Positions 1 to 64,000 of a DNA stretch of 64,000 nt are shown in pieces. The stretch comes from Winogradskyella sediminis. GTDB lineage: Bacteria > Bacteroidota > Bacteroidia > Flavobacteriales > Flavobacteriaceae. The notes beneath the pieces were generated by a model. The model made no database searches. It was not told where the DNA came from and saw only the letters and a list, made by a program, of their open reading frames with translations. The stretch's first letter is position 1; each line of letters begins with the position of its first letter. Where the stretch lies: NCBI RefSeq assembly GCF_003387355.1, contig NZ_QUNH01000002.1, positions 1,059,986 to 1,123,985 on the forward strand, written 5' to 3'. The position numbers were made by a program, and so were the translations under genes.

Positions 1-240
1 CTGACCTTTTGCAATTTTAAGGACAGCACCTTTTTTGATTTTATAGGTTTTTAAATCTATTTGGTGTACACCAGTGCCTTCCGTTACAATTAATAAAGCA
101 AAAAAAGAAATGCGATGTGGCTGATGTGGATTATGATTGGGATCTTTTTTTATCCTTGAAAATAATTCAGTTAATGGAATACACTCAATATCTGTAGATC
201 CTTCGCTACTCTTAAAAGCTATATTTGGATAATCATTCAT
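1..240 (-). CDS. AraC-type transcriptional regulator, N-terminal sensor domain (partial, runs off the window)
   Basis: The minus strand is open from an ATG at 240 to the first base of the window (80 codons). The peptide starts MNDYPNIAFKSSEG and contains PHRISFFALLIVTEGTG, the usual opening of the cupin-like effector domain of AraC-family regulators in Bacteroidota. The helix-turn-helix half would lie outside the window. It is read away from the redoxin lipoprotein genes; a hairpin with T-runs separates them. The ligand cannot be inferred. Moderately sure of the family, because only the first third is visible. Confidence 0.65.
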   Translation of the reverse strand, partial: MNDYPNIAFKSSEGSTDIECIPLTELFSRIKKDPNHNPHQPHRISFFALLIVTEGTGVHQIDLKTYKIKKGAVLKIAKGQ

Positions 241-330
241 TTGTAAATGACGACTTAATTTGAAATAAAAATAACAATTAAAAAGGAATAAGTTATAGGA
301 TAACGATGTATTTGGAGTATTCTCAAAACA

Positions 331-359
331 AAAAACAGCATCGATTGGATGCTGTTTTT
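331..359 (-). terminator. Rho-independent terminator downstream of the redoxin lipoprotein
   Basis: A perfect 12-bp inverted repeat (331-342 against 348-359, core AACAGCATC/GATGCTGTT) with a 5-base loop is flanked by A and T runs. On the minus strand it lies about 20 bases past the redoxin stop codon and ends in a T run, so it probably terminates the two-gene thioredoxin-fold unit. Confidence 0.75.
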
Positions 360-380
360 TTATCATTATAAGGAGTTACA

Positions 381-1148
381 TTATGCTTTGCTAGCTTTTA
401 CAGGGCAGCCTATCGCTTTTGTGAAATTTGGATTAGGTTGTTCTCCTTTTTCTAAAGCCTCAATGGCATCTTTAACATAGTTGACTTTTACATCTTCTGG
501 TGATTTAGCGTTGTCATCTATTGTACCAATGTACTGCACTTTTCGTTCAGCATCTAATAAAAAGACATGAGGTGTTCTTACGGCTCCATACTGAGGATAG
601 ATTTTTTGACCTTCGTCTACTAAGTAGGGAAATGTAAATCCTTTGTCTTTAGCACGTGCTTGCATAGCTTCATAGCCTTCTTTTTCGTTTTCAGGACTAT
701 TTGGATTAATAGCAATAACCGGATAACCTTTCGGCTCATATTCATTATGTAATGCAATTAAACGGTCTTCGTATAGTTTAGAAAACGGACATTCATTACA
801 AGTAAAGGTTACAATGTATCCTTTTGCATTTTCAAAATGATCTAAAGAGATCATAGAGCCGTCTACATTCTTTAGATTAAAGTTAGTAGCAACATCACCA
901 ATGTTATAACCGCCTATTTCTTCGAGTGTTTTGGTTTGTTCTGGGCTACCTCCTCTAGGTGGACCTTTTCTATCACCAGCATGTGGTGGTTCTTTGTGGT
1001 CTCCATTGTGAGGCGGACGCTCTCCTTTATGTTCTCTTTTTTGATTTTCAGCAGAAGATTCTCCTTGTTGATTTGCTTCATTTTTACATGATATAAGTAC
1101 ACTTGCGGATAAACCGATTATGGCGAATAATACACTAATTCTTCTCAT
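381..1148 (-). CDS. Redoxin / peroxiredoxin-like lipoprotein with a His-Gly-Pro repeat linker
   Basis: 255 residues. A lipoprotein signal ends at Cys21 (LIS-C-KNE), so the protein is probably anchored in the outer or inner membrane facing the periplasm. Residues about 38-71 form a hydrophilic linker built from three near-copies of a 9-residue unit (PPHNGDHKE, PPHAGDRKG, PPRGGSPEQ). The thioredoxin-fold domain follows from about residue 80, with a redox motif CNEC (C117, C120) followed by PFSKLYEDRL and a cis-Pro-type loop (RTPHVFLLD). This resembles the PRX-like redoxin family, which reduces peroxides or disulfides; the substrate is unknown. The gene lies 8 bases after the TlpA-like lipoprotein gene and is probably co-transcribed with it. 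Confidence 0.85.
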   Translation of the reverse strand: MRRISVLFAIIGLSASVLISCKNEANQQGESSAENQKREHKGERPPHNGDHKEPPHAGDRKGPPRGGSPEQTKTLEEIGGYNIGDVATNFNLKNVDGSMISLDHFENAKGYIVTFTCNECPFSKLYEDRLIALHNEYEPKGYPVIAINPNSPENEKEGYEAMQARAKDKGFTFPYLVDEGQKIYPQYGAVRTPHVFLLDAERKVQYIGTIDDNAKSPEDVKVNYVKDAIEALEKGEQPNPNFTKAIGCPVKASKA

Positions 1149-1156
1149 TTTTTATT

Positions 1157-1699
1157 TTAATTAAGTTTTTTGAATTGGTTTTCTATGTCTTCTAAATTTT
1201 CAAATGAACGCTCAAAAAACAAACGTTCATCTTTATTAAATATAATAGTAAATGGAATGGCACCAGACCAATTAGGATCTATTTTGTCTATCCAAGTATT
1301 AGAATCCGGATCATCCAATAGTACTACTTTTTGAGTTATATTTTTTTTCTTTAAAAAAGGTTTAAGTTTTGTCTCTATATCTTTTGGAAAATCTAAGCTT
1401 ACTAAAATAATTTCTACATCTGGGTGTTTAGCAGCTAAGGCTTCAATGTATGGTAATTCTTTAACACAAGGCGCACACCACATTGCCCAAAAATTGATGA
1501 GATACGTTGTATTAGAATCCGTGTAGAGTAGTGGTTCAAATTCACTAAAATCATACACTGGAATTTCTTGAGTAATATTGAGTTTTGTGGATTTTTTTTC
1601 TGCTACCTCAGGGGTGCTGTCTTTACAACTTATAAAAAAAATAAATGTCAAGACGACATATACTAGAGGGTTGAGAGTTTTGGTTTTTAAAATATTCAA
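1157..1699 (-). CDS. TlpA-like thioredoxin-fold lipoprotein
   Basis: 180 residues. The signal sequence ends in FFIS-C25, a lipoprotein processing site. The active site WCAPC (C75, C78) sits in a classical TlpA/thioredoxin context (LINFWAMWCAPCVKELPYIE), and GAIPFTIIF supplies the cis-proline. This family reduces or shuffles periplasmic disulfides, for example in cytochrome maturation. It is the first gene of a two-gene unit with the redoxin lipoprotein 8 bases downstream, which suggests that the two exchange electrons or respond to the same stress (inference). Confidence 0.88.
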   Translation of the reverse strand: MNILKTKTLNPLVYVVLTFIFFISCKDSTPEVAEKKSTKLNITQEIPVYDFSEFEPLLYTDSNTTYLINFWAMWCAPCVKELPYIEALAAKHPDVEIILVSLDFPKDIETKLKPFLKKKNITQKVVLLDDPDSNTWIDKIDPNWSGAIPFTIIFNKDERLFFERSFENLEDIENQFKKLN

Positions 1700-1771
1700 A
1701 ATGTATGGTTCAGTTAATTAAAGTTAGACTTTGTCGGTGACAAATGGTTTAATGTAAAAGTAAAAATTTCA

Positions 1772-2122
1772 TCAATTATACCAAACGGCATAACCTTCAC
1801 GTCGCAACTCTAGCGCAATTTGTTCTTCGGCTTTTAAAGCTTCAGCTCTTGTAACAAAAGGATCAATATGATTATAAAGACTTGGACGTAAATAGGTGCC
1901 ATATTTTTCAACAATGTTGGCCGATAATTTATAGCCATTTTTATTTCGATAGCCAGTTTTATGCTGTAAGAATCGCTCTTTAGGTGTTTTGCTAGTCATG
2001 CCAACATACAAACACTCTAAAACTCCATTAAACTGTGGATTAGCATTTCTAAATTTTGCGTTCTTGGTATATACACGCTTTGATAACTCTATAACATAAA
2101 TGGTGTAAAGCGTTTTCGCCAT
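1772..2122 (-). CDS. GIY-YIG-like small protein
   Basis: 116 residues, with no signal or membrane segment. An N-terminal strand YTIYVIEL is followed by CLYVGMTSKTPKERFLQHKTG (from residue 37), which looks like the Y-x-G-x-(S/T) core and following Arg of GIY-YIG nuclease domains. The tail EEQIALELRREGYAVWYN fits small stand-alone proteins of this type. GIY-YIG domains cut or repair DNA, but catalysis was not shown for this subfamily as far as I know. Function is inferred from the motif only. The gene lies next to the broken GNAT gene. Confidence 0.6.
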   Translation of the reverse strand: MAKTLYTIYVIELSKRVYTKNAKFRNANPQFNGVLECLYVGMTSKTPKERFLQHKTGYRNKNGYKLSANIVEKYGTYLRPSLYNHIDPFVTRAEALKAEEQIALELRREGYAVWYN

Positions 2123-2140
2123 GAATCTTTAATTTATTCC

Positions 2141-2600
2141 TTATAGGACTTCCGTTAACGTGCAAAAGTAATGCAGTAATTCTTCTTCATTATTTGGTAA
2201 TCGGCTTAGGCCATTTACACTAAACCCTAAGCCCTCTAATAGTTTTTTGGATCCTAAATTGGTGTTAAGAGTATAAGCACTTAAATCTGATAATCCATAA
2301 CTTTCTTTAGCCGCAACCATTAAACGCTGAGCAGCTTCAAAGGCATATCCTTTTCCTATAAAATTGGGTAGAAAAGCGAAACCTATATCAGGATCTTCAC
2401 GGTCTTCTCTATGATATAAACCACAAGTACCCAATTTAGTCTGATCTTAAATTTTTACAATAACATTGTTTCCATAGCCATATTTTTCCAACTGAGGAAG
2501 TGCCTTTTCATTAATTCTAAAACAAATGCTGCATCATCTTTATCAATTGGTCTGATAAGTAATCTTTCCGTTTTAAAATGTGGGTGAGTGAACAATGAAT
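2141..2600 (-). pseudogene. RimJ/RimL-type GNAT N-acetyltransferase, broken by a deletion and frameshifts
   Basis: The 3' part (2141-2434) encodes the acetyl-CoA-binding core and C-terminus of a GNAT enzyme (GTCGLYHREDREDPDIGFAF, then FIGKGYAFEAAQ). Upstream on the same strand, 2580-2509 encodes the family's typical N-terminus (HFKTERLLIRPIDKDDAAFV) in one frame, and about 2512-2450 encodes EKALPQLEKYGYGNNVIVKI in another, ending at a stop. Comparison with the family pattern indicates loss of roughly 20-30 codons after ELM, plus a second one-base shift just before DQTKLGTCG. No ATG is left at the 5' end. A 97-codon fragment is still open but lacks the N-terminal half of the fold. Confidence 0.85.
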
Positions 2601-2606
2601 GGTGGT

Positions 2607-3443
2607 TTATATTTTGAAATCTTTGGGTGTTAAACCTGTATTAAACTTAATATCGGTCCAATTTACATTAACCCATGGTGCGTCGCTGACATCGGCATTC
2701 CATGTTGAAAGTTTATATTTTCGTTTTGTAGGTATCTGTAGCCCTTCAATAGTTTCATAGTCTAAAACCATTAAGTTTGGAGTTTCCATCTTACCAAAAT
2801 CTGCCACAGTAAAAAGAAACTGATCTACTAAAGCAGTCTTTTTATTAATATATAATTGATAGATGTCTGTTGGCTTATTGTCTTTTGAATTAAACGTAAT
2901 TTTTACAATATCATAAGTTTTATTTTCAATGGTTTTCTCTTCAATATACTCATAATTTAGACCAGGATCTAATAATTTTTGAAACATGGTAAACCAATAA
3001 AAATTTGTAGGTCTGTTAAATGCTACTCTTTTTAAATAGGTATCATCTGTTAATACGTCTCCATTATGTTTTAACCAGTAGTTATATCCATCAAAGCCTT
3101 GTTCTATTAAGCCTTCTAAATTAGGTAATGTGCGCTCGTGTGTTTGATAAGCTCCATATGATAATTCACCGTCAAAAATATATTTTTCATTAGAACGATC
3201 CGTTTTTCCGTCTGGAGTTTGGTAGGTATATGTATAAGTTACATCTTTAAGTGCCCTGAGCGTATTATAATTTCCTGCATTTTGCACCATCTTATAGACT
3301 AACTCATGTCCTTTGTTTTCAAATTCTGGAGATAAGTTTTGCGTAACCTTACTCTTTTTCGTTTCAGGTTTTGTTTGGATGTCATTTTTACAAGAGACTA
3401 GAAGGAGTATTAAACTTAGGCTTGTGATAAAGGGATGTTTCAT
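2607..3443 (-). CDS. Conserved flavobacterial lipoprotein, possibly DUF6503-like
   Basis: 278 residues. The signal ends at LLVSC18, so this is a lipoprotein. The body is rich in beta strands with phrases such as GHELVYKMVQNAGNYNTLRALKD at residues 40-65 and FDGELSYGAYQTHERTLPNL. This kind of protein folds like LolA/LppX-type lipid-binding half-barrels, but no catalytic motif is visible and I do not know its role. It follows thrC by 35 bases on the same strand and may be read through from the threonine operon. The DUF assignment is from memory and uncertain. Confidence 0.7.
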   Translation of the reverse strand: MKHPFITSLSLILLLVSCKNDIQTKPETKKSKVTQNLSPEFENKGHELVYKMVQNAGNYNTLRALKDVTYTYTYQTPDGKTDRSNEKYIFDGELSYGAYQTHERTLPNLEGLIEQGFDGYNYWLKHNGDVLTDDTYLKRVAFNRPTNFYWFTMFQKLLDPGLNYEYIEEKTIENKTYDIVKITFNSKDNKPTDIYQLYINKKTALVDQFLFTVADFGKMETPNLMVLDYETIEGLQIPTKRKYKLSTWNADVSDAPWVNVNWTDIKFNTGLTPKDFKI

Positions 3444-3478
3444 TAATAGTATAATTATATGGGTTAAAATAACAGTCG

Positions 3479-4768
3479 TTAGCTTAGTAGAAAACCTTTC
3501 AGGTCGTCATAAGAATTAACAGCAATAGCTACTTTTTCTTTATGCATAACCGCTTCTATCTGTTCAGGTAAATCTACATTTTCTTTTATAACATCTTCAA
3601 CGACATCTAAAAATTTTGTAGGATGTGCGGTTTCTAAAAATACCACATGAGCTTCATTCTTTTTTAGGTAATCTTTAGCACCCAAATAACCTACAGCACC
3701 ATGTGGATCTGCTATATAATTATAATCGCTATAAAGCTCTAAAAGTGCAGCTTTTGTGTCTTCATCTGTATAGCTATATGACGAGAGATTTGCTTTAAGC
3801 GTATCAAAATCATTTTGATGAAGTTCTTGTATTCTAATAAAATTACTCGGATTACCAACATCCATGGCATTACTAATAGTTTGTACAGATGGTTTGGGTG
3901 TATACGTTTGAGAAAGCATATAATTTACAACCGTATCATTCGCGTTATTAGCGGCAATAAAATGTTTAATAGGTAAGCCTAATTTTTGAGCTACCATACC
4001 AGCACAAATATTTCCAAAATTTCCGCTAGGAACAGAAAAGACAAGGGCTTTGTTTCTAGATTTTAACTGTTTATATGCAAACATAAAATAGAAAAGTTGA
4101 GGTAACCAACGTGCAATATTGATTGAATTCGCCGACGTAAGTTGCATTTTGCTAGTTAGATCTGAATCCATAAATGCTTTTTTTACCATGTCTTGGCAAT
4201 CATCAAAAACACCATCAACTTCTAACGCCGTAATATTTTGACCAAGGGTAGTGAGTTGTTTTTCTTGTATATCACTAACTTTTCCGCTAGGATATAGAAT
4301 AACCACATTTACCCCTTTCACTCCTAAAAAACCATTAGCAACCGCACCTCCAGTATCTCCAGAAGTGGCGACTAAAACGGTAACATTCTTGGTGTTGGTT
4401 TTATTGAAATATCCCAAACAACGCGCCATGAAACGTGCACCAACATCTTTAAATGCCATTGTTGGGCCATGAAATAGTTCTAAAGTTGATATGTTTTCAC
4501 TCACGTCGACTATTGGAAAATCGAAACTTAACGTATCTTCTATAATTGTTTTAAGAACGTCTTCCGGAATCTCGGGAACTATAAATTGTTTTATGGCTTC
4601 GAAAGCTATTTCGGTGTTTGATTTGTCTTCAATGGTTTCAAAGAAGGAAGGCTCTAATGGTGTAATTGATTCAGGAAAATATAAACCTTTATCTGGCGCT
4701 AGTCCTCTTACAACGGCATCTTCGAAGGTTGTGTTAGGAGCTTTTTTGTTTAGTGAATAATAGTTCAT
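3479..4768 (-). CDS. thrC: Threonine synthase
   Basis: 429 residues, a normal length. A pyridoxal-phosphate enzyme that converts O-phosphohomoserine to threonine, the last step of the pathway. The N-terminus (MNYYSLNKKAPNTTFEDAV) and the PLP-lysine segment HGPTMAFKDVGARF with Lys107 are typical, as are the phosphate-binding SGDTGGA and the SGNFGN loop. The start codon overlaps the thrB stop by four bases (ATGA), so translation is coupled. It is the third gene of thrA-thrB-thrC. Confidence 0.97.
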   Translation of the reverse strand: MNYYSLNKKAPNTTFEDAVVRGLAPDKGLYFPESITPLEPSFFETIEDKSNTEIAFEAIKQFIVPEIPEDVLKTIIEDTLSFDFPIVDVSENISTLELFHGPTMAFKDVGARFMARCLGYFNKTNTKNVTVLVATSGDTGGAVANGFLGVKGVNVVILYPSGKVSDIQEKQLTTLGQNITALEVDGVFDDCQDMVKKAFMDSDLTSKMQLTSANSINIARWLPQLFYFMFAYKQLKSRNKALVFSVPSGNFGNICAGMVAQKLGLPIKHFIAANNANDTVVNYMLSQTYTPKPSVQTISNAMDVGNPSNFIRIQELHQNDFDTLKANLSSYSYTDEDTKAALLELYSDYNYIADPHGAVGYLGAKDYLKKNEAHVVFLETAHPTKFLDVVEDVIKENVDLPEQIEAVMHKEKVAIAVNSYDDLKGFLLS

Positions 4769-5691
4769 AATATTGTTTTTATACCTTCAGTGTTAATTTT
4801 AGAAACATAAGTTTCAAATGCAATATTTGTTTTCGCATAGACTTTTTTTATTGCCTTTTGGACTGATTTGGCAATATCTTCTCCCTTACTCAACATAAAA
4901 ATTGAAGGTCCAGAACCAGATATTGCACAACCTAATGCGCCTGCTTTCATGGCTGCGTTTTTAACGTCATCAAAATGTGGAATTAATTGTTTGCGATAAG
5001 GCTCAATGACCACATCGCATAATGCATCTTTAATTAGATCGTAGTTTGAAGTATGCAATGCATGGACCAAACTACCTACATTTGCCCATTGTATAATGGC
5101 ATTTTGCAAGAGAATTTCTTTGGGTAAAATTGCTCTAGATTCTGAAGTTTTAATTTCTATCTGTGGATGAATTAAAGTGACAAATAAATCTGATGGAGTA
5201 GGCAATTGCAAAATTTGCAATGGTGAGGCACTTTTTACCAGTGTAAATCCTCCAAATATAGCAGGCGCTAAATTATCTGCATGCTCGCACTTGCTCGCTA
5301 AAGCTTCCCCTTTCATGGCAAAGTGGGTGAGTTGTGTTTTATTTAATGGTTTTCCTAATAATTTGTTCATTCCAAAAACACTACCTGCTGCACTCGCAGA
5401 ACTGCTTCCAATACCACTACCAGGTTTTATATTTTTATAAATTTCAATTTCAAAACCACAATCTGGTTGTAGCGAATTGTACATAGCTAAAGCAGAAACT
5501 CCAGCAACATTTTGCTCGACTTCAAAAGGTAAATCATAACCTTCAATTGCAGTAATTTTAATTCCTTTTTGTTCGGTTTGTCTAATTACCATCTCATCTC
5601 CAATGGTATCCAGACAAAAACCTAAAACATCAAAACCACAAGCTACATTAGCCACAGTTGCCGGAGAAAATATTCTAATTTCTTTATTCAT
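4765..5691 (-). CDS. thrB: Homoserine kinase
   Basis: 308 residues from the ATG at 5691. A longer frame reaches 5775, but its first 28 residues only read through the 3' end of thrA; the family N-terminus is MNKEIRIFSPATVANVACGF. It is a GHMP-family kinase that phosphorylates homoserine with ATP. The ATP-binding glycine-rich motif KPGSGIGSSSAS is at residues 89-100, and the C-terminal GHMP motif GCAISGSGPSIF is present. It starts 4 bases after the thrA stop and overlaps thrC by 4 bases, a tightly coupled operon. Confidence 0.96.
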   Translation of the reverse strand: MNKEIRIFSPATVANVACGFDVLGFCLDTIGDEMVIRQTEQKGIKITAIEGYDLPFEVEQNVAGVSALAMYNSLQPDCGFEIEIYKNIKPGSGIGSSSASAAGSVFGMNKLLGKPLNKTQLTHFAMKGEALASKCEHADNLAPAIFGGFTLVKSASPLQILQLPTPSDLFVTLIHPQIEIKTSESRAILPKEILLQNAIIQWANVGSLVHALHTSNYDLIKDALCDVVIEPYRKQLIPHFDDVKNAAMKAGALGCAISGSGPSIFMLSKGEDIAKSVQKAIKKVYAKTNIAFETYVSKINTEGIKTIL

Positions 5692-5695
5692 TAAA

Positions 5696-8167
5696 TTAGT
5701 TATTAGCGATTCTAATAATATCAGCAAACAATCCAGAGGCTGTAACATCTGCACCTGCACCTGCACCTTTAACAATTAAAGGTTGTTCTGGGTAACGTTG
5801 GGTATAGAACATAACTATATTATCTTTTCCTTTTAAGTTATAAAACGGATGACCTTCAGGAATTTCTTTTAAACCCACTTTTGCTTTGCCATCATTAAGT
5901 TCAGCAACAAATTTTAGTTGGCAATTATTTTCTTGCGCAGATTTGAATAGGCTTTGGTAATAGCCTTCATCTTCTATTAGTGTTTTAAAGAAATCATCAA
6001 CCGTATTAGAGGTTATGGCATTTTCTGTTAAGAAACTATCACTCTCAAGTTCTGATAATTCTATATCAAGACCACTTTCTCGTGCTAAGATTAAAATTTT
6101 TCGAGCTACGTCAATACCGCTTAGATCTATTCTAGGATCTGGTTCTGTATAGCCTTCTTCTTGTGCTTGTTTTACAACATCGTAGAAAGTAGTATCTGCA
6201 TTAAAGTTATTAAATATAAAATTAAGACTTCCAGATAACACGGCTTGAATGGTGTTTACTTTATCGCCAGAGGTTATGAGGTTACTCAAGGTATCTAAAA
6301 CAGGTAAACCAGCACCAACATTAGTTTCAAATAAAAATGAGGCATTGTATTGTCTGGATAATGTTTTGAGCTCATTATAATATTCCATCTTACCAGAACA
6401 AGCAATTTTATTACATGCAACAACAGAAATACTTTGTTTTAAATAGTTACTGTAAATATTAGCTACGGCTTCATTTGCCGTGATATCGACAAAAACGGAA
6501 TTTCTTAAGTTTAGATTTTTAGCATGTTCAAAGAAGCCCTCTAAACTAGATTTTTCACCATTTTTAAGTTCGTGTTTCCAGTGGTTTAAGTTAATGCCTT
6601 CATCATCAACAATCATGGTTCTCGAATTTGATAAACCAGCAATTCTTAAATTGATTTTTAGATTGGCTTTTAAGTAAGCTTTTTGTTGTTTTATCTGTTC
6701 AATAAGTCGCTCTCCTACGTTACCTACACCTGTAATAAATAGGTTGATTTGCTTGGTCTTAATTTCAAAAAATTGCTCGTGCAAACTATTTAATGCTTTT
6801 TTTACATCATTTTTATGAATTACAGCCGAAATATTACGTTCGGATGCGCCTTGAGCGATTGCTCTAATATTAACATTATTTTTACCAAGTGTACTAAACA
6901 TTTTTCCACTAATACCTTGGTGGTTTTTCATTTTGTCACCTATAACTGCGATAATGGATAAGTTGGTCTCTACAACAATCGGATCTATTTTTTGTAGTGC
7001 TATTTCATATTCAAAAACGGTATCGATAGCGATTTTTGCACGCTCAGCGTCGCGATCAGATATACCAAAGCAAATGGTATGTTCTGAAGACGACTGTGTA
7101 ATCAAAATAATATTAATTTTCTCTTGCGCTAACGTTTCAAATAAACGTTTACTAAAACCCGGAACACCTACCATGCCATTACCTTGTAAGGTGAGTAAAG
7201 CGACATTATCGATATTACTAATGCCTTTTACCGGAGAATTTCCATTAGGAGCAATATTTTGGGTGATAGTTGTTCCGATAGCATTAGGATCTAATGTGTT
7301 TTTTATGACAATCGGAATTTTCTTTTTTAATACAGGCATTACGGTTGGAGGATATAATACTTTGGCACCAAAATGAGACAATTCAACAGCTTCTTGGTAA
7401 GATAACTCAACAATAGGAGAGGCTTGTTTTACTAATTTTGGATTGGTTGTAAACATACCACTTACATCGGTCCATATTTGTAATTCGTCAGCCTCCATTG
7501 CAGCTGCTATAATTGCAGCGGTGTAATCTGAACCTCCGCGACCTAATGTAGTAATGTCATTATTTACAGACTTAGACACAAATCCAGGCAAAAGAACAAT
7601 AGCGTTAGAATTTGAGTTAAAATACGATTGTATATTTGTATTTGTAATATCAAAATTGACTGTAGCATTGTTAAAGTTAGAATCTGTAATAATGAGCTCT
7701 TGAGAATTTTTTAAATCTGCATCTAAACCTCTTGATTTTAAGGTGTGATAAATGATCGTTGATGATAAAGTTTCACCAAAACTTAATAATTTGTCTTTGG
7801 TTTTTGGAGACAATTCATTGATGAGATAAATACCATCGAGAAGGCTTTTTAGATCATTTAATTTTTCAGTAATTAAATCAGACAAAACATCTTGCTGTTG
7901 CTGTGTAGCTGGGTTATCTGTGTTTAAAAATAAACCTTCAATGACACTATTATGAATTGACCAAATCGTATCATATTTTTGTTTGTAATCTATGTTTTTA
8001 TCGCAAGCTAAAGTGCCAGCTTCTAATAATTTATCTGTAATTCCGCCAACAGCAGAAACTACAACAGCTATAGGTGTTGTTTTAGATTGTTGGTCTAAAA
8101 TTGAAATGACTTTATTTATGTTTTCGGCTGAACCAACTGATGTTCCTCCAAATTTGAGAACTTTCAT
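5696..8167 (-). CDS. thrA: Bifunctional aspartokinase / homoserine dehydrogenase I
   Basis: 823 residues, the length of fused ThrA proteins. The aspartokinase domain opens with KFGGTSVGSAENI and contains LGRGGSDYTA. Two ACT regulatory domains follow (around residues 310-460, including ISGKMFSTLGKNNVNIRAIA). The homoserine dehydrogenase half begins near LFITGVGNVGERLIEQ (NAD(P)-binding Rossmann fold) and ends with the GAGAGADVTASGLFADI signature. It catalyses steps 1 and 3 of the aspartate pathway and feeds Thr, Met and Ile synthesis. It is preceded by a leader peptide at 8228-8329, which suggests control by amino-acid supply. Confidence 0.97.
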   Translation of the reverse strand: MKVLKFGGTSVGSAENINKVISILDQQSKTTPIAVVVSAVGGITDKLLEAGTLACDKNIDYKQKYDTIWSIHNSVIEGLFLNTDNPATQQQQDVLSDLITEKLNDLKSLLDGIYLINELSPKTKDKLLSFGETLSSTIIYHTLKSRGLDADLKNSQELIITDSNFNNATVNFDITNTNIQSYFNSNSNAIVLLPGFVSKSVNNDITTLGRGGSDYTAAIIAAAMEADELQIWTDVSGMFTTNPKLVKQASPIVELSYQEAVELSHFGAKVLYPPTVMPVLKKKIPIVIKNTLDPNAIGTTITQNIAPNGNSPVKGISNIDNVALLTLQGNGMVGVPGFSKRLFETLAQEKINIILITQSSSEHTICFGISDRDAERAKIAIDTVFEYEIALQKIDPIVVETNLSIIAVIGDKMKNHQGISGKMFSTLGKNNVNIRAIAQGASERNISAVIHKNDVKKALNSLHEQFFEIKTKQINLFITGVGNVGERLIEQIKQQKAYLKANLKINLRIAGLSNSRTMIVDDEGINLNHWKHELKNGEKSSLEGFFEHAKNLNLRNSVFVDITANEAVANIYSNYLKQSISVVACNKIACSGKMEYYNELKTLSRQYNASFLFETNVGAGLPVLDTLSNLITSGDKVNTIQAVLSGSLNFIFNNFNADTTFYDVVKQAQEEGYTEPDPRIDLSGIDVARKILILARESGLDIELSELESDSFLTENAITSNTVDDFFKTLIEDEGYYQSLFKSAQENNCQLKFVAELNDGKAKVGLKEIPEGHPFYNLKGKDNIVMFYTQRYPEQPLIVKGAGAGADVTASGLFADIIRIANN

Positions 8168-8194
8168 ATTATAAAAAATTTAAGAGAATAAAAA

Positions 8195-8208
8195 TGTCTG
8201 TATAGACA
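8195..8208 (-). promoter_or_regulatory. Weak hairpin with T-run between the leader peptide and thrA
   Basis: On the minus strand TGTCT-ATAC-AGACA (5-bp stem) is followed directly by five T residues. It sits between the leader stop codon and the thrA start, where an attenuation terminator would be expected. The stem is short, so its role is uncertain. Confidence 0.35.
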
Positions 8209-8227
8209 ATAAGGGACGGAGAGCATA

Positions 8228-8329
8228 TTATAAATTACCCCAAGGGGTAATACCTGTTGAAATAATAAACATAGACATGCACATAGACTGTGAAATAGAA
8301 ATGGCTGATATGTTAAATATTTTCTTCAT
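8228..8329 (-). CDS. Threonine-operon leader peptide (33 residues, Ile-rich with Met and Thr codons)
   Basis: The minus strand reads ATG at 8329 to TAA at 8228. The peptide opens MKKIFNISAISISQS, has Met at 16, 18 and 20, then FIISTGITPWGNL. Seven of 33 codons are Ile, four Met (with the start) and two Thr, which are the amino acids made from the thrA product line. It lies 60 bases upstream of thrA and is preceded by a TAnnTTTG promoter box. Its last codons overlap a perfect palindrome (8234-8251). The position and composition fit a translating-ribosome attenuation leader. No homology search was possible, so the peptide is a strong candidate rather than proven. Confidence 0.72.
   Translation of the reverse strand: MKKIFNISAISISQSMCMSMFIISTGITPWGNL
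8234..8251 (-). promoter_or_regulatory. GC-rich palindrome overlapping the end of the thr leader peptide
   Basis: ATTACCCC and GGGGTAAT form a perfect 8-bp inverted repeat with a 2-base centre, covering codons 27-32 of the leader peptide. It is the strongest stem in this AT-rich region. A ribosome stalled on the Ile/Thr codons just before it would stop it from forming. No T-run follows directly, so it may be an anti-terminator, a pause hairpin or a translation-control element. Confidence 0.55.
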
Positions 8330-8336
8330 TACATTT

Positions 8337-8344
8337 CAAATGTA
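8337..8344 (-). promoter_or_regulatory. Bacteroidota -7 promoter box for the thr operon
   Basis: TACATTTG on the minus strand matches TAnnTTTG exactly and lies 7 bases before the leader ATG. The nearest upstream TTG is 23 bases away, slightly long. If used, the transcript would begin only a few bases before the leader start codon. Confidence 0.55.
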
Positions 8345-8552
8345 TTATTTTTATAACAATAAAAAAACAATTCGTTTCTTTTTAGGGATTTGTTAAAAAT
8401 ACCGCTTCTTATTATTAAAAATGAAACAAAACTTGTTATTTTCAAAATCTTTTAAAACATTATATGTCAAATTCATAATTATAAGTTTTAAGTTGAGTAA
8501 AATTAAATTATGGAGGTCATATTTGCAGTTATAATAAAACACATAGTAATAC

Positions 8553-10106
8553 ATGAAATTATTTTCTAAAGAACAAATTTACGAAGGGGATAAGTTAACT
8601 ACAGAGCGCCAAAATATCTCCTCTACAGATTTAATGGAACGTGCTGGTACACAAATTTTTAATTGGATGCATGCACGTATGCAAGGCGCACAAGTGCCGA
8701 TTCATGTATTTTGTGGTATTGGCAATAATGGTGGAGATGGACTTGTTTTGGCTAGACACTTAGTAACACATGGATATAATGTGGTGTGCTATATTGTAAA
8801 TTGCAGCGATAAGCGTTCTAAAGATTTTTTAATTAATTACGACCGTATTAAATCTGTAAGTAAAACATGGCCAAACATGTTGAGTTGTAAGGAAGATTTA
8901 TCTGAAATTACAATTGGAGGTGATGATATTATAGTAGATGCTGTATTTGGAATAGGACTAAACAGACCTCCTAATGATTGGGTAAAGCATTTGTTTCAAA
9001 AATTTAAAGTATCTAAAGCGTTTACCTTATCTATCGATATCCCATCTGGTTTATTTACAGATAGAGCTGTAGATGATGAAGATGCTGTAGTTTATGCAGG
9101 TTATACCTTAAGTTTTCAATCACCAAAGTTAGCATTCTTTTTGCCTGGAACCCAAAAATTTACGGTACAATGGGAAGTTTTGGATATAGGTATAGATCGC
9201 GATTATCTTAGAGAAACGGAAACGGAAGTTGAATTGATTGCTAAGCATGAAGTATTACCACTTTACAAACCGAGACAAAAGTTTGCACATAAGGGAGATT
9301 TTGGACACGTTATGATTCTAGGTGGAAGCTATGGTAAAATAGGAGCGGTTAATTTAGCTAGTAGATCTGCTTTGAATTCTGGAGCAGGATTGGTAACAGT
9401 TTATATTCCTACATGTGGTTATCATAGTATGCAAACCGCTGTACCAGAAGTTATGGTCATTACTGATGAACATGAAACTCATATTTCTAATATTAATTTC
9501 GATATACAACCAACTGTTATTGGTGTTGGAGTAGGACTCGGTACTTCTGAAGATACAGTTAAGACATTTGCAGCATTTTTGAAAAAGAATACCATACCTT
9601 TAGTTATTGATGCGGATGGTATAAACATTTTGTCTAGAAATAAAACATTGTTGAATCTGTTACCAGAGCAAACGGTATTAACACCACATTTAAAAGAATT
9701 AGAGCGCATTATTGGAACGTGGTCTGATGATTTTGAAATGCTAGAAAAAGTTAAAGCATTCTCTGAGAAATATAATGTTATTGTCTTAATCAAAGGAGCA
9801 CATTCTATTACTGTTAACAAGAATAAAATGTATATTAATACCACTGGAAATCCTGGTATGGCAACTGCAGGAAGTGGTGATGTGCTAACCGGAATGATTT
9901 CAGGATTAATAGCTCAAGGCTATACACCTTTAGCTGCTACTATTTTTGCTGTGTATTTACATGGGAAATCTGCTGATATCTCCCTTGAAGATTACGGTTA
10001 TCAAAGTTTAATAGCGAGTCATATTATTGAAAAGATTGGTGAAGCATATATTGATTTGTTTAAACAACCAGAGCAGCCTAAAGAAGAGACACAACAAAAA
10101 CAATAA
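8553..10106 (+). CDS. nnr: Bifunctional NAD(P)HX epimerase / ADP-dependent NAD(P)HX dehydratase
   Basis: 517 residues. The N-terminal YjeF domain (about 1-215; MKLFSKEQIYEGDKLT, then CGIGNNGGDGLVLARHL) is the NAD(P)HX epimerase. The C-terminal ribokinase-like domain (about 225-500) is the dehydratase, with GGSYGKIGAVNLASRSAL, DADGIN and the nucleotide-binding AGSGDVLTGMISGL. The protein repairs hydrated, damaged NADH and NADPH in the cytosol. It is a stand-alone gene closed by a strong bidirectional terminator. The start is the first ATG with the family N-terminus. Confidence 0.95.
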   Translation: MKLFSKEQIYEGDKLTTERQNISSTDLMERAGTQIFNWMHARMQGAQVPIHVFCGIGNNGGDGLVLARHLVTHGYNVVCYIVNCSDKRSKDFLINYDRIKSVSKTWPNMLSCKEDLSEITIGGDDIIVDAVFGIGLNRPPNDWVKHLFQKFKVSKAFTLSIDIPSGLFTDRAVDDEDAVVYAGYTLSFQSPKLAFFLPGTQKFTVQWEVLDIGIDRDYLRETETEVELIAKHEVLPLYKPRQKFAHKGDFGHVMILGGSYGKIGAVNLASRSALNSGAGLVTVYIPTCGYHSMQTAVPEVMVITDEHETHISNINFDIQPTVIGVGVGLGTSEDTVKTFAAFLKKNTIPLVIDADGINILSRNKTLLNLLPEQTVLTPHLKELERIIGTWSDDFEMLEKVKAFSEKYNVIVLIKGAHSITVNKNKMYINTTGNPGMATAGSGDVLTGMISGLIAQGYTPLAATIFAVYLHGKSADISLEDYGYQSLIASHIIEKIGEAYIDLFKQPEQPKEETQQKQ

Positions 10107-10108
10107 AA

Positions 10109-10142
10109 AAAAGCCTGTTTAAGATAATTAAACAGGCTTTTT
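10109..10142 (+). terminator. Bidirectional terminator between nnr and a TlpA-like gene
   Basis: AAGCCTGTTTAA (10111-10122) pairs with TTAAACAGGCTT (10128-10139) around a 5-base loop, with A-run before and T-run after. It serves convergent genes on both strands. Confidence 0.9.
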
Positions 10143-10162
10143 TAATATTAAAACAAATTCTA

Positions 10163-11200
10163 TTAGATATTTAACTCATTAAATAAACTGATAAGAGCAG
10201 AGTTAGAAGGTCTTGGAGCATCTGCGCTCACAATGTTTCCATCAGGATCTATTAATAAAAACCTAGGAATACCAGTAACTTTATAATCTTGTATAAATTG
10301 AGATCTAAAACCATTATCAGCAATTAATTGTATACCACCTAATTCTTTATCATTTACCATTTTTTTCCAGCCTTTATAAGCTTCAGCAGGATCATTGTTA
10401 TAACCTCTACCTTCGTCCACAGAAATACTAACAAATTCTATGTTTTTTCCTTCGTACTCCTTTTCTAATGCTTTTAAAGACGGTATTTCCTTAATACAAG
10501 GTGCACACCAAGTTGCCCATAAATCGATATATACATATTTACCTTTTAAATCTGAAAGCGATGTTGTACCACCAGCAAAATTTTCGTAGTCCTCAAAAGC
10601 AGGTGATGCCGATCCTTTAGGAAACGCTTTAATTCTGGCCATTTTAGATTCCATATACTTAGTAATCTGCTGCACTGTTTTATCAATATTCATATCCATC
10701 ATTGAAACATGCATAGAATCTACATCTGTATATTTTATTTTTAAGTCTTCGTAGGCAGATTTATAAGCCGCGATTGCGTCATCAACTTGGCTCATATCAT
10801 TAGAGGCGACCAACTCTTCTGTAAAATACGTTTTAGAAATGATAAACGACTGTACCGAAAAGTTGTTTAAATCAGAGGCATCTCCTTTAAAAACCATAGA
10901 ATCCATAAACGAATTGTAGTCTGTTTCAAAAGCACTTTCATTGTCGTTTTCTAAATAAATTTGACCGTATTCTTTTCCGTGTTGTAAATTGTAATCTCCA
11001 GCTACAACTTTTAGGGTATCATTAAAAGAACCATCATCGTTAAGAGGTATGATTTTTTCGTAGTCTCTTCCTTTAAAAATTTTTAGTGTTTTGCTTTCAT
11101 CAGGATTATTGATTTTTCCAGAAAGTGTAACATAATCTTTAGGTTCTCCTTTACATGCAAATAAAGAGATTGCAATGGAAAGTGATAGTAATCGTTTCAT
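10163..11200 (-). CDS. TlpA-family thiol-disulfide lipoprotein (copy 2)
   Basis: 345 residues. A lipoprotein signal ends at C16 (LFACKGE). The N-terminal third has the YVTLSGKINNPDESKTLKI strand pattern of DUF4369-type domains, the middle is helical, and the C-terminal TlpA/thioredoxin domain has active site WCAPC (C232, C235) and the cis-Pro loop TGIPRFLLIDPDGNI. It probably reduces periplasmic disulfides. It lies directly downstream of a paralogue (11332-12684) with the same architecture, and its own -7 box at 11223-11230 suggests separate expression. Confidence 0.9.
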   Translation of the reverse strand: MKRLLSLSIAISLFACKGEPKDYVTLSGKINNPDESKTLKIFKGRDYEKIIPLNDDGSFNDTLKVVAGDYNLQHGKEYGQIYLENDNESAFETDYNSFMDSMVFKGDASDLNNFSVQSFIISKTYFTEELVASNDMSQVDDAIAAYKSAYEDLKIKYTDVDSMHVSMMDMNIDKTVQQITKYMESKMARIKAFPKGSASPAFEDYENFAGGTTSLSDLKGKYVYIDLWATWCAPCIKEIPSLKALEKEYEGKNIEFVSISVDEGRGYNNDPAEAYKGWKKMVNDKELGGIQLIADNGFRSQFIQDYKVTGIPRFLLIDPDGNIVSADAPRPSNSALISLFNELNI

Positions 11201-11222
11201 AACTCGTTTTTTTATTAGGTCG

Positions 11223-11230
11223 CAAAAATA
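11223..11230 (-). promoter_or_regulatory. -7 promoter box of the second TlpA-like gene
   Basis: TATTTTTG on the minus strand matches TAnnTTTG exactly, 22 bases before the start codon at 11200. No TTG at the expected -33 spacing was seen. Confidence 0.45.
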
Positions 11231-11281
11231 GACATAATATAATAAGGCCTATTTTAAAATTATTATAAAATTTTTGAAATC

Positions 11282-11307
11282 CAAAAGCCCTCTTTCGAAG
11301 GCTTTTG
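11282..11307 (-). terminator. Hairpin between the two TlpA-like paralogues
   Basis: CAAAAGCC (11282-11289) pairs with GGCTTTTG (11300-11307), and the loop contains an inner TCGA-centred pairing. It lies 25 bases past the stop of the upstream paralogue and before the promoter of the next, so it is a likely terminator even though the T-run is weak. Confidence 0.6.
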
Positions 11308-11331
11308 CAAAATGTGTAAGATGTAAATAAT

Positions 11332-12684
11332 TTAGATGTTCAATTCATTAAATAATTCAATAAGTTTTGGGTCAGAAGGTCTTGGCGCATCTGCATTTAT
11401 AATTTTTCCATCAGGATCTATAAGTAGAAATCGAGGAATGGTATTAATGACATAATCGACAATAAATTGCGATTTAAAATTGTTATCAGCGATGAGCTGT
11501 ATGCCACTCAATTCCTTTTCTTTTACCATATCTACCCATTTGTTATAGGCACTTTCAACATCTGCAGATATGCTAACAAAAGCAATGTTTTTATCGTGGT
11601 ATTGTGTTTCAAGTTTTTTAAGAGATGGGATTTCAGCAATACATGGTCCGCACCAAGTTGCCCAAACATCAATATAAACATACTGTCCTTTGAGATCGTC
11701 TAGGGATGTGCTTCCTCCGTTGTGGTTTTCGTAATTTTCAAATTTAGGAGAAGGCTGACCTTTGCTGAGTTTTTGTATATTATTATAATTTTTGGTCAGT
11801 TTGTCTTTAAACGCTTTATCTGAAGATATAGACATAATCCCTTCGTAATAAGCCTTATTGTCTTCATTATTAGGAACGATACGGTATTGGAGAGTGTTAG
11901 CTAAATCTTCTTTTAATTCAGGAAAAGCAGTTTTATTAATCCATTCAAAGATGTCACTAATACTATCAATTTTATTTATTTTTCTTGTGTAATAATTTTG
12001 TACTAAACTTTTATAATTACTAATAGTTGTGTAGTCATGTTGATTACTGTAGTCCAAATTTTCAAGAGGTTTCAAAAATTCTGGAGTAGGTTTAAATTCT
12101 GGGTTTTTGGTATAATATTTATGACCCGAAGCATAATTTTGAATAAAACTTAAATAATCGTATTCTATATTTTGCGCTTCAATACGTGCAAATTCTGTAT
12201 TTAAATCTTTTTGATTATTTAAGAGCTCTAGTTTTGTAGTTTTTATGTCATTTATTGCAGAAAGAAATTCAGATTCCTCCATAGTATATAACTCAGCCAC
12301 ATTAATATTGGCATTTTCGTTGGCCATATATTTTGCCGCTAAATAGTTGTTGTTTTGAGACCCTAAGCCAGTATAAGTGATTGTTTCATCAAACATTTCT
12401 GTGTTTAATGTTACATTTACATTGTCTTGTGCTGTAAGATACATTTCAGAAGTTTCTCCTCCGTGGCTTAAATTATAAAATCCGGATTCAATTCTTAATG
12501 TATCTGCAAAAGAACCGTCTTTTTGTAAAGGGATTTCTTTCACTTTTTTACGACCTTTTAAGATGGAGACTTTCACATCTTTAGGGTTTTCAATTTTTCC
12601 AGAAAATAAGGTGTAGTTCTCTTTTGTGTTTTCTTTACACGAAAAACAAAAGACTATAATAAGAATAGCTAGTATTTTTTTCAT
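11332..12684 (-). CDS. TlpA-family thiol-disulfide lipoprotein (copy 1, with longer helical middle)
   Basis: 450 residues. The lipoprotein signal ends at C16 (FCFSCKEN). A DUF4369-like beta domain (about 24-95) comes first, then a helical segment about 105 residues longer than in the downstream copy, and a C-terminal TlpA domain with WCGPC (C345, C348) and the closing phrase LLIDPDGKI(I)NADAPRPSDP. The C-terminal 120 residues are very close to those of the downstream paralogue, so this looks like a tandem duplication followed by divergence in the middle. Probable role in periplasmic redox; partners are unknown. Confidence 0.9.
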   Translation of the reverse strand: MKKILAILIIVFCFSCKENTKENYTLFSGKIENPKDVKVSILKGRKKVKEIPLQKDGSFADTLRIESGFYNLSHGGETSEMYLTAQDNVNVTLNTEMFDETITYTGLGSQNNNYLAAKYMANENANINVAELYTMEESEFLSAINDIKTTKLELLNNQKDLNTEFARIEAQNIEYDYLSFIQNYASGHKYYTKNPEFKPTPEFLKPLENLDYSNQHDYTTISNYKSLVQNYYTRKINKIDSISDIFEWINKTAFPELKEDLANTLQYRIVPNNEDNKAYYEGIMSISSDKAFKDKLTKNYNNIQKLSKGQPSPKFENYENHNGGSTSLDDLKGQYVYIDVWATWCGPCIAEIPSLKKLETQYHDKNIAFVSISADVESAYNKWVDMVKEKELSGIQLIADNNFKSQFIVDYVINTIPRFLLIDPDGKIINADAPRPSDPKLIELFNELNI

Positions 12685-12704
12685 AAAAATAATTTATTTA
12701 ATCT

Positions 12705-12712
12705 CAAAAATA
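12705..12712 (-). promoter_or_regulatory. -7 promoter box of the first TlpA-like gene
   Basis: TATTTTTG on the minus strand, an exact TAnnTTTG match 20 bases before the start codon. The same octamer at nearly the same distance precedes the downstream paralogue. Confidence 0.45.
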
Positions 12713-12810
12713 CAGAATCTAAAATAATGATAAGAATGGAATGAAATATTAATTATTTCATGGTAGAATCCAAAATAATTCTCAATTTTGAGGACCTTAA
12801 AATAGACTTC

Positions 12811-14340
12811 ATGGATAATTATCATATCATTTCTTCTGATGCCTTAGATATTGTAACGATTTACAATATTTTTTATGAAAATAAAAAACTAAAACTATCA
12901 GAAGCATCTGCACAAAAGATACAGCAATGTAAGACGTATTTAGATGAAAAATTGGCCAATGAAAAAAAACCAATGTATGGTATTAATACAGGTTTTGGGT
13001 CACTTTATAATGTTAAAATTTCAGATGCAGATTTAAGTCAATTACAAGAGAACTTAGTAATGTCTCATGCTTGTGGAACAGGTGAACGTGTACCAGAATC
13101 TGTTGTAAAGGTGATGTTACTATTAAAAATTCAGTCGTTGAGTTATGGTCACAGTGGAGTACAGTTAGCCACTGTAGAGCGACTAATAGAATTTTTTAAC
13201 AACGATATTTTTCCATTTGTTTTTACGCAAGGGTCTTTAGGTGCTTCAGGCGACTTGGCTCCTCTAGCTCATTTGGCATTACCGTTATTAGGGAAAGGAA
13301 AAGTAGTGCATAAAAATAAAGAATACGACGCAGCAACACTATTAGAAGAATACAACTGGGAACCTATTACTTTAGAGGCGAAAGAAGGTTTAGCCTTATT
13401 AAATGGAACTCAATTTATGAGTGCATATGGTGTGTATCTATTATTAATGTCGCATAAAACATCCTATTTGGCAGATATCATTGCGAGTATTTCATTAGAT
13501 GCATTTGACGGTCGTATAGACCCTTTTCACGATTTGGTACATGCGGTAAGACCACATCCTGGGCAACGAAAAGTAGCAAGGCGTTTTAATGAGTTTCTAA
13601 AAGGAAGTGAGTTAATTTCTCGCGAAAAAGAACATGTGCAAGACCCATATTCTTTCCGTTGTATTCCTCAGGTTCATGGAGCTACAAAAGATACTTTAGA
13701 TTTTGTAGAAAAAGTGGTTTTAACAGAAATCAACTCGGTTACCGATAACCCTAATATATTTCATGAAGAAGATTTGATTATTTCTGGTGGAAATTTTCAC
13801 GGTCAGCCATTGGCCTTGGCCTTAGATTATTTAAAAATTGCAATGGCAGAGATTGGAAATATTTCAGAACGTCGTGTTTTTCAATTGGTGTCTGGTTTAA
13901 GAGGCTTACCTGCATTTTTAGTGGATAATCCAGGATTAAATTCTGGCTTTATGATTCCGCAATACACGGCAGCGAGTATTGTGAGTGCCAATAAACAAAT
14001 GGCATCACCTGCGAGTATAGATAGCATTGTGTCTAGTAACGGACAAGAAGATCATGTAAGCATGGGTGCAAATGCGGCAACACAAGCCTATACTTTAGTT
14101 AAAAATGTAGAGCGTGTAATTGCTATAGAATTGATGAATGCATCGCAAGCCATTGAGTTTAGAAGACCTTTAAAAACCTCACCTTTATTAGAATCCTTTT
14201 TAGAACAATACCGAAAAGTTGTACCATTTATAAAAGCAGATGAAGTATTACATGATTCTATTGAAGCCTCTATTCAGTTTTTAAAGGATGTGGATATAGA
14301 AATAGAAGAGTTGTTTTTAAATTCTTATAATCTTAAGTAA
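12811..14340 (+). CDS. hutH: Histidine ammonia-lyase
   Basis: 509 residues from the ATG at 12811. An in-frame ATG at 12760 would add 17 residues not seen in the family, whose N-terminus is usually (M)xNxHxISS. Deaminates histidine to urocanate, the first step of histidine degradation. The Ala145-Ser146-Gly147 triad inside GSLGASGDLAPLAHL forms the MIO electrophile. The conserved YGINTGFG and the SVTDNPNIF-type segment are present. No hutU, hutI or hutG lies nearby, so the rest of the pathway must be elsewhere or absent; tyrosine/phenylalanine lyase activity is a less likely alternative. Confidence 0.93.
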   Translation: MDNYHIISSDALDIVTIYNIFYENKKLKLSEASAQKIQQCKTYLDEKLANEKKPMYGINTGFGSLYNVKISDADLSQLQENLVMSHACGTGERVPESVVKVMLLLKIQSLSYGHSGVQLATVERLIEFFNNDIFPFVFTQGSLGASGDLAPLAHLALPLLGKGKVVHKNKEYDAATLLEEYNWEPITLEAKEGLALLNGTQFMSAYGVYLLLMSHKTSYLADIIASISLDAFDGRIDPFHDLVHAVRPHPGQRKVARRFNEFLKGSELISREKEHVQDPYSFRCIPQVHGATKDTLDFVEKVVLTEINSVTDNPNIFHEEDLIISGGNFHGQPLALALDYLKIAMAEIGNISERRVFQLVSGLRGLPAFLVDNPGLNSGFMIPQYTAASIVSANKQMASPASIDSIVSSNGQEDHVSMGANAATQAYTLVKNVERVIAIELMNASQAIEFRRPLKTSPLLESFLEQYRKVVPFIKADEVLHDSIEASIQFLKDVDIEIEELFLNSYNLK

Positions 14341-14353
14341 TTACTAGTGTAGC

Positions 14354-14841
14354 ATGAAAAGCATAAACTATATTTTACCCTTTTTGTGTAGTTTCTGGAT
14401 TTTAAATGCATGCTCTAGTGATGATGATGTGGCATCTTGTCCTCAAATTGAGAGTGCGACCATGACGATTAATGGTGAAATCATGGATTTTGAAATATTT
14501 GGCCGTGGAATAGATTTGGATAATGATGGATCTGGACATACGTTAAGTTTATACTTATCTAGCGGTTATTATTCTCCTCAGCAAAATACGTATGCCGTGA
14601 CGTTAAAACTTCCATACAAAGAAACGGGTACTAATTCGTAGAGGAATTTAATTATTTACGTGTTGAAAATGCAACTTCAGCTGAAGGTGATTTTGTACAG
14701 TCGCAATTAGAGAGTCACGTTACGGTTAACAAAAACACATGCTTTAGTGCTACATTTTCAGGAAGTGCTACAATAGAAGGAAACGATGTGGTTATAACAG
14801 GTGGAGAAATAAACCATGTGTATACGGATCCGTTTGATTAA
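14354..14841 (+). pseudogene. Small lipoprotein gene with a one-base frameshift
   Basis: The 5' part (14354-14641) encodes a lipoprotein signal ending at C20 (ILNAC-SSDDD) and 95 residues, stopping at TAG. From 14641 the reading continues in a shifted frame as EEFNYLRVENATSAEGD and runs without a stop to TAA at 14839-14841, ending VYTDPFD. Inserting one T in AATTCG (giving TNF-VEEFNYL) restores one frame of about 162 residues. This is either a genuine inactivation or a sequencing error. Function unknown: a secreted beta-rich lipoprotein common in this group. It lies 13 bases after hutH. Confidence 0.75.
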
Positions 14842-14888
14842 TATAAACGTGAAGACTAATAAATTAAAGAGTTTCTAATTATTCAATT

Positions 14889-15260
14889 TTAGTCTCTTTT
14901 AATTAAGGTTTTAGCCCATGTCACAGCATCTTCAATTTCAGAAAAAATTTCAAAAGGTTTTTTAAAGAACATTTTTTCTATCTGCGCATTTATTTTTGCT
15001 TTATATTCTTGTGAAACCACAGCAAAGCCTTTTAACGAATTAATTTGAACTGTTTTATAATAAATCTCTGGATTAACGGAATATGAATTTATTCTATTTG
15101 AAATATAAACAAATGGTGATTCTTCGAAATAGGACTCTGTGATTTTAATAAGCGTATTGTTGTGTTCTGGTGTAAGAATAGTCCCTTCTTTAATGGTTAC
15201 AATGATGTAGTGGTCGTATATCACAACATCACAAAAATCCAAGCTTAGGGTGTTTTTCAT
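14889..15260 (-). CDS. SpoIIAA-like (STAS-type) small protein
   Basis: 123 residues from the ATG at 15260. A longer frame to 15308 exists, but its first codons lie inside the clpC terminator hairpin, so the inner start is preferred. The alternating strand and helix pattern (DVVIYDHYIIVTIKEGT, then FVYISNRINSYSVNP, then KGFAVVSQEYKAK, then a C-terminal helix with EIEDAVTWAKTLI) fits the SpoIIAA-like/STAS fold frequent as orphan proteins in Flavobacteriia. No catalytic residues; its role is unknown. Downstream of clpC on the same strand. Confidence 0.65.
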   Translation of the reverse strand: MKNTLSLDFCDVVIYDHYIIVTIKEGTILTPEHNNTLIKITESYFEESPFVYISNRINSYSVNPEIYYKTVQINSLKGFAVVSQEYKAKINAQIEKMFFKKPFEIFSEIEDAVTWAKTLIKRD

Positions 15261-15291
15261 TTTAGTGATTTGATTTTTAGTAGTATAAGAT

Positions 15292-15326
15292 AAAAAAAAC
15301 TCCTTCATAAAGAAAGAGTTTTTTTT
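15292..15326 (-). terminator. Terminator of clpC
   Basis: AAAAAAAACTC (15292-15302) pairs with GAGTTTTTTTT (15316-15326). On the minus strand it begins about 20 bases after the clpC stop and ends in a T-run. It overlaps the longest possible start of the following small gene. Confidence 0.8.
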
Positions 15327-15344
15327 ATTTATGTAATTTATTAA

Positions 15345-17894
15345 TTACGATTCTGTTGTCTTGCTAGAAGATTTAATTTTAATGCTTAAAACATTATTTT
15401 CCTCATCTAAGTCCATGGTGATAGAGTCACCTTCGTGAATTTTAGAATTGATTATTTCTTCTGCAAGTGCATCTTCAACATATTTCTGAATCGCTCTATT
15501 AAGTGGTCTTGCTCCATATTGTTTATCAAAACCTTTTTCAGCAATATAATTTTTAGCCTTATCGGTAAGTTTTAGGTCGTAACCTAAATCTTTAATACGC
15601 TCAATAAGCTTAGCCATTTCGATATCAATAATTTTACTAATATCCTCTTGTTCTAATGCGTTGAAAACAATAACATCATCAATTCTATTTAAGAATTCAG
15701 GTGCAAAGGCTTTTTTAAGTGCATTTTCAATAACTCCTTTGGCATGATCGGATTCTTGAGCTAAAGCAGCAGCAGTCCCGAAACCTACACCAGAGCCAAA
15801 ATCTTTTAATTTTCTGGCACCAATGTTAGAAGTCATAATTATAATAGTGTTTCTAAAGTCTATTTTGCGACCTAGACTGTCAGTTAAATATCCATCGTCT
15901 AATACTTGTAGTAGCATGTTAAAGACATCTGGATGCGCTTTTTCAATTTCATCTAAAAGAACAACAGCATAAGGTTTACGTCTTATTTTTTCGGTCAACT
16001 GCCCACCTTCTTCATAACCAACGTATCCTGGAGGTGCACCAACTAAACGAGAAATCGCGAATTTCTCCATGTATTCACTCATGTCAATTCGTACTAAAGA
16101 ATCATCGCTATCAAATAGTTCGCGTGCTAAAACTTTTGCTAACTGTGTTTTACCCACACCTGTTTGTCCTAAAAATATAAATGAACCAATTGGTTTATTC
16201 GGATCTTTTAGTCCAGCTCTATTACGCTGAATAGCTTTCACTACTTTTGCAACAGCTTGATCTTGACCTATGACTTTACCTTTAATTAAATCGGGTAATT
16301 GAGAGAGTTTGGTGATCTCTTTTTGCGCAATTTTATTTACAGGTATTCCTGTCATCATTGAAACAACGTCGGCTACATTGTCTTCGGTAACGGTTTCACG
16401 ATGTTGTTTGGTCTCTTCTTCCCATTTTTCTTGAGCAGTAGTCAGCTCTTTTTCTAAGCGTTTTTCATCATCTCTAAGCTTAGCGGCTTCTTCATATTTC
16501 TGCTTTTTAACAACGCTATTTTTAGTTTCTTTAACTTCTTCAAGTTTCTTTTCTAGTTCAAGAATCTGTTTTGGAACATCAATGTTAGTAATGTGTACAC
16601 GAGAACCAGCTTCATCTAAAGCATCAATAGCCTTGTCTGGTAAAAAACGCTCGGTCATATAACGACTCGTTAACGTTACACAAGCTTCAATAGCTTCTGC
16701 GGTATAATCTACATTGTGGTGTTCTTCGTATTTGCCTTTAATATTATTAAGGATTTCAATCGTTTCTTCAACAGAAGTTGGTTCAACAATAACTTTTTGA
16801 AAACGTCGTTCTAATGCGCCATCTTTTTCAATGTATTGTCTGTATTCATCTAAAGTTGTGGCACCAATACATTGTATTTCACCTCGCGCTAATGCAGGTT
16901 TAAACATGTTGGAAGCATCTAAACTTCCAGTGGCTCCGCCAGCACCAACAATGGTATGAATTTCGTCTATGAATAGAATGATATCGTCATTCTTTTCTAG
17001 CTCATTCATAACAGCTTTCATACGTTCTTCAAATTGTCCTCTGTATTTTGTACCAGCCACTAAACTTGCTAAGTCTAGGGTAACCACGCGCTTATTAAAT
17101 AAGGTACGCGAAACTTTACGTTTTACAATACGCAAGGCAAGACCTTCGGCAATGGCAGATTTACCAACGCCAGGCTCTCCTATTAATAGAGGGTTGTTTT
17201 TCTTTCTTCGACTTAAAATTTGAGATACACGTTGTATTTCTTTTTCTCTACCAACTACAGGATCTAATTTATCCTCTTCCGCCAGTACAGTTAAGTCCCT
17301 TCCAAAATTATCTAAAACCGGTGTTTTCGACTTTTTATTCGTTTTGCTAGTTGGTCCACCAAATGGATTCTGCTTAGCTTCTTCTTCCTCATTTATATCA
17401 TCATCAGAAAACGATTCTGCTTTTGGAGTGTCTAAATAATCATCTTCACTTGTAATCATAGATTTAAATTCTTCTTTAACGTTATCATAATCTACCTTAA
17501 GCTTGTTTAAAAGCTTGGTTGTAGGGTCATTTTCATTTCTTAAAATACACAACAATAAATGTGCAGTATTAATAGAGGTACTTTGAAACAGTTTAGCTTC
17601 TAAAAAAGTTGTTTTCAATGCACGCTCTGCCTGCCTAGTGAGGTGTAAGTTCTTTTTTTCGTTAGATGTCGTTGTTATATTAGGGTTAGCAGGACTTAAA
17701 ATCTCTACTTTACGCCTTAAGTGATTTAGATCTACATCTAAGGCACTTAATATATCTATAGCTTTACCATTACCATCTCTTAAAAGGCCAAGCATTAAAT
17801 GCTCAGTACCAATAAAATCATGGCCTAATCGCAAGGCTTCTTCTTTGCTATAAGCAATAACATCTTTAACTCTTGGGGAAAAATTATCATCCAT
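15345..17894 (-). CDS. clpC: ATP-dependent Clp protease ATP-binding subunit ClpC
   Basis: 849 residues. The N-terminal double Clp_N repeat ([20 protein letters not shown], about 1-145) is followed by AAA+ module 1 with Walker A GEPGVGKS (about 239-246) and FIDEIHT, a UVR-like coiled segment, and AAA+ module 2 with Walker A GQTGVGKT (about 576-583) and [14 protein letters not shown]. It unfolds proteins for ClpP and refolds or degrades damaged proteins in the cytosol. Divergent from gyrA across a 262-base spacer. Monocistronic, with its own terminator. Confidence 0.96.
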
Positions 17895-18107
17895 ACTATA
17901 TTCCTTTCTGCTTTAAAAATAATAAAAACATATTGAGTATAAGGCAAAAACCATACCTTAATTATATGTCATAAACGAAGAGACTAAAAAAGTGATTTAA
18001 ATCAAAGGATTTATAGAGATACTTATTAACTAAAAAGATATCAAATATTGTTAATAAAAAATCCCAAAAATTGAATAGTTTTTATCTATAAACAGTAGTA
18101 TTTTGGT

Positions 18108-18115
18108 TATCTTAG
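18108..18115 (+). promoter_or_regulatory. Possible -7 box of gyrA
   Basis: TATCTTAG matches TAnnTTTG at 7 of 8 positions, 41 bases before the gyrA ATG. The preceding TTTTGGTTAT also occurs directly before the better promoter at 43016. No TTG at the usual spacing; weak support. Confidence 0.3.
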
Positions 18116-18156
18116 CGCGTTACGAAAACTTACGATAAAACTAATTAAAATTATAT

Positions 18157-20703
18157 ATGGCAGAAGGAGAAAAACTCATTCCAATTAACATTGAAGATGA
18201 AATGAAATCGGCCTACATTGATTATTCAATGTCGGTCATTGTGTCACGTGCGTTACCAGATGTAAGAGACGGTTTAAAACCAGTTCATAGACGTGTACTT
18301 TACGGTATGCACGAACTTGGAATTAGAGCAAATAGTGCGCATAAGAAATCAGCAAGAATTGTCGGTGAAGTTTTAGGTAAGTATCACCCTCATGGTGATA
18401 CCTCTGTTTATGATACAATGGTACGTATGGCTCAAGAATGGAGTTTACGTTATATGTTAGTAGATGGTCAAGGTAACTTTGGATCTGTTGATGGCGATAG
18501 TCCTGCAGCAATGCGTTATACAGAAGCGCGTATGCGCAAGATTTCAGAGGATATGTTAGCTGATATTGATAAAGAGACTGTAGATCATAAATTAAATTTT
18601 GATGATACTTTAGAAGAACCTACAGTACTTCCAACACGTATACCTGGCTTATTAGTTAATGGAGCATCTGGTATTGCTGTTGGTATGGCAACAAATATGC
18701 CACCACACAACTTAACGGAAGTGGTGAATGGTACCATTGCTTATATTGACAATAATGATATTGAGATTGATGAACTCATTCAGCATATAAAAGCGCCAGA
18801 TTTTCCAACTGGTGGAACCATTTATGGTTATGATGGAGTAAAAGAAGCTTTTCATACTGGTCGTGGACGAATCGTAATGCGAGGAAAAGCGGTAATAGAA
18901 GAGGTGCAAGGTAGAGAATGTATTATTGTTACAGAAATCCCTTATCAAGTTAATAAAGCCGACATGATTAAGAAGACTGCGGATTTAATTAACGATAAAA
19001 AAATGGATGGTATTGCATCTATTCGTGATGAATCGGATAGAAATGGAATGCGAATTGTATACGTGTTAAAACGTGACGCTATCCCTAACATTGTGCTTAA
19101 TAAGTTATTTAAGTACACTGCGTTACAAACTTCATTTAGTGTAAATAATATTGCGCTTGTTAATGGCCGACCAGAGTTATTAAATTTAAAAGATTTAATA
19201 CACTATTTTGTTGAACATAGACATGATGTTGTTGTAAGACGAACAACTTACGAATTGCGTAAGGCTGAAGAGCGTGCTCACATATTAGAAGGTTTAATTA
19301 TAGCTTCTGATAATATAGATGAAGTGATAAAAATTATTCGTGCGTCGTCTAATGCTGAAGAAGCTCGAAATAATTTGATTGAACGTTTTAAACTCTCTGA
19401 AATCCAAGCGAAAGCTATTGTAGAGATGCGTTTACGTCAGTTAACTGGCTTAGAGCAAGACAAATTACGTGCAGAGTACGATGAAATTATGAAAACAATA
19501 ATTGACCTTAAAGATATTCTCGATAAAAAAGAACGTCGAATGGATATTATAAAAGGTGAATTAGAAGTTGTAAGAGATAAATATGGTGATGATCGTCGTT
19601 CTACAATAGAGTATGCAGGTGGAGATTTAAGTATTGAAGATATGATTCCTGATGCTCAGGTAGTAATTACCATTTCACATGCAGGATACATAAAACGTAC
19701 CTCGCTTACGGAATATAAAACTCAGAATAGAGGAGGAGTTGGTCAGAAAGCATCAACAACTCGTAATGAAGATTTCTTAGAGCATCTATTTGTAGGAACA
19801 AATCACCAATACATGTTGTTCTTTACACAAAAAGGAAAATGTTTCTGGATGCGTGTTTATGAAATTCCAGAAGGGTCTAAAACATCTAAAGGTAGAGCTA
19901 TTCAGAATCTAATTAATATTGAGCAAGATGATAAAGTAATGGCCTTTATCTGTACTCAAGATTTAAAAGATGAAGCGTATATTAATAATCATTATGTGAT
20001 TATGGCCACCAAACAAGGTCAGGTAAAAAAGACTTCTTTAGAACAATATTCTAGACCTAGATCTAACGGTATTAATGCCATTACAATTAAGGAAGATGAT
20101 GTTTTACTAGAAGCTAAGTTAACCACTGGAGAAAGCCAAGTGATGCTGGCTTTAAAATCTGGTAAAGCCATTCGATTTGAAGAAGCTAAAACACGTCCAA
20201 TGGGAAGAAATGCTTCAGGTGTTCGTGGTATTAGACTTCAAGATGAAAAAACGGATGAAGTTATTGGAATGATTGCTGTAGATGATATGGATAGTAACAT
20301 TTTGGTAGTATCTGAAAATGGTTACGGAAAACGTTCAAGTCTAGAAGATTATAGAATTACCAATAGAGGAGGAAAAGGTGTAAAAACTATTTCTATTACA
20401 GAGAAAACGGGTAACTTGGTGTCTATTAAGAATGTAACAGATGATGATGATTTAATGATTATTAATAAATCTGGTATTGCAATCCGTATGGCAGTAGCCG
20501 ATTTACGTGTTATGGGTAGAGCAACGCAAGGAGTTAAGCTTATTAACTTAAAAGGAAATGATTCTATTGCGGCTGTAGCTAAAGTAATGAAAGAAGACGA
20601 AGCTGAAGAAAATATAATAGATATAAATGCCGAAGTTCTTGATAATGAAGATGCTATTGAAGGTGGCACGGCTATTGATAATAATGACACAGAAAGCGAA
20701 TAA
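18157..20703 (+). CDS. gyrA: DNA gyrase subunit A
   Basis: 848 residues. Type II topoisomerase breakage-reunion subunit that introduces negative supercoils with GyrB. The N-terminus [18 protein letters not shown], the catalytic Tyr121 in [10 protein letters not shown] and six C-terminal beta-pinwheel repeats are present; the DNA-wrapping GyrA box is QNRGGVGQK. The quinolone-resistance region reads [11 protein letters not shown], with Thr82 and Asp86. Thr at this place is the usual flavobacterial state, not a resistance mutation. The acidic C-terminal tail is typical. The TPR gene begins 26 bases downstream, probably co-transcribed. Confidence 0.97.
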
Positions 20704-20729
20704 TTAACAACAAAACGATTAAATACAAG

Positions 20730-22016
20730 ATGAAAAAATTAATGACAATTGTGCTAGTAATGGCAGTTACCTCGTTCTCTTTTGCACAAAAGAATGAGAT
20801 AAAAGCAATTGAGAAAGCACTAAAAAACTCAAACTATGCTGATGCTAAATCGGCAGCCTCTGCAGCGCAAGGTTTAATTGGCAATATGGACGATAAGTCT
20901 AAAGCTAAATTTTATTACCTAAAAGCGCAAGCATTATATGCAAATGGTAATGGTAGTGATGCTGATATTGATGAGGCTATAACAAGTTTAGAGAACTTAA
21001 AAGATTTAGAATCTAAAATGGGTAAATTAAAATATACCCAGAAAGCTAATGAAATGACTACAGGTATGGTTAATACGTTTTTAACCAAAGCTAATGAGGC
21101 TTTTACAAAGAAAGATTATAAAGTTGCAGCAAAGCGTTTTGAGAAAGTTTATAGAATGTCTCCAAAAGATACATTGTATTTATATTATGCGGCTTCATCT
21201 GCAGTTTCTGAACCAGACTATGAAACGGCTTTAGACTATTATATCGAACTAAAAAACTTAGGGTACAATGGTGCTGAAATGAATTATTATGCGACAAATG
21301 TTGAAACTGGTGAAGAAGAAAACTTTTCAGATAAAGCTTCCAGAGATTTTTCGGTTAAAGCCAAATTGCACAAATTACCTAGAGAGAAAAAAAGTGCTTC
21401 TAAGACCGCTGAAATAGTTAAAAATATAGCTTTAATATACGTTTCTCAAGGCGAAAATGAAAAGGCTTTAGGAGCTATGGCAGATGCTAGAAAAGAAAAC
21501 CCAGATGATATAGGGTTATTATTATCTGAAGCTAATGTTTACCTTAAAATGGGAAATAGAGAGCGCTTTAAAGAATTAATGGAAGAAGCAACTGAAAAAG
21601 ATCCTAATAATGCAGAGTTACAATATAATTTAGGAGTTTTAGCTGCAGAGGGAGGAAACTCAGAAGAAGCTATTAAATATTATGAAAAAGCTGTAGCCAT
21701 TAATCCAAATTATGTTGATGCCTACACTAATATAGCAGTGGTTATTTTAGATGGTGAAGCTAAGATTGTTGAAGAAATGAATGCTTTAGGAACCAGTAAA
21801 GCTGATAATATTAAGTACGATGAATTAAAAGAAAAGCGTACTAAAGTTTATGAAAAAGCAATTCCTTATTTAGAAAAAGCATTAGAGTTGAAAAATACTA
21901 ACATTGATGCCGCTAGAACGTTAATGAATATATACAGCGCTTTAGGTGAAACAGCTAAATTTAAAGAAATGAGAACTAAAGTAGAAGCAATGGAAGCTTC
22001 TGCAAATGGTAATTAG
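20730..22016 (+). CDS. Secreted tetratricopeptide-repeat protein
   Basis: 428 residues with a cleavable signal peptide (MKKLMTIVLVMAVTSFSFAQ). Several TPR-like helical repeats follow, clearest at NAELQYNLGVLAAEGGNSEE and AIKYYEKAVAINPNYVDAY (about residues 295-335), and a last one near the C-terminus. Probably a periplasmic scaffold for protein-protein contacts; the partner is unknown. Directly downstream of gyrA (26 bases) and closed by a strong terminator, so the two probably share a transcript, although no functional link is obvious. Confidence 0.85.
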   Translation: MKKLMTIVLVMAVTSFSFAQKNEIKAIEKALKNSNYADAKSAASAAQGLIGNMDDKSKAKFYYLKAQALYANGNGSDADIDEAITSLENLKDLESKMGKLKYTQKANEMTTGMVNTFLTKANEAFTKKDYKVAAKRFEKVYRMSPKDTLYLYYAASSAVSEPDYETALDYYIELKNLGYNGAEMNYYATNVETGEEENFSDKASRDFSVKAKLHKLPREKKSASKTAEIVKNIALIYVSQGENEKALGAMADARKENPDDIGLLLSEANVYLKMGNRERFKELMEEATEKDPNNAELQYNLGVLAAEGGNSEEAIKYYEKAVAINPNYVDAYTNIAVVILDGEAKIVEEMNALGTSKADNIKYDELKEKRTKVYEKAIPYLEKALELKNTNIDAARTLMNIYSALGETAKFKEMRTKVEAMEASANGN

Positions 22017-22033
22017 TAAAACTTTTAAGACAT

Positions 22034-22069
22034 AAAAAAAAGCGACTTTTTTTAAAGTCGCTTTTTTTT
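22034..22069 (+). terminator. Bidirectional terminator after the TPR gene
   Basis: A-run and GCGACTTT (22042-22049) pair with AAAGTCGC (22054-22061) and a T-run. The structure overlaps the last codons of the convergent NlpC/P60 gene. Confidence 0.9.
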
Positions 22070-22817
22070 ATACTATTTTTTTTATGACCCTCAGTTTGTG
22101 AGTGTGTATGTTTTTATCTGTATTATATATGCCACTATGATCTAGTCGGTCAATTCTAACTTTTCCATGTGCATGTATAATATAGTTGTTTTCCATAATA
22201 ATACCTACATGTGTGATATGGCCTTCGGCATTATCAAAAAAGGCTAAATCACCAGGCTCACTTTCTTCAATAAAGCTTAAAGCTTCTCCTTGTGTGGCTT
22301 GTTCCGAAGCATCTCTTAATAATTTATAGCCATTTATTTTATAAACCATCTGTGTAAATCCCGAACAGTCAATTCCAAATGGCGTTTTGCCTCCCCATAA
22401 ATAAGGAGCATTCAAAAATAAAAATGCAGATTTTATAATATTATCCTTCGTACTTTTTGCCGTTACTGATGTGCCATCAAAATGGTGATTTAATAATTTG
22501 AGACCATTTAAATCAGAGCCTACAGGAATTGGGTACAGATTATTTGATGTATCTGCTACAAATTCAATTAAATCATTAGATAAATTAATATCTGATTGAC
22601 TCAACTGATTGTATTGCAATTCTTCAATTTCGAGATATTGTTTATTATCTATCCAGCCTTCATATTTATCAAAAGCAAAACGAATACGACTCCATTTTTT
22701 GCGTTGCTCAAGAACTTTAAAATAGTCACCATACAACGCTTGCGTTACCATTTCACTGGTATCGCTAGGTTCTAATCGTATAGGTACAATTCCAAGATTG
22801 CAAATGCCGTATTGCAT
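22068..22817 (-). CDS. NlpC/P60 family peptidoglycan endopeptidase with N-terminal SH3-like domain
   Basis: 249 residues. An SH3-like segment (about 1-75; MQYGICNLGIVPIRLEPSDT, then WSRIRFAFDKYEGWID) is followed by the C40 papain-like domain with catalytic Cys151 in GIDCSGFTQMVY and His in GHITHVGIIM, plus IIHAHGKVRID. It cleaves D-Glu-(gamma)-diamino-acid links in cell-wall peptides. There is no clear signal peptide; similar flavobacterial proteins also begin this way, so it may recycle imported muropeptides. It follows the thiolase gene by 9 bases on the same strand. Confidence 0.92.
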   Translation of the reverse strand: MQYGICNLGIVPIRLEPSDTSEMVTQALYGDYFKVLEQRKKWSRIRFAFDKYEGWIDNKQYLEIEELQYNQLSQSDINLSNDLIEFVADTSNNLYPIPVGSDLNGLKLLNHHFDGTSVTAKSTKDNIIKSAFLFLNAPYLWGGKTPFGIDCSGFTQMVYKINGYKLLRDASEQATQGEALSFIEESEPGDLAFFDNAEGHITHVGIIMENNYIIHAHGKVRIDRLDHSGIYNTDKNIHTHKLRVIKKIV

Positions 22818-22826
22818 AAGTTGTTA

Positions 22827-24005
22827 TTAAGCGCGTTCTAATACCATTGCTGACGCACCACCACCACCATTACAAATAGCAGCAGCACCTAGTTTAGCGT
22901 TGTTTTGATGTAACACATTAATTAATGTCACTAAAATACGTGCACCAGAACAACCTAAAGGATGTCCTAATGAAACAGCACCACCATTTACATTAACGTT
23001 GCTATCATTTAATCCTAGAATTTTCATGTTAGCTAAACCTACAACGGAAAAAGCTTCATTAAATTCAAAGAAATCGATAGCATCTAATTCTAAATTAGCT
23101 TTAGCAAGAGCCTTTGGTAATGCTTTTGCAGGAGCCGTAGTAAACCAATGTGGTTCGTGTGCGGCATCGGCATAACTCTTCACAGTAGCTAAAGGTTTTA
23201 AGCCTAATTCTTCTGCTTTTTCTCTACTCATTAACACCAACGCAGCAGCGCCATCGTTAATTGTAGAAGCGTTCGCAGCTGTTACTGTGCCGTCTTTAGT
23301 AAACGCAGGGCGTAACGCCGGAATTTTATCCATTCTAACATTAGAATATTCTTCATCTTGATCAACTGTTTTTGGTTCACCACGACGTTGAGGCACTTCC
23401 ACAGCAATCACTTCATCTTTAAATTTGCCAGCTTCCCAAGCTGCTTTAGAGCGTTCGTAAGATTGAATCGCAAAAGCATCTTGATCTTCTCTTGAAAATT
23501 CATATTCAGTAGCACAAGCATCTGCACAAACTCCCATTGCATTTTTATCGTAAGCATCTACAAGACCATCTTTTTGCATTCCATCTTCTAGTGTTGCTGG
23601 TCCAAATTTTGTAGCGCTTCTTGCATGGTAATAATGTGGAATTAAACTCATGTTTTCCATTCCTCCTGCAACCACAATAGAGGCATCACCTAATTGAATA
23701 GCCTGGGCTGCTTGCATTACAGCTTTCATTCCAGAAGCACAAACTTTATTAATAGTAGTACTAGGAATTGTATTTGGTAGACCAGCATAAATAGCGGCTT
23801 GTCTTGCAGGTGCTTGTCCTGTGCCAGCTTGCACAACATTTCCCATAATAACTTCATCAACCAATTCTGGTTTTAGGTTAATTTTATCTAGAGCTCCTTT
23901 AATTGCAGCAGCTCCTAAGCGAGGTGCTGGTACTGTAGATAAACTACCTAAAAAACTTCCAATTGGTGTTCTAACCGCAGAAACGATAACGACGTCTTTA
24001 TTCAT
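22827..24005 (-). CDS. Acetyl-CoA C-acyltransferase (thiolase)
   Basis: 392 residues, the standard thiolase size. Active-site Cys89 in [13 protein letters not shown], the GHPLGCSG motif with the catalytic His and the C-terminal [12 protein letters not shown] with the second Cys are all present. It condenses or cleaves acetyl-CoA/acetoacetyl-CoA (AtoB/PhaA type) in the cytosol; biosynthetic and degradative types cannot be told apart by sequence alone. Upstream of, and probably in one unit with, the NlpC/P60 gene. Confidence 0.95.
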
Positions 24006-24104
24006 TGTAATTATGTTTGATGTTATTTGATGCGAAATTAAACATTTTTTAAGAGATTTGAGAATGTATTAATGATATTAGCCGTCTAAAATTTTATTAT
24101 TTAT

Positions 24105-24112
24105 TACATTTG
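24105..24112 (+). promoter_or_regulatory. -7 promoter box of the 7TM-HD gene
   Basis: TACATTTG, an exact TAnnTTTG match, 7 bases before the ATG at 24120. The predicted transcript would have only a few untranslated bases, the same geometry as at the thr leader. Confidence 0.5.
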
Positions 24113-24119
24113 ATTGTAT

Positions 24120-26171
24120 ATGAATGTTTTCTACAATAAGTGGTATAAGAATCACGCTTTAGTCTATAAGATTTTGTTGTTTATAGTAACAACATTATTT
24201 ATTGTATATCTATTTCCTAAAACAGGAAAATTTAGATACTCCTTTGAAAAAGGCAAGCCTTGGCAATCAGAAAATTTATACGCACCATTTAATTTCGCTA
24301 TTAAAAAATCTAAAGCAGAAATTGACTCTGAGAAAAATGAAATTAAAAGTCGAAGTCTCGTTTATTTTGAATTAAATAGAGAGATAAAAGCCGAGGTGTT
24401 TTCTGATTATTTAACGAGATTTAATCAGGTGTTTAAGGATTCAAGTAATTTTAGTATCGAAAATTCAGATCTGTATCTAAAAGGAAAATCAATTGTAAAT
24501 AATCTATATGATGTCGGTGTTTTAGATTCAGATTACAATTATGATGAGGATAGAGCGGTAAAGCTTGTAACGTCAAATAAAGTTGAGAAAGAAATTCAAT
24601 ATGGTCGTTTATTTGAATTGAGTAATCTACGACAACGTGTGGAATCGGATTTAGGTAGTTCCATTCCTACAGCTGATAAAAAACGTATAATTTCTATATT
24701 TTTTGATGTTATAAAACCTAATGTTAAGCTGAATTCAAGTTTAACTAAAAAAGCATTAGAGGAAGAGTTATCGAGAATATCGCTAACACGAGGTAGAGTA
24801 GAGAAGGATCAGTTAATTATTTCAAAAGGTCAAGTTATTGAAGAAAACCAATATGACATTCTCAGTTCATTAAAATCGGAATACGAATCGCAAGTATGGA
24901 ATTCTGCCAATTATAACTGGGTGCTCATAGCTTATACCTTATTGGTGGCGTTAGCGCTTTTAATGCTTCTGCTATTTCTTAGTCGTTATAGAAAAGAGGT
25001 TTTTTTAAATAATACTAAAGTAACGTTTATATTTTTCAATATTGCTCTAATGATATTATTGAGCACTTTAGTAATTAACTTTAATTCTCAGTATATCTAT
25101 GTGGTGCCTTTATGTGTTTTACCACTTGTTTTAAAAGCATTTTTCGATGCTAGATTAGGTTTGTTTACACATGTACTTACAGTTTTACTTCTAGGTTTTG
25201 TGGTGCCTAATAGTTATGAGTATATGTTTCTTCAAATTATTGCAGGAATGGTGACGATTTTAACCGTTTCTGAATTATATAAACGCGCCAATCTTTTCAT
25301 TTCAGTTGGTCAGATTACGTTTATATATATCATTGCTTATTTTGCTTTTTTCGTTATTCATGAAGGGCAACTGACAGGTATAAAATTTCAAATTTTCGGC
25401 ATGTTCATTCTTTGTGGATTGGCCACATTATTTGTGCAACCTTTAATTTATATCTACGAAAAAATATTCGGCTTAGTGTCTGATGTGTCATTATTAGAAC
25501 TTTCCGATACTAATACAAAACTCTTAAAAGAATTATCTAACAGAGCGCCTGGAACCTTTCATCATTCTTTAAACGTGGCGAATTTGGCAGAAGCTGCAGC
25601 TAATGAAATTGGCGCCAATGCTATGTTGGTAAGAGTAGGAGCTTTGTATCATGATATCGGAAAAATGAATAATCCAACATATTTCACTGAAAACCAAAGT
25701 ACGGGAATTAACCCGCATGATGAGCTATCTAATAGAGAAAGCGCCAAAGTTATTATAGACCATGTTTTAAATGGGATTGAAATTGCAAAAAAATATAATT
25801 TGCCAGATCGCGTTATCGATTTTATAAGAACGCATCATGGTACAAGTTTGGTATATTACTTCTATATGAAGGAAAAAGCTGCCAATGACAATGTAGATAT
25901 TAATGACTTTGCTTATCCTGGCCCAACACCGTATAGTAAAGAAACCGCTATTCTTATGATGTGTGATAGTGTAGAAGCAGCTTCTAAGAGTCTAAAAGAA
26001 CCGACCAGTACTAAAATTAATGATTTTGTAGAAAATATCATTAATAAACAAATGGAAAGTGGTCAATTTTTAAATGCAGATATTACGTTTAAAGAAATTC
26101 AGTCTTTAAAGAAAGTACTAAAATTTAAGTTGGCCAATATTTACCATTTAAGGATTGAGTATCCTGAATAA
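24120..26171 (+). CDS. 7TM-HD family phosphohydrolase (PgpH-like)
   Basis: 683 residues from the ATG at 24120; a TTG two codons earlier is less likely. One membrane segment at about 16-33 is followed by an extracytoplasmic 7TMR-HDED-type domain (about 35-265), a bundle of about seven membrane helices (about 270-455) and a cytoplasmic HD domain (about 475-660) with FHHSLNVANLAEAA and His511-Asp512 in YHDIGKM. Relatives such as Listeria PgpH hydrolyse cyclic di-AMP; that activity is inferred here. Single gene, divergent from the thiolase unit. Confidence 0.92.
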   Translation: MNVFYNKWYKNHALVYKILLFIVTTLFIVYLFPKTGKFRYSFEKGKPWQSENLYAPFNFAIKKSKAEIDSEKNEIKSRSLVYFELNREIKAEVFSDYLTRFNQVFKDSSNFSIENSDLYLKGKSIVNNLYDVGVLDSDYNYDEDRAVKLVTSNKVEKEIQYGRLFELSNLRQRVESDLGSSIPTADKKRIISIFFDVIKPNVKLNSSLTKKALEEELSRISLTRGRVEKDQLIISKGQVIEENQYDILSSLKSEYESQVWNSANYNWVLIAYTLLVALALLMLLLFLSRYRKEVFLNNTKVTFIFFNIALMILLSTLVINFNSQYIYVVPLCVLPLVLKAFFDARLGLFTHVLTVLLLGFVVPNSYEYMFLQIIAGMVTILTVSELYKRANLFISVGQITFIYIIAYFAFFVIHEGQLTGIKFQIFGMFILCGLATLFVQPLIYIYEKIFGLVSDVSLLELSDTNTKLLKELSNRAPGTFHHSLNVANLAEAAANEIGANAMLVRVGALYHDIGKMNNPTYFTENQSTGINPHDELSNRESAKVIIDHVLNGIEIAKKYNLPDRVIDFIRTHHGTSLVYYFYMKEKAANDNVDINDFAYPGPTPYSKETAILMMCDSVEAASKSLKEPTSTKINDFVENIINKQMESGQFLNADITFKEIQSLKKVLKFKLANIYHLRIEYPE

Positions 26172-26187
26172 TTAAAACGAATTCTAA

Positions 26188-26811
26188 TTATCTTACATAT
26201 ATTGAGATAAGATTAATTATAGATACCATAGCGGTAAGACACCCTAAAATTAAGTTCATTTTATCGGCAATGGCATTCAGCTTATGTTCAATTTTATTAG
26301 CAACAATAGCATATAAGGCATATAACGTAAAGGATCCTAAGGTAGAGCCGATTGAAAAATATAGGCTATTTTGTAGGGAATATTCAAAATAATTTAAGCT
26401 TATAAGTAAAGAAATTGATGTAAAGTAAAATGGAATTGCTATGGTATTTAATAGCGATAAGCCAATACCACTTAAGTAGGCTTTAGATTTTTTAATTTCA
26501 ATTTTCTTTTTGCCACCTTTAGAGTTAAAATGTAATCTGAAAAAATTAATGGATAATAGCATTAGAATCACAGAGCCTATTTTTTGAATAAACGTTATGT
26601 ATTCTGAATTTTTCATTAAAACATCAGAGAAATAGGCGCCAATATTAGCTTGAAAAAATAAGACGGTTGCAAACCCACCAATTAGAAAAAAGGCCGCTAT
26701 TTTACCGCTTTTTAAACTGTACTTAACAACGGTGAGATTTAAATAACTAGGCACAATACTACCGGAAGTAGCGACAATAAAACCTAAGCCCAAGCACACA
26801 AAAAAGTTCAT
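26188..26811 (-). CDS. LysE-type transporter
   Basis: 207 residues from the ATG at 26811; a longer frame to 26871 adds a hydrophilic, non-conserved stretch. Six hydrophobic segments are visible. The beginning MNFFVCLGLGFIVATSGSIVPSYL resembles LysE/RhtB exporters, where a G-x-x-x-x-P element in helix 1 is typical. Family members export amino acids or small polar solutes; the substrate is unknown. Convergent with the HD-phosphohydrolase gene, whose stop is 17 bases away. Confidence 0.75.
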   Translation of the reverse strand: MNFFVCLGLGFIVATSGSIVPSYLNLTVVKYSLKSGKIAAFFLIGGFATVLFFQANIGAYFSDVLMKNSEYITFIQKIGSVILMLLSINFFRLHFNSKGGKKKIEIKKSKAYLSGIGLSLLNTIAIPFYFTSISLLISLNYFEYSLQNSLYFSIGSTLGSFTLYALYAIVANKIEHKLNAIADKMNLILGCLTAMVSIINLISIYVR

Positions 26812-26959
26812 TCGTTTTTTTATTACAAATAACGACTTATTATATGGTGTTGTTGTTCCGTTACAGTACAATATTAGCTCAAATCGATTGTGTCTAAATA
26901 ATTTTATTTTTTAGAATTTTTATAATAGTGAAGCATTAATCTATTTAACCTCTAAACAC

Positions 26960-26990
26960 AAAAAAGCCTCACTATTTCTAGTAAGGCTTC
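26960..26990 (-). terminator. Terminator of the tRNA operon
   Basis: On the minus strand GAAGCCTTACTA and TAGTGAGGCTTTTTT form a stem with one mismatch around GAAA, ending in a T-run just after tRNA-Arg. Confidence 0.8.
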
Positions 26991-26993
26991 TTG

Positions 26994-27067
<74 letters not shown>

Positions 27068-27102
27068 ATTTAGAGTAAACACTCTAAAAAATTCAATAAA
27101 AG

Positions 27103-27177
27103 TCGGGGTGGCAGGATTCGAACCTGCGGCCTCCACGTCCCAAACGTGGCGCGATAACCGGGCTACGCTACACCCCG
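27103..27177 (-). tRNA. tRNA-Pro (anticodon TGG)
   Basis: A 75-base cloverleaf on the minus strand. Acceptor CGGGGTG pairs with CACCCCG; the anticodon stem-loop is CCACG-TTTGGGA-CGTGG, giving TGG; the T-arm contains GGTTCGAATCC. No encoded CCA. Confidence 0.97.
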
Positions 27178-27231
27178 AAAATGATTATCTTAATCTTACT
27201 TACAGAATCGCATAAGCTGCAGTAAAAATTG

Positions 27232-27320
27232 CGGAGAGACAGGGATTCGAACCCTGGGTAAGTGTTTCCACCTACGACGATTTAGCAAACCGCTCCTTTC
27301 GGCCACTCAGGCACCTCTCC
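27232..27320 (-). tRNA. tRNA-Ser (anticodon GCT)
   Basis: An 89-base class II tRNA on the minus strand with a long variable arm (GTAGGTGGAAACACTTAC). Acceptor GGAGAGG pairs with TCTCTCC, and the loop TTGCTAA gives GCT. First gene of the Ser-Pro-Arg tRNA operon. Confidence 0.97.
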
Positions 27321-27354
27321 AATATATAAAAGAACATTCTCTTAAATGCGGATG

Positions 27355-27385
27355 CAAATGTAACGCAACATTTTAAAGAACGCAA
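27355..27385 (-). promoter_or_regulatory. Promoter of the tRNA operon (TTG - 20 bases - TACATTTG)
   Basis: On the minus strand, TTG (27385-27383) is followed after exactly 20 bases by TACATTTG (27362-27355), a full Bacteroidota -33/-7 promoter. The start of tRNA-Ser is 34 bases further on. The heptamer TTGCGTT occurs twice within the promoter. Confidence 0.75.
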
Positions 27386-27542
27386 CAATTTTTTTGAGTT
27401 TTTTTATATTTTTTTTGAGGTTAACATTTATCATTTATTTAAGTGTATATTTATCAGAGATGTATATGTGTCGAAGGTGGTTTTTAGTGATCATGTTTTT
27501 TATTTGAATACTATCGTTCGCTACACGTTTTTATATTTTATT

Positions 27543-28148
27543 ATGTCTAGTTATAAAAAAGATAGAGCATTTACAGATTATGTGCATAAACATATCGCAT
27601 TACCTCACATCTATAATTCAATAAGCTGGAAAGAGGTGAAATTGAAGAAGAACTATGCCAAATTTATTGATATGACTGTAGGTATCGACTACGTTTTTAT
27701 TACTGATGATACCGTAAAAACAGTGCAAGAGCGATTTAGAGAAGCTAAATATAAAGAGTTTACCGACTTTACTATTCGTTATAGGCGAGATGATAATAAA
27801 CACTTAGATCGACAAGAATCAGAATATTTTAAAATGAAAGCACACTATTTTACTTATGGAATTTTAGATTGCTCAAAAAGTGATATTTGTAAATCGTCTC
27901 AGTTTTTAAAATATGCGATTATCGATTTAAAAAAAGTTTATGAAAAGTTAGATTCGGGTGATATTTTCATTTCTGATAACGGTGAACATAAATGCCGAAT
28001 AGTGAATGGTGAAAAAATAGAATGCCCTGTAAAATATAATACTGACGGTTCGTCATCTTTCTTTCCTATAGATATTTCATATTTAGTAAAGCTTTGGGGA
28101 AAGGATATGGTGGTTTTGCAAAAAGGATTTTTAAATCCCAATGAATAA
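27543..28148 (+). CDS. Unrecognised cytosolic protein with a nuclease-like core pattern
   Basis: 201 residues from the ATG at 27543. A GTG at 27468 would add 25 hydrophobic residues that look like translated spacer. No signal or membrane segment. The central phrase GIDYVFITDDTVKTVQERFR followed by EAKYKEFTDFTIRY (about residues 47-80) has the strand-Asp-strand-Gln/Glu-x-Arg layout seen in PD-(D/E)XK-type nuclease folds, with Arg in place of Lys. The C-terminus VLQKGFLNPNE is compact. I do not recognise the family; the nuclease reading is a guess. It stands alone between the tRNA operon and a convergent methyltransferase. Confidence 0.6.
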   Translation: MSSYKKDRAFTDYVHKHIALPHIYNSISWKEVKLKKNYAKFIDMTVGIDYVFITDDTVKTVQERFREAKYKEFTDFTIRYRRDDNKHLDRQESEYFKMKAHYFTYGILDCSKSDICKSSQFLKYAIIDLKKVYEKLDSGDIFISDNGEHKCRIVNGEKIECPVKYNTDGSSSFFPIDISYLVKLWGKDMVVLQKGFLNPNE

Positions 28149-28162
28149 ATGCTTGTAAGGAT

Positions 28163-29341
28163 TTACACTTTAGAGCAAATAATGATAATTTTAGAGTCAT
28201 GGCAATCTGTAGTAAAAAATACATAGCTGTGACCACCGTCTTTAACTTTTAGTTTTTTGCGGATATCACTTACAGTCAATGGAAAGTTTCTAGTCGTAAT
28301 ATTTGCTTTGGTTATTTTTTCTTTAGAAAAACTCTTTTTACTATAAGGCAATACTTTATTAATTTTAAAGCGTCTACCAGGAAAATCAATAAGCTTATTA
28401 GACGTGTATAGATGCGAATGTTTATGTAATTTATCAATACGTAAAAGGTCGCTAACAGAATTAAAACTACCCGATTTTAAAATTGCAACATTCGGTTCAT
28501 ATAAATAGGTAAGAGGATCGCTATAAGTGACCTTGGCATCCGATTCATCGTTAAAATTAAAACTGAAATGTTGTGTATTCGATTTTTGTAAATTAACTGT
28601 TTTTATTACCACGTTGGTATTATAATCACGCTCTAAAATCCATAATAATTCTTTAACTTCATTTTGAACTGCAACAACATGTATTTCTTTAACGTTAGTA
28701 AGATCGGACAACGTTGCCTTTATATCTAATAAAGGAGACGTTTTAATCATCACGTTCTGGGCATATTTTAGAAGTGTTTTTTGATGTATTTTAATGTTTG
28801 GTTCACAATCCGAGAGTAAAAATACCTTTTGTTTTGTATGGTCTCTTCGAGAAGGATCTATATATATCCAATCGAACGGCTTATCGATAGCTTTTAAAGT
28901 TTCTATACCATTTTCATTTTTGCATTCTATATTAGAAATATGAAGCGCTTCTGTGTTATGTTGAACAATATGAGATAATTCTGAATTAATCTCGCAATGC
29001 GTAACGTAATCTACTTGTTTTGAAAAATAATAGGCATCAACTCCAAAGCCTCCTGTAAGATCAATTAATGAATTTCCTGAAACCAAATGTGCTTTAAATT
29101 TAGCAGTAATTTCCGAAGACGTTTGCTCAATGTTTAGCCGGTTTGGATAGTATATGTTTTCAGTTTCAAACCACGTTGGTAATTTCTTTTGGCATCGTTT
29201 TTTTGCCTCAATTTGCTCAATAACTAATTTTGAATCTACAAATGTAAACGGAATGCCTTTTAACAATAGTTTAGAAGTGTCTGAATTGATGTGTTCATTT
29301 ATATAACCTTGAACGTCTATATGTAGTAATGTGGTATTCAA
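28163..29341 (-). CDS. THUMP-like domain class I SAM-dependent methyltransferase
   Basis: 392 residues. A Rossmann-type methyltransferase core (about 85-240) has the SAM-binding motif DLTGGFGVDAYYFS, an acidic residue after strand 2 (HCEINSEL) and motif IV IDPSRRD. The N-terminal helical part and the C-terminal THUMP-like segment match a family widespread in Bacteroidota, of the type of Porphyromonas PG_1098. It probably methylates RNA or a related substrate, but the target is not known to me. It starts 7 bases after the AI-2E family gene, an operon. Confidence 0.82.
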   Translation of the reverse strand: MNTTLLHIDVQGYINEHINSDTSKLLLKGIPFTFVDSKLVIEQIEAKKRCQKKLPTWFETENIYYPNRLNIEQTSSEITAKFKAHLVSGNSLIDLTGGFGVDAYYFSKQVDYVTHCEINSELSHIVQHNTEALHISNIECKNENGIETLKAIDKPFDWIYIDPSRRDHTKQKVFLLSDCEPNIKIHQKTLLKYAQNVMIKTSPLLDIKATLSDLTNVKEIHVVAVQNEVKELLWILERDYNTNVVIKTVNLQKSNTQHFSFNFNDESDAKVTYSDPLTYLYEPNVAILKSGSFNSVSDLLRIDKLHKHSHLYTSNKLIDFPGRRFKINKVLPYSKKSFSKEKITKANITTRNFPLTVSDIRKKLKVKDGGHSYVFFTTDCHDSKIIIICSKV

Positions 29342-29348
29342 TTTAAAA

Positions 29349-30437
29349 TTATAAGTTTTTTGTAAGCTTTTTAACGATGTTGTAATCTGATAAAAACTCT
29401 TTTAAAACGACTTTTAGGGCTGTGTATGTCGGAATGGCTACAATCATACCCACAACTCCAAAAAGAATACCTGCGATGATGATGACTAAGAAAATTTCCA
29501 ACGGATGCGATTTTACACTTTTTGAAAAAATATAAGGTTGACTAAAGAAGTTATCTACCAATTGAGCGAAAATAAAACCAATCATCACATACGTTGTTTT
29601 TGGTAAAATAACAGCGCTAAAACTTTCGCCTAAGTTACTAGACATACTTAATAACAGCATTAAAAAACCACTGACTAATGGTCCTATGTAAGGCACCAAA
29701 TTAAGGAGTGCACATAAAAATGCAATAACAATGGCATTGTCTATGCCAAAGACCAGTAAAACTATAGTGTAGATTACGAATAAGATTAATATTTGAAATA
29801 TTAGCCCTACAAAATAGCGCGATAACAAGTCTTTAATAGTTGCAATAGAGCGTTTAGAGCGTTCTTCATTACCAGAAGGAATAAACGTCATTAAACCATC
29901 TTCAAATAACTTACTGTCTTTTAAAAAGAAAAACGAAATAAAAAGTACTGAAAACAAGCCAATACTAAAACTTCCTAAACCACTGACAATACTATTTAGA
30001 AAATTGGGTATAATAGCAAAATCTAATTTTGAAAGCATATGAGAATCTTCAATAGATTTCTCGATATCTATATGATTAAATTGAAAATAGGTAATAATCT
30101 GGTCATAAAGATTTTCAATGTTTACTTGCAGTTGTTCAATATTAAGTAAGGCCAAATTCTGACCTTGCTCTATAATTAAAGGGATAAAAAGCCCTATAAG
30201 TCCAACGAGTAAACCTAAGAGCACGATCATTGTGGTTACAACAGCAATGGTATTGTTAAATTTTAATCGTTGTCTTAAAAAAAGAATAATAGGACGACCG
30301 ATTAATGAAATTACCACCGCAACGGCAATGTAAATAATGACAGACTGAATTTTAAATAAAAAATATAACACGAGGACTATAGCCAAAATAATGCCTATTG
30401 CTCTTAAAATACCGTTAGCTATGGTTTTAGAATTCAT
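29349..30437 (-). CDS. AI-2E family transporter / permease
   Basis: 362 residues with about eight membrane segments: a hydrophobic pair at about 10-55, one at about 60-85, a large soluble loop (about 90-145), then a cluster through 335. Typical family features are the GLFSVLFISFFFLKDSK segment and NLVPYIGPLVSGF. Members export solutes or ions (AI-2 in E. coli TqsA, sodium/proton exchange in others); the substrate is unassigned. It is followed 7 bases later by the THUMP-like methyltransferase. Confidence 0.9.
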   Translation of the reverse strand: MNSKTIANGILRAIGIILAIVLVLYFLFKIQSVIIYIAVAVVISLIGRPIILFLRQRLKFNNTIAVVTTMIVLLGLLVGLIGLFIPLIIEQGQNLALLNIEQLQVNIENLYDQIITYFQFNHIDIEKSIEDSHMLSKLDFAIIPNFLNSIVSGLGSFSIGLFSVLFISFFFLKDSKLFEDGLMTFIPSGNEERSKRSIATIKDLLSRYFVGLIFQILILFVIYTIVLLVFGIDNAIVIAFLCALLNLVPYIGPLVSGFLMLLLSMSSNLGESFSAVILPKTTYVMIGFIFAQLVDNFFSQPYIFSKSVKSHPLEIFLVIIIAGILFGVVGMIVAIPTYTALKVVLKEFLSDYNIVKKLTKNL

Positions 30438-30569
30438 GTATTAGTTGGGTTAATTTTAATAGGTAGCTAGACATTTGTGAAGCCTTATTTACTGAGTTTA
30501 CATTGCGTATAACACAAATGTTTAATGTGATAAATATAAGTAAAGATGTTGAGATAAATTTACCATTTA

Positions 30570-31076
30570 TTATGCATTCAACTGCTTTGTTAATTCATAT
30601 AGAGCAATACTTGTGGCTTGTACAACATTCATACTGCTATTATTTCCAAACATATTTATATGTACCACGGCATCCGATTGCCTAAGTATGGTATCAGAAA
30701 CCCCAAAATTCTCATCACCTAAAATTAATACAATAGGTTGATTGGTTTCTAATTTAAAATGAGTTAAAGGTTGGCTATTTTCAGAAATCTCTAAAGCTAT
30801 GATGTAATAACCATTTCTTTTATAGTCTTTTATCTGGGTTTCTATATCTTCTGCTATACGATGATTCACATATTTTTCGGTAGAACGAGAGGTTTTGGTC
30901 ATCCGCTTTCCTAGAGAAATATTGGTACCACAAAAAATGAGTTCTGCAATACCAAAAGCATCTGCAATTCTAAATAAACTTCCAATATTTGGAGCGTTAT
31001 TTACATTATCACAAATAACGGTTATGTTATGTTGTTGTTTCTGGAAGTTTGTATTATAATGATGTAATTGGCTCAA
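30570..31076 (-). CDS. TrmH/SpoU family RNA 2'-O-methyltransferase
   Basis: 168 residues, the size of single-domain SPOUT enzymes. Motif 1 N-N-A-P-N-I-G-S-L-F-R (about 24-34), motif 2 LILGDENFGVSDTILRQ and motif 3 NNSSMNVVQATSIALYEL form the SAM-binding trefoil knot. It methylates ribose in tRNA or rRNA; the exact nucleotide is not predictable. It lies downstream of two small genes on the same strand. Confidence 0.9.
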   Translation of the reverse strand: MSQLHHYNTNFQKQQHNITVICDNVNNAPNIGSLFRIADAFGIAELIFCGTNISLGKRMTKTSRSTEKYVNHRIAEDIETQIKDYKRNGYYIIALEISENSQPLTHFKLETNQPIVLILGDENFGVSDTILRQSDAVVHINMFGNNSSMNVVQATSIALYELTKQLNA

Positions 31077-31104
31077 TGTAATGTGTTTTAAGAATTAAGA
31101 TATT

Positions 31105-31311
31105 TCAACTTAGATGATTTATCTGTCCGCAGGTATAAATGAGGTGGTTAATATTTCTGAAACAACAAATATTGCCTTTTGGACACTCCTTATTAAAATT
31201 TGATAGTCCAATAGTATAGCTGTGACTATTAATAGAGGTCATAGATTGAAACGTAAACAATAAAATGAATATAGCAGCTACTATTTTATATGGTAATGTA
31301 AAACTCTTCAA
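31105..31311 (-). CDS. Small hypothetical protein with one membrane segment
   Basis: 68 codons starting 2 bases after the stop of the zinc-ribbon membrane protein gene. A hydrophobic N-terminal helix (IVAAIFILLFTFQ) is followed by a Cys-rich stretch (ECPKGNICCFRNINHLIYTC). The packing in the operon argues for a real gene; the lack of recognisable relatives argues against. No function assigned. Confidence 0.4.
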   Translation of the reverse strand: MKSFTLPYKIVAAIFILLFTFQSMTSINSHSYTIGLSNFNKECPKGNICCFRNINHLIYTCGQINHLS

Positions 31312-31313
31312 TT

Positions 31314-31646
31314 TTATTTGACCATAGTACGATTAAAGGCACTCGATTTCTTTTTCATTTCAATCCAGAAGTAAAGTGGAATGGCTCCTGTTAGTGTTGA
31401 AACCCAACCCAAATCCCAAAGTAAATACGTGATTACAGCAGAAAGTACAAACCCAATGATGACATAGGTGTAATTGTCATCTACATATAATCTATTAATA
31501 TGTTTTTTAGTAAAATGGCCGCAGTGAAGACAGCGTTTATTAAACTCATTTTTGCCTAGTTCCATTAACAAACCATGTCTATTCGCAGCTTTGGTTTTTA
31601 CAGTATTATCTTTTTTACAAGACTCGCAACGGTAACTTAATTTCAT
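31314..31646 (-). CDS. Small zinc-ribbon membrane protein
   Basis: 110 residues from the ATG at 31646; a TTG two codons earlier is an alternative. The N-terminal part carries two CxxC pairs (YRCESCKKDN and KRCLHCGHF) that would bind one zinc, followed by two membrane helices (about 58-76 and 79-97) and a basic tail. Flavobacteria have many such proteins without known function. Between DUF4159 and the small Cys-rich gene on the same strand. Confidence 0.7.
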   Translation of the reverse strand: MKLSYRCESCKKDNTVKTKAANRHGLLMELGKNEFNKRCLHCGHFTKKHINRLYVDDNYTYVIIGFVLSAVITYLLWDLGWVSTLTGAIPLYFWIEMKKKSSAFNRTMVK

Positions 31647-31655
31647 GATCAATAT

Positions 31656-32309
31656 CTAATGCTCAAAAGCATATTTTATAATATTGGCTCCCATTTTTAG
31701 AGCCTTTTCTCTAACCTCTTCAGGGTCGTTATGGACCTCTGAGTCCTCCCAGCCATCTCCTAAGTCACTTTCAAAAGTAAACAGTAGTATTAATCTTTCA
31801 TCTTGAAAAATACCGTAGGCCTTTGGTGCTTTTCCATCGTGCTCATGAATTTTAGGTAAGCCATTTGGAAAATTAAAAGCCGAACTAAATATTTTATGGT
31901 TTTTAGGAATTTCAATTAACGACTTATTTGGAAATACTTTTTTAAGCTCTTTCGTTACATAAGGTTCCATTCCATAATTATCATCGATATGAAGAAACCC
32001 TCCGGACATGAGGTAATTTCTTAAATTTTCGGCATCATCTTCACTGAAAAACACATTTCCATGACCTGTCATATGTAAAAACGGAAACTGAAAAATATCA
32101 ATGCTTCCTGCTTCCACAGTTTGAATATTTTCATTGATATTAGTATCAATATTATCATTACAGTACTTTACTAAATTAGGTAAAGCTGTTGGGTTACTGT
32201 ACCAGTCTCCACCACCTTTATATTTTAAAATAGCAACTTCTTGTGAAAATAGTACAATAGAAAATAGTGAAAAAAATAGCGTTAAAATAAGTCTCATATA
32301 GTTATTCAT
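31656..32309 (-). CDS. DUF4159 domain-containing exported protein
   Basis: 217 residues with a signal peptide (LILTLFFSLFSIVLFSQ). The body matches DUF4159: VAILKYKGGGDWYSNPTALP, then FLHMTGHGNVFFSEDDAENL, then GGFLHIDDNYGMEPYV. The fold resembles glutamine-amidotransferase-like ThuA domains without their catalytic triad. Function unknown; some relatives lie near MoxR/VWA gene sets, but not here. The first ATG overlaps rsmE by 8 bases; an ATG four codons later would leave a 4-base gap and is equally plausible. Confidence 0.88.
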   Translation of the reverse strand: MNNYMRLILTLFFSLFSIVLFSQEVAILKYKGGGDWYSNPTALPNLVKYCNDNIDTNINENIQTVEAGSIDIFQFPFLHMTGHGNVFFSEDDAENLRNYLMSGGFLHIDDNYGMEPYVTKELKKVFPNKSLIEIPKNHKIFSSAFNFPNGLPKIHEHDGKAPKAYGIFQDERLILLFTFESDLGDGWEDSEVHNDPEEVREKALKMGANIIKYAFEH

Positions 32310-33006
32310 TTAAAAACGCTACAGAATGGCTAGCCGCAATAGCAGCAGTTTCTGTTCGTAGGCGTGTCTCACCCAAAGTTACAGGAATATAATGGTGCTG
32401 CAAGGCCATTTCAATTTCTTTAACGCTAAAATCTCCTTCTGGACCAATTAAAATAGTAACATCTGAACCTGGTTTTAATTGAGATTTTAAAGATGTTTTA
32501 TCAGTTTCTTCGCAATGTGCTATAAACATGTGACTATTGAAATCTTTATTTATAAAATCCTTAAAAGCTACAGGAGTATTAAGTTTTGGTAGATAGCACT
32601 GTAACGACTGTTTCATAGCAGACTGAATAATTTTCTCAAAACGTTCAATTTTTACAACTTTGCGCTCACTATGATCGCAAATAATAGGGGTGATGGTTGT
32701 AACTCCAATTTCAGTTGCTTTTTCTAAAAACCATTCGTAACGGTCATTCATTTTGGTTGGTGCTACAGCCAAATGTAAACGGTATTCGCGTTTAGGTTGT
32801 AGGCTTTTAGATAAGATAGAAACGTTACAATGCTTTTGATCTGCTAAAGTGATTTCAGCTTCAAATAACCAACCATTTCCGTTAGTGATATGCAATGTAT
32901 CTCCAATAGTTTTACGCAAAACTTTTGCAATATGTCTACTTTCGTCTTTATCAAAACTAAAATTAACGTCGTTTTCCGAAATATTTGGATTATAAAATAG
33001 TTGCAT
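32302..33006 (-). CDS. rsmE: 16S rRNA (uracil1498-N3)-methyltransferase
   Basis: 234 residues. An N-terminal PUA-like domain (about 1-70; HIAKVLRKTIGDTLHITNG) is followed by a SPOUT methyltransferase domain with ILIGPEGDFSVKEIE and the signature LGETRLRTETAAIAA. It methylates U1498 in helix 44 of 16S rRNA. The start codon shares one base with the stop of the parvulin gene (TAATG), showing translational coupling, and the 3' end overlaps the DUF4159 gene. Confidence 0.95.
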   Translation of the reverse strand: MQLFYNPNISENDVNFSFDKDESRHIAKVLRKTIGDTLHITNGNGWLFEAEITLADQKHCNVSILSKSLQPKREYRLHLAVAPTKMNDRYEWFLEKATEIGVTTITPIICDHSERKVVKIERFEKIIQSAMKQSLQCYLPKLNTPVAFKDFINKDFNSHMFIAHCEETDKTSLKSQLKPGSDVTILIGPEGDFSVKEIEMALQHHYIPVTLGETRLRTETAAIAASHSVAFLNE

Positions 33007-33638
33007 TACTCAATATCTTCAGTGAATTTTAATACTGTAATCTCTTCAATAGGTGTTCGGTCTTCGGTTTTAACAACCAAGTAGTATTTTTTGTTTTCTA
33101 CGTCATCTATAGAAAAAATATCACCTATAGCATGGTGTTCATTTAAGGCAATGTCATCAAAAGCTACAGACATATCACCGGCTTTTATCCAACCTGTGTC
33201 ACCTTTTGTTTTTGCTGAACTTCCGGTAGAGTGGTGCTTTGCTAAATCTGTAAATCGATATCCTTGTTTATATAAGGAAAGAACTTTTTCTCGTTTTAAT
33301 ATGGCATCTTCATCTGATGTCTTTGAAGCATCAATCACAATGATGTTGAATTTATAATAATCCACCTCCCCTTTATCTACAATTTTATAAAAGGTTTTTT
33401 TAAAATCGGTTCTAGTAACTTTTTTGCCTCCTTTTGAGAGCTTAAAAAGGTCGTTGGCTAGTCTGGTTTTATGTTTTGCTTTGTTAAAGGTAAATAACTT
33501 GCCATGCGTGGGTTTATTTTCTTTTAAAAAGGTTTGAGCTTGCTCAGAAGTTGTAATTGAATCGAGTTGTTTTTCAAAAGACTCCTGACTTAAGCCAAAA
33601 AAAGGAATGAAAAGTAAAAGGACAAATAAGTGTTTCAT
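33006..33638 (-). CDS. Exported peptidyl-prolyl isomerase, parvulin type
   Basis: 210 residues with a signal peptide (MKHLFVLLLFIPFFGLSQ). The rotamase domain (about 90-200) shows ILKREKVLSLYKQGYRFTDL, then TGSSAKTKGDTGWIK and HAIGDIFSIDDVENKKYYLV, the usual parvulin pattern. It helps outer-membrane or secreted proteins fold in the periplasm. First gene of a parvulin-rsmE-DUF4159 unit with overlapping genes. Confidence 0.88.
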   Translation of the reverse strand: MKHLFVLLLFIPFFGLSQESFEKQLDSITTSEQAQTFLKENKPTHGKLFTFNKAKHKTRLANDLFKLSKGGKKVTRTDFKKTFYKIVDKGEVDYYKFNIIVIDASKTSDEDAILKREKVLSLYKQGYRFTDLAKHHSTGSSAKTKGDTGWIKAGDMSVAFDDIALNEHHAIGDIFSIDDVENKKYYLVVKTEDRTPIEEITVLKFTEDIE

Positions 33639-33829
33639 AATTAAGAATTGAATTTAGTTAGATTTAGGGTTACTACAAAACAACTAAATTTTAAGATAGC
33701 ATAGAAATAAAGAAGGTAAGAATGTTAACAGATGTTTTAACAATTGATGTTATTTACTGTTTTTTATAGAAAATGCTTGTTTATGTCCTACTTAGAAGTT
33801 TATATCGTGACTACTTTTAAGTTGAAATA

Positions 33830-34852
33830 TTATATTTTTAATCGTGCAGTAGCCATGACATCAAAATCAGAAAAATCGTTATCTAAATACTTCAAATAAC
33901 CCACAATTGCGATCATGGCAGCATTATCAGTAGTGTACTCAAATTTTGGAATATAACTTGTCCAACCAAATTTTTGCTCAGCATCTTTTAAGGCCTTTCT
34001 TATGCCAGAATTTGCAGAAACTCCTCCACCAATTGCAATATGCTTTATACCTGTTTGTTTAACGGCTAGTTTTAATTTAGACATTAAAATGCCAATAATA
34101 GTATATTGAATAGAGGCACAAATATCATTGAGGTTCTCAGTAATAAAATTAGGATTCGCTTTTACTTCTCGCTGTACAAAATAGAGGATGTTTGTTTTTA
34201 ATCCCGAAAAACTAAAATTCAAACCATCCACTTTAGGTTTTGTAAATTGAAATGCTTTAGGGTTTCCTAATTGTGCTCGTCTATCAATTTCTGGTCCTGC
34301 AGGATAACCTAACCCTAACACTTTGCCACTTTTATCATAGGCCTCACCAACAGCATCATCTATAGTTTCGCCTAAGACTTCCATTTCAAAATAATTGCTC
34401 ACTTTTACAATTTGAGTGTGTCCGCCAGAGATCGTCATTGCTAAGAAAGGAAATGGAGGTTTGTTGTGGTTTTCTTCGTCAATAAAATGAGCTAAAATAT
34501 GAGCTTGCATATGGTTAACATCTATTAAGGGAATATCTAAGCCGTAGGCTAAAGATTTGGCAAAAGATGTTCCTACCAATAAAGAGCCCATTAAACCAGG
34601 ACCTCTAGTAAAAGCAACAGCATGCAACTGTTCTTTTTTTACACCTGCTTTTTCTAATGCTTGGTGGACCACAGGAACTATGTTTTGTTGGTGCGCACGC
34701 GAGGCTAATTCTGGCACAACTCCACCATATTCAGTATGTATCTTTTGATCTGCTACAACATTGCTTAAAATTGTATCGTTACAAAGTACAGCAGCTGAAG
34801 TATCATCGCAAGATGATTCAATTCCTAGGATATAAATATTTTCTTTTTCCAT
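33830..34852 (-). CDS. tsaD: tRNA N6-threonylcarbamoyladenosine synthase subunit TsaD
   Basis: 340 residues from the ATG at 34852; six more residues are possible upstream, but MEKENIYILGIESSCDDTSA is the family N-terminus. An ASKHA-fold metalloenzyme that transfers threonylcarbamoyl to A37 of ANN-decoding tRNAs together with TsaB, TsaE and TsaC. The metal-binding HMQAH (His114, His118) and the phosphate-binding GLGYPAGPEIDR and GGGVSANSGIR are present. It is transcribed away from tamB. Confidence 0.96.
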   Translation of the reverse strand: MEKENIYILGIESSCDDTSAAVLCNDTILSNVVADQKIHTEYGGVVPELASRAHQQNIVPVVHQALEKAGVKKEQLHAVAFTRGPGLMGSLLVGTSFAKSLAYGLDIPLIDVNHMQAHILAHFIDEENHNKPPFPFLAMTISGGHTQIVKVSNYFEMEVLGETIDDAVGEAYDKSGKVLGLGYPAGPEIDRRAQLGNPKAFQFTKPKVDGLNFSFSGLKTNILYFVQREVKANPNFITENLNDICASIQYTIIGILMSKLKLAVKQTGIKHIAIGGGVSANSGIRKALKDAEQKFGWTSYIPKFEYTTDNAAMIAIVGYLKYLDNDFSDFDVMATARLKI

Positions 34853-34928
34853 AGTCGATATTAGGCACAATAATTGTTAATTTTACGAGTTAAAGTCCAT
34901 TACTGCATTTAACAACGTATTGTATAGG

Positions 34929-34936
34929 CAAAGGTA
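34929..34936 (-). promoter_or_regulatory. -7 promoter box of tsaD
   Basis: TACCTTTG on the minus strand matches TAnnTTTG exactly, 76 bases before the tsaD start codon. No TTG with ideal spacing; a TTG lies 14 bases upstream. Confidence 0.45.
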
Positions 34937-35074
34937 ATAAGAAATCGTACCAAATGAATTTTAAAATATTTCAAATTTAACTGATCATTTTAAAGTTTAT
35001 TAGTGTAAAAAGTAAATCTCATAAAATCTATCAAACGAATTCTCAAAATACTAAGTAAAATAGTAGCAATTATA

Positions 35075-38000
35075 TTGTTGCTGTTTTTTATTTTGTTTCT
35101 GGTGCTCTCTATTCCGGCCGTGCAAACAAAATTGGGAAGATATGCAACGGATAGAATTAATAACGACTTTAAAACGGATATAAATATTGGTCGTGTGGGT
35201 CTTCAGCTCAATGGAGATATTGAATTAAAGGAAATACTGATTAGAGATTATAAGCAAGATACACTAATCAGTGTTGGAGAACTCAATAGTTCTATTATCA
35301 GTTTTCAGAATTTATTGAATAGTAAACTCAATTTTGGTGATATTGACCTTCAAAATGTCATGTTTAATTTAAAAACTTACAAAGGAGAAACCGATACCAA
35401 TCTCGATGTATTTGTTGCCAAGTTTGATAATGATAACCCAAGAGTTGGTCCTAGTGAGTTTTTGTTTTCTTCTAGTGATGTTTCAATTGAAGGAGGTATA
35501 TTTAGATTAACTGATGAAAATTTAGACACTCCAAAAATTTTCGAATTCTCAGATTTAAATGCAAACACCACTAATTTTTTAATTAATGGACCAGAAGTGA
35601 GTGCTCGGATTAATAAATTTAGTTTTATTGATAGTAGAGGTATTGCCGTAAAGAATTTAATGTCAAATTTTGAATACACGCTAGATCATATGACGTTTGG
35701 AGATTTAAACATTTCTACTGAGTTGTCAGAATTAAAAGGTGATTTAAGATTTAATTATAAGCGTGAAGATTTTAAATATTTTACAGATAAAGTCGATGTG
35801 GTTGCGAGTTTTAGAGACTCAGACATTTCATTAACGGAATTAAATGTGTTTTTTGATGAATTTGGAACGGGTCAACACGCAGATTTTAATGCCGATTTAT
35901 CGGGTACGTTAAATAATTTAGAGGCTAAAAATCTAAATATTAGTACCACTTCTAATACTAGAATTATTGGAGATATTACATTCAAAAATTTATTCAGTAA
36001 AGAAGAAGATAGTTTTGCGTTGCAAGGAGATTTTCAAAATTTAGCCTCTAATTATAGAGACCTTACCGCTTTAATGCCTCGATTGTTAGGGAATTCTATT
36101 CCTAGTGTAATTTCTAAGGTTGGTAATTTTAAAATTAAAGGATCCTCCTTTATTACGGCTAAGCGCGTAGATGCAGATATTGAAATTAATACAGATTTAG
36201 GGTTTATTAAGTCTAATCTAGAGCTTACCGATATTGATAATATAGACAATGCGAGTTATGTTGGAAATATTGTATTAGACGAATTTAATATCGGCGAACT
36301 TATTAATGACCCTTTAGTGAAAACAACGTCGTTAAATTTAGATGTTGATGGAAAAGGTTTTACTCTAGAAAATTTAAATACAGACGTTAAAGGCGATGTG
36401 TTTGTTCTCGATTATAATGATTATACCTATAGAGATATTGTGCTTTCTGGAGACCTTGGAAATAGTATTTTTAATGGAGTTGTAAAAGTTGAAGATCTTA
36501 ATCTTCAACTCGATTTTAATGGACTTGCCGATTTTTCCGAAGATCTTAAAAAATTCGATTTTAAAGCTAATGTAGGTTATGCTAATCTTAGCAACTTAAA
36601 TTTTGTTAAGCGAGATAGCATTTCAGAATTTAGAGGTTTGGTTACAATGACCGCTACAGGCACTACATTAGATAATGCTGTCGGAGCGATTAATATAAAA
36701 AACACTACTTATAAAAATCAAGATAATGATTATGTTTTTGAGGATTTTGATATTGTGTCGTCGTTTAAAGATAATGAACGTACAATAGCTATTGACTCGC
36801 CAGATATTATTGATGGTAAAATTACAGGGCAATTTAAAACAAAAGATATACTAGGATTGGTAGAGAATTCCGTAGGAAGTATTTACACCAATTTTGTGCC
36901 TAATACTGTAAGTGAAGGACAGTATATTGACTTCAGATTTAATATTTATTCAAAAATCGCAACAGTTTTTTTTAAGGATTTAATATTAGGAAAAAACACC
37001 TTTATTGAAGGGAGAATTGAAACAGATGAAAAAGGTTTTGAACTCACATTTAATTCACCAGAAATTAAATTCAAAGATTATTTTGCAAATAACATCAATG
37101 TTAATATTGATAATAGTAACCCTTTATTTAACACCTATGTTGAAATAGATAGCCTAAGTGCAGGTGTGTATAATGCTTCTCAGTTTAGTCTAATTAATGT
37201 TACCAAACGCGATACTTTATTAATTAAATCTGAATTTAAAGGAGGAACAAATAATGCCGATGATTTTAATCTAAGCATGTTTTACACCATAGATGAATTC
37301 AATAAATCTGTCGTAGGATTAAGAAAATCTGAAGTGAAATTTAAAGGTTTCGATTGGCTTCTAAATTCTGAAAAGGATACTTTAAATAAGGTCACTTTTG
37401 ATAGGGATTTTAAAACATTTGATATTTTTCCTATCAGTATTACACACGAAGATGAAGAAATCTTAGTTTCTGGAAAAGTCATAGATTCTACCAATAAAAC
37501 TTTTAATGTCGATTTTAAAGATGTAGAACTGGTGAAGATTACTCCACGTATAGATAGTTTGGCACTGAGAGGTATAGTAAACGGTAAATTAGATGTTGTA
37601 CAAAATGAAGGAGTTTATTTACCTAAATCTAATGTAGAAATTAGTGGTTTTTTCGTTAATGATTACGACTTAGGAAACCTTAAAGCAGCTATTGAAGGGA
37701 ATAATTCCATCACAAATTATAATGTAGATGTCACGTTGGTTAATGATAATTTAAAGTCCTTAGATGCCAAAGGCACTATAGACGTGGCTCAAAATAATCC
37801 AGAAATAGACTTAAACGTTAATTTTGAAGAGTTTCTTTTAGATCCTTTAAATCCCTTAGGCGAAGGTGTTATAAGCAATATTAGAGGTTTGGTTTCTGGG
37901 TATGCCAATGTAACAGGAAGCTTAAATAAACCGGCTATTTACGGTGAGTTGTTATTAGATAGAGCTGGTTTATCTATTCCGTATCTCAATGTGGATTACG

Positions 38001-39487
38001 GTTTTGATTTTGATTCTAAAGTATCGCTTAGAGGTCAGCAGTTTATCTTTAATGATGTCTCCATGACTGATTCTGAATACTTCTCCAAAGGCAGTTTAAA
38101 TGGTTTTATAGCGCATAATAATTTTTCGGATTGGAAACTAGGTTTAGAGTTAAATACAGACAGACTTTTAGTTTTAAACACGGAAGAATCTGAGGACGAG
38201 TTATATTATGGTACAGGCTTTATTTCTGGAAAAGCAGAAATAAAAGGACCAACAGACCAACTAACTATTAAAGTTATTAATGGAAGAACTGAAGCCGGAA
38301 CGGAATTTTTTATTCCACTTAATGATTCTGAAAGTTTTGGTGATAACTCATTTATTCATTTTTTAAGTCCTGAAGAAAAAGCAACAAGATTAAAAGGAGA
38401 AATATCCGAAACCATTGAAGTGAAAGGTTTGGTATTAGATTTTGATTTAAATATAAATCAAAATGCAACCATAGAAATAGTAATAGATAAAGAAGCCGGA
38501 AGCACCATTAAAGGTCGTGGAGTAGGTGGACTAAACTTTCTAATAAACACCAACGGAACCTTTGATATGTGGGGAGATTTTGTGGTTTACGATGGTACAT
38601 ATAATTTTAAATACGGTGGCTTTGTAGAAAAGAAATTTATTGTAGAACAAGGAGGAAGTATTGTTTGGGAAGGAGACCCTATGGGTGCCGAAATTAATCT
38701 GAAAGCATTATATGCAGGTAATGCCAATCCTTCGGTATTATTAGATAATCCTATAAATCAAAGTATTGATGTTGAAGTTGAAATTCATCTTACAGGCAAA
38801 TTAGAACAACCAGATCCACAATTCGATTTTAGATTTCCAAATGTTAGCTCAACGGTAAAGTCAGAGCTAGATTATCGATTGTCTTCTAAAGATGAGCGCG
38901 ATAACCAAGCTTTAATATTTTTAGCGACAGGAGGATTTTCAAGTAGCCTAGGAGGTGCGAATTTTACAGGAACGATTTCAGAACGTCTTACAGGTATCGT
39001 AAATAATCTCTTTGGTGCTAATAATGGCAATTTAGATATTGGTATTGATTTTGAATTGGGACAAGACACACCAGAACTGCAAACAAACAATAAATTTGGT
39101 TTAACACTGCAAACTAAAATAAGTGATAAAATTTTGGTAAATGGTAAGGTGGGTGTACCATTCGGAAGCGCTAGTCAAACCGTAATAAGTGGAGATGTAC
39201 AAATCGATTTACTACTAAACGAAGACGGTACCTTAAGAGCCAAAGTGTTTAACAGGGAAAACAGCATTAGAAACTTTGGTGAAGAAATAGGGTATACACA
39301 AGGTGTCGGTCTGTCTTACAATGTTGAATTTGATTCGTTTAAAGAATTCCTTCAAATTATCTTTTCGGGTAAAAACAAAAACGTTAAGAGTGAGAAAAAA
39401 GAGCCTTCTAAAAAGAAGGATAGTGAAGATGATTTATTACCAGATTATATGTCTATGAAAGAGAAAAAATCTAAATCAAAGTCTTAA
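35075..39487 (+). CDS. tamB: Translocation and assembly module protein TamB
   Basis: About 1,470 residues. An N-terminal membrane anchor (FFILFLVLSIPAVQTKLG) is followed by a very long run of beta strands (DUF490/AsmA-like bridge) and the TamB C-terminal domain, ending in a basic tail (KKDSEDDLLPDYMSM). TamB spans the periplasm and helps phospholipid transport and outer-membrane assembly. The start is unsettled: the given coordinate is a TTG. The open frame extends 22 codons further and would encode a typical Lys-rich N-terminus (KSIKRILKILSKIVAIILLL), but contains no ATG, GTG or other TTG start before the stop; an ATA at 35021 sits where ATG would be expected. Confidence 0.93.
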   Translation: MLLFFILFLVLSIPAVQTKLGRYATDRINNDFKTDINIGRVGLQLNGDIELKEILIRDYKQDTLISVGELNSSIISFQNLLNSKLNFGDIDLQNVMFNLKTYKGETDTNLDVFVAKFDNDNPRVGPSEFLFSSSDVSIEGGIFRLTDENLDTPKIFEFSDLNANTTNFLINGPEVSARINKFSFIDSRGIAVKNLMSNFEYTLDHMTFGDLNISTELSELKGDLRFNYKREDFKYFTDKVDVVASFRDSDISLTELNVFFDEFGTGQHADFNADLSGTLNNLEAKNLNISTTSNTRIIGDITFKNLFSKEEDSFALQGDFQNLASNYRDLTALMPRLLGNSIPSVISKVGNFKIKGSSFITAKRVDADIEINTDLGFIKSNLELTDIDNIDNASYVGNIVLDEFNIGELINDPLVKTTSLNLDVDGKGFTLENLNTDVKGDVFVLDYNDYTYRDIVLSGDLGNSIFNGVVKVEDLNLQLDFNGLADFSEDLKKFDFKANVGYANLSNLNFVKRDSISEFRGLVTMTATGTTLDNAVGAINIKNTTYKNQDNDYVFEDFDIVSSFKDNERTIAIDSPDIIDGKITGQFKTKDILGLVENSVGSIYTNFVPNTVSEGQYIDFRFNIYSKIATVFFKDLILGKNTFIEGRIETDEKGFELTFNSPEIKFKDYFANNINVNIDNSNPLFNTYVEIDSLSAGVYNASQFSLINVTKRDTLLIKSEFKGGTNNADDFNLSMFYTIDEFNKSVVGLRKSEVKFKGFDWLLNSEKDTLNKVTFDRDFKTFDIFPISITHEDEEILVSGKVIDSTNKTFNVDFKDVELVKITPRIDSLALRGIVNGKLDVVQNEGVYLPKSNVEISGFFVNDYDLGNLKAAIEGNNSITNYNVDVTLVNDNLKSLDAKGTIDVAQNNPEIDLNVNFEEFLLDPLNPLGEGVISNIRGLVSGYANVTGSLNKPAIYGELLLDRAGLSIPYLNVDYGFDFDSKVSLRGQQFIFNDVSMTDSEYFSKGSLNGFIAHNNFSDWKLGLELNTDRLLVLNTEESEDELYYGTGFISGKAEIKGPTDQLTIKVINGRTEAGTEFFIPLNDSESFGDNSFIHFLSPEEKATRLKGEISETIEVKGLVLDFDLNINQNATIEIVIDKEAGSTIKGRGVGGLNFLINTNGTFDMWGDFVVYDGTYNFKYGGFVEKKFIVEQGGSIVWEGDPMGAEINLKALYAGNANPSVLLDNPINQSIDVEVEIHLTGKLEQPDPQFDFRFPNVSSTVKSELDYRLSSKDERDNQALIFLATGGFSSSLGGANFTGTISERLTGIVNNLFGANNGNLDIGIDFELGQDTPELQTNNKFGLTLQTKISDKILVNGKVGVPFGSASQTVISGDVQIDLLLNEDGTLRAKVFNRENSIRNFGEEIGYTQGVGLSYNVEFDSFKEFLQIIFSGKNKNVKSEKKEPSKKKDSEDDLLPDYMSMKEKKSKSKS

Positions 39488-39623
39488 ATTCTTGATTTTT
39501 TCTCATAATTATTAAATACTTATTAACGAAAACGTTTGAATTGTTTTTTACCTGTTATTTTTATGATAATAGTCACTTTTATATATATATAGTTTCTTAA
39601 TTTTACTGTAAATAATTATAATA

Positions 39624-40610
39624 ATGCTACAAACAATAAAAAAAATAGGTGTTTTAACCTCTGGAGGTGATGCACCGGGAATGAACGCTGCAATTAGATC
39701 TGTAGTAAGAACTTGTGCTTTCCATGACATAAAATGCTACGGTATTTATAGAGGTTACCAAGGAATGATTGAAGGAGATTTTGTAGAGATGGACGCACGT
39801 AGTGTAAAAGGGATCATAAACAAAGGCGGTACAATATTAAAGTCGGCACGTTCGCAAGGATTTAGAACTAAAGAAGGTCGGCAAATGGCTTACGATCAAT
39901 TAAAGAAAGCGGGTATTGATGCTTTGGTAGTAATTGGTGGTGATGGTAGTTTTACAGGAGCAATGATCTTTAATAAAGAATTTGAATTTCCGGTAATGGG
40001 TATTCCTGGTACTATTGATAATGATATTTTTGGTACAACTCATACATTAGGATACGATACAGCCTTAAATACGGTTGTAGATGTTATCGATAAAATTAGA
40101 GATACAGCCAGTTCGCATAACAGATTGTTCTTCGTTGAAGTGATGGGACGCGACGTTGGGCATATTGCTTTAAATGTAGGTATTGCTGGTGGTGCTGAAG
40201 AAATTTTAATTCCTGAAGAAGATTTAGGTTTAGACCGATTAGTAGAATCATTAAGACGAAGTAAAAAATCTGGAAAATCTTCGAGTATCGTAGTCGTTGC
40301 AGAAGGTGATAAAATAGGTAAAAGTGTTTTCGAACTTAAGGATTACGTCGATCAAAACATGGAAGATTACGACGTAAGAGTTTCTGTACTTGGTCATATG
40401 CAACGTGGTGGTCCGCCATCATGTTTCGATAGAGTTTTTGCGAGTAGAATGGGAGTTAAAGCTGTAGAAAGTTTAATTACTGGAAAAAGTAATTATATGG
40501 TTGGTATGAAAAATGACCTTATAGAATTAACACCGTTTGATCAGGCCGTAAAAGGAAAATCAAAAATTAATAAGGAACTTTTAAGAGTTTCGGATATTAT
40601 GTCAATATAA
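39624..40610 (+). CDS. pfkA: ATP-dependent 6-phosphofructokinase
   Basis: 328 residues. It phosphorylates fructose 6-phosphate to the 1,6-bisphosphate, the committed step of glycolysis. The nucleotide site VLTSGGDAPGMNAAIRSV and GGDGS (Gly105-Ser109) carry Gly at the position that separates ATP-dependent from PPi-dependent enzymes, and the catalytic PGTIDNDI is present. It is followed 32 bases later by gap, probably as one transcript. Confidence 0.96.
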   Translation: MLQTIKKIGVLTSGGDAPGMNAAIRSVVRTCAFHDIKCYGIYRGYQGMIEGDFVEMDARSVKGIINKGGTILKSARSQGFRTKEGRQMAYDQLKKAGIDALVVIGGDGSFTGAMIFNKEFEFPVMGIPGTIDNDIFGTTHTLGYDTALNTVVDVIDKIRDTASSHNRLFFVEVMGRDVGHIALNVGIAGGAEEILIPEEDLGLDRLVESLRRSKKSGKSSSIVVVAEGDKIGKSVFELKDYVDQNMEDYDVRVSVLGHMQRGGPPSCFDRVFASRMGVKAVESLITGKSNYMVGMKNDLIELTPFDQAVKGKSKINKELLRVSDIMSI

Positions 40611-40627
40611 ATAAGAATAAAAATTAA

Positions 40628-41644
<1,017 letters not shown>

Positions 41645-41662
41645 GACTTATTATTAATTCTG

Positions 41663-41707
41663 AAAATTCCGTAGAATTATGAATTGTCATAGGCTACGGA
41701 ATTTTTT
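41663..41707 (+). terminator. Terminator after gap
   Basis: AAAATTCCGTAG (41663-41674) pairs with CTACGGAATTTT (41694-41705), continuing into a T-run; the 19-base loop is long. Confidence 0.8.
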
Positions 41708-41722
41708 ATTATATAGATTATT

Positions 41723-42586
41723 ATGATTTTAATTACAGATGGTGGTTCTACAAAATGCGATTGGATAGCTATAGATTCAAACGGAAATCAAACTGTCGAT
41801 AAAATAAGAACCAAAGGTTTAAATCCTGCGATTGTAGCAGAAAAAAAACTGAATAAAACAATTCGTAAGAGTAGTGAATTGATGACTCTTGCAGATGAGG
41901 TTACTCATATATATTTTTATGGAGCAGGTTGCGGAACAGAAAAGCCAAGGCTGTTATTAAAATCAATCCTTGAGTCTTATTTTGTAAATGCTAAAGTTGA
42001 AGTTAGAGAAGACACCTATGCAGCGGTAAGAGCATGTATTGATACCAACGATGAAGCTGCTGTTGTATGCATATTAGGAACCGGTTCTAACTGTAGTTAT
42101 TATGACGGTAAGGATTTACATCAGCGTGTAGATAGTCTTGGGTTTATTTTAATGGATGATGCCAGCGGAAATTATTTTGGCAAACAATTAATTAGAGATT
42201 ATTACTTTAATAAAATGCCAGATACAATTAGTGTCGCATTTGCTCACAAGCATAATTTAGATGCAGATTTTATTAAATACAATTTGTATAAGCAAACCAA
42301 TCCAAGTGCATATTTAGCAGACCATGCAGAATTTATGTTTATCAATAAAGATTCAGAATACATTAGTAATATTATAACAAAGGGAATTCGTTTGTTTACC
42401 GAGAACATGATTCTTCAGTTTAAGGAAGAATTAGATGCAGGTGTGCCAGTGCACTTTGCAGGTTCTATTGCGTTTTTTGGACAAGATGAAATTAAGAAAG
42501 TGGCAGACGAATATGGCTTTAAAGTCGGTAACTTTGTAAGAAGACCTATAGAAGGTTTAGTAGATTATCATGTTAAAAACTTGTAA
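41723..42586 (+). CDS. N-acetylglucosamine kinase-like BadF/BadG ATPase
   Basis: 287 residues. An ASKHA-fold sugar kinase of the BadF/BadG/BcrA/BcrD group: phosphate-1 loop DGGSTKCDWIAID at the N-terminus, ILGTGSNCSYYDG as phosphate-2 and HFAGSIAFFGQDE near the C-terminus. It probably phosphorylates N-acetylglucosamine released from the cell wall, but the substrate is inferred from relatives. It ends 1 base before the mgsA start, so the two are coupled. Confidence 0.85.
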   Translation: MILITDGGSTKCDWIAIDSNGNQTVDKIRTKGLNPAIVAEKKLNKTIRKSSELMTLADEVTHIYFYGAGCGTEKPRLLLKSILESYFVNAKVEVREDTYAAVRACIDTNDEAAVVCILGTGSNCSYYDGKDLHQRVDSLGFILMDDASGNYFGKQLIRDYYFNKMPDTISVAFAHKHNLDADFIKYNLYKQTNPSAYLADHAEFMFINKDSEYISNIITKGIRLFTENMILQFKEELDAGVPVHFAGSIAFFGQDEIKKVADEYGFKVGNFVRRPIEGLVDYHVKNL

Positions 42587-42587
42587 T

Positions 42588-42950
42588 ATGGAAATAGCAA
42601 TCATCGCACACGATGGTAAAAAGGCTGAAATGGTTCAGTTTTTAAATGAACATCGCGAGATTTTACGTCAAAAAAATATTAACTTAATTTCTACAGGTAC
42701 CACAGGAGAAAAGGTGTCAAAGGCAGGATTTGATGTCAATGCGTTGCTGTCTGGTCCATTAGGAGGTGATGCTCAAATCGCTGCACGAGTTGCAGAAGGT
42801 AAATGTGGTATGGTTCTATTTTTTAGAGACCCATTAGATCGCCATCCTCATGAACCCGATATATTAATGTTAATGCGCTTATGTGATGTGCACAATGTGC
42901 CTTTAGCTACAAATCCGGCTACTGCAGATTTATTAATGAAGGCTATCTAG
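42588..42950 (+). CDS. mgsA: Methylglyoxal synthase
   Basis: 120 residues from the ATG at 42588; the six residues upstream are read-through of the previous gene. It converts dihydroxyacetone phosphate to methylglyoxal and phosphate, a bypass that relieves phosphate shortage. IAIIAHDGKK, LISTGTTGEK, SGPLGGDAQIAARVA and FFRDPLDRHPHEPDI contain the phosphate-binding residues and the catalytic Asp (DPLD). The location behind pfkA, gap and the sugar kinase places it at the triose-phosphate branch point. Confidence 0.96.
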   Translation: MEIAIIAHDGKKAEMVQFLNEHREILRQKNINLISTGTTGEKVSKAGFDVNALLSGPLGGDAQIAARVAEGKCGMVLFFRDPLDRHPHEPDILMLMRLCDVHNVPLATNPATADLLMKAI

Positions 42951-42992
42951 TACTTTTTTTTAATAACCTGTTAATAAAACTGGGCAAGGCTA

Positions 42993-43023
42993 TTGTAAAA
43001 CTTATATTTTGGTTATATCTTTG
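42993..43023 (+). promoter_or_regulatory. Promoter of the small membrane protein gene (TTG - 20 - TATCTTTG)
   Basis: TTG (42993-42995), a 20-base spacer and TATCTTTG (43016-43023) make a full Bacteroidota promoter, 30 bases before the ATG at 43054. Confidence 0.7.
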
Positions 43024-43053
43024 TACTAACAAAACGAAAACGATACAAGAATT

Positions 43054-43236
43054 ATGTTCGACTTTGATCAATATTTAGGATTTTTAGCATTTTTAACCAT
43101 ATTAACTATAGGATTTTGGTTAATGATTTTCCTTTTAACTTTTGTAATTCCGTACTGGGTATTTGGTTCAGCTATGGAGCGTTTTAAAGAAATTAAAGAA
43201 GAAAAGAAAGCAAAACGCGAAGGTAGAGTTGCTTAA
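43054..43236 (+). CDS. Small conserved membrane protein
   Basis: 60 residues. One long or two short hydrophobic segments (FLAFLTILTIGFWLMIFL to PYWVFGSA) are followed by a highly charged C-terminal helix (ERFKEIKEEKKAKREG). A strong promoter and a terminator bracket it, so it is a real single gene. Function unknown. Confidence 0.72.
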   Translation: MFDFDQYLGFLAFLTILTIGFWLMIFLLTFVIPYWVFGSAMERFKEIKEEKKAKREGRVA

Positions 43237-43249
43237 AACTTCACTTTTG

Positions 43250-44554
43250 TTATATCATATTATTTAAAGAGCGTATTTTACGCTCTTTTTTTGTAGTAAA
43301 TGTATAAAACAATATTGCGGCAATTAGACCTACCAATGCAATTAATGCCATAACACCAAAGGTATGTTGTAATCCAACGGCACCTTTATTGGCATCTAAA
43401 AAATAACCCATTACCAATCCTGCAAAAATATCTGGAGTATAGCCTACAACAGAAATAAAACCAACTGCTGTTCCTGTAACAGCCAATGGTATTTTAGCTT
43501 CTTCTAAGGTTGCAAAATATAAAACTCTTGTAGAATAGACACCTAAAGCCATAGTTCCTATAGATAATATAAATAAAAGAGTCGTTGAGTCATTAATAAT
43601 TCCGAGATAGAATATAACGCTTGTCGCAGTCATTAAAAGGAAACCGATAATAATCCAAAGAGATGCTTTAGTTCTATCTGCGAGCAAACCAATGACAACT
43701 CCAATAGCAGGACGTAAGTATAATAAGTAAGTGCCAACTTTTGCGGCTTCAATTTTATTATATCCCAAAACGTCCTCTGCATATTTACTGAAGAGATCTG
43801 TCATTTTATACCCATAATAAGCACATAGTATAATAACCATCAGCAGCCAAACGGCTCTATATTGCATCACTAGTTTAAAATTCTCTAAGGTTAATAATTT
43901 AGATGGATTTTCAGATGTTGTGCTTTCCGTTTCTGAGAACCTTAAAAAGAAATAAGTAATAACAGCTATTCCCATAACCGCAATGGAACTGTATGATATA
44001 ACTTCTTTAAAAGCTAAACGACGCTCTGCAATTGTAGTTATTTCTATGTCTGTGGTAATAAATAGAGAGAAAATTATGACTCCAACAGAACCAAAAAGTG
44101 CAGCCACTAAACCTCGGCCTCCATCTAAGAACCCAAATGCTATGCCTTGTTTATTGCTTCCTCCCCATATTCTAGTAGCTTTTATCATGGCCGCCCAAAA
44201 AAGAAAGATGGTTGTAAATCCCCAGAAAGCATACAGAATATGTAAATTATAAAGGTTAGGGTAGGTCGCTAAATAAAACCCGCCTAAGGCCGTTAACATA
44301 AGAGCAAAAGACATTAGAACATGAGGCTTAAACTTATCTGCCAAAGGACCACCAAAAAGATAAGAAACTAGTGCTACAATTCCATATGCAGCAAAACAAC
44401 TACCTAGTTCGGTGTCGGTTATAGAAAAAGATTCTAGAAATGTTGTTCTAAAAATACGTTGAAGGACAAAGGGTAAAATAAAAACAGCCTCTGCTGCTAA
44501 TATCAGTAATATTATAACATATAGAGGCTGTTTTTTTGTAGTGTTATTCTGCAT
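43250..44554 (-). CDS. MFS transporter
   Basis: 434 residues from the ATG at 44554; a longer frame to 44593 overlaps the carboxylase gene. About twelve membrane helices in two halves with a central charged loop (FLRFSETESTTSENPSKLL), the layout of major-facilitator carriers. The loop after helix 2 reads GGPLADKFKPH, the MFS A-motif. The substrate is not predictable. It starts 1 base after the stop of the carboxylase gene, suggesting that the two are one operon; a link to leucine or isovalerate metabolism is a guess. Confidence 0.88.
   Translation of the reverse strand: MQNNTTKKQPLYVIILLILAAEAVFILPFVLQRIFRTTFLESFSITDTELGSCFAAYGIVALVSYLFGGPLADKFKPHVLMSFALMLTALGGFYLATYPNLYNLHILYAFWGFTTIFLFWAAMIKATRIWGGSNKQGIAFGFLDGGRGLVAALFGSVGVIIFSLFITTDIEITTIAERRLAFKEVISYSSIAVMGIAVITYFFLRFSETESTTSENPSKLLTLENFKLVMQYRAVWLLMVIILCAYYGYKMTDLFSKYAEDVLGYNKIEAAKVGTYLLYLRPAIGVVIGLLADRTKASLWIIIGFLLMTATSVIFYLGIINDSTTLLFILSIGTMALGVYSTRVLYFATLEEAKIPLAVTGTAVGFISVVGYTPDIFAGLVMGYFLDANKGAVGLQHTFGVMALIALVGLIAAILFYTFTTKKERKIRSLNNMI
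43266..43292 (+). terminator. Terminator of the small membrane protein gene, embedded in the MFS coding tail
   Basis: AAAGAGCGTA (43266-43275) pairs with TACGCTCTTT (43279-43288) around TTT, and the plus strand continues in a T-run. The same bases encode the last residues KERKIRSL of the convergent MFS protein. Confidence 0.82.
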
Positions 44555-44555
44555 A

Positions 44556-46184
44556 TTAAACTTGCAATACTCCCATATTAAACGGTTTTTCAATAGGAGC
44601 GTGGTTGGCAGCCTCTATTCCCATGGAAATCCATGTTCTAGTATCTAGAGGATCAATAACACCATCTGTCCAAATACGCGATGCAGCATAATATGGCGAG
44701 ACTTGATCGTCGTATCTCGATTTAATTTTATTAAATAATTCTTCTTCTTTTTCTTTAGTAATTTTTTCTCCTTTTTTCTTAAGAGATGCGGTTTCTATTT
44801 GCAACAACACTTTAGCAGCTGAGTTACCACTCATTACGGCTAATTCAGCGCTTGGCCACGCTGCAATTAATCTTGGGTCATACGCTTTTCCGCACATTGC
44901 ATAGTTTCCGGCACCATAGCTATTTCCTAAAACAATTGTGAATTTAGGTACCACAGAATTACTCACTGCATTTACCATTTTAGCTCCATCTTTAATAATT
45001 CCGGAATGTTCCGATTTACTGCCTACCATAAATCCTGTTACATCTTGAAGAAATACCAATGGAATTTTTTTCTGATTACAATTTGCAATAAATCGTGTAG
45101 CCTTATCTGCAGAGTCGTTATAAATTACTCCACCAAATTGCATTTCTCCCTTTTTTGTCTTTACTAATTTTCGTTGATTTGCTACAATACCTACAGCCCA
45201 ACCTTCAATGCGTGCGTAGGCTGTAATAATGGTTTTTCCATAATCCTCTTTGTATTCGTCAAATTCAGAATTATCAACCAAACGCTTAATGATCTCTTTC
45301 ATATCGTATTGGTCAGCACGACTTTTAGGAAGTATACCGTAAATGTCTTCAGGATTTTCTTTTGGTTTTTTAGATTCAGCCCTATTGTAACCTGCTTTAT
45401 CAAAATCACCAATCTTATCAATGATACTTTTTATTTTATCTAACGCGGCTTTATCGTCCTTAGCTTTATAATCTGTGACACCAGAAATTTCACAATGGGT
45501 AGTAGCGCCTCCTAAAGTTTCATTATCAATAGATTCGCCAATTGCAGCTTTTACTAAATAGCTTCCAGCCAAGAAAATACTACCTGTCTTATCAACAATT
45601 AAGGCTTCGTCACTCATAATAGGTAAATAAGCACCACCAGCAACGCAACTACCCATAACTGCAGCAATTTGAGTAATTCCCATACTACTCATTACGGCAT
45701 TGTTTCTAAAAATACGTCCAAAGTGTTCTTTATCCGGAAAAATTTCATCCTGCATAGGTAAAAAGACTCCAGCGCTATCTACTAAATAAATGATAGGAAG
45801 CTTATTTTCAATTGCAATTTCTTGTGCGCGTAAATTCTTTTTTCCTGTAATCGGAAACCAAGCACCTGCCTTTACTGTAGCGTCATTAGCCACAACAATA
45901 CACTGTTTTCCTTTAATATAACCCATTTTAACCACTACACCTCCAGAAGGACAGCCTCCGTATTGTTCATACATACCTTCACCAGCAAAAGCACCAATTT
46001 CTATCGCTTTCGCTTTTGGGTCTAAGAGGTAATCAATACGCTCTCGAGCTGTCATTTTACCTTTTGAGTGATGTTTTTCAATGCTTTTTTCGCCACCACC
46101 TAATTTTACTTTTGCAAAGCGTTTTTTTAAGTCAGATACTAGGAGTTTATTGTGGTCTTCGTTTTGGTTGAATTTGATATCCAT
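44556..46184 (-). CDS. Acyl-CoA carboxylase carboxyltransferase subunit, methylcrotonyl-CoA carboxylase beta type
   Basis: 542 residues from the ATG at 46184; the longer frame to 46226 adds residues unlike the family. Two crotonase-like carboxyltransferase halves: N-half with GGCPSGGVVVKMG, VANDATVKAG and VMGSCVAGGAYLP; C-half with VTGFMVGSKSEHSGIIKDG and LGNSYGAGNYAMCGKA. This set resembles MCC beta, which carboxylates 3-methylcrotonyl-CoA in leucine breakdown, more than PccB. The biotin carboxylase/carrier subunit is not adjacent. Confidence 0.9.
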   Translation of the reverse strand: MDIKFNQNEDHNKLLVSDLKKRFAKVKLGGGEKSIEKHHSKGKMTARERIDYLLDPKAKAIEIGAFAGEGMYEQYGGCPSGGVVVKMGYIKGKQCIVVANDATVKAGAWFPITGKKNLRAQEIAIENKLPIIYLVDSAGVFLPMQDEIFPDKEHFGRIFRNNAVMSSMGITQIAAVMGSCVAGGAYLPIMSDEALIVDKTGSIFLAGSYLVKAAIGESIDNETLGGATTHCEISGVTDYKAKDDKAALDKIKSIIDKIGDFDKAGYNRAESKKPKENPEDIYGILPKSRADQYDMKEIIKRLVDNSEFDEYKEDYGKTIITAYARIEGWAVGIVANQRKLVKTKKGEMQFGGVIYNDSADKATRFIANCNQKKIPLVFLQDVTGFMVGSKSEHSGIIKDGAKMVNAVSNSVVPKFTIVLGNSYGAGNYAMCGKAYDPRLIAAWPSAELAVMSGNSAAKVLLQIETASLKKKGEKITKEKEEELFNKIKSRYDDQVSPYYAASRIWTDGVIDPLDTRTWISMGIEAANHAPIEKPFNMGVLQV

Positions 46185-46276
46185 TAATAGAGAATTGTTT
46201 TGCACGAATTTACGAAACGAATCCATGTTTGGAAAGTGAATGTTTTGTTAAATAATATTACATGGGATTATTTTCC

Positions 46277-46307
46277 TTGGAAACTATTTGATAATGTGTT
46301 ACGTTTG
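46277..46307 (+). promoter_or_regulatory. Promoter of the DoxX-FMN reductase-GNAT-MarR unit (TTG - 20 - TACGTTTG)
   Basis: TTG (46277-46279), a 20-base spacer and TACGTTTG (46300-46307), an exact match to the Bacteroidota consensus. It lies inside the longest possible DoxX frame, so it excludes starts upstream of about 46312 and points to the GTG at 46329. Confidence 0.75.
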
Positions 46308-46328
46308 TTTTCTAAAAACAACCTAAAA

Positions 46329-46682
46329 GTGAAAACGAACAAAATTATCTATTACGCAGCTACAGGCTTATTAACTTTATTAATGTTATTTTCTATTAGT
46401 ATGTATATTTTTAAGCATGATGAAATAGAAATCGCATTCACAAATTTTGGATATCCAACCTACATTATTTATCCTTATGCAATTGCTAAATTATTAGGAT
46501 TAATAGCGTTGTGGTTACCAGGCTTTAAAACGTTAAAAGAATGGGCATATTCTGGATTTTTATTTGCATTTATTCTTGCTTTTTTTGCACACTTTATGAT
46601 TGGTGATGGTGAACATATGGCAGCGTTAATAGCTCTAATTTTACTGATTTTATCTTACATTTTTTATAAAAAGAATAATTAA
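46329..46682 (+). CDS. DoxX-like membrane protein
   Basis: 117 residues from GTG at 46329, chosen because a complete promoter lies just upstream and because (M)KTNKIIYYAATGLLTLLM is the family N-terminus; a TTG-started frame from 46200 would cover the promoter. Four membrane helices in the DoxX pattern (YYAATGLLTLLMLF; YPYAIAKLLGLIALWLPG; WAYSGFLFAFILAFFAHF; MAALIALILLILSYIFY). DoxX-like proteins are linked to redox and thiol stress in other bacteria; the role here is unknown. Followed 16 bases later by an FMN reductase. Confidence 0.85.
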   Translation: MKTNKIIYYAATGLLTLLMLFSISMYIFKHDEIEIAFTNFGYPTYIIYPYAIAKLLGLIALWLPGFKTLKEWAYSGFLFAFILAFFAHFMIGDGEHMAALIALILLILSYIFYKKNN

Positions 46683-46698
46683 ATTTAAAAGAATAGAT

Positions 46699-47229
46699 AT
46701 GAAACACATTATCGTATTTGCCGGAAGTAATAGTAGTACTTCAATTAATAAACAGTTAGCCATTTATGCCTCAGAATTGGCAGAAGGTGTACGTACAACG
46801 GTGTTAGATTTAAACGATTTTGAAATGCCTATTTATAGTTCCGATAGAGAACAAGCCCAAGGTTTTCCTAAGCAAGCTGTAGATTTTATAAATCATTTAA
46901 GGGAAGCTGATGGTTTTATAATTTCTTTAGCTGAGCATAATGGTGCTTATACGGCTGCCTTTAAAAACATATTTGATTGGGCTTCTAGAGTAGAACAAAA
47001 GACTTTTTTAAACAAGCCTTTATTACTTATGGCAACATCACCTGGAGCTAGAGGAGGAGCTTCTGTTTTAGAGTTGGCTGCTGAACGGTTTCCTAGACAC
47101 GATGCGCAAATTGTAGGACAGTTTTCGTTACCTTCATTTTACGAAAATTTTGCTGATGGTAAAATCACTGATGCGACTCTAAATACACAATTATTAAATA
47201 AGGTAAAACTATTTAAAGACAATTTGTAA
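46699..47229 (+). CDS. NADPH-dependent FMN reductase family protein
   Basis: 176 residues with a flavodoxin-like fold. The phosphate loop is AGSNSSTSINKQLA, the flavin-contact segment is LAEHNGAYTAAFKNIFDW and the third motif is SPGARGGASVLELA. It reduces FMN, quinones or azo compounds with NADPH; the natural substrate is unknown. In one unit with DoxX upstream and a GNAT-like gene 2 bases downstream. Confidence 0.92.
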   Translation: MKHIIVFAGSNSSTSINKQLAIYASELAEGVRTTVLDLNDFEMPIYSSDREQAQGFPKQAVDFINHLREADGFIISLAEHNGAYTAAFKNIFDWASRVEQKTFLNKPLLLMATSPGARGGASVLELAAERFPRHDAQIVGQFSLPSFYENFADGKITDATLNTQLLNKVKLFKDNL

Positions 47230-47231
47230 TC

Positions 47232-47513
47232 ATGGAACTTAAACACCACACTTCAAAAAATCGCAACAGAGTTTATCTCGTTGATGAGGATAAAGAGATA
47301 GGTGAAATAGTATACACCTATCTGAATGACCATCTTATTGATATTAGCCATACCGAAATTGACTCTAACTACAGAGGGCAAAACCTTGGGCAAAAATTAA
47401 TAGACGAGCTTGCGTCATATGCAAGAAATCATCACTTAAAAGCTAAGGCAAGTTGCCCATATGTAGCTAAAGTGTTTGAAAAATCTAATGACTACAATGA
47501 TATCATTGCATAA
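47232..47513 (+). CDS. Short GNAT-like N-acetyltransferase (YjdJ-type)
   Basis: 93 residues, the length of the minimal Gcn5-related domains. EIDSNYRGQNLGQKLIDELA contains the R-G-x-x-L-G-x acetyl-CoA loop, followed by KASCPYVAKVFEK. The substrate is unknown. It begins 2 bases after the FMN reductase stop and precedes the MarR gene by 15 bases. Confidence 0.88.
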   Translation: MELKHHTSKNRNRVYLVDEDKEIGEIVYTYLNDHLIDISHTEIDSNYRGQNLGQKLIDELASYARNHHLKAKASCPYVAKVFEKSNDYNDIIA

Positions 47514-47528
47514 ATAAACATTGAGACT

Positions 47529-47966
47529 ATGGGAGATTTATCTAAGGATATTAATTCAAAATTTGCTAATTTTAAAGTTAAGGCGCTTCTAAATATTATT
47601 TACACCGCCAATTGGATTTCGAGTCGTCAAAGTGAAGCTTTTAAGGCCTATGGTATTTCTCAACAGCAGTATAATGTCTTAAGGATTTTAAGAGGCGCAA
47701 ATCAACCTTTAAAAGTGCAAACAATTAAAGATAGAATGTTAGAGCGGTCTCCAAATGCTACACGATTAATGGATAAACTTTGCGCAAAACATCTCATTAA
47801 GCGATTACCTTCAGAACACGATAGACGTGTGGTTAAAATTGAAATTACTAAACAAGGATTAGACCTTTTAGATACAATTCCGAGCGATTTAAATAAAGAT
47901 TTAATTGAAAATTTAAGTGAAGCTGAAGCAGAACAGTTAAGTAACCTCTTAGATAAAATGCGTTAA
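47529..47966 (+). CDS. MarR-family transcriptional regulator
   Basis: 145 residues forming a winged helix-turn-helix dimer. YGISQQQYNVLRILRGANQP leads into the recognition region MLERSPNATRLMDKLCAKHL and the wing LPSEHDRRVVKIEITKQG. It probably represses its own unit (DoxX, FMN reductase, GNAT) and responds to a small phenolic or redox ligand; this is inferred from gene order. A terminator follows. Confidence 0.92.
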   Translation: MGDLSKDINSKFANFKVKALLNIIYTANWISSRQSEAFKAYGISQQQYNVLRILRGANQPLKVQTIKDRMLERSPNATRLMDKLCAKHLIKRLPSEHDRRVVKIEITKQGLDLLDTIPSDLNKDLIENLSEAEAEQLSNLLDKMR

Positions 47967-48025
47967 TATTATTTTAGATAATAGTATTTATAAAAACTAA
48001 AAATCTTTATTTTTCGGGCATAATT

Positions 48026-48060
48026 CCTTTAAAAGCATTTCTACTTTTAAGGGCTTTTTT
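48026..48060 (+). terminator. Terminator after the MarR gene
   Basis: CCTTTAAAAG and CTTTTAAGG form a stem with one bulge around an 8-base loop, followed by GCTTTTTT. Confidence 0.75.
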
Positions 48061-48111
48061 GGTTTATTTCACGATATTTGTATTTACTAACTAATAAAAC
48101 TAAGATTGAGT

Positions 48112-48294
48112 ATGGCAATGAATAAAAATACTGTGTTAGCTTGGGCTACATGGATTATGATTTTTGTAGGATTTGGGTTAATTGCCCTTGGAGCATTTCG
48201 TTATGATGATGTTGCAGGATGGGGATTTGCTGCTGTTGGAGGTGGATTTTTTTGTATTGCATGGGTGTTTAACGCTCTAAAAGGAAGAGTATAA
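48112..48294 (+). CDS. Small conserved membrane protein
   Basis: 60 residues from the ATG at 48112; a TTG two codons earlier is possible. Two hydrophobic helices (WATWIMIFVGFGLIALGAF and GWGFAAVGGGFFCIAWVF) joined by a short acidic turn (RYDDVA), rich in Gly and Ala. Upstream of ettA by 34 bases; similar small genes lie in front of ettA in relatives as far as I recall. Function unknown. Confidence 0.72.
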   Translation: MAMNKNTVLAWATWIMIFVGFGLIALGAFRYDDVAGWGFAAVGGGFFCIAWVFNALKGRV

Positions 48295-48328
48295 TTAACG
48301 ATTTTAAAATATAACTTTACGATATATT

Positions 48329-50020
48329 ATGAGTGATGATAAAAAAGTAATTTTCGCAATGTCGGGTCTTACAAAGACCTTTTCTGGTGCTAATACTCCA
48401 GTATTGAAAAATATATATTTAAGTTTCTTTTATGGAGCTAAGATTGGAATTCTTGGACTTAATGGCTCTGGTAAGTCTACCTTATTAAAAATTATAGCCG
48501 GAGTTGATAAAAACTATCAAGGTGATGTGGTGTTTCAACCAGGTTATTCTGTAGGTTATTTAGAGCAAGAACCACAATTAGATGATGAGAAAACGGTTAT
48601 GGAAGTTGTCCGTGAAGGAGCTGCTGAAACTGTTGCAATTCTAGATGAATATAATAGTATTAATGATCAGTTTGGATTAGAAGAAGTCTACAGCGATGCT
48701 GATAAGATGGAAAAATTAATGAACCGTCAAGCAGAATTGCAAGATCAAATTGATGCGTCTAATGCTTGGGAACTAGACACTAAATTAGAAATTGCTATGG
48801 ATGCGTTACGTACTCCTGATGGCGATAAAAAAATTGGAGTGCTTTCTGGTGGTGAACGTCGTCGTGTGGCATTGTGTCGTTTATTATTACAAGAGCCAGA
48901 CGTTTTACTTTTAGATGAGCCAACCAACCACTTAGATGCAGAATCTGTACATTGGTTAGAGCATCATTTAGCGCAATACAAAGGAACCGTTATTGCTGTA
49001 ACGCACGATAGATATTTCTTAGATAATGTTGCTGGCTGGATTTTAGAACTCGATAGAGGAGAAGGTATTCCGTGGAAAGGGAACTATTCGTCTTGGTTAG
49101 ATCAGAAATCTAAACGTATGGCTCAAGAAAGTAAGACAGCTTCTAAACGTCAAAAAACATTAGAGCGTGAGCTAGATTGGGTACGTCAAGGAGCTAAAGG
49201 TCGACAAACAAAGCAAAAGGCACGTTTAAAGAATTACGATAAATTAATGAGTCAAGATCAGAAGCAACTTGACGAAAAACTGGAAATTTTTATTCCAAAT
49301 GGTCCAAGATTAGGTACCAATGTTATAGAAGCTTCTGGTGTTGCTAAAGCTTATGACGATAAATTATTATATGATGATTTAAATTTTAACCTTCCTCAAG
49401 CCGGAATTGTTGGAGTTATTGGACCAAATGGTGCTGGTAAAACCACTATTTTTAGAATGATCATGGGTGAAGAAACTCCAGATAAAGGAGAATTTAAAGT
49501 CGGAGAAACTGCTAAAATCGCTTATGTAGATCAGAAACATTCTAATATAGATCCAGAAAAAACCATCTGGCAGAATTTTAGTGATGAACAAGAATTAGTA
49601 ATGATGGGTGGAAAAGAAGTAAATTCTAGGGCCTATTTAAGTCGATTTAATTTTTCTGGTGGTGAGCAAAATAAAAAGGTGAAATTATTATCTGGTGGTG
49701 AGCGTAACCGTTTGCACTTAGCAATGACCCTTAAAGAAGAAGGTAATGTATTACTGTTAGATGAGCCTACTAATGATTTAGATGTTAATACATTAAGAGC
49801 TCTAGAAGAAGGTTTAGAAAACTTTGCTGGTTGTGCTGTGGTTATTAGTCACGATAGATGGTTCTTAGATAGAATTTGTACTCATATTTTAGCTTTTGAA
49901 GGAGATTCTCAAGTATATTTCTTTGAAGGAGGATTTAGTGATTATGAAGAAAATAAGAAAAAACGTCTTGGTGGTGATTTAATGCCGAAGCGAATTAAAT
50001 ATAAGAAGTTAGTAAGATAA
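48329..50020 (+). CDS. ettA: Energy-dependent translational throttle protein, ABC-F type
   Basis: 563 residues with two ABC ATPase cassettes and no membrane part. Walker A motifs GLNGSGKST and GPNGAGKTT, signature motifs LSGGERRRVALCRLL and LSGGERNRLHLAMTL, Walker B LLLDEPTNHLD and LLLDEPTNDLD. The arm insertion in cassette 1 and the linker rich in Lys/Arg (QGAKGRQTKQKARLKNYDKL) identify EttA, which binds the ribosomal E site and links translation start to ATP level. Its terminator is at 50041. Confidence 0.96.
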   Translation: MSDDKKVIFAMSGLTKTFSGANTPVLKNIYLSFFYGAKIGILGLNGSGKSTLLKIIAGVDKNYQGDVVFQPGYSVGYLEQEPQLDDEKTVMEVVREGAAETVAILDEYNSINDQFGLEEVYSDADKMEKLMNRQAELQDQIDASNAWELDTKLEIAMDALRTPDGDKKIGVLSGGERRRVALCRLLLQEPDVLLLDEPTNHLDAESVHWLEHHLAQYKGTVIAVTHDRYFLDNVAGWILELDRGEGIPWKGNYSSWLDQKSKRMAQESKTASKRQKTLERELDWVRQGAKGRQTKQKARLKNYDKLMSQDQKQLDEKLEIFIPNGPRLGTNVIEASGVAKAYDDKLLYDDLNFNLPQAGIVGVIGPNGAGKTTIFRMIMGEETPDKGEFKVGETAKIAYVDQKHSNIDPEKTIWQNFSDEQELVMMGGKEVNSRAYLSRFNFSGGEQNKKVKLLSGGERNRLHLAMTLKEEGNVLLLDEPTNDLDVNTLRALEEGLENFAGCAVVISHDRWFLDRICTHILAFEGDSQVYFFEGGFSDYEENKKKRLGGDLMPKRIKYKKLVR

Positions 50021-50040
50021 TACTAATAGATGTAATGTAA

Positions 50041-50071
50041 CAAAAGAGCCAGCAATTTGCTGGCTCTTTTG
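50041..50071 (+). terminator. Terminator after ettA
   Basis: CAAAAGAGCCAGCA (50041-50054) and TGCTGGCTCTTTTG (50058-50071) form a perfect 14-bp stem with a 3-base loop, bidirectional. Confidence 0.93.
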
Positions 50072-50200
50072 TTATTCATAATTTTACTAATGAATATTAT
50101 ATATGTTGCGGTTGTAATAATAGTAAGATTTTATGATGTACTAATGTCTTTAATGAAAGACATTAAGTTTTATATAAATATTAAAAGTGATTAAGGTGTG

Positions 50201-50425
50201 TTAATGATCGCCATAGAGATGACCCCTTGTCATGTCTTCACCAGCTTCTTCATAATCTTTATAGGCATTTGTTTGCATTAATTTTTTATTCTCAGCCTTT
50301 AGCTTATACATCTTAACGATTGCAATTAAAATAAAAACCAGAAAGATAGTAGCCACGGCTATTAAAATCATAGTTAGTTGTGTGGTAGTCACAATGATAG
50401 CCTTTGGTAATAGGTTAATATTCAT
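50201..50425 (-). CDS. Small membrane protein with acidic cytosolic tail
   Basis: 74 residues; an internal ATG at 50371 (MILIAVATIFLVF) would give 56 and may be the true start. One membrane helix (LIAVATIFLVFILIAIV) is followed by KMYKLKAENKKLMQTNAYKD and an acidic end containing GHLYGDH. This type is frequent in Flavobacteriaceae, with unknown role. On the opposite strand to its neighbours and isolated. Confidence 0.62.
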   Translation of the reverse strand: MNINLLPKAIIVTTTQLTMILIAVATIFLVFILIAIVKMYKLKAENKKLMQTNAYKDYEEAGEDMTRGHLYGDH

Positions 50426-50744
50426 GATTCGTTGTTCTAAATTTGGGTTCTTCGCAGCTAATATATAAAAAAATGTTTGCGTTAAATGCTTAATATTAAA
50501 TTATTTACAAACTTTTAATGAACATTAAAATCGATTAACTGTTTAGTATATCCGTTAAAGCACAGTGTTTTAAAGGGTTTTAGCTATTATTAGATGTTTT
50601 GAAAAATTGACATAATTATTCTTAATCTGTAACAAATTTAATAAAAACGCTACTTATATTTTAGCAACTAAAGTTTTTATAGTCTTAAAAATTTACCGAA
50701 ATTGCTTAGCAGAATAATGTCCAACCTTAATACTATTACACTCT
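50426..50744. other. 319-base intergenic region between divergent genes
   Basis: Very AT-rich. TATATTTT at 50654-50661 (7 of 8 matches to TAnnTTTG) is a weak promoter candidate for the coiled-coil gene. No RNA gene, repeat or small ORF could be supported. Confidence 0.5.
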
Positions 50745-52091
50745 ATGTCTGATGATTTTGATTTATTAGAAACCAATTCACAAGAAAAAACTGAAAAAGT
50801 CGATGTAAATTGGGGAAAAGCCATTGACCAAATGAAGTCAAAGCTTGCTCAAGAGGATGACCCAGAAAGTCGTCAGAAAATACTAAACGCTACATTAGAT
50901 AATGTAGTAGATATGGCAGAAAAGGATAGAACAACCTTATTAGATGCTATAAAAGACTTAACAGACTACCAAGATGAAGTAGGGATTATGTTCGAAGGTT
51001 TTTCTGCATTAAATGCTGCAGAACAAAAAATCATTGATGATGCGGTTAAACGTTTAGAACGCGCTAAAGTTGAACTTGAAGATGCTAATAATAAACCAGA
51101 CACATGGTGGAATAACCTTTGGGGACGTAAAAGTAAAATTAGAGACGCAGAGCAAGAACTTCAAAATGCGCAAAAAGAACGAGATGCTTCAGATAATAAA
51201 GCAAAAGCCATGTTTCAACAGCGTATAGAAACGGCAGATGTTCAAACGTTATTAAATGAACTTTCATTTAAAAGTCAGGCGGCAATAAAACGATTAAAAG
51301 ATCGTGAAATTGAAATTAAAGAAGTAGAGGAAAGTCTTAAAACGGCCATTGTAGAAGCTTCAAATAATCATACAAAAGCACTTCAAAAGAAAAAAGAAGT
51401 TGAAGATAAATTAGAAGAGCAATATGCTTTATTAAAACAAGCGCGGCAGGCTTTAGAAGAAGTTGCAGATAAACAATCTACAGAATATTCTGATGCTTTA
51501 GGTAAAGTGACTACACTAGAGCAAAAAGTTGAAGAATTAGAAGGGCTTAAAAATGCTTACACAACGTTAGCGGCTTCTAAAGATAGTTTTGTACACAAGC
51601 ACAATCTGACTATTAAAGTATTAACGTCTTTACGTAGTAATTTACAAACACATCGTGCCAAATTAAAGTCGGATACTGATGAGCGACTTAAATATTATGA
51701 TGGTTATGTGGTAGCTTTAAAAGCACGTACAGATCAAGAATTCGCAGCAATCTTAGAACATTTAGGTGTTAAAACCGATGAACATATTGGTGAAACGTTA
51801 GCAGCAATGCATACAGCGAGCGCTAGAGCACGACAAGAAATGATGGATAATATACCAGTACACGAAAAAGTAATGCAAGGGGTTTACGGAAGTTATGCAG
51901 AAGCATTAAATGAGATTCGTGAAAAAGATAAGTCTATACAAAAGAATTTTGCCGAACGTTATGGTATTGATATGAAAGAAATCTTTGAAGATTACTACGC
52001 TGCCGATGCAAATGCACCAACTGGTGATGCCGGAGGAGAACCCGCTGGCGAACCTAAACCAAAAGCTGGCGAAGATGATTTGTTAGGCTAA
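50745..52091 (+). CDS. Long coiled-coil protein, first gene of an uncharacterised AAA+ ATPase cluster
   Basis: 448 residues with no signal or membrane segment. The N-terminal 90 residues are acidic and helical; about 100-300 is heptad-patterned coiled coil (for example EEQYALLKQARQALEEVA), with a tryptophan-rich break WWNNLWGRK near 125; a compact helical domain follows (about 300-420; KYYDGYVVALKARTDQEFAA and YGIDMKEIFEDYYAAD), ending in a Gly/Pro/Ala-rich tail closing GEDDLLG. Looks like a cytosolic scaffold. TelA-like proteins were considered, but their hallmark segments are missing. Family not recognised. Confidence 0.72.
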   Translation: MSDDFDLLETNSQEKTEKVDVNWGKAIDQMKSKLAQEDDPESRQKILNATLDNVVDMAEKDRTTLLDAIKDLTDYQDEVGIMFEGFSALNAAEQKIIDDAVKRLERAKVELEDANNKPDTWWNNLWGRKSKIRDAEQELQNAQKERDASDNKAKAMFQQRIETADVQTLLNELSFKSQAAIKRLKDREIEIKEVEESLKTAIVEASNNHTKALQKKKEVEDKLEEQYALLKQARQALEEVADKQSTEYSDALGKVTTLEQKVEELEGLKNAYTTLAASKDSFVHKHNLTIKVLTSLRSNLQTHRAKLKSDTDERLKYYDGYVVALKARTDQEFAAILEHLGVKTDEHIGETLAAMHTASARARQEMMDNIPVHEKVMQGVYGSYAEALNEIREKDKSIQKNFAERYGIDMKEIFEDYYAADANAPTGDAGGEPAGEPKPKAGEDDLLG

Positions 52092-52111
52092 TCTTAAATC
52101 GTTAGAGTCAT

Positions 52112-52143
52112 CAGTATTCAGTCATTAATGGTGCTGAATACTG
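52112..52143. repeat. Perfect 10-bp inverted repeat in the cluster spacer
   Basis: CAGTATTCAG (52112-52121) and CTGAATACTG (52134-52143) around 12 bases. Resembles the CAGT-rich dispersed repeats seen between genes of Flavobacteriaceae. Not followed by a T-run, so not a standard terminator. Confidence 0.6.
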
Positions 52144-52235
52144 TGGCAAAAACGATATCATCAAAATTCTTTATTTAATACGTCTCAAGTATTCATAGTG
52201 AGTATGCATTGAATACGGTCAACTACCTACTAAAA

Positions 52236-53279
52236 ATGATAGTTACACCCTTAGATTCCGCAGTTTTAGATTCCAAAGAACAATATGTGTTTTATCACAA
52301 ATTGATTGATTTTGCATTAAAGGAATTAATCGTAGCGGTGCAACAAAAACAAATTTTAAATCAACAAGAAGTACTCTTATTTAAGCAATATAGCGACTTA
52401 TTATTGTATTCCATAGAAGCGATGCGTGTAAAGTACATGTATGATGATGAGGAAAACATGAAAGTCGATTTAACCGATTCTAGTTTTCCTAATTATTTAG
52501 AGTTTAGATATTTGTTTAACGATTTAGCATTACGAGAAGAATATTTAGAGAAGCTAACCAATATAGATGTTTTAAAGGAGGAATTTTTAGATACCTTAAT
52601 GCGAAAGAAAGAGCCAATTGCCAAGCGTAAACTCTTTCAAGCGGCATCTATAGTATATTATACTTCGGCTAAAAAAGAATATATATTTAACCGGTTTGTG
52701 CAAGGTAAGATTATTAAGGCGCCAGAAGGAACTGTTGCCGAGTATTTAGTGAGTTGGAGCTTTTACGACGTAGCACACAACAGGCCATTTATTTGCTATA
52801 TGTACTTTGATTACGACGGCAAGGATCCACAAAAAGACCGAAATGAAATTTATAATGCTTTAAAAACTATTGCCGACCGAGAAATGGCTTTAGATACCAT
52901 GGCATATGGTATTGATAAGCGTTTGCCAAAGGTATTACCCAAACTGATAAAACGTGTAGATTTAGGACCTATCCACAATGTGTTTGCTAAAGACGAGAAC
53001 AAGGTTACGCATGCTATGTTGCAAGGGATTGCTAACAAAGAAATCCCTTTGGAATCTTACGCTATTTCATTTAAAATAGATGAGCTAGAGTCTGGGAGCG
53101 CATTTAAAGAAGGAGGGTTTTTTAGTAAGCAAACTTATCAACGGTGGAATGCCATATATAGGCAACGCTATGTCTTTGCTCCACATCGTATTATACAAAT
53201 GCTTTATAATAAAACTCCTGAAATTATGAATAAGTTGGCACAAAGTCCAATTCAAATTTCTGAATTAAAAATGGAATGA
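52236..53279 (+). CDS. Unrecognised 347-residue protein of the AAA+ ATPase cluster
   Basis: 347 residues from the ATG at 52236; a TTG at 52209 lies next to the repeat-like spacer and is less likely. Mainly helical N-terminal half (QYVFYHKLIDFALKELIVAV; KYMYDDEENMKVDLTDSSFP), then an alpha/beta part with FICYMYFDYDGKDPQKDRNE and AISFKIDELESGSAFKEGGF. No signal, membrane segment or known motif. Gene order (between the coiled-coil and ATPase genes) suggests a structural partner. Not recognised. Confidence 0.72.
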   Translation: MIVTPLDSAVLDSKEQYVFYHKLIDFALKELIVAVQQKQILNQQEVLLFKQYSDLLLYSIEAMRVKYMYDDEENMKVDLTDSSFPNYLEFRYLFNDLALREEYLEKLTNIDVLKEEFLDTLMRKKEPIAKRKLFQAASIVYYTSAKKEYIFNRFVQGKIIKAPEGTVAEYLVSWSFYDVAHNRPFICYMYFDYDGKDPQKDRNEIYNALKTIADREMALDTMAYGIDKRLPKVLPKLIKRVDLGPIHNVFAKDENKVTHAMLQGIANKEIPLESYAISFKIDELESGSAFKEGGFFSKQTYQRWNAIYRQRYVFAPHRIIQMLYNKTPEIMNKLAQSPIQISELKME

Positions 53280-53280
53280 A

Positions 53281-53310
53281 TCTGCAGTGTGCAGACCTCA
53301 GTTAGCCGTC
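53281..53310. repeat. CAGT-type repeat relic in the cluster spacer
   Basis: TCTGCA (53281-53286) and TGCAGA (53290-53295) form an inverted repeat followed by CTCAGTTAGCCGTCAG. This resembles degraded copies of CAGT-rich intergenic repeats and sits directly before the broken four-helix-bundle gene. Confidence 0.45.
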
Positions 53311-53329
53311 AGAATTAGTAAATATTAAT

Positions 53330-53660
53330 ATGTCTTTTAAAACATTATTAGCTTATCAAAAAGGATTCGATTTAGCAATGGAAATATTTCATTTAGTTAA
53401 CGTGTTTCCTAAGTCTGAAATATTTGGCTTATCGTCGCAAATGATAAGATCTAGTAGGTCGGTTTGTTCTAATATAGCTGAAGGCTATGGAAAACGACAG
53501 TACGAAAAGCATTTTAAAAGTGAATTATCTGACGCTGACAGTGAAAATTCTGAAACACAATTATGGCTGGATTTTGCTTTAGCATGTGACTATATTTCAG
53601 AAGAAAAAAAATGAATTACAATATAGAAGACAAAAAAAATGGAACACAATTCAACATTTC
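53330..53660 (+). pseudogene. Four-helix-bundle (S23-like) protein gene, frameshifted and truncated
   Basis: The open frame 53330-53614 (94 residues) matches the four-helix-bundle/S23 family: LAYQKGFDLAMEIFHLVNVF, then FGLSSQMIRSSRSVCSNIAE, GYGKRQYEKHF and a third helix. It stops at TGA right after a run of eight A (53604-53611). Shifting by one base at this run restores the family continuation NELQYRRQ (typically NELQYKTEE), but then the ATPase gene begins, so the last helix is missing. Such proteins are often encoded inside rRNA intervening sequences or near reverse transcriptases; neither is present here. Confidence 0.75.
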
Positions 53661-55594
53661 CTATTAAACAAAATGAATTAGATATGCTTCGGGATGAAGC
53701 TACGTCATATATTAAATCCATTCAATGGGAACAAAGTCAGCGTGCCAAAAACAAGGATAACGAGGCTAAAGACCAATCTATTTTGTTGTATTTGTCTAGA
53801 GCAAATAATGGGAGTAATGTTAATGTGACTTCAGTTTCTAAAACCATTTTAGCATTAAAAAAGCGTTTGTTACCAGAATCTGTAGCACTTCCTGTAAATT
53901 TAAATCACACCTTATTTGCGGTGCAAGAAGCTTTAACGCTAGGAATTTGGATTAAAGACTCTTATTATGATGCCTCAGGTTTATCGAGTTTAAGTGAAAA
54001 CAAATCAGCTTTAGACAACTTTGGAAGGCGTGAATACGAAAGTAAAATGCATACAGCTACAGCATTTATGTTGTTTGCAACAGCTTACAAAATTCTTCAC
54101 GATTTAAAACCACATGCCTCAGATGATTTATCGGTAATGAAGCAAAAGTTTGCTGGTATTCCTGAAGTTTCATTATTAACACCTTTAAAAGGGATTTCTT
54201 GTCAGTTGTTTTATTATGATAAGTATTTAGGACATCCAGAAATCATAACATCAGATAAAGATGTTATCGATTTTACAGTGGTTTATTTTGAAGCACTCAT
54301 AGACGAAATTCAACTTCGTAAAAATAGCTTAGAACATACAGAAACCATTGTAGATAGAACCTATAAACTAGAAAACTCTGATTTTGCAGTTTCTGGCTGG
54401 GAAAATACTTTTTCGGGTACTGCAAAAAGTATCGAATTCAACAAAATACAGTTTGAGCAAATTGTTGGCAACAGAGATGCTAAACATTTTGCACGTCGTT
54501 TAACCGAGCGATTGTTGAGTTACGATATAGAAGCAAAGAAAAACCCATTTCAAGAATTAGGTGGATTTATGCCTGTTTTTATGGGTTACGGCATTCCAGG
54601 GACAGGTAAAAGTATGCTGATAGCAGCTATTGCAACCCGATTAAAAGAACATACCGATAATTTAGATATTCCGTTTTTATTTCATCCCATGCCAGATACG
54701 TTGATTAGTACATTTCAAGGTGGTTCTGCCGAAAAAATGGTAGAGTGGATGAAGCCATTGCAAGATCCAACAAAATTGATTTTCGCACCGATAGATGATG
54801 CCGAAAACAATCTACAAGAACGTACAGCACAAGGTGTTTCTGCTGGTGTTAAAGAAGTAATTGGTGTATTTTTAAGATATACAGAAGGTGCTTATGCCGT
54901 AAATTACGGTAACAGTTCTATTGGTTTATTTACCAATTTACCCGAAATGTTAGACAAAGCTGTAATTTCTAGAGTACAAGGTCGATTTAAAATTGATGGA
55001 GCACGTACGGAACACGATTTTGTGGATCAAGATTACATTTGGTGGAAGAAATTGCAAGATACGATGCCAGATTTTGTTAATATGAATGATCCTGAAGTGT
55101 ATAAATATCTATCAGATCAAGGTTTGGCACAAAGTATGGGAGACATTTTAAATACCGTTGAAAAACCTACAGAAGCTCGCGTACACGATGCTTATGATAA
55201 AATAGAAAAGCGACATGGTACTAATGATCATATGTTTTTTGCAGCTTTGTTTAAAGAAATTCAGAAGCTATTTCCGTTTTTCTCGTCAAGAGATGTACGA
55301 AATATTCAATCTGCCATTTCATTACGACTTACGGATTTTGATTTAGAACAAGATTGGTTTGAAAACCCAGAAACGTATTTTAAAAAGGACTATGAGACTA
55401 AATTTAATATGCTTCAAGAATTAATGAAATCGAATATGAAAGGTTTAAACTTTTCAGATATAAGACGACAAGAAGTGATTCGATATTTAGATAATGTGGC
55501 CACTATTGCAGATACAGATTTTAAACGTAAAGTGGATGCTAGAGTGAATCAACTACATATTGAAACCAAAGCTAGAGAACAGTTTGGGAAATAA
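53639..55594 (+). CDS. AAA+ ATPase with a large unfamiliar N-terminal half
   Basis: 651 residues. The N-terminal 300 residues are helical with no known domain. The AAA+ module has Walker A GIPGTGKS (318-325), a variant Walker B LIFAPIDDAEN (Asp386, Asp387), a sensor-like GLFTNLPEMLD and an Arg-finger-like SRVQGRF, matching the order of classical AAA proteins. A long helical C-terminal part (about 480-651) follows. Probably a cytosolic remodelling ATPase acting with the coiled-coil and membrane proteins around it. The broken S23 gene ends at its start. Confidence 0.85.
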   Translation: MEHNSTFPIKQNELDMLRDEATSYIKSIQWEQSQRAKNKDNEAKDQSILLYLSRANNGSNVNVTSVSKTILALKKRLLPESVALPVNLNHTLFAVQEALTLGIWIKDSYYDASGLSSLSENKSALDNFGRREYESKMHTATAFMLFATAYKILHDLKPHASDDLSVMKQKFAGIPEVSLLTPLKGISCQLFYYDKYLGHPEIITSDKDVIDFTVVYFEALIDEIQLRKNSLEHTETIVDRTYKLENSDFAVSGWENTFSGTAKSIEFNKIQFEQIVGNRDAKHFARRLTERLLSYDIEAKKNPFQELGGFMPVFMGYGIPGTGKSMLIAAIATRLKEHTDNLDIPFLFHPMPDTLISTFQGGSAEKMVEWMKPLQDPTKLIFAPIDDAENNLQERTAQGVSAGVKEVIGVFLRYTEGAYAVNYGNSSIGLFTNLPEMLDKAVISRVQGRFKIDGARTEHDFVDQDYIWWKKLQDTMPDFVNMNDPEVYKYLSDQGLAQSMGDILNTVEKPTEARVHDAYDKIEKRHGTNDHMFFAALFKEIQKLFPFFSSRDVRNIQSAISLRLTDFDLEQDWFENPETYFKKDYETKFNMLQELMKSNMKGLNFSDIRRQEVIRYLDNVATIADTDFKRKVDARVNQLHIETKAREQFGK

Positions 55595-55647
55595 AACAGG
55601 TTAATTAAATAGTGAGACTATGAGAAACACAAAGGATAAGCGATACC

Positions 55648-56235
55648 ATGAATAATTTAAAAAATATAAATAAAACCGTACTCTCTCACGACTGGGCAAA
55701 ATTAGAACGTATTGATTACGATTATCAATTTAGAAATGGTGCATGGAAACGTCTGTCGCGAGAGTGTTATAATCGCGGCAATGGTGCGGCAATATTACTG
55801 TACAATGTTAAAAAACAAACGGTTATTTTAACTAAGCAATTCCGCATGCCAGCTTATGATAATGTTAAAAGCGAAGGCATGTCTATTGAGGTTTGTGCAG
55901 GCGCTATAGATAATAACGATCAGCCTTTAGAAACTATTATAAGAGAAACAGAGGAAGAAGTAGGTTATAAAATACATGAGGCTAAACAAGTGCTTACCGC
56001 ATATACTTCACCAGGTGCTTTAACCGAGAAAATGTTTTTATTTGTTGCTGAATATAGCGAAGAAATGAAAGTGAACTGTGGAGGTGGTTTAGAGGCCGAA
56101 GATGAAGATATCGAAATTTTAGAACTGTCATTCTCAACAGTCTTAGAGATGATAAAAAACGAGGAAATCATAGATGCCAAATCTATTATGCTATTACAAT
56201 ATGCTCAAATTCATAAATTGTTAAGGGTTTTATAA
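55648..56235 (+). CDS. NUDIX hydrolase, NudK/YffH-like, with Asp in the first Glu place of the Nudix box
   Basis: 195 residues. The N-terminal dimer strands and YNRGNGAAILLYNVKKQTV, then QFRMPAYDN, are typical of the ADP-sugar/GDP-mannose hydrolase branch (NudK, YffH). The Nudix box starts at Gly85 and reads with Asp91 where Glu is usual, then RETEEEVGY (Arg99, Glu100, Glu103, Glu104). The metal-binding core is intact, so activity is likely. It should cleave a nucleotide sugar or related diphosphate; the substrate is unknown. Located 53 bases after the ATPase gene. Confidence 0.88.
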   Translation: MNNLKNINKTVLSHDWAKLERIDYDYQFRNGAWKRLSRECYNRGNGAAILLYNVKKQTVILTKQFRMPAYDNVKSEGMSIEVCAGAIDNNDQPLETIIRETEEEVGYKIHEAKQVLTAYTSPGALTEKMFLFVAEYSEEMKVNCGGGLEAEDEDIEILELSFSTVLEMIKNEEIIDAKSIMLLQYAQIHKLLRVL

Positions 56236-56304
56236 CTAGAAATACGTCTATGAGAATATTTTAATAAAGTTGATTATAAATAAAAGTTTAAGTAAATAAT
56301 TAGA

Positions 56305-56326
56305 GTACCGCTTTCGCGACAAAAAG
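56305..56326. repeat. Possible relic of a CCGCTTTCGCGG-type repeat
   Basis: The spacer just before the next gene holds TACCGCTTTCGCGACAAA, close to the short palindromes (core CCGCTTTCGCGG) that I recall between genes in Flavobacteriaceae. Degenerate; low certainty. Confidence 0.35.
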
Positions 56327-57562
56327 ATGCAAAAATTAAAACAAGCCAACCTATATAGAAGTGAACTTATTCCTGTGAGCGGGAAATTAGTAGAACGCTA
56401 TAACAAATGTCTAAAAACATTAGGTTTTAAAGAAACCAAATTAACATCGTTTTTTATTGATGGCATTGGCTGGAGTCCTGAGGTGGCAGAAGAGATGAAC
56501 AATCTGCATTACCTCAATCATGGTGATGCAAATCCGCACGGCATTATTATTTCGCCATTACAAAAAGGAAAACCAGTGTATCTACCATTTCATTCGTTTG
56601 ATAAGGACATGATGCACCATATCTTTAAAACATACTCGCAAAAAATAAACGACATAACAAGAGATTCTGCTATTTGTTTAGATTTTGATCAAAATATTGA
56701 TGTATTTTATGAGCCTTTAGATGTTTTAAAATATAACACTGTTGAGATTTCTTTTAGGCTTATAGATAATTTAGAAAAAAATCAAGAAGCACAGTTAGCG
56801 TTAGTTGACAAGTTTAATACGGGCCATAATTTTATAGATGAAGGTCTACATCAGCAATTGCTCAATTCAGCCAAGCGTTATGGAGATTTGAGGAATAGGG
56901 ATTTAAGCTTAGAACCGCTACACTTTACCACAAATTCATTTTTTACAAGAGCTTTTAAAGGTGTATATGTTTTAAGAGACTTTATTAAAACCATTGTGGT
57001 TTTTGAAAATAGAGACGCCTATAAAGAAGCGATAAAGGATACAATTCACGATGTGCTTATTTATCATATATCACAACCAGAATTGGTGACGAAATTAAAA
57101 GACCATATCATTATTGAGTGCGATTTAGAGCAAATCGTTACAACACCAAATTACGATCGAATTAAAAAATACGAGTTATCAAAATTTTTAAAAGATACAG
57201 CACATCCCATAGTGTCAATTTTAAACGATAAGGTGCTTTTTAAAAGTTATTTAAATAAAATAGGCATTGAAGAACGTAAACAAGTGATGGGAGTAGAAAT
57301 TTATTTAGAAAAATTAGAACGAAGTAACGCCTATAAAATTGAAGATATTGTTGACCAATCGTTTTATTTTGCTTTACATCAGCCGCATTCATCATTGTCT
57401 CCTGAGCATCGCGATTTAATTCATAAGCTATTAATTAATATAGCGCCAATGGATGTTTTGTTCTTGTATTGGTATGATAAAGAACAGTTTTATAAAAATT
57501 ATGAAACTTGGGAAGATTCATTTAAGGATTGGGTAATAGAGCGCATTCGTAACAATATATAA
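56327..57562 (+). CDS. Unrecognised 411-residue protein of the ATPase cluster, possibly DUF6638
   Basis: 411 residues with no signal or membrane segment. Alpha/beta N-terminal part (LTSFFIDGIGWSPEVAEEMN, then YLNHGDANPHGIIISPLQKG) and a mainly helical remainder ending KDWVIERIRNNI. No nucleotide-binding or catalytic pattern recognised. The DUF6638 label is from memory and uncertain. Co-directional with the NUDIX gene upstream and two membrane protein genes downstream. Confidence 0.72.
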   Translation: MQKLKQANLYRSELIPVSGKLVERYNKCLKTLGFKETKLTSFFIDGIGWSPEVAEEMNNLHYLNHGDANPHGIIISPLQKGKPVYLPFHSFDKDMMHHIFKTYSQKINDITRDSAICLDFDQNIDVFYEPLDVLKYNTVEISFRLIDNLEKNQEAQLALVDKFNTGHNFIDEGLHQQLLNSAKRYGDLRNRDLSLEPLHFTTNSFFTRAFKGVYVLRDFIKTIVVFENRDAYKEAIKDTIHDVLIYHISQPELVTKLKDHIIIECDLEQIVTTPNYDRIKKYELSKFLKDTAHPIVSILNDKVLFKSYLNKIGIEERKQVMGVEIYLEKLERSNAYKIEDIVDQSFYFALHQPHSSLSPEHRDLIHKLLINIAPMDVLFLYWYDKEQFYKNYETWEDSFKDWVIERIRNNI

Positions 57563-57605
57563 GAAAATTAGACTAATTTTATAAGAACCTTAAACACACA
57601 ACGTC

Positions 57606-58148
57606 ATGGGAATTGAACTCGTAATATTTATAGCTGCTATTTTATTTGGTATTTTTATGTATTGGAGAGAATCTAATGGAAATGGTGCTTACCGTTTTTT
57701 AAATAAAATGGTGAATAGTAAAGAGCTTCAGATGAAAGCTAATAACCCTAAAGGTTTTGTGTATAAGCAATCACTTTTACCACGTATTATATTTGTAGTG
57801 AGCCTGGTTTTAATAGCGGCATTAATTATTGAATTTCTTACTCCAATAGCTGTTTTTAGTAGTTATAATGGGATTTCAGCATTTGCTTCTTTTGCCGTTG
57901 GAACACTTTTAGGAACCTACATTGCTAGTTTTGTTATTAAATCTTCTGAAGTTATTGAAGAGCAAAGTGAATCCTTAGAAGATAAATTTGATGATGTTGT
58001 AGAAAAAGGAAAAGATTTTTTAGAAGACCTAAAAAACAAGGACAATAAAGCTGTAGAAGAAGCCAAAAAGGAAATTGAAAATGAACCCAAAACAATAATG
58101 AATGAAAAAAGTGCTAGGGAGCGTTTAAAGGATAAAGGGCTGATGTAA
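57606..58148 (+). CDS. Membrane protein with an acidic coiled-coil tail
   Basis: 180 residues. Three membrane helices (about 2-18 LVIFIAAILFGIFMYW; about 59-80 RIIFVVSLVLIAALIIEFL; about 90-112 FASFAVGTLLGTYIASFVI), then a charged helical tail of 65 residues with many Glu, Asp and Lys (SLEDKFDDVVEKGKDFLEDL). The tail would lie in the cytosol, where it could dock the ATPase or coiled-coil protein. Not recognised. Confidence 0.72.
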   Translation: MGIELVIFIAAILFGIFMYWRESNGNGAYRFLNKMVNSKELQMKANNPKGFVYKQSLLPRIIFVVSLVLIAALIIEFLTPIAVFSSYNGISAFASFAVGTLLGTYIASFVIKSSEVIEEQSESLEDKFDDVVEKGKDFLEDLKNKDNKAVEEAKKEIENEPKTIMNEKSARERLKDKGLM

Positions 58149-58235
58149 TATGAAAGGAATTATATTTTAGAAATAATAAACATAGTTGGTACTCCTTATT
58201 CTATACGTGATACGGAATCCACAAGAAAAGTTTAA

Positions 58236-58275
58236 TAAATATAGATTCTTGCCTTTGCAGGAATAACAGAAAATC
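58236..58275. repeat. Relic of a GATTCCTGCCTTCGCAGGAATGACA-like intergenic repeat
   Basis: The spacer has GATTCTTGCCTTTGCAGGAA followed by TAACAG. TTCTTGC and GCAGGAA form an inverted repeat with one mismatch. Similar 'TTCCTGC..GCAGGAATGACA' elements are scattered between genes of Flavobacteriaceae (recalled, not searched). Confidence 0.5.
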
Positions 58276-59973
58276 ATGATAAAAAACTATTGGAATAAAG
58301 GAGGAAAACAAAAAGGAATTAGCATTGCTGTGGTATTATTACTATTGGTGTTATTATTCTTTTTTAGAGACGATTATCAACCTATTTTACTGTTTTTAAG
58401 AAAATTTATTTTTATCATTCTTGTTTGTGGTCTGGTATTATTTTTAGGGTTACGTAAATTTAGAAAATCAGCAAAAGTTGGAACCCGTTTAGGTATTCTA
58501 GCCTTGCTTATTATCTTTTTCGGATTGATATATGTTGTAGGTTGGCATTATAAAATGTACGATTATATGAAAACTTATAATGTGTTTAATGATCTTAACA
58601 AAGTTGAAATTAACGAGTTGCCCTTAACGCAAAATGAACGTATTCAGCCATTGCGAAACATTTTTTCTATGGCTAATGAAAGTGTTGGTGAAACAAAAGA
58701 TGTATCCTTACCACACTTGGTACGCGTAGACGATCAAAATAAATGGACAATGGCTATACAGCCTAGTGAGAAGTACGTAATGCAACAAATAAGTGATAAC
58801 ACAGAAGAAGTATTTGCAGTAAGTAGTACAACGCCTTTTCCTCGTTTTTCTAATGAAAATAGAATCTCAGTAACTTTTTCAATTGGCGAGTCTTTAAAAT
58901 TTAGCCGAAATACTTACAATGCCGTAGTGCAACGCTTTAATCCTTGGATGTTATTTAATTACGAACCTAGTGATACGTTTTATATGAAAAACGATAATGG
59001 TAATTGGGTAGAAGTGGTGAGTTTAATAAAATGGAAAGGTTTCTTTTTTCCTTATCCAAGTTTTGGTGGAGTGATGATTATAGATAGTGGTGAGCACGAT
59101 TTTAATGACTATTTAGAGCGCATCACTATCGGAAAAGGAACCTTTGTGAGTCCGGATGATATTAAAAATTATCCCTTTTTAAACAAACAAAACACTTTAG
59201 CCGAAAATGTATCTCAATTGCAAGCAGAGTCGTTAAAATTTTTAGGAGGTTTTAGTGACCCACTACCATGGAATATGGAAACAGCAGTAAAGATTCCAGT
59301 AATGCCAAAGGATCAGAACCAACAACCGTATGTTACGGATTTTAATTTTGCAGGATCAAATTCAGATGCTTATAGTGGTTTGTATCATTGGTTTGGGTTA
59401 GAGCCAGTAGGTGATGAGCGTACCAGTTTAAGTTATAGTGTTTTTATTCCAGCAGATGGTACAAATACATTGTATTACTACGATCATGCCACTAAAAAAC
59501 AAGGTTATGCAGGTGTTTCTGCCATGCCTTTAAAGGTTAAAGAATCGCGTAAAGAATACGATTGGAGTGCGAGTACACCTGTAGAGTTTAGACCTTACAT
59601 TAAAGATATTGCAGGTAGAAAACGTATGTTTTTCTTAGGAACTATTTCTTCCATAAGTACAGCAGATGCCCAACAGTTTGATGGGTCTGCAACTCCAGAT
59701 TTGGTGCTGATAGATAGCGAATATAGAGACGTAATTTGGATAGATGTAAAACACCCAAGTACATGGGATGAGGAAGTTTATAAGCAACTTAACGAAGCTT
59801 GGAGAGCTAGTGAAGGTATCGGTTATTATTTTAACGAAGCGCCAAAGGACAAAGACATAGTAGAGCAAGAAATAGATTCCTTAAAACGTATTCCGAAGGT
59901 AGAGAACAATACTGATAAAATCAATGCATTACAACGTCAGTTGGATTCATTGAAAGCGGCTAGTGCACAATAA
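58276..59973 (+). CDS. Membrane protein with a large extracytoplasmic domain, last gene of the ATPase cluster
   Basis: 565 residues. Three membrane helices in the first 90 residues (ISIAVVLLLLVLLFFF; FIFIILVCGLVLFLGL; LGILALLIIFFGLIYVVGW), then about 440 mainly beta-rich residues (for example YPSFGGVMIIDSGEHDFNDY, then GLYHWFGLEPVGDERTSLSY) and a C-terminal coiled coil (INALQRQLDSLKAASAQ). Shared Tyr/Trp/Asp-rich strands suggest binding of a surface ligand. It would transmit or anchor the cluster at the inner membrane. Not recognised. Confidence 0.72.
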   Translation: MIKNYWNKGGKQKGISIAVVLLLLVLLFFFRDDYQPILLFLRKFIFIILVCGLVLFLGLRKFRKSAKVGTRLGILALLIIFFGLIYVVGWHYKMYDYMKTYNVFNDLNKVEINELPLTQNERIQPLRNIFSMANESVGETKDVSLPHLVRVDDQNKWTMAIQPSEKYVMQQISDNTEEVFAVSSTTPFPRFSNENRISVTFSIGESLKFSRNTYNAVVQRFNPWMLFNYEPSDTFYMKNDNGNWVEVVSLIKWKGFFFPYPSFGGVMIIDSGEHDFNDYLERITIGKGTFVSPDDIKNYPFLNKQNTLAENVSQLQAESLKFLGGFSDPLPWNMETAVKIPVMPKDQNQQPYVTDFNFAGSNSDAYSGLYHWFGLEPVGDERTSLSYSVFIPADGTNTLYYYDHATKKQGYAGVSAMPLKVKESRKEYDWSASTPVEFRPYIKDIAGRKRMFFLGTISSISTADAQQFDGSATPDLVLIDSEYRDVIWIDVKHPSTWDEEVYKQLNEAWRASEGIGYYFNEAPKDKDIVEQEIDSLKRIPKVENNTDKINALQRQLDSLKAASAQ

Positions 59974-60016
59974 GTTACTAAGCGTAGTGTGCTTGTTAAA
60001 TCTAGAACAGGAAGTC

Positions 60017-61366
60017 TTATTTTTTATTGCGTCTATTATAATTTTTATCACCTCTAGTTTTTGGCTTCTTGTATTTTGCTGCAATTTTAAATTTGTAAGA
60101 GCCACCTAAATTTTCCTTTTGATTTTTTTCTTTTTTCTCATGAAAAGCAGGTCCTGGTGCATCTTCATCACGTCGTTTAGTAGGATTATTTCGCTCTCTA
60201 ATTTGCGGACGTTCTTCTTCAATTAATTCTGTAGAAATCTCAACCTCATCAGGAATGTCAAGAGTTTTAATTTGCATTTGCATCAAAGCTTCAATGCGTT
60301 CTAAACCTTCTTGTTCTTTTTCTGTAGAAAATAAAATGGAATGTCCTTCTTGCTCAGCACGTCCTGTTCTACCAATTCTATGCATGTAGTTTTCTGGATA
60401 ATCTGGTGTATCAAAATTAATAACATGAGATACTCCTTCAATATCCAACCCTCTGGCCATAACATCCGTTGCAATCAATAATCGGTTTTCACCTTCTCTA
60501 AATTGTTCTATGCTACGTAGTCTGTAATTTTGCGTTTTATTTGAATGGATAACACAAGATTCATTTGGGAACAATTCTTCAAACTGATTAAACAGTCGGT
60601 CAGCCATTTTCTTGTAAGCCACAAAAATCAATACTCTAGAGAATGTGTTCTTATCACGAAGCAAATGTTCTAGTAAATTTACTTTTGTATAAAAATTTGG
60701 AACATCGTAGCGCTCTTGTTTAATATTTTCTAATGGTGTTCCAGAAACAGCAATTGAAATTTTAGTAGGGTTAATGAAGAAATTCGTAATTAAATCATCT
60801 ACGTCTTTAGTCATCGTTGCCGAAAACATAATATTTTGTCGGCGTTGCGGAAGCACATCAAAGATATTCATTAATTGGTGCCTAAACCCTAAATCTAACA
60901 TCACATCAACTTCATCGATTACTAATTTTTGGATTGATTTTAATTGTAAAACACGGCTTACAGCTAAATCATACAACCGACCAGGTGTAGCTACAATAAT
61001 ATCTTGCCCCTCTGCAACGGCTTGTTTTTGAGTATTAATGTTGGTGCCACCATACACACCTAACACACGGTTATTAATGTATTTAGAAAATTTTTCGATT
61101 TCACTAACAACTTGCACTACTAACTCTCTTGTGGGAACTAAAACCAAGACTCTAGGGTTTTCTTGTCTAGAATATTTAAGATTTCTTAGTATCGGCAACA
61201 TATAGGCTAAGGTTTTACCTGTACCTGTTTGTGCTATACCCACTACATCTTTACCAGAAGCAACCACACTAAAAGATTCTTCTTGTATTGGTGTAGGCGC
61301 TGTAAATCCTAGATCGTCTAAAGCGTTATATAATGGTGTATTTAAATTAAGGTCGTTAAAAGTCAC
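60017..61366 (-). CDS. DEAD-box RNA helicase (DEVD variant)
   Basis: 449 residues. The Q-motif FTAPTPIQEE, motif I AQTGTGKT (Lys51), motif II as DEVD (151-154) in place of DEAD, SAT, and motif VI HRIGRTGRA. The C-terminal 80 residues are rich in Lys, Arg, Asn and Gly (RGDKNYNRRNKK), the RNA-binding tail common in RhlE-like helicases. It unwinds RNA duplexes during ribosome assembly or mRNA turnover. Asp-Glu-Val-Asp keeps the catalytic residues. Own promoter box at 61384-61391. Confidence 0.94.
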   Translation of the reverse strand: MTFNDLNLNTPLYNALDDLGFTAPTPIQEESFSVVASGKDVVGIAQTGTGKTLAYMLPILRNLKYSRQENPRVLVLVPTRELVVQVVSEIEKFSKYINNRVLGVYGGTNINTQKQAVAEGQDIIVATPGRLYDLAVSRVLQLKSIQKLVIDEVDVMLDLGFRHQLMNIFDVLPQRRQNIMFSATMTKDVDDLITNFFINPTKISIAVSGTPLENIKQERYDVPNFYTKVNLLEHLLRDKNTFSRVLIFVAYKKMADRLFNQFEELFPNESCVIHSNKTQNYRLRSIEQFREGENRLLIATDVMARGLDIEGVSHVINFDTPDYPENYMHRIGRTGRAEQEGHSILFSTEKEQEGLERIEALMQMQIKTLDIPDEVEISTELIEEERPQIRERNNPTKRRDEDAPGPAFHEKKEKNQKENLGGSYKFKIAAKYKKPKTRGDKNYNRRNKK

Positions 61367-61383
61367 GGTGTTGTTTTAAGGTG

Positions 61384-61391
61384 CAAAGATA
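61384..61391 (-). promoter_or_regulatory. -7 promoter box of the DEAD-box helicase gene
   Basis: TATCTTTG on the minus strand, an exact consensus match 17 bases before the start codon, within the 46-base spacer. Confidence 0.55.
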
Positions 61392-61412
61392 GTTGTAATT
61401 AAATAACTATTT

Positions 61413-64000
61413 CTAATACTCTAAATAATCTGTAATTAGAGCGTCTATTTTTGTTTTCCAGTCATCATCATATTCATCCCAATAGGTATTAGAATCATAC
61501 ATTCTAAAGTCAGCATGTTGAGTTAATGTTTTTATCGGACCAACAATTCCAATATAGGATATACTTTCATCAGGATCGTCATCATTATAATCGAATTTAA
61601 TAGCATAAAATTCAGAGTTAGCCTTCTCTATTTTTTTAAGAATGCTAATGTTGTCCGGAAAACCGCCATCTTCACCAGCGTAGTTGTAAAATGAAAGTGT
61701 AGCAAAAGCGTCTTCTGTTAGGTATTTTTTATCAATAACATGTAATTTGTTAATTTTATGATAGGCTTCCATTATTTCAAACCTAAAATACATGTCTTCT
61801 AAATACGTGTTTAATTGATTATCTGAAATGGTATACTCATTATATATGCGTGCTGTGAGGGCTAATAACCTCAACCATTTGTCATCTACTTGATTTAATA
61901 GTTTAGAGGTGAAAGCATCACTGATGCTATCATTATATTTTATAGTATTTAAGCTGTTTAAATAAGCGACCATTAAATTGTAGTAGGTATAGTCATAAGC
62001 GTCCTCTTCTCCTTCTTGTGGTGGTGGTAAATTAAAGAAAGTTTCAGCGTCTGTAGCTAAGTGAGATAACAGCTTTTTATAATGTTTAGTGACAATATCA
62101 TTAGTGTCTAATTCGGAATTATACAGGTCATTAGACAAATATATTAGATCGCTTCTATATGACATATTAGACATTAATGAGGCTAATTTATCATAGTTTT
62201 CTAGAGTGTAATTTAATGAATCTCTAAACGGTTGAAGCATGGAGTAATCATAAGCGCTTTCTTCGGTTGGTGCTTTAGAAAATAATAATGTATTGTACAG
62301 CGGTAGCGCTTTGTTAGAGGTAATACTTGGAATAGCAACTAGTATGGCTGTCTTTAAAAAATCGGATGTTGAGGGAGCTTTATAAAACGCTTCTAAAATA
62401 TCTAAAGCGCTTTCCTCATTAATTAAACTAAATTCATGAATAATATTCGCTTTAATTTCGTCGTTTGTTTCTTCCGAAAATGCATAATTGAGCGCTTCTT
62501 TTAATTGCACTATATCATCTTTGTCAAATTCGTAATATTCAAAAGATTTTATAGCTCTAGTATATGTTAATGAATCTGTAGATTTTAAATCTTCTATGAT
62601 GTACTTTGCTTTAGATTCATAAATATCAATATTAGAAGTAACTGGTTTTATATCTATGGAATTAAAAATGTGTTCTACAAGGCCTGACTCAACTTCGTCT
62701 TCGGTTACAATAGCTCTAGCAATATGTAATCTGTAATTATTATACCAAACTCTATTTATAGTGATTTGACCTGTGTTTTTATATAGTTCATTTTTTACAG
62801 AAAATTGAATTATTGAATCCTTATTTTGAAGCATGTATTTGTCATCTATAATACTGTCATTTGGTTCAAGTAATTCGTTTTTATAAGCATCATAAAAGGT
62901 TTTAGCTGATGTTAACCTAAAGTATTTACCAATGTTATTATAGCCATATTGGTAGATGCTACCAGTATTTGAGTTTATGGATGTATAGTCATAAGAATCC
63001 TTAACGTTAGAATCCATAAGGTCAACGGTGTCAATGTCTTCGTTTACTCTTTTAAACAGCTGAATTTTAAAATCTTTATTTGGAGATTCATAATCCACGA
63101 GTTCAGGTGTGTTGTAAGGCAATAGGGTAAAGCTATTAAAAAAACCATCGTCAGTACTTACTTTGTCCGTTTCATTTAGTCTTTGCTTTAAAAGTAAATA
63201 GGTTCTGTTTCCTCTTATATAGGCACGAACGATACAATGGTATTTGTTGTTGAGTTTTAATTCATATTCGCGGCCTTCAATACCGTTTAAAAAAATAATT
63301 TTAGGTTCTGATACAGCAACAGATTTCTTTAATAGTGTATTCTCGGTATCTTTAAAGGCTATTTCGGGATTCTGAAGAAAATAGCCCATAGGTTGATCGT
63401 TATACCGAATTAAATAATTATTTTGATTTTCAATATCTGTAGCCATATACAGATTTAAAAAATAAGGTTCACCTTCTGTATTAAGCGGATTTGCTTGTTC
63501 TCGAGACATATCTTTTGCAGGTACTGGTATTTGCACTGTAAAAGCTCCTTGTTCACTTTTAAACTCTCGCCAACCTTTATTATCCTCAATTGGTGGTTCA
63601 ATGCCATCTATTATAATAGATTCAAAATACCGATTAATATTATTTTCATCAATTTGTGCTTCAGGTGTTTCGGCAGAGAAATAATAAAAATGATTATACT
63701 TAACGACAAATCTCGCTTTTATTGCAATGTTATCAGGTAATTTGCAAGTTATATCATAGCCATGTTGATTCTTGTCTGTTAGTGGTTTACGCTCAATAAT
63801 TTCGCCTCCTCTTTTTTCTAAAATGTTAGATATCATAGTTTCTAAGAAGGCCTCTCCTTGCTCTTCAGCCATAGTATAACCAGTATTAAACCCCATAAAG
63901 AGATAACTAGTGTTTGATGTCATATCTCCGTAGCCATGAATAGTAAACTTTTCAAAATCTTCTTTAAGATTTGGTGCTTTAGGTAATTCGAGTTGAAAGC
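61413..64000 (-). CDS. Very large unrecognised protein with helical repeats (3' part, 5' end outside the window)
   Basis: The frame is open through the right end of the window: upstream of the first in-frame ATG (63923) it reads FQLELPKAPNLKEDFEKFTI and continues in, so at least 862 residues are encoded and the start lies outside. The N-terminal visible half has repeated beta modules (WREFKSEQGAFTVQIPVPAK; FFNSFTLLPYNTPELVDYES). The C-terminal half has HEAT-like helical repeats (TDSLTYTRAIKSFEYYEFDK; TNDEIKANIIHEFSLINEES) and a very acidic end. Probably secreted or surface-exposed, but the signal is not visible. Not recognised. Confidence 0.8.
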   Translation of the reverse strand, partial: FQLELPKAPNLKEDFEKFTIHGYGDMTSNTSYLFMGFNTGYTMAEEQGEAFLETMISNILEKRGGEIIERKPLTDKNQHGYDITCKLPDNIAIKARFVVKYNHFYYFSAETPEAQIDENNINRYFESIIIDGIEPPIEDNKGWREFKSEQGAFTVQIPVPAKDMSREQANPLNTEGEPYFLNLYMATDIENQNNYLIRYNDQPMGYFLQNPEIAFKDTENTLLKKSVAVSEPKIIFLNGIEGREYELKLNNKYHCIVRAYIRGNRTYLLLKQRLNETDKVSTDDGFFNSFTLLPYNTPELVDYESPNKDFKIQLFKRVNEDIDTVDLMDSNVKDSYDYTSINSNTGSIYQYGYNNIGKYFRLTSAKTFYDAYKNELLEPNDSIIDDKYMLQNKDSIIQFSVKNELYKNTGQITINRVWYNNYRLHIARAIVTEDEVESGLVEHIFNSIDIKPVTSNIDIYESKAKYIIEDLKSTDSLTYTRAIKSFEYYEFDKDDIVQLKEALNYAFSEETNDEIKANIIHEFSLINEESALDILEAFYKAPSTSDFLKTAILVAIPSITSNKALPLYNTLLFSKAPTEESAYDYSMLQPFRDSLNYTLENYDKLASLMSNMSYRSDLIYLSNDLYNSELDTNDIVTKHYKKLLSHLATDAETFFNLPPPQEGEEDAYDYTYYNLMVAYLNSLNTIKYNDSISDAFTSKLLNQVDDKWLRLLALTARIYNEYTISDNQLNTYLEDMYFRFEIMEAYHKINKLHVIDKKYLTEDAFATLSFYNYAGEDGGFPDNISILKKIEKANSEFYAIKFDYNDDDPDESISYIGIVGPIKTLTQHADFRMYDSNTYWDEYDDDWKTKIDALITDYLEY

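Follow-up and report, generated by a model that had tools for sequence, protein, structure and literature searches.

What is the short open reading frame (ORF) in front of the threonine operon of Winogradskyella sediminis, and, if it is a leader peptide, which amino acids does it sense and how could it act on thrABC? We addressed this question in a window of 64,000 nucleotides (the whole stretch of DNA that was analysed), on the minus strand of which the leader ORF is followed by thrA (starting at 8167) and then by thrB and thrC. The features that the argument needs, numbered by window position, are the following:

8337 to 8344, minus strand: TAnnTTTG -7 promoter box (TACATTTG), 7 nt before the ATG, seen in the sequence
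8228 to 8329, minus strand: leader ORF of 33 codons, MKKIFNISAISISQSMCMSMFIISTGITPWGNL, from the sequence and its counterparts in relatives
8246 to 8284, minus strand: presumed control codons Met16, Met18, Met20, Ile22, Ile23, Thr25, Ile27 and Thr28, from position-specific counts and the association of Met with the number of homoserine dehydrogenases (HSDHs)
8234 to 8251, minus strand: hairpin A (ATTACCCC-TT-GGGGTAAT), which overlaps the last codons of the ORF, from folding and conservation
8213 to 8223, minus strand: C-rich tract, poor in G, downstream of the leader stop codon (CTCTCCGTCCC), from alignments and C/G counts
8195 to 8208, minus strand: hairpin B (TGTCT-ATAC-AGACA), from folding and covariation
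8190 to 8194, minus strand: run of five T after hairpin B, seen in the sequence
5696 to 8167, minus strand: thrA, bifunctional aspartate kinase/homoserine dehydrogenase I, from a family match
4765 to 5775, minus strand: thrB, homoserine kinase, from a family match that begins at residue 34, so that the true start is probably around 5676
3479 to 4768, minus strand: thrC, threonine synthase, from a family match

An earlier reading made from the letters of this DNA alone (the sequence-only reading) had placed a 33-codon ORF between a TAnnTTTG box and thrA, and both are present. Its codon counts are correct for Ile (7) and Thr (2), but the four Met codons that it listed include the initiator, which leaves three internal ones. 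Set against the long ORFs of the window, the composition of the leader gives P = 0.012 for Ile, P = 0.027 for Met, and P = 0.53 for Thr. As a single sequence the ORF is statistically weak, and that it goes beyond chance follows from its conservation in relatives rather than from these figures. An NCBIfam search with the leader peptide gave no match, and 4227 Rfam leader and riboswitch models returned only chance-level matches in the leader region (8100-8420). Taking all evidence below together, the ORF before thrABC is most likely a regulatory leader peptide that senses Thr and Ile and, in genomes whose methionine is fed by ThrA alone, also Met.

The computed spacing between promoter box and ATG is 7 nt in 33 of 37 leaders of the genus, and the box ends 16-23 nt upstream of the start codon in 78 of 104 leaders outside it. 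Extracts of two studies (PMC6847099, PMC9723704) place the last G of the Flavobacterium box at -5. Because of this published position and the 7-nt spacing, transcription is predicted to start 2-3 nt before the leader AUG, at about 8331-8332, which would leave a 5' UTR of 2-3 nt and a near-leaderless mRNA. Among 890 mapped transcripts of F. psychrophilum, 5.5% are given as leaderless in an extract of PMC9723704.

The nearest named relatives of the host are Winogradskyella species, and the sequence-only reading had held that absence of the ORF from close relatives would mark it as a chance ORF. Among 68 genomes bearing the host's genus code (its own included), 37 carry the leader before thrA, one of them (L118) with a usual ATG frame that breaks after four codons. 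The remaining 31 comprise one frameshifted copy (G049), 21 genomes with a thrA that lacks the leader, and 9 with no full-length ThrA match. On these counts the leader is not refuted by the condition that the sequence-only reading had set. The DNA directly before thrA is alike and coding-looking by eye in nine of the 21 leaderless genomes, and in the one of these nine that was checked with Pfam (G042; L180), thrA is the last gene of an ilvDBNCA operon. That ilv operon (L180, L266) is headed by an Ile-rich leader of its own, MKKQTTNIISITIIAIISQ, with a strong terminator, and has no thr leader before thrA. At L121-L127 (from G050, G024, G007, G020, G048, G051, and G027), the promoter box before thrA has been retained, and the leader ORF and hairpin A have, as judged by eye, apparently decayed. 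The leader recurs at a comparable position upstream of thrA in other Flavobacteriaceae, where its Thr/Ile-rich end runs into a conserved hairpin (for example ...FGTTTIITTLWGC). It had been called Ile-dominated, which is true of the genus (126 Ile versus 61 Thr in the last 14 codons of the 37 leaders) but not of the other 104 leaders (280 Ile versus 445 Thr).

For comparisons across the family, a first set was drawn from 170 upstream regions (144 distinct), with an ORF after the promoter box called in 113. Manual inspection removed thirteen of them that do not represent the leader studied here, leaving 100, and exclusion of L101, for which there is no HSDH count, gave 99. Among the 13 are L115 (the frameshifted copy of G049, with one HSDH and no Met near the hairpin), which counts against a methionine-sensing role, and L133 (from G066, with one HSDH and a Thr/Ile/Met ORF without hairpin A), which counts for it. 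For a second set, 60 genomes were selected by genus and HSDH number, blind to Met, and a leader was found in 43 (19 of 30 with one HSDH and 24 of 30 with two); the dropouts of this set with a weaker candidate were L211, L212, L241, and L252, of which L212 (one HSDH) has Met. Five Thr plus Ile in the tail were required in the second set, and the first set retained some leaders below five. Removal of two duplicates from the pooled sets gave a total of 140 leaders. The order-level leaders L161, L163, and L164 have no matching promoter box and were left uncounted.

The end of the ORF runs into hairpin A, which had been described as a perfect 8-bp GC-rich palindrome: two 8-nt arms around TT do overlap the last codons, but only half of their letters are G or C, and in the folded RNA 7 bp form around a loop of 4 nt. 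With minimum requirements of 5 bp and 3 GC pairs, a hairpin was computed at this place in 34 of 37 leaders of the genus and in 36 of 63 from outside it, versus about 7% of shuffles. It is unbroken in all 28 genus leaders of alignment A2, which omits the nine most divergent of the 37 and thus by its selection favours structure. Over the hairpin, CCC...GGG stays constant while the encoded residues vary (TLWG, TPLG, TPWG, or TR-stop), and RNAalifold on mixed MAFFT alignments recovered the core of hairpin A alone. Folding of the RNA, a check that the sequence-only reading had proposed, gave a leader fold no better than that of shuffles (z of -0.04 and -0.36).

The small hairpin with a T-run that had been noted before thrA is likewise present as hairpin B. 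Outside the genus, stems of at least 6 bp occur in 63% of 63 leaders versus 14% of shuffles. In 28 of these 63, chosen by eye because hairpin B could be aligned in them (alignment A1, again a selection that favours structure), 98.5% of cells pair in the outer helix, 4 of whose 5 pairs show changes on both sides, and the structure as a whole exceeds all 500 shuffles on the measures given. Within the genus, hairpin B has 5 bp and does not exceed chance in its length (6 bp or more in 10.8% versus 7.4% by chance), and its position is kept in the 28 aligned leaders; no consistent T-run after it was found in the printed tails of other genera. Finally, the 60 nt that follow the leader stop contain more C than G (mean 10.5 C versus 4.7 G) in 134 of 141 leaders, which are related and hence not independent cases. 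For comparison, C outnumbers G in 78 of 141 when a stretch upstream of each leader is taken, and in 13 of 30 UTRs of the window.

How could these elements control transcription? One answer would be classical intrinsic attenuation, with hairpin A or B as a weak terminator for this RNA polymerase and an antiterminator that we missed, and we regard it as doubtful. A lenient terminator scan, which 3.8% of shuffles pass, does accept hairpin A in 25 of 37 genus leaders including this one, five T follow hairpin B here, and a strong terminator with a T-run (-14.9 kcal/mol) precedes thrA at the different Thr/Ile/Met leader of G066. Outside the genus, however, the lenient scan accepts only 23 of 104 leaders, a stricter scan of 7500-9000 found no site, and hairpin A is followed by mixed A/T without a U-run. 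By contrast, the host's own Trp leader, MNINTNHTWWWNFSNLRS (L264, minus strand of the locus), which lies 9 nt after a TAnnTTTG box and in front of a trpE-like gene, one of three chorismate-binding genes, has a canonical terminator with a strong stem and then TTTTTT; attenuation by a leader peptide is thus nothing foreign to this genome. Both this trp leader and the ilv leader of the relative have long stems with T-runs, to which the thr leader has nothing comparable. The classical terminator and antiterminator that the sequence-only reading had seen in the palindrome and the T-run hairpin are thus not supported, given also that hairpin B is weak and that the pairings tested are no better than shuffles. 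In one of these candidates, an antiterminator would arise when the 3' arm of hairpin A pairs with the C-rich tract downstream of it; the mean duplex was -5.4 kcal/mol versus -6.0 kcal/mol for shuffles, and this candidate was rejected. The ORF of G066 itself (MRYIINIMTTMITMIP, L133:362-410), in a genome with one HSDH and without the family leader, looks unrelated and perhaps represents a second origin of a Thr/Ile/Met leader; lacking hairpin A, it stands outside the 140 counts. In place of an intrinsic terminator, our preferred though unproven explanation is that the C excess marks a loading site for Rho that would be exposed once the ribosome departs.

Why should a threonine leader contain methionine codons? 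The genome of W. sediminis has a single match to the HSDH family PF00742, which makes ThrA the only HSDH found, and its leader has the three internal Met. We therefore compared the number of family matches per genome with Met in the 12 codons before hairpin A. In the first set, Met was present in 35 of 40 leaders from genomes with one HSDH and 5 of 59 from genomes with two, a window of 12 codons having been picked after this set; in the second set it was present in 13 of 19 versus 4 of 24 (13 of 18 versus 4 of 23 with duplicates out, Fisher P 0.001). The pooled 140 leaders give 48 of 58 versus 9 of 82, the latter becoming 9 of 81 without L118 (G054; two HSDHs, no Met), which was counted from an inner GTG. 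Other windows gave 25 of 58 versus 8 of 82 leaders at 8 codons, 47 versus 9 at 10, 49 versus 15 at 14, and 50 versus 17 at 16. The exceptions are 10 of 58 one-HSDH leaders without Met and 9 of 82 two-HSDH leaders with it, such as G052, where Met codons were kept despite a riboswitch-linked HSDH.

Shared ancestry was taken into account on a tree of ThrA, along which HSDH number must have changed 21 times or more and Met presence 20 times or more. Seventeen well-supported independent pairs gave a mean of 8.9 for and 1.7 against the association, which is borderline at 12 codons (median P 0.039) and not significant at 8, 10, 14, and 16 codons (median P 0.07 to 0.18); 9 pairs on a smaller first tree pointed in the same direction without significance. 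A likelihood test of correlated evolution gave a likelihood ratio (LR) of 33.5 (4 df, P 9e-7), a value reached in none of 60 null simulations, and an LR of 37.4 when three long branches and three doubtful genomes were excluded. Among control residues, Gly (2.8), Asn (7.3), and Ser (1.3) stayed low but Leu reached 20.0; because of this Leu signal the test must be partly inflated, and we trust the exact P less than the association itself.

The leader might then sense only Thr and Ile, with its Met codons incidental and due to drift, RNA-level constraints, or the history of the genus. Such a view gains from Met positions that vary between clades and, in the genus, are distant from the hairpin, from the exceptions in both directions, and from Leu, which likewise gives a signal in the likelihood test. 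We nevertheless consider it unlikely: although Gly, Leu, Asn, and Ile differ as well, the P for Met is by far the smallest of the 20 amino acids (4e-18, odds ratio 36), and the association persists in the second set, on the tree, and without the genus (LR 27.2; Met in 19 of 26 one-HSDH versus 7 of 77 two-HSDH leaders). The methionine component of the leader is well supported.

The surroundings of the second HSDH genes suggest where the difference may come from. At seven such loci of relatives (L173-L179), a SAM-I riboswitch was computed at six, with none found at L178, which comes from a 73%-complete genome. Pfam searches in parts of four of these loci gave Cys/Met PLP enzymes in L173, L174, and L179 and an alpha/beta hydrolase, taken for MetX, in L176; HSDH was matched in L173, L174, and L179, in L173 as a fusion to aspartate kinase. 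This L173 protein (1883-5287) has 1134 residues, of which the last 800 are aspartate kinase-homoserine dehydrogenase and some 320 at the N-terminus are without a match, and it lies downstream of the Cys/Met PLP gene and the SAM-I riboswitch. At L174, L175, L176, and L179, a SAM-I and a SAM-II riboswitch occupy opposite strands next to the methionine genes, with about 125-260 nt between them. The host genome has two SAM-I loci, one with a PLP enzyme and an alpha/beta hydrolase of the L176 kind and the other with a PLP enzyme, a homocysteine methyltransferase, and MetH. A PF00742 search found no second HSDH in this genome, neither at these loci nor elsewhere, and homoserine for methionine should therefore come from ThrA, which would make a Met-sensing leader useful. 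The host's MetH (L269:2616-5774), a B12-dependent methionine synthase, contains a DUF559 domain embedded at residues 433-539 between its B12-binding regions.

We propose the following course of events, in which translation of the leader, stalling of the ribosome, the direction of control, and the role of Rho are what we infer from the elements described above. RNA polymerase would start 2-3 nt before the leader AUG with a ribosome in its wake. A shortage of charged tRNA-Thr, tRNA-Ile, or tRNA-Met would cause this ribosome to stall at the Thr/Ile codons by hairpin A or at the Met codons slightly upstream, block hairpin A and/or shield the C-rich RNA beyond, and so allow transcription into thrABC. 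When the amino acids are ample, the ribosome would finish, hairpin A could form, the C-rich tract would lie bare, and transcription would be cut short, perhaps by Rho. Methionine would be included in the sensor because ThrA, as sole HSDH, also supplies methionine. A stall at Met cannot simply cover the 5' arm of hairpin A, because the Met codons of the genus lie mostly 8 and 12 codons upstream of it.

An effect on translation of thrA instead of transcription, exerted at its start by either hairpin B or the C-rich tract, appears improbable to us. Hairpin B covaries in the aligned subset and lies close upstream of thrA, but it ends 27 nt before the thrA ATG, and duplexes between the C-rich tract and the thrA start score no better than those with species-permuted or shuffled partners. 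A chance ORF without any regulatory role, which would suit the weak single-sequence statistics, is hardly credible for a frame conserved across the family. We thus think it probable that the whole model holds, namely a leader peptide of thrABC at which stalling for Thr, Ile, or Met controls transcription, perhaps through Rho; against it stand the absence of a canonical terminator, the exceptions both ways, the borderline pairs test, and the distance of the Met codons from hairpin A. Attenuation that senses three amino acids at once, as originally suggested, is in this sense supported by the conserved leader, by Thr/Ile codons at a conserved hairpin, and by Met that tracks ThrA as the sole HSDH, whereas its classical terminator/antiterminator form is not supported. 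More tentatively, as plausible rather than probable, we suggest that codon content tracks metabolic wiring (Met lost upon gain of a SAM-controlled HSDH and regained upon HSDH loss) in combination with a near-leaderless mRNA that has no intrinsic terminator and is controlled by Rho on a ribosome-shielded C-rich tract.

About 20 natural switches on the ThrA tree make it possible to compare what a leader "asks" with the supply that its operon has to provide, so that it becomes testable whether leader codons reflect the output of a pathway, as has long been assumed; the leader also points to a terminator-poor attenuator in this phylum. Searching an open-access collection, with subscription papers mostly outside it, turned up no title or opening of an abstract describing a thr leader in Bacteroidetes and no experimental thr-leader study from the phylum.

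In E. coli, thrL is a short ORF rich in Thr/Ile codons that lies directly before thrABC and ends near an RNA hairpin (Rfam Thr_leader). The leader of W. sediminis resembles it in the Thr and Ile codons clustered near a hairpin in a short ORF between promoter and thrA. Unlike at thrL, no strong Rho-independent terminator was found here, the hairpin overlaps the end of the ORF, Rfam gives no match, the transcript is predicted to be near-leaderless, and Met codons occur where ThrA is the only HSDH. A Thr/Ile/Met leader was reportedly predicted by Vitreschak et al. in 2004 (FEMS Microbiol Lett 234:357) for thrA of Pasteurellales, which is said to encode a single bifunctional AK-HSDH. The two leaders would share their control codons and this single enzyme; ours differs in belonging to another phylum and in that the presence of Met was tested against HSDH number over 140 leaders. 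Vitreschak et al. 2004 is cited in an extract of PMC1262725. For F. psychrophilum, of the same family as our host, an extract of PMC9723704 reports clues to leader-peptide attenuation upstream of amino acid operons and names there no thr leader, Met codons, or mechanism, and an extract of PMC7366714 mentions that some 5' UTRs of B. thetaiotaomicron contain short ORFs reminiscent of leader peptides. A leaderless leader ORF is found in trpL of Sinorhizobium meliloti, which according to an extract of PMC7298713 starts at the very 5' end of its mRNA, as the thr leader is predicted nearly to do, but trpL senses Trp and belongs to another phylum. Attenuation by a leader peptide is therefore a known kind of control that was already suspected in Flavobacterium, and it is the absence of a strong terminator together with the coupling of Met codons to HSDH number that sets this leader apart as a variant.
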